Assembly (NCBI GenBank): GCA_017520105.1
Contig: JAFWRL010000288.1
Location: 1-7,034, forward strand
Origin: Fibrobacter sp.
GTDB taxonomy: Bacteria; Fibrobacterota; Fibrobacteria; Fibrobacterales; Fibrobacteraceae
Reading direction: 5' to 3'
Length of the DNA stretch: 7,034 nt
Shown: piece after piece, positions 1 to 7,034 of the stretch
How positions within the stretch are numbered: position 1 is the first letter of the stretch
How the letters are laid out: each line of letters begins with the position of its first letter
Program-made: the position numbers and the translations under genes
The notes under the pieces: generated by a model
Seen by the model: the letters and a program-made list of their open reading frames with translations, nothing else
The model's database searches: none
Told to the model about the DNA's origin: nothing

Positions 1-1
1 G

Positions 2-628
2 CTTTTCACAAGCAACGATGAACTCGCACAAAAAATCCGCCTCATTGCGAACCACGGCAGTCAGACGCGCTACGTTCACGAGATTTGCGGCATGAACAGC
101 AGACTCGACGCCATCCAAGCAGCGGTTCTCCGCGTGAAACTTCGCCATTTCAAAGACGAGCTGAAGATGCGCCAAGAAAACGCCCGCAAGTACGACGAGT
201 TTTTTGCAGAATACAACGAGAGAATCGCCGCAGGTGCGGGCATTGCGGGCACAAGCGCCGGTGCAAAAATCACACCGCAGAAAATTGCCGACGGCAACAC
301 CAGCACCTACGCGCAGTACACCGTGCTGGCAGATGACCGCGACGCATTCATCGCAAAACTGGACGCCGCAGGAATTCCCTACTGCATCCACTACCCGATG
401 CCGCTGCATGAGCAGCCTTGCTTTGCAAAATACCAAACGGACTATATCGCAGGAGCATTATATGGTCCTCCCGGTATCATCAATACACTCCCGCCCAACA
501 TCGTCGATGAATTATTAGAAAACACAAATATACATGCCGATCGAGCTGCGGAACATGTCGTGAGCCTCCCCTTCTGCGCATTTACGAACGTGGAAGAGAT
601 AATTGCAAGACTTAAGAAAGTAATGTAG
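2..628 (+). CDS. DegT/DnrJ/EryC1/StrS-family PLP-dependent sugar aminotransferase, C-terminal part (5' end outside window)
   Basis: The reading frame enters open at base 2 and ends at TAG 626-628, giving about 208 residues of a protein normally 360-400 long. The visible part starts at LFTSNDELAQKIRLIANHG, continues with YVHEICGMNSRLDAIQAA and then VLRVKL, which is the conserved block after the PLP lysine in this family, and later has GIPYCIHYPMPLHEQPCF, the usual substrate-side loop, then HVVSLPF. The catalytic lysine would lie upstream of the window. Members transfer an amino group from glutamate to a nucleotide-activated keto-sugar for O-antigen, capsule or glycan synthesis in the cytoplasm; the WbpE/WlbC type is the closest I recall, but the substrate cannot be told. 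One oddity: between QPCF and the ADRAAEHVVSLPF block there are about 37 residues where relatives have about 14. Family call is firm, substrate unknown. Confidence 0.9.
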   Translation, partial: LFTSNDELAQKIRLIANHGSQTRYVHEICGMNSRLDAIQAAVLRVKLRHFKDELKMRQENARKYDEFFAEYNERIAAGAGIAGTSAGAKITPQKIADGNTSTYAQYTVLADDRDAFIAKLDAAGIPYCIHYPMPLHEQPCFAKYQTDYIAGALYGPPGIINTLPPNIVDELLENTNIHADRAAEHVVSLPFCAFTNVEEIIARLKKVM

Positions 629-699
629 GTATGAGGTATGGGCACGGGCCTACGGCCCTTTCAGGTATGAGGTATGAGCTCGGTCGCCGACGGCTCCCT
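627..699. repeat. Tandem pair of 36-bp intergenic repeats with GC hairpins
   Basis: AGGTATGAGGTATG occurs at 627-640 and again, identical, at 663-676, a period of 36 bp. Each copy is followed by a GC-rich palindrome and CCCTTT. In copy 1 it is GGGCC-TAC-GGCCC (646-658). In copy 2 it is an imperfect stem, GAGC (676-679) with GCTC (693-696) enclosing GTC-GCC-GAC (683-691). The two palindromes differ in sequence while the flanks are conserved. Copy 1 overlaps the last two bases of the aminotransferase stop codon. It resembles the dispersed intergenic repeats I associate with Fibrobacter genomes; it could also work as a weak terminator, although no T-run follows. Confidence 0.7.
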
Positions 700-738
700 T
701 TGAGATTATTGTAATTAGAAACGTTCAAAGCCTTGCAA

Positions 739-811
739 AGCAAAGCGACCTCACAGCCCAAAGCGAAGCGACCCCAAAGGGGCTTTGCCCCGACCCCATA
801 GCTCACAGCCC
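739..811. repeat. Compound repeat with GGGGC-TTT-GCCCC hairpin
   Basis: Two overlapping direct repeats frame a perfect palindrome. AGCRAAGCGACC is at 739-750 and 762-773; CTCACAGCCC is at 750-759 and 802-811. Between them GGGGC-TTT-GCCCC (779-791) forms a 5-bp stem with a 3-nt loop. The same 13-mer recurs at 4578-4590. The second CTCACAGCCC reaches the first base (811) of the convergent HAD gene's stop codon. No function is evident; it may act as an intergenic hairpin between two convergent genes. Confidence 0.6.
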
Positions 812-1656
812 TACAACACAAATTTCTCGATAACTTCGGCGATTCCCGAGTGGTTGTTGTCGTGCACCGTTACGTAATCTGCAACGGCCTTCGCCGCCGG
901 TGACGCATTCGCCATCGCCACACCGACACCAGCCGCTTCAATCATCGGGCAATCGTTTTCTTCGTCGCCCACGGCAATCGTATTTTCAATCGGCTCGTGA
1001 TAGAAGTCCGCCATGTAGCGCACCGCAGCGCCTTTATTCGAAAGCATGTGCGAGAACTCCAGCATTTCGGGCTTGCTGAACACATCAAAGAGTTTATCCG
1101 CAGTCACGGTCCGCATGTCGGCACGGAAATCGACAAGACTTGAATGTTCAAACGGCGTAATGACGTTGACCTTGATTGGCGGTTTCACCACGACATTTAT
1201 CGGGCCGTTCACATTGCGCTGTTCACCGTAGTACGTACGAATGTCGTCAACAACAACATAATCCATCTGCATCAAGCGACAATACGTCTTGAGCTGTTCC
1301 GTCTCGTATTCCGAAACGACTAAATCGCCAGCGTAAGTATGCGCATGCATTCCGCGCTTGTGCGCCTCGTCCATAATGAACTTCACCTGATCCACAGCAA
1401 TGCGGCGCGTCAAAATCGGCTGTTCCGTTCCGCAGTCGTAAATGAGCCCGCCATTAAAGCTCACCAAAAAATATCCCTGTTTCAAGAAGCCATACTTTTC
1501 CGCAATCCGCTTCACGCTTGTGAGCGGACGCCCCGTCGTCATCACGAACTTGTGGCCCGCGTCTATCATCGCGTGTATAGCAGCCATATCCGCGTCGCTG
1601 ATATTCTTCGCGTCGTCGAGAAGCGTACCATCCAAATCAGTAAAAAGAAGTTTCAT
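811..1656 (-). CDS. Cof-type HAD-superfamily hydrolase (sugar or nucleotide phosphatase), 281 aa
   Basis: All four HAD motifs are visible. Motif I is FTDLDGTLL with nucleophile D7 and acid/base D9; motif II is TTGRP (T40-P44); motif III is the lysine in SNKGAA (K208); motif IV is GDEENDCPMI (230-239) with D231 and D235 for Mg2+. The region between motifs II and III (about 80-200) fits the C2B cap of the Cof/YwpJ/YidA subfamily, and 281 residues is the normal length. Such enzymes are cytosolic and hydrolyse small phosphate esters (sugar phosphates, sometimes FMN or PLP) with broad specificity, so the substrate cannot be named. The ATG at 1656 places motif I at residues 5-13, as usual. There is no Shine-Dalgarno; TAAATT lies 7 nt before ATG, suggesting a leaderless message. 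The gene converges with the aminotransferase and is divergent from nrnA. Confidence 0.93.
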   Translation of the reverse strand: MKLLFTDLDGTLLDDAKNISDADMAAIHAMIDAGHKFVMTTGRPLTSVKRIAEKYGFLKQGYFLVSFNGGLIYDCGTEQPILTRRIAVDQVKFIMDEAHKRGMHAHTYAGDLVVSEYETEQLKTYCRLMQMDYVVVDDIRTYYGEQRNVNGPINVVVKPPIKVNVITPFEHSSLVDFRADMRTVTADKLFDVFSKPEMLEFSHMLSNKGAAVRYMADFYHEPIENTIAVGDEENDCPMIEAAGVGVAMANASPAAKAVADYVTVHDNNHSGIAEVIEKFVL

Positions 1657-1663
1657 GGAAGTA

Positions 1664-1671
1664 AATTTAGT
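1664..1671 (-). promoter_or_regulatory. Putative -10 element of the HAD gene (ACTAAATT, 7 nt before ATG)
   Basis: On the minus strand the octamer ACTAAATT ends exactly 7 nt before the ATG at 1656. It matches the WCTANATT-N7-ATG pattern at three other starts in the window. A transcription start about 7 nt after a -10 hexamer would fall on the A of ATG, so a leaderless transcript is inferred. The upstream ACTAG sequence belongs to the neighbouring tandem repeat; I see no convincing -35. Confidence 0.5.
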
Positions 1672-1712
1672 TACTAGTTAATGGTTACTAGTTAATAGTT
1701 ACTAGTTACTAG
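1670..1712. repeat. Three 14-bp tandem repeats built on GTTACTAG
   Basis: Three consecutive units are GTTACTAGTTAATG (1670-1683), GTTACTAGTTAATA (1684-1697) and GTTACTAGTTACTAG (1698-1712, one base longer). The array begins within the promoter octamer of the HAD gene, so change in copy number would alter the region just upstream of its -10. The same GTTACTAG core reappears after mraY at 6658-6665 and 6679-6686, and in inverted form (CTAGTAAC) at 1733 and 1770. Confidence 0.8.
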
Positions 1713-1732
1713 AGGATGCAATAAGAACATTT

Positions 1733-1779
1733 CTAGTAACTCTAAACTCATAACTGTGCCATAGGCACCCTAGTAACTC
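1733..1779. repeat. CTAGTAACTC pair flanking a GTGCC-ATA-GGCAC hairpin
   Basis: CTAGTAACTC is present at 1733-1742 and 1770-1779, and between them lies the perfect palindrome GTGCC-ATA-GGCAC (1756-1768; 5-bp stem, 3-nt loop). CTAGTAAC is the reverse complement of the GTTACTAG unit in the array just upstream, so the two blocks are inverted relative to each other around 1713-1732. The block lies between the divergent HAD and nrnA genes, just upstream of the nrnA -10-like element. It is probably a dispersed repeat rather than a specific operator. Confidence 0.6.
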
Positions 1780-1798
1780 AGAACTTAGAACTCAACTT

Positions 1799-1806
1799 AC
1801 TATATT
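1799..1806 (+). promoter_or_regulatory. Putative -10 element of nrnA (ACTATATT, 7 nt before ATG)
   Basis: ACTATATT ends at 1806, exactly 7 nt before the ATG at 1814, and the spacer CGTTTTC has no Shine-Dalgarno. The 10-mer TTACTATATT with the same 7-nt spacing is repeated before the ATG at 7000. A leaderless or nearly leaderless transcript is inferred. No clear -35 hexamer is seen 16-18 bp upstream. Confidence 0.55.
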
Positions 1807-1813
1807 CGTTTTC

Positions 1814-2767
1814 ATGAAAATAGATGATTTATTGAACGAATCTAAAACCGTAGCCATTTTCGGGCATGTCCGCCCCGACGGCGATTGCGTAGGCTCCACC
1901 CTTGGACTTTACAACTACATTTGCGACAACTATCCGACAATCAAGGTTCAACTGTTTTTGGAACGCTTTCCCGAAAGCTACAAGATTCTCCCCAATTCAA
2001 ACAAAGTTTGCGAAATTTACGAAGACAGTTCCGCACCTGTCGATTTAGCATTCCTCATAGATACGCCTTCGTTTGAACGCATCGGAGCCAACGGCGAAAA
2101 ATGCCTCAAGACAGCAACCAAAACTTGCAACATCGACCACCACATCAGCAACCCGCTGAATCTCTGCACAAAAAATTTTGTCGAAGTCAAGGCGAGTTCC
2201 GCAAGCGAAGTCCTGTTCTTTTTGCTTAACCCGAATAAAATAAGCAAAGACACCGCAGAATGTCTCTATCTTGGAATTGTTCACGACACAGGCGCATTCA
2301 AATTTAGCTGCACCGGGCAAAAGACGATGGTCGCCATTGGAGAATTGCTCGACAAGGGAATCGACTTTACACGCATCATCAACGAGACCTACTATACAAG
2401 GACATACATCCAGACGCTCGTCACCGGATTCGTGATGCTGAACAGCAAACTTGCACTTAACGGCAAGGTCGTTTATAGTTACCTCACCCCCGACGACATG
2501 ACCCGCTACTCCGTAACGCCGGTCGAATTGAGTAACGTCATCGACACTTTACGCGAAGTGAGCGGCACCGAAGTCGCCATATTCCTTTACCCCGTCAATG
2601 GGGAATACAAAATCAGCTTGCGTAGCAATTATGTTGTCGATGTCAACGCCATTGCCAAGAATTTTGGCGGAGGCGGCCACATTCGCGCCGCAGGCGGAAA
2701 CTCCAAGGAATCCCCCGAAGAGACAATCAAGAAGCTTTTGTTGCTCATACAACAACAATTATCGTAA
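1814..2767 (+). CDS. nrnA: DHH/DHHA1 phosphoesterase, NrnA-type oligoribonuclease/pAp phosphatase, 317 aa
   Basis: The protein shows the DHH-family order of motifs: GHVRPDGDCVGS (17-28) with metal-binding H18, D22 and D24; LIDTP with D83; the signature IDHH (107-110); and GIVHDTGAF with D158. It then has a C-terminal DHHA1 domain with SLRS (268-271) and the glycine-rich FGGGGHIRAAGG (284-295). Length and motif order match NrnA, which in other bacteria degrades 2- to 5-mer RNA and dephosphorylates 3'-phosphoadenosine 5'-phosphate in the cytosol, using Mn2+. RecJ is excluded because it is much larger. The ATG at 1814 gives the normal N-terminus and is set by the -10-like element 7 nt upstream. 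The gene is divergent from the HAD gene and followed 68 bp later by the lipoprotein, which has its own signals, so it is probably monocistronic. Confidence 0.92.
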   Translation: MKIDDLLNESKTVAIFGHVRPDGDCVGSTLGLYNYICDNYPTIKVQLFLERFPESYKILPNSNKVCEIYEDSSAPVDLAFLIDTPSFERIGANGEKCLKTATKTCNIDHHISNPLNLCTKNFVEVKASSASEVLFFLLNPNKISKDTAECLYLGIVHDTGAFKFSCTGQKTMVAIGELLDKGIDFTRIINETYYTRTYIQTLVTGFVMLNSKLALNGKVVYSYLTPDDMTRYSVTPVELSNVIDTLREVSGTEVAIFLYPVNGEYKISLRSNYVVDVNAIAKNFGGGGHIRAAGGNSKESPEETIKKLLLLIQQQLS

Positions 2768-2805
2768 CAACGACATTAAATAAAAGTCCACCTTTGTTTT
2801 TTGTA

Positions 2806-2825
2806 TATATTTTAAAAGAAGGAGG
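2806..2825 (+). promoter_or_regulatory. -10-like TATATT and strong Shine-Dalgarno of the lipoprotein gene
   Basis: AAGGAGG at 2819-2825 lies 10 nt before ATG 2836 and is the only strong Shine-Dalgarno at a gene start in the window. A TATATT (2806-2811) immediately upstream can serve as -10, which would give an 18-20 nt leader carrying the site. This decides the start in favour of ATG 2836 over the in-frame TTG at 2794, which overlaps these signals. Confidence 0.6.
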
Positions 2826-2835
2826 ATATTTCATA

Positions 2836-4233
2836 ATGATTCGTAAGATAATTCACGGCCTAGCAGTAGTCCCCTTTGGGGCGGTAGCCTTTTTAGCAAG
2901 TTGTTCCGACAACGCCAACGATCCAATTTCCGCGTTAAGCGAATATTCTAGCGATTCAGAAACGGTTCTGTCCAGTTCCGAAACGGACGATTCCTATTCC
3001 GAATCACTTTCCTCCAATTCCGAATATAAAGGTTCCTGCTCGTCAAAGGCTTCCTCGAGTTCAGCAAAGACGCCCTCGAGTTCGGCAAACGTTCAATCCA
3101 GTTCGGCAAAAGTATCATCCTCTTCAGCACAAGGATCTTCGGACTCTGCGACCTTAAGTTCCGCAAACCAGAGCTCCAATTCAAGCGCATCTAGCTCCAC
3201 CACCATCAATTCAAGCACGGCAAAAAATCCATCCAGTTCAACAGCAACTTCGTCAAACACAACGCTATCTAGTTCCGCAGGCGCTAAATCCGCAGGCAGC
3301 AACGGCAACTCTTCCATTTTCGAACCGATCGTGCGTTCGTCCAGCAGCTACAGCAAATTACGTAACGAACCCGAAGATGAACGCCACAAGATTTACCGTC
3401 TGCTCTACCCTGTCGAAAACGGAGCGCTCGACACGGGCTATTTCGACCAGGGCGACTGCGAAATCCAGAACAATGGATCCTTTGCATGCCGTCAAAAAAG
3501 CTGCGTTGAATATGTCGGAGGATACATCAGCCTCCATAGCGAAGGAATGTTCCCCGGAGACGGGAGCGAAAAACACGCCCAATATTTCCGCGGGAGCACC
3601 GACGAGACCAGACTCATCGACATCAATCTAGGCGACAGCGCCCTCACGTCGTACATTCCCTACGCCGACATCCCGGAATTCGACATAGACGACATCAAGA
3701 GCAAACTTTCGACACTCCCGGCAGCCACGTGCACCACATTGATACAGTTTGTCAGCAATTATAAAATGAGCGCCAGCGGGTTGCCCGAAGGTTTTGTCTT
3801 GCACCTAGACGCCAATTTCGCACTCAAGCCGTCAGAGCGCGTGACGGAGCCCTATTCCATGGTATTCCCGAAAGAAGAACTGGACACCGTCAAGGCGAAC
3901 ATTTCCACCAACGAAAACCGCATTGCACACGGCTACACGTTGTTTAACGAAATTCAATATGCCAAGGAAACCCTCTTCTCCAAGAGTTCCATTGAATACA
4001 ACACCTATGTCAGCGACCAGGGCTGTGGCATCGTAGCGCACACATACAATCCTATGCCCTCCGGAATGGCCGGTCTATGCCAAGGCTGGATCATCCCCGA
4101 AAGAGCACGGAATTTCTCGGTGCGCCTCATCAACACCTCGGACAAGACCCCGGCTTCGTTTACATGGAAATTGACCTACATGGACCAGTTTGGCCGTGGC
4201 AATACAATTGACATCACGACGCAGCTACGATAA
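2836..4233 (+). CDS. Serine-rich-linker lipoprotein with an unrecognised C-terminal domain, 465 aa
   Basis: Residues 1-23 form a lipoprotein signal peptide: positively charged MIRK, a hydrophobic stretch, and the lipobox L20-A21-S22-C23. Residues about 33-172 are a low-complexity linker dominated by Ser with Ala, Thr, Asn and Lys, including imperfect 7-8 residue repeats such as SSSSAKTP, SSSANVQ and SSSAKVS. From about 175 to 465 the sequence becomes a mixed, folded-looking domain with six cysteines (208, 218, 223, 299, 397, 415), which could form disulfides outside the cytoplasm. I do not recognise the domain; there is no glycoside hydrolase, carbohydrate-binding or FISUMP motif that I can name. 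Ser-rich linkers joined to a lipid anchor are typical of Fibrobacter surface proteins. Residue +2 after Cys is Ser, not Asp, which would allow outer-membrane sorting if the Lol rule applies. The gene converges with the exporter gene, 8 bp between stops. Confidence 0.85.
   Translation: MIRKIIHGLAVVPFGAVAFLASCSDNANDPISALSEYSSDSETVLSSSETDDSYSESLSSNSEYKGSCSSKASSSSAKTPSSSANVQSSSAKVSSSSAQGSSDSATLSSANQSSNSSASSSTTINSSTAKNPSSSTATSSNTTLSSSAGAKSAGSNGNSSIFEPIVRSSSSYSKLRNEPEDERHKIYRLLYPVENGALDTGYFDQGDCEIQNNGSFACRQKSCVEYVGGYISLHSEGMFPGDGSEKHAQYFRGSTDETRLIDINLGDSALTSYIPYADIPEFDIDDIKSKLSTLPAATCTTLIQFVSNYKMSASGLPEGFVLHLDANFALKPSERVTEPYSMVFPKEELDTVKANISTNENRIAHGYTLFNEIQYAKETLFSKSSIEYNTYVSDQGCGIVAHTYNPMPSGMAGLCQGWIIPERARNFSVRLINTSDKTPASFTWKLTYMDQFGRGNTIDITTQLR
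2932..3351 (+). repeat. Ser-rich linker-coding low-complexity region
   Basis: This coding stretch specifies residues about 33-172 of the lipoprotein. Imperfect units around TCGAGTTCAGCAAA and CCAGTTCGGCAAA recur every 21-24 bp between about 3054 and 3130, coding SSSAK-like heptads or octads. Both Ser codon families (TCN and AGY) are mixed, so the amino-acid pattern is better kept than the DNA repeat. It probably works as a flexible, extended spacer between the membrane anchor and the folded domain. Confidence 0.75.
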
Positions 4234-4241
4234 CGCGCTCG

Positions 4242-4934
4242 TCAAACGACAAACAAGGCAATTGCAAGCAAGATAAAAACGCAACCGCTAAACCAGTTGA
4301 GGTTGCGGTTTGCTTTTGGCGAATTTAAAAGATATTTCTTGACGGTCCCCGCCAAAAGTGCAATCGAGCCAAAGACAATCATTGTCGCCACGATAAATTC
4401 AGCGCCGAAAATCGCAGTCTGCAAACTCGGGGGAATCGGGCGGTCCAAACGCACCGCAGGCGGAATCAGTGAAAGAATAAACAAAATCACCTTCGGGTTC
4501 GTCATGTTCATGATGACTCCGCGCAGGTAAAGCTTGCGCGCCGAAGGCAGGCCATGTTCTGCGGGCCTGGATCCTTCGGGGCTTTGCCCCTCAGGATGAC
4601 GTGATGAAGACTCAGGATGGGATGAAGCCGCCGAGCCCGTTTTGTCGTCTAAATCCACAGTTCCAGCGCGGACTTGAAAGCTCTTGTACGCGAGGTACAG
4701 CAGGTACGCTGCGCCAAGGCACTGAATCACAAAAAACGCCATCGGGCTAGCGGCTATCAAAGCCGACACCCCAAGTACCAGAAGGCAAATCTGCAAAGCA
4801 ATCCCAGTACAAAGCCCGAGAATAATGCAAAATCCGAGACGCGCCCCGTACGTCGCACTCTGGGCAAGCACAAATAAATTATCCGGTCCAGGAGCAATCC
4901 CGATTACAAGAGCAGCAATGAAAAATTCAAGCAT
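4242..4934 (-). CDS. LysE/RhtB-family amino-acid or metabolite exporter, 230 aa, with repeat-derived loop
   Basis: The N-terminus has APGPDNLFVLAQS (14-26), the family's PGPD signature, and the second conserved motif RGVIMNMTNPK is at 138-148. About six hydrophobic segments are visible (1-25, 33-58, 62-83, 145-162, 172-197, 212-230), as expected for inner-membrane LysE/RhtB exporters of amino acids such as homoserine, threonine or lysine; the substrate is not predictable. The family length is about 200-210, and the excess lies in the cytoplasmic loop 88-135. Residues 105-124 there are encoded by a dispersed repeat (4563-4622), read in frame. ATG 4934 is 4 nt after the stop of the zinc-ribbon gene and has no Shine-Dalgarno, so co-transcription and possibly coupled translation are inferred. 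Its stop lies 8 bp from that of the convergent lipoprotein gene. Confidence 0.9.
   Translation of the reverse strand: MLEFFIAALVIGIAPGPDNLFVLAQSATYGARLGFCIILGLCTGIALQICLLVLGVSALIAASPMAFFVIQCLGAAYLLYLAYKSFQVRAGTVDLDDKTGSAASSHPESSSRHPEGQSPEGSRPAEHGLPSARKLYLRGVIMNMTNPKVILFILSLIPPAVRLDRPIPPSLQTAIFGAEFIVATMIVFGSIALLAGTVKKYLLNSPKANRNLNWFSGCVFILLAIALFVV
4277..4320 (+). terminator. Possible terminator of the lipoprotein gene inside the convergent exporter gene
   Basis: CGCAACC (4280-4286) pairs with GGTTGCG (4301-4307), and AAA (4277-4279) can pair with TTT (4309-4311) across a one-base bulge; a T-rich GTTTGCTTTT follows. It begins 44 nt after the lipoprotein stop. No hairpin is present in the 8-bp gap between the convergent stops, so this is the nearest candidate. 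The 14-nt loop and broken T-run make it weak. Confidence 0.3.
4569..4622. repeat. Dispersed palindromic repeat inside the exporter coding sequence
   Basis: ATCCT (4571-4575) pairs with AGGAT (4593-4597), enclosing GGGGC-TTT-GCCCC (4578-4590), to give a hairpin with a TC/TC internal loop. The inner 13-mer is identical to 779-791 in the first intergenic region. A second CTCAGGAT follows at 4611-4618 (first copy of the octamer 4590-4597). On the coding strand it reads CATCCTGAG twice and GAAGGATCC, a style of repeat (TCATCCTGAG...GAAGGATC) that I recall as dispersed in many genomes. Translation gives the Ser/Pro/Glu-rich segment 105-124 of the exporter. Confidence 0.75.
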
Positions 4935-4938
4935 GTTT

Positions 4939-5319
4939 TTACAATTTGCTCAAGAAGGCATCGACATCGAGGTCCGCAAGGTCCTTCTGCAACGCCTCTA
5001 GTTCATCGTCCGTAATCGCCGAGTGTTCATGAGCGCGTTCGTCGGCACGAGCGTTCGAAACATCCACCAGTTTCTTAAGCGAATTCGCCACCTCGCCCAC
5101 GGTACCGTCCTGACGCATCACGACATCCAAGACCTTCGAAAGTCTTTGGCGCAACCTTGCAAATTCCTCGCGGTCCAGCTCCGAAACCTCCCCATGATAG
5201 CACATCAAGGGGGTCTGGCACCTAGCACACGGGAACACCATCATATTCGAGAAGTCACCGTCTATCTGGACCTTAAATTTCGTTCCGCAATGCGGGCATT
5301 CGATATCCATTTCACTCAT
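4939..5319 (-). CDS. Small zinc-ribbon protein with acidic helical tail, 126 aa
   Basis: The N-terminus carries ECPHCGTKF (7-15) and PCARC (30-34), so Cys 8, 11, 31 and 34 form a CxxC-x19-CxxC zinc ribbon. A further Cys40 follows in LMCYHGEV. The rest (46-126) is charged and looks helical, ending in DDELEALQKDLADLDVDAF, an acidic amphipathic stretch. I do not recognise a named family; zinc-ribbon proteins of this size may bind nucleic acid or protein partners, or be structural. The start at 5319 is preferred over the in-frame TTG at 5361 because TACATT lies exactly 7 nt before it and the zinc ribbon then starts at residue 7. The stop is 4 nt before the exporter's ATG, so the two form an operon. 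The gene is divergent from mraY. Confidence 0.8.
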   Translation of the reverse strand: MSEMDIECPHCGTKFKVQIDGDFSNMMVFPCARCQTPLMCYHGEVSELDREEFARLRQRLSKVLDVVMRQDGTVGEVANSLKKLVDVSNARADERAHEHSAITDDELEALQKDLADLDVDAFLSKL

Positions 5320-5326
5320 ATATCCA

Positions 5327-5334
5327 AATGTAGA
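5327..5334 (-). promoter_or_regulatory. Putative -10 element of the zinc-ribbon/exporter operon (TCTACATT, 7 nt before ATG)
   Basis: Read on the minus strand, TCTACATT is followed by TGGATAT and then ATG at 5319. The spacing and the CTANATT core match the starts at 1656, 1814 and 7000. A leaderless message is inferred; no Shine-Dalgarno is seen and no clear -35 is present. Confidence 0.5.
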
Positions 5335-5410
5335 ATTTTTTACAATTCCTAGCCAATACAACTACAATATTTTATTTTTACACCGTCCATCAAGCTTTGT
5401 GAACCCGTTA

Positions 5411-5416
5411 TATAAT
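5411..5416 (+). promoter_or_regulatory. Putative -10 box of mraY (TATAAT)
   Basis: A perfect TATAAT is at 5411-5416. A start 6-8 nt downstream would fall near 5423, giving a leader of about 69 nt before ATG 5492, unlike the leaderless pattern at other genes here. An ATG directly followed by TAA (5423-5428) would be at the extreme 5' end of this RNA. No good -35 hexamer is found at 16-18 bp spacing. Confidence 0.45.
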
Positions 5417-5443
5417 TTTTCTATGTAAAACTAAACAACACTT

Positions 5444-5466
5444 TTCGCCTAAAAAGGGCGAAGCCC
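5444..5466 (+). promoter_or_regulatory. Alternative hairpins in the mraY leader
   Basis: TTCGCC (5444-5449) can pair with GGCGAA (5457-5462), while GGGC (5456-5459) can instead pair with GCCC (5463-5466) around a GAA loop. The two foldings use the same bases and exclude each other. They lie 26 nt upstream of the mraY ATG. This might be a regulatory leader, or simply another member of the short hairpin repeats found in the gaps. Confidence 0.35.
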
Positions 5467-5491
5467 GAGCTCTTTTCCCCAAACCTAAAAT

Positions 5492-6640
5492 ATGCTCTGC
5501 CACTGGCTTTATCAAACAACTCACATCGACCTTTTCGACGGACGTCTGTTCCGCGCAGGCTCTGCCGCCATGCTCTCCATCATCTTGGTGCTCTTCTTTA
5601 TGCCAAAGTACATCCGCTTTTTGCAGAGATTGGACGCCACCAGCGATTTCGACAAGGACGGAAAGACAAAATCGCCCCCGATTATGGGAGGTCTCCTTCT
5701 CGTCGTCATCGTGGAAATCGTATCGCTGCTTGTGTGCCAGATGAACGGCTACACCATTTCGACACTCGTCATTTTAGCGCTGTTCAGTGCCGTCGGCGCC
5801 ACCGACGACATGGCCAAAATCCGCGCCAAGCGCCTCGTGAATCAGGGCAAGCTCAAAGCCGCCGACTACATGGACAAAGCAGACGGCATATCCAGCACAC
5901 TCAGACTCGTTCTCTACTTTTTATTCAGTTTTGTCGTTGCCGTTTTCTGCTACAAGTTCATTCCCGAACTCAAAGGCGACTTGACCATTCCGTTCTGCCC
6001 TATTGACGTGTTCCAGATTCACCTTCCCAACTGGATTTTCGTTGCATTCATGACGTTCGTCATCGCGGCATCCGCAAACGGAACGAACTTCACGGACGGT
6101 CTCGACAGCCTCGTTTCTGTACCGATTCTCACCAGCATGTTCTTCGTGGGTCTTGTGGCCTATGTGAGCGGTAACTTTATCTTCAGCCAGTACTTGAGCG
6201 TGCCGTATCTCCCCGGCTGCGATGAACTTGTCCCGTTGGCGACCTCCATTGCTGGCGCGTTGCTCGCTTATCTGTGGTTCAACAGCCCTCCGGCCGAAAT
6301 CTACATGGGCGACGCCGGTTCTGTCGGTTTCGGCGCTACCATCGGCATCATGTTCATCTTGGTACAGGCGGGACTATTCCTCCCCATCGTTTGCATCATC
6401 ATCATCGCCGAAGCATGCTCCGTGCTAATGCAAATCACCTGGTTCAAAATAACCAAAAGAGCGACTGGCACAGGCAAACGCATCTTCCTTTGTGCGCCAC
6501 TCCACCACCACTACCAAAAGAAGTGGGACGGACGCTTCCCGAGCAAGCCCCTCATGAACTCCAAAATCGTATGGCGCATGCACTTGGTGAGCATTTTTGC
6601 GCTCATTTTCAGCATGGTCGTGTTCTTCGGTATAAGGTAG
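5492..6640 (+). CDS. mraY: Phospho-N-acetylmuramoyl-pentapeptide-transferase (MraY), 382 aa
   Basis: MraY moves phospho-MurNAc-pentapeptide from UDP to undecaprenyl phosphate, making lipid I at the inner membrane. The signatures are in order: PPIMGGLL (62-69), ATDDMAKIRAKR (103-114) with the Asp pair D105/D106, NFTDGLDSL (199-207), FNSPPAEIYMGDAGSVGFG (263-281) with the catalytic-site D274, and GKRIFLCAPLHHHYQKKW (328-345) with the HHH motif at 338-340. About ten hydrophobic segments are visible. At 382 residues it is longer than the E. coli enzyme (360); the HHHYQKK form is like Bacteroidetes MraY, and extra residues follow the HHH motif (346-358). The start at 5492 matches the family N-terminus (MLxHxLY), but there is no Shine-Dalgarno. 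Usually mraY sits in the dcw cell-wall cluster; here it stands alone. WecA/TagO is unlikely given the HHH and PxMGG motifs. Confidence 0.95.
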   Translation: MLCHWLYQTTHIDLFDGRLFRAGSAAMLSIILVLFFMPKYIRFLQRLDATSDFDKDGKTKSPPIMGGLLLVVIVEIVSLLVCQMNGYTISTLVILALFSAVGATDDMAKIRAKRLVNQGKLKAADYMDKADGISSTLRLVLYFLFSFVVAVFCYKFIPELKGDLTIPFCPIDVFQIHLPNWIFVAFMTFVIAASANGTNFTDGLDSLVSVPILTSMFFVGLVAYVSGNFIFSQYLSVPYLPGCDELVPLATSIAGALLAYLWFNSPPAEIYMGDAGSVGFGATIGIMFILVQAGLFLPIVCIIIIAEACSVLMQITWFKITKRATGTGKRIFLCAPLHHHYQKKWDGRFPSKPLMNSKIVWRMHLVSIFALIFSMVVFFGIR

Positions 6641-6686
6641 AATGCGGCTTCGCCGCAGTTACTAGTTATCTGTAAATAGTTACTAG
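6629..6686. repeat. Post-mraY compound repeat: GGTATAAGGTAG, GCGGC-TTC-GCCGC, two GTTACTAG
   Basis: GGTATAAGGTAG (6629-6640) resembles the AGGTATGAGGTATG unit at 627 and 663 and contains the mraY stop codon. It is followed by the palindrome GCGGC-TTC-GCCGC (6644-6656) and by two GTTACTAG units (6658-6665, 6679-6686) like those at 1670-1712. The arrangement joins elements of the first and second gap repeats, which suggests they are parts of one modular repeat family. Confidence 0.6.
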
Positions 6687-6689
6687 AAA

Positions 6690-6707
6690 AGCCCCGGCAA
6701 CGGGGCT
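6690..6707. terminator. Hairpin terminator, probably bidirectional
   Basis: AGCCCCG (6690-6696) and CGGGGCT (6701-6707) form a perfect 7-bp stem with a GCAA tetraloop (GNRA type). On the plus strand CTTGCTTTACTT follows, a broken T-run, 50 nt after the mraY stop. On the minus strand the stem is followed by TTTTCTAG, better for a terminator, and would serve the gene whose remnant lies at 6761-6838. Bidirectional use is inferred. Confidence 0.7.
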
Positions 6708-6760
6708 CTTGCTTTACTTCGCGAAAAGTCCAAATTCAGATATACTAATTCCGAATTTAC

Positions 6761-6838
6761 TTAGTCCTTGACGCAGCGGACGCTGAGCGATTCATTTTTG
6801 TAATCAAGTTTCACGCTCGGATCGTTTAGTTTAGAAGA
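6761..6838 (-). pseudogene. C-terminal remnant of a Fibrobacter FISUMP-type (major paralogous) protein
   Basis: Reading leftward from 6838 to TAA at 6763-6761, the frame gives SSKLNDPSVKLDY followed by KNESLSVRCVKD and stop. The ending SVRCVKD is the kind of terminus I associate with TIGR02145 Fibrobacter succinogenes major paralogous proteins. The frame has no Met and meets a stop at 6881-6883; upstream of about 6840 the DNA turns AT-rich and the translation (ILRIFKRGR) loses protein character. Only about 26 codons survive, so the rest of the gene was probably deleted. The 3' hairpin at 6690-6707, with T-run on this strand, fits its old terminator. Assignment rests on a short match. Confidence 0.55.
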
Positions 6839-6984
6839 TCTTCCCCTTTTGAATATCCGTAAAATACAAAAATAATTTGTTTATCAGATAACAACAAAAC
6901 TAATCTTGCAGAAATCACTTTTATCATTTTCTTTTTTGTAGCCCCTAAAGAAAAAAACATCCTATTTTCACAACTTCAACTATT
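6839..6984. other. AT-rich stretch with no gene seen
   Basis: Together with the preceding repeats, terminator and remnant this fills the 359-bp gap after mraY. The stretch is clearly more AT-rich than the rest of the window and has runs such as TTTCTTTTTTG and AAAGAAAAAAAC. All frames are broken; I see no RNA gene or clear operator. It probably contains the upstream promoter region of the gene starting at 7000 and sequence left by loss of the FISUMP gene body. Confidence 0.5.
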
Positions 6985-6992
6985 ACTATATT
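6985..6992 (+). promoter_or_regulatory. Putative -10 element of the last gene (ACTATATT, 7 nt before ATG)
   Basis: ACTATATT ends exactly 7 nt before ATG 7000, identical in octamer and spacing to nrnA's element at 1799-1806. TTTTCA at 6965-6970 lies 16 bp upstream of the TATATT hexamer and could act as a weak -35. The spacer ACCTCTT has no Shine-Dalgarno, so a leaderless transcript is inferred. Confidence 0.5.
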
Positions 6993-6999
6993 ACCTCTT

Positions 7000-7034
7000 A
7001 TGAATATCATCGAAACTTTGAATGCAGCGGGTCA
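7000..7034 (+). CDS. Start of an unidentified protein-coding gene (3' end outside window)
   Basis: ATG 7000 opens a frame reading MNIIETLNAAG up to the window edge, 11 codons plus two bases. The base composition returns to that of the other genes exactly here, and the promoter-like ACTATATT with 7-nt spacing supports this start. The fragment is too short to assign a family. Confidence 0.55.
   Translation, partial: MNIIETLNAAG

Follow-up and report, generated by a model that had tools for sequence, protein, structure and literature searches.

A candidate start-adjacent promoter box and predicted leaderless genes in Fibrobacter

In a 7,034-nucleotide stretch of Fibrobacter DNA, analysed as a whole and referred to here as the window, and in genomes of its relatives, a short AT-rich box recurs just ahead of ATG at a subset of gene starts. 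The box keeps a preferred distance to ATG, is conserved at orthologous starts, avoids Shine-Dalgarno (SD) sequences and, in Fibrobacter, inner genes, and is shared with tRNA promoters. We consider it very likely that this module is a housekeeping sigma70-type -10 element from which RNA starts at the A of ATG, giving leaderless genes that stand beside SD-led ones. The -10 consensus, roughly TTTCTANATT, would be sited so that RNA polymerase starts on this A, 7 or 8 nt beyond the final T of the box. The transcript would then carry neither a 5' leader nor an SD sequence, and the ribosome would have to recognise a 5'-terminal AUG directly; from the sequence we infer this start point, the missing leader and the mode of ribosome loading, so that the 5' ends given here are predictions. 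In Fibrobacter, this mode may serve about one in ten of the genes whose upstream gap could hold a promoter of their own. Such leaderless-type promoters would do without a conserved -35, whereas tRNA promoters of the same genome mostly pair the box with a TTGACA-like -35.

Box and spacing in the window and in related genomes

The initial annotation described a WCTANATT-N7-ATG module lacking an SD sequence at four starts of the window, 1656 (-), 1814 (+), 5319 (-) and 7000 (+). All four were recovered as written (Table 1), and no SD core was found in their upstream stretches. Of the five occurrences of WCTANATT in the window, counted over both strands, four are these modules, and the looser CTANATT-N7-ATG adds a single match at 3631 (-), antisense within the 2836 gene. 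The 5319 gene is a first gene, located ahead of a LysE-like gene (4242-4934), while the 7000 gene extends beyond the window end and encodes 445 aa in locus L001. The AAGGAGG before 2836 and the TATAAT upstream of mraY, which the same annotation had set apart from the modules, were likewise present.

Table 1. Positions of the boxes, predicted leaderless genes and contrasting signals in the window.
Feature	Positions	Strand	Remarks
Predicted leaderless gene, HAD-like hydrolase	811..1656	-	Pfam Hydrolase_3
Candidate -10 box ACTAAATT	1671-1664	-	7 nt before ATG 1656 of the HAD-family hydrolase
Candidate -10 box ACTATATT	1799-1806	+	7 nt before ATG 1814 of the DHH/DHHA1 protein
Predicted leaderless gene, DHH/DHHA1 protein	1814..2767	+	
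TATATT, likely -10 (2836 gene, leadered contrast)	2806..2811	+	
AAGGAGG Shine-Dalgarno	2819..2825	+	Lipoprotein-like gene starting at 2836
Predicted leaderless gene, small protein	4939..5319	-	N-terminal zinc-ribbon match weak, below the Pfam cut-off
Candidate -10 box TCTACATT	5334-5327	-	7 nt before ATG 5319
TTGGCT, possible weak -35	5351..5356	-	18 bp before TACATT of the 5319 box
TATAAT, leadered contrast	5411..5416	+	75 nt before mraY (ATG 5492)
Candidate -10 box ACTATATT	6985-6992	+	7 nt before ATG 7000

We counted CTANATT-Nk-ATG genome-wide on both strands in relatives of the window's genome, with N13 and the reversed pattern as controls for the spacing peak; two of the runs behind these results covered 50 of 80 loci. 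At N5, N6, N7, N8, N9 and N13 respectively, the counts were 16, 60, 85, 32, 28 and 16 in Fibrobacter G001, 23, 51, 89, 38, 30 and 26 in Fibrobacter G002, and 26, 201, 171, 83, 95 and 64 in G005, a Fibrimonas genome. The highest counts fell on N6 and N7 in G001, G002, G003 and G005, not in G004. Two results count against the leaderless reading: in G005 the N8 and N9 counts also exceed those at N5 and N13, and G006 has 66 matches at N6, just 1.6 times the 40 of the reversed pattern. Self-match counts in G005 were set aside because they were raised about equally at every lag, probably owing to masked or low-complexity sequence. Each of the 12 N7 matches in a 400-kb portion of G001 opened a frame of at least 100 codons, against an ATG background of 0.227. 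As start codon at N6/N7 in G001, ATG was raised (19 vs 4.7), and neither GTG (3 vs 3.5) nor TTG (5 vs 6.2) showed a rise.

Overall, the genome-wide excess anticipated at seven nucleotides was found in the relatives at 6-7 nt and was small or absent at the other spacings counted. The peak includes the seven nucleotides that had been taken as fixed, yet the rule is 6-7 nt with some sites at 8, not strictly 7. The W of the original module belongs to a run rich in T ahead of CTANATT and is not a separate element.

Distribution among genes and conservation at orthologous starts

To describe which genes carry the box, we used 20 stretches of G001, with genes and starts called by a simple gene finder of our own and not taken from a reference annotation. 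Among 167 starts with an upstream gap of at least 60 nt, 24 carried the box at N6-N8, against none of 38 inner starts (gap <20 nt; p = 0.0095). The excess over background, scored with a position weight matrix (PWM) from 78 sites in L001-L059 that are separate from these stretches, was 20/167, or 12%. SD sequences preceded 0 of 27 box starts and 78 of 212 other starts. The proposed coexistence of two modes of initiation is supported. Neither signal was found at 135 of 239 starts, so that the majority fall outside both modes. In Fibrimonas G005, SD sequences were similarly scarce at box starts (1/35 vs 93/238 at other starts), and the box was found at 7 of 82 starts with a gap below 20 nt vs 18 of 157 with a gap of at least 60 nt (p = 0.66). 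The box is restricted to SD-less genes that need a promoter in the Fibrobacter sample, but is not restricted to first genes in Fibrimonas.

Among orthologs, the box is kept at the start while the flanks diverge. Here, ATG was allowed up to four codons to either side, and some of these loci had gone into the training of the PWM, although the motif is plain without it; the counts omit matches with an unaligned N-terminus (2836 gene, 13 of 17; 7000 gene, 4 of 63; mraY, 2 of 80). A box start was present in all 45 orthologs of the 5319 gene, with the box-anchored consensus AaaTTTCTAcATT, and in 24 of 27 orthologs of the 1656 gene, and in none of 39 orthologs of the inner gene 4934. TTGGC can be seen by eye in many orthologs of the 5319 gene; it varies in spacing and is absent from the box-anchored consensus. 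The 25 orthologs of the 1814 gene were divided into nine with a box start, nine SD-led with a box further upstream and seven with neither. For the 2836 gene (17 matches, 13 unplaced), a box lay upstream of the SD start in three of the four placed orthologs. The 7000 gene was sorted by its distance behind mraY, using the 52 of 63 matches located on the same strand and at most 3 kb behind it, which excluded five of 16 box starts. Box starts numbered 0/27 below 40 nt, 0/2 at 40-59 nt and 11/23 from 60 nt upwards (p = 3.6e-5).

The ortholog sets of the 1814 gene, the 7000 gene and mraY hold leaderless-type and leadered starts of one gene across species, and through them the evolution of the switch can be put to the test. 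A wider scheme, which we regard as rather doubtful, would have three kinds of start in Fibrobacter: SD-led, leaderless with a -35-less TTTCTANATT, and neither, the last preceded by degenerate tandem heptad arrays in place of a ribosome site. Orthologs of these three genes would then change kind between species, some of them through the distance from box to ATG.

Nature of the box and rival explanations

Transfer RNA genes were collected with ARAGORN from 30 loci of 52 RF00005 matches and from the 20 G001 stretches, and 30 of 35 distinct tRNAs were retained after excluding five located behind another tRNA. The box lay 5-50 nt before 20 of these 30 first tRNAs. The controls gave 1 of 30 for the antisense strand and, as a few tRNAs lacked a full downstream stretch, 5 of at most 30 for the downstream side. 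Five or six letters of TTGACA were found 15-19 bp upstream of 14 of the 20 boxes vs 72 of 1,195 random anchors. That tRNA genes share the box, in most cases along with a TTGACA-like -35, argues for a sigma70-type -10 rather than a ribosome site. At box starts of protein-coding genes, a -35 of this quality was present in 2 of 27, which leaves the strength of these putative promoters uncertain and counts against the main reading, and none of TTGACA, TTGAC, TTGGC, TTGG, TTG and GGC was conserved at the leaderless-type boxes. On the ribosomal side, the anti-SD of the class Fibrobacteria is listed as CCUCCUUU (PMC10783764). Our own pattern for the 16S 3' end matched in 0 of 6 genomes and a 16S family search in 0 of 5, but that search matched only 9 of 14 control genomes.

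The box might instead be an AT-rich ribosome or S1 site inside a longer leader, as in the AT-rich non-canonical ribosome-binding sites carried by FCB genomes (PMC9581028). It occupies the position of the SD sequence and excludes it, and in Fibrimonas it is found at the close-packed starts counted above. A translational role is nevertheless highly improbable given the tRNA boxes with their -35s at promoter spacing, the absence from Fibrobacter inner genes (0/38, and 0/39 for the 4934 orthologs) and the 7000-gene box, which appears only on detachment from mraY. Chance or composition, by which four AT-rich upstream stretches merely resemble one another, has next to no probability left. The motif was picked after the fact, and under a loose rule that allows for such a choice (any 8-mer common at 6 of 8 letters, one offset) four starts were reached in 7 of 3,000 sets in which the six upstream stretches had been dinucleotide-shuffled; per shuffled set, the exact N7 pattern turned up 0.005 times. 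The genome-wide counts are independent of the window and much stronger than this window-only test, and their peak over the N13 and reversed-pattern controls, together with ortholog conservation, refutes chance.

Closer to the favored reading, the box could be a promoter whose RNA starts 1-5 nt upstream of ATG, leaving a very short leader. A start at the A has its textbook distance at N6; in G001 and G002 N7 is commoner, and there the same distance puts +1 one base earlier. On the other hand, G001, G002, G003 and G005 show no excess at N5. When the 43 N6 and 126 N7 matches were reduced to 29 and 69 distinct sites, base -1 was a pyrimidine in 86% and 85% of them respectively, so that the A of ATG is the favored purine at a usual distance. 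This preference exceeds that of SD starts in G001 (23/26 vs 44/78, p = 0.004) and was not seen in Fibrimonas G005, where base -1 showed no difference from SD starts (22/30 vs 65/93, p = 0.82). We consider a very short leader improbable and a start at the A itself the likelier outcome.

Relation to known start types

Fibrobacter is a rumen bacterium, and its phylum comprises anaerobic cellulose degraders. This phylum would join the bacteria in which leaderless and SD-led genes occur together. The box supplies a working promoter consensus for a group where the examined literature gives none, needed by builders of Fibrobacter expression tools, as well as a simple rule by which start sites annotated in genomes of the group could be corrected. 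Bacteroidetes, which belong to the same FCB group, have promoters with a -7 TAnnTTTG and a -33 TTTG, and the TA..TT core is alike. A Bacteroidetes-type box was rejected: across 98 distinct sites (69 N7, 29 N6), the box is followed by no TTTG consensus. Unlike promoters with the Bacteroidetes -33 TTTG, Fibrobacter tRNA promoters carry TTGACA-like -35s.

The pattern appears to be the leaderless start type known from Actinobacteria and Deinococcus-Thermus, newly seen in Fibrobacterota; no description of a start-adjacent leaderless box in this phylum was found in the literature examined. Zheng et al. 2011 (PMC3160421) described comparable TA-led genes, in which TANNNT precedes the start by about 12 bp and leaderless genes share a genome with SD-led ones, and argued that leaderless starts are possible only for operon-proximal genes. 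Fibrobacter does not occur in the main text of that paper, and its table has 8 of 20 unnamed 'Other Bacteria' positive, so F. succinogenes may be on either side or absent. In Deinococcus-Thermus (PMC12340547) the start type covers nearly a third of D. radiodurans genes, mostly as TACACT, with transcriptome data and, judging by the headings, expression tests; in Fibrobacter, of another phylum, the evidence is from sequence and points to about a tenth of first genes (one sampled genome), with TANATT after a T-rich TTTC. The two are alike in other respects: TANNNT is placed about 6-7 bp before the open reading frame, SD-type genes stand alongside, and the motif is read as a promoter -10 whose transcripts are taken as leaderless.

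Start-adjacent boxes in the window and at orthologous starts

The initial annotation had placed four WCTANATT-N7-ATG modules (Nk being k nt between box and ATG) in the window, and all four are present in the sequence exactly there. Under a loose rule, 7 of 3000 shuffled sets matched the observed sharing in the window alone. The window is from Fibrobacter, as the identity of its mraY shows (table). Genes are named below by their start coordinates.

Genes and repeats of the window
Feature	Position	Strand	Remarks
DegT-family aminotransferase, 3' part	2-628		
GGTATGAGGTATG-type direct repeat	630-680		downstream of DegT gene; seen by eye
HAD hydrolase	start 1656	-	module
Degenerate tandem heptad repeats	1667-1717		
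DHH/DHHA1 protein	start 1814	+	module
Serine-rich lipoprotein-like protein	start 2836	+	SD-led; without Pfam match
LysE-like transporter	start 4934	-	directly behind 5319 gene
Small protein, weak zinc-ribbon match	start 5319	-	module
mraY	5492-6640	+	Pfam Glycos_transf_4; 98% identity to uncultured Fibrobacter sp. / F. succinogenes MAGs (L001-L003)
7000 gene, 5' part within window	start 7000	+	module; 445 aa in L001

Counts at orthologous starts are not independent events because the loci are related; read as such, the box was kept, with the surrounding sequence diverged, at 45/45 orthologous loci of the 5319 gene and 24/27 of the 1656 gene, and was found in 0/39 loci of the inner gene 4934. 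The 1814 gene has a box start (an ATG with a -10-type box at N6-N8) in 9 of 25 loci, while nine others (e.g. L024-L026 and L030) are SD-led with the box further upstream. mraY is leadered in the window. Of its 78 placed loci, 10 score as having a box start, and in five of these (L053, L055, L056, L059 and L066) the box is a plain CTANATT. The varying distance of the 7000 gene behind mraY is a natural experiment: among the 52 loci where both were placed, a box was found in 0/27 at <40 nt, 0/2 at 40-59 nt and 11/23 at ≥60 nt (p = 3.6e-5).

Spacing and spread across the phylum

CTANATT-Nk-ATG was counted on both strands of relatives' whole genomes. A box excess close to ATG, proposed initially as a check at N7, was borne out in relatives at N6 and N7 (e.g. 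N7 85 vs N13 16 in G001), with N8 and N9 counts intermediate between the peak and N5.

CTANATT-Nk-ATG counts per genome
Genome	N5	N6	N7	N8	N9	N13
G001 (genome of L009)	16	60	85	32	28	16
G002 (genome of L001)	23	51	89	38	30	26
G003 (F. intestinalis, L056)	17	47	47	24	30	19
G005 (Fibrimonas termitidis, L069)	26	201	171	83	95	64
G006 (L050)	25	66	45	43	29	31
G004 (L073)	2	0	8	9	2	4

The signal of G006 is weak relative to its reversed-pattern controls. Within 400 kb of G001, N7 (12) and N6 (7) were the top spacings, and 12/12 N7 matches opened frames of ≥100 codons. Leaderless GTG starts are hinted at in the G005 sample, where GTG behind CTANATT at N6/N7 was raised (11 vs 3.8 at other spacings).

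Among the 50 genomes behind named loci, 38 had at least 20 N7 matches and an N7 count at least twice that of N13, including every locus examined from the Fibrimonadales cluster, 10 in all (L062-L065, L068-L072, L075). The 12 failing genomes (L047, L050-L052, L058, L060, L061, L073, L074, L077, L078 and L080, the last being Myxococcus) all have an MraY ≤82% identical to that of the window, as do the passing L046, L049, L053-L056, L059, L066, L076 and Fibrimonadales. Judged by eye, a 150-genome phylum sample divided in much the same way. Box signal was absent from the G004 sample, though SD 5-mers were present at starts.

Promoter or ribosome site

Genes were called with our own gene finder, ignoring upstream sequence, and boxes scored as PWM ≥6 at N6-N8 plus ATG. 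In the G001 sample (stretches L083-L102), boxes preceded 24/167 starts with a gap ≥60 nt to the upstream gene (excess above background 20/167, 12%), 16/82 divergent starts and 0/38 inner starts (gap <20 nt), with no PWM match at N5 or N9. The corresponding G005 figures were 18/157, 14/66 and 7/82, so that restriction to first genes was not seen in this sample. SD cores occurred at 0/27 box starts vs 78/212 other starts in G001, in agreement with the two coexisting start modes suggested by the initial annotation, and at 1/35 vs 93/238 in G005. Over half of called starts had neither SD core nor start-adjacent box (135/239 in G001, 149/273 in G005). By eye, a few G001 box starts in L083-L102 seem to abut the upstream gene's hairpin plus T-run, with these Ts continuing into the T-rich stretch preceding the box.

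A start-adjacent AT-rich box could also be read as a ribosome site, and excerpts of PMC9581028 report AT-rich non-canonical RBSs in the FCB group, of which Fibrobacter is a member. The box is, however, also found before tRNA genes, which are untranslated, and this argues for a promoter: in G001 it lies 5-50 nt before 20/30 first tRNAs, compared with 1/30 antisense and 5 downstream of the same tRNAs. Five or six letters of TTGACA lie 15-19 bp upstream of 14 of these 20 boxes (random anchors, 72/1195); by the same search, a TTGACA-like -35 was not evident at protein-gene box starts (2/27). Strong boxes in the G001 sample were intergenic in 34/39 cases, though 77% of the sequence was called coding. 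The 6-7 nt from box to the A of ATG is a usual +1 distance. Pyrimidines occupy the position before this A at 85% of the 69 distinct N7 sites and 86% of the 29 N6 sites; in G001 they do so at 23/26 box starts vs 44/78 SD starts (p = 0.004), and in G005 both classes were alike (p = 0.82). Good comparative evidence supports, as a prediction, the leaderless reading put forward initially, and transcription at Fibrobacter box starts is very probably leaderless.

Heptad repeats and comparison with known systems

Degenerate tandem heptad repeats occur in the window, in L001-L059 and in the G001 stretches, with units varying by place and species (TAACTAG, CCTATAA, TTCCTAC, CCGAATT, TCATAAT). L001-L059 hold 103 arrays at lag 7 vs 1, 3, 2 and 15 at lags 5, 6, 8 and 9. 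All 19 arrays of the G001 sample are intergenic, with 0 in 310 kb called coding; the G004 sample has 0 intergenic and 1 coding, and the G005 sample 4 and 9. In L001-L059, which are related and not independent loci, an array lies ≤60 nt upstream of 32/480 starts with a gap ≥40 nt (SD 0, box 11, neither 21) and behind 16/441 stops. In G001, arrays show no start preference, since they lie behind 9/190 stops vs before 6/190 starts (SD in none). The L001-L059 arrays before starts may be compared with the start-adjacent TAACTGA repeats of Beggiatoaceae, as described in excerpts of PMC4679880.

Titles and abstract openings of literature on Fibrobacter and leaderless genes, promoters, primer extension, sigma factors or SD yielded no description of leaderless genes in Fibrobacter, and no paper on Fibrobacter TSSs was found. 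Per-genome tables of surveys like that of GeneMarkS-2 could contain an unlabelled Fibrobacter prediction. Excerpts of PMC10783764, PMC3155529 and PMC5442110 do not describe leaderless genes in Fibrobacter. Elsewhere, partial texts report TA-led genes in 207 of 953 bacterial genomes (PMC3160421) and predicted leaderless transcription in 21.6% of bacterial species (PMC9581028). Fibrobacter leaderless starts, supported as a prediction, would be ordinary in kind, newly adding the phylum to a known mechanism. Start-adjacent -10 boxes of Deinococcus-Thermus lie at about 6-7 bp (excerpts of PMC12340547), and the Fibrobacter box peaks at N6/N7.
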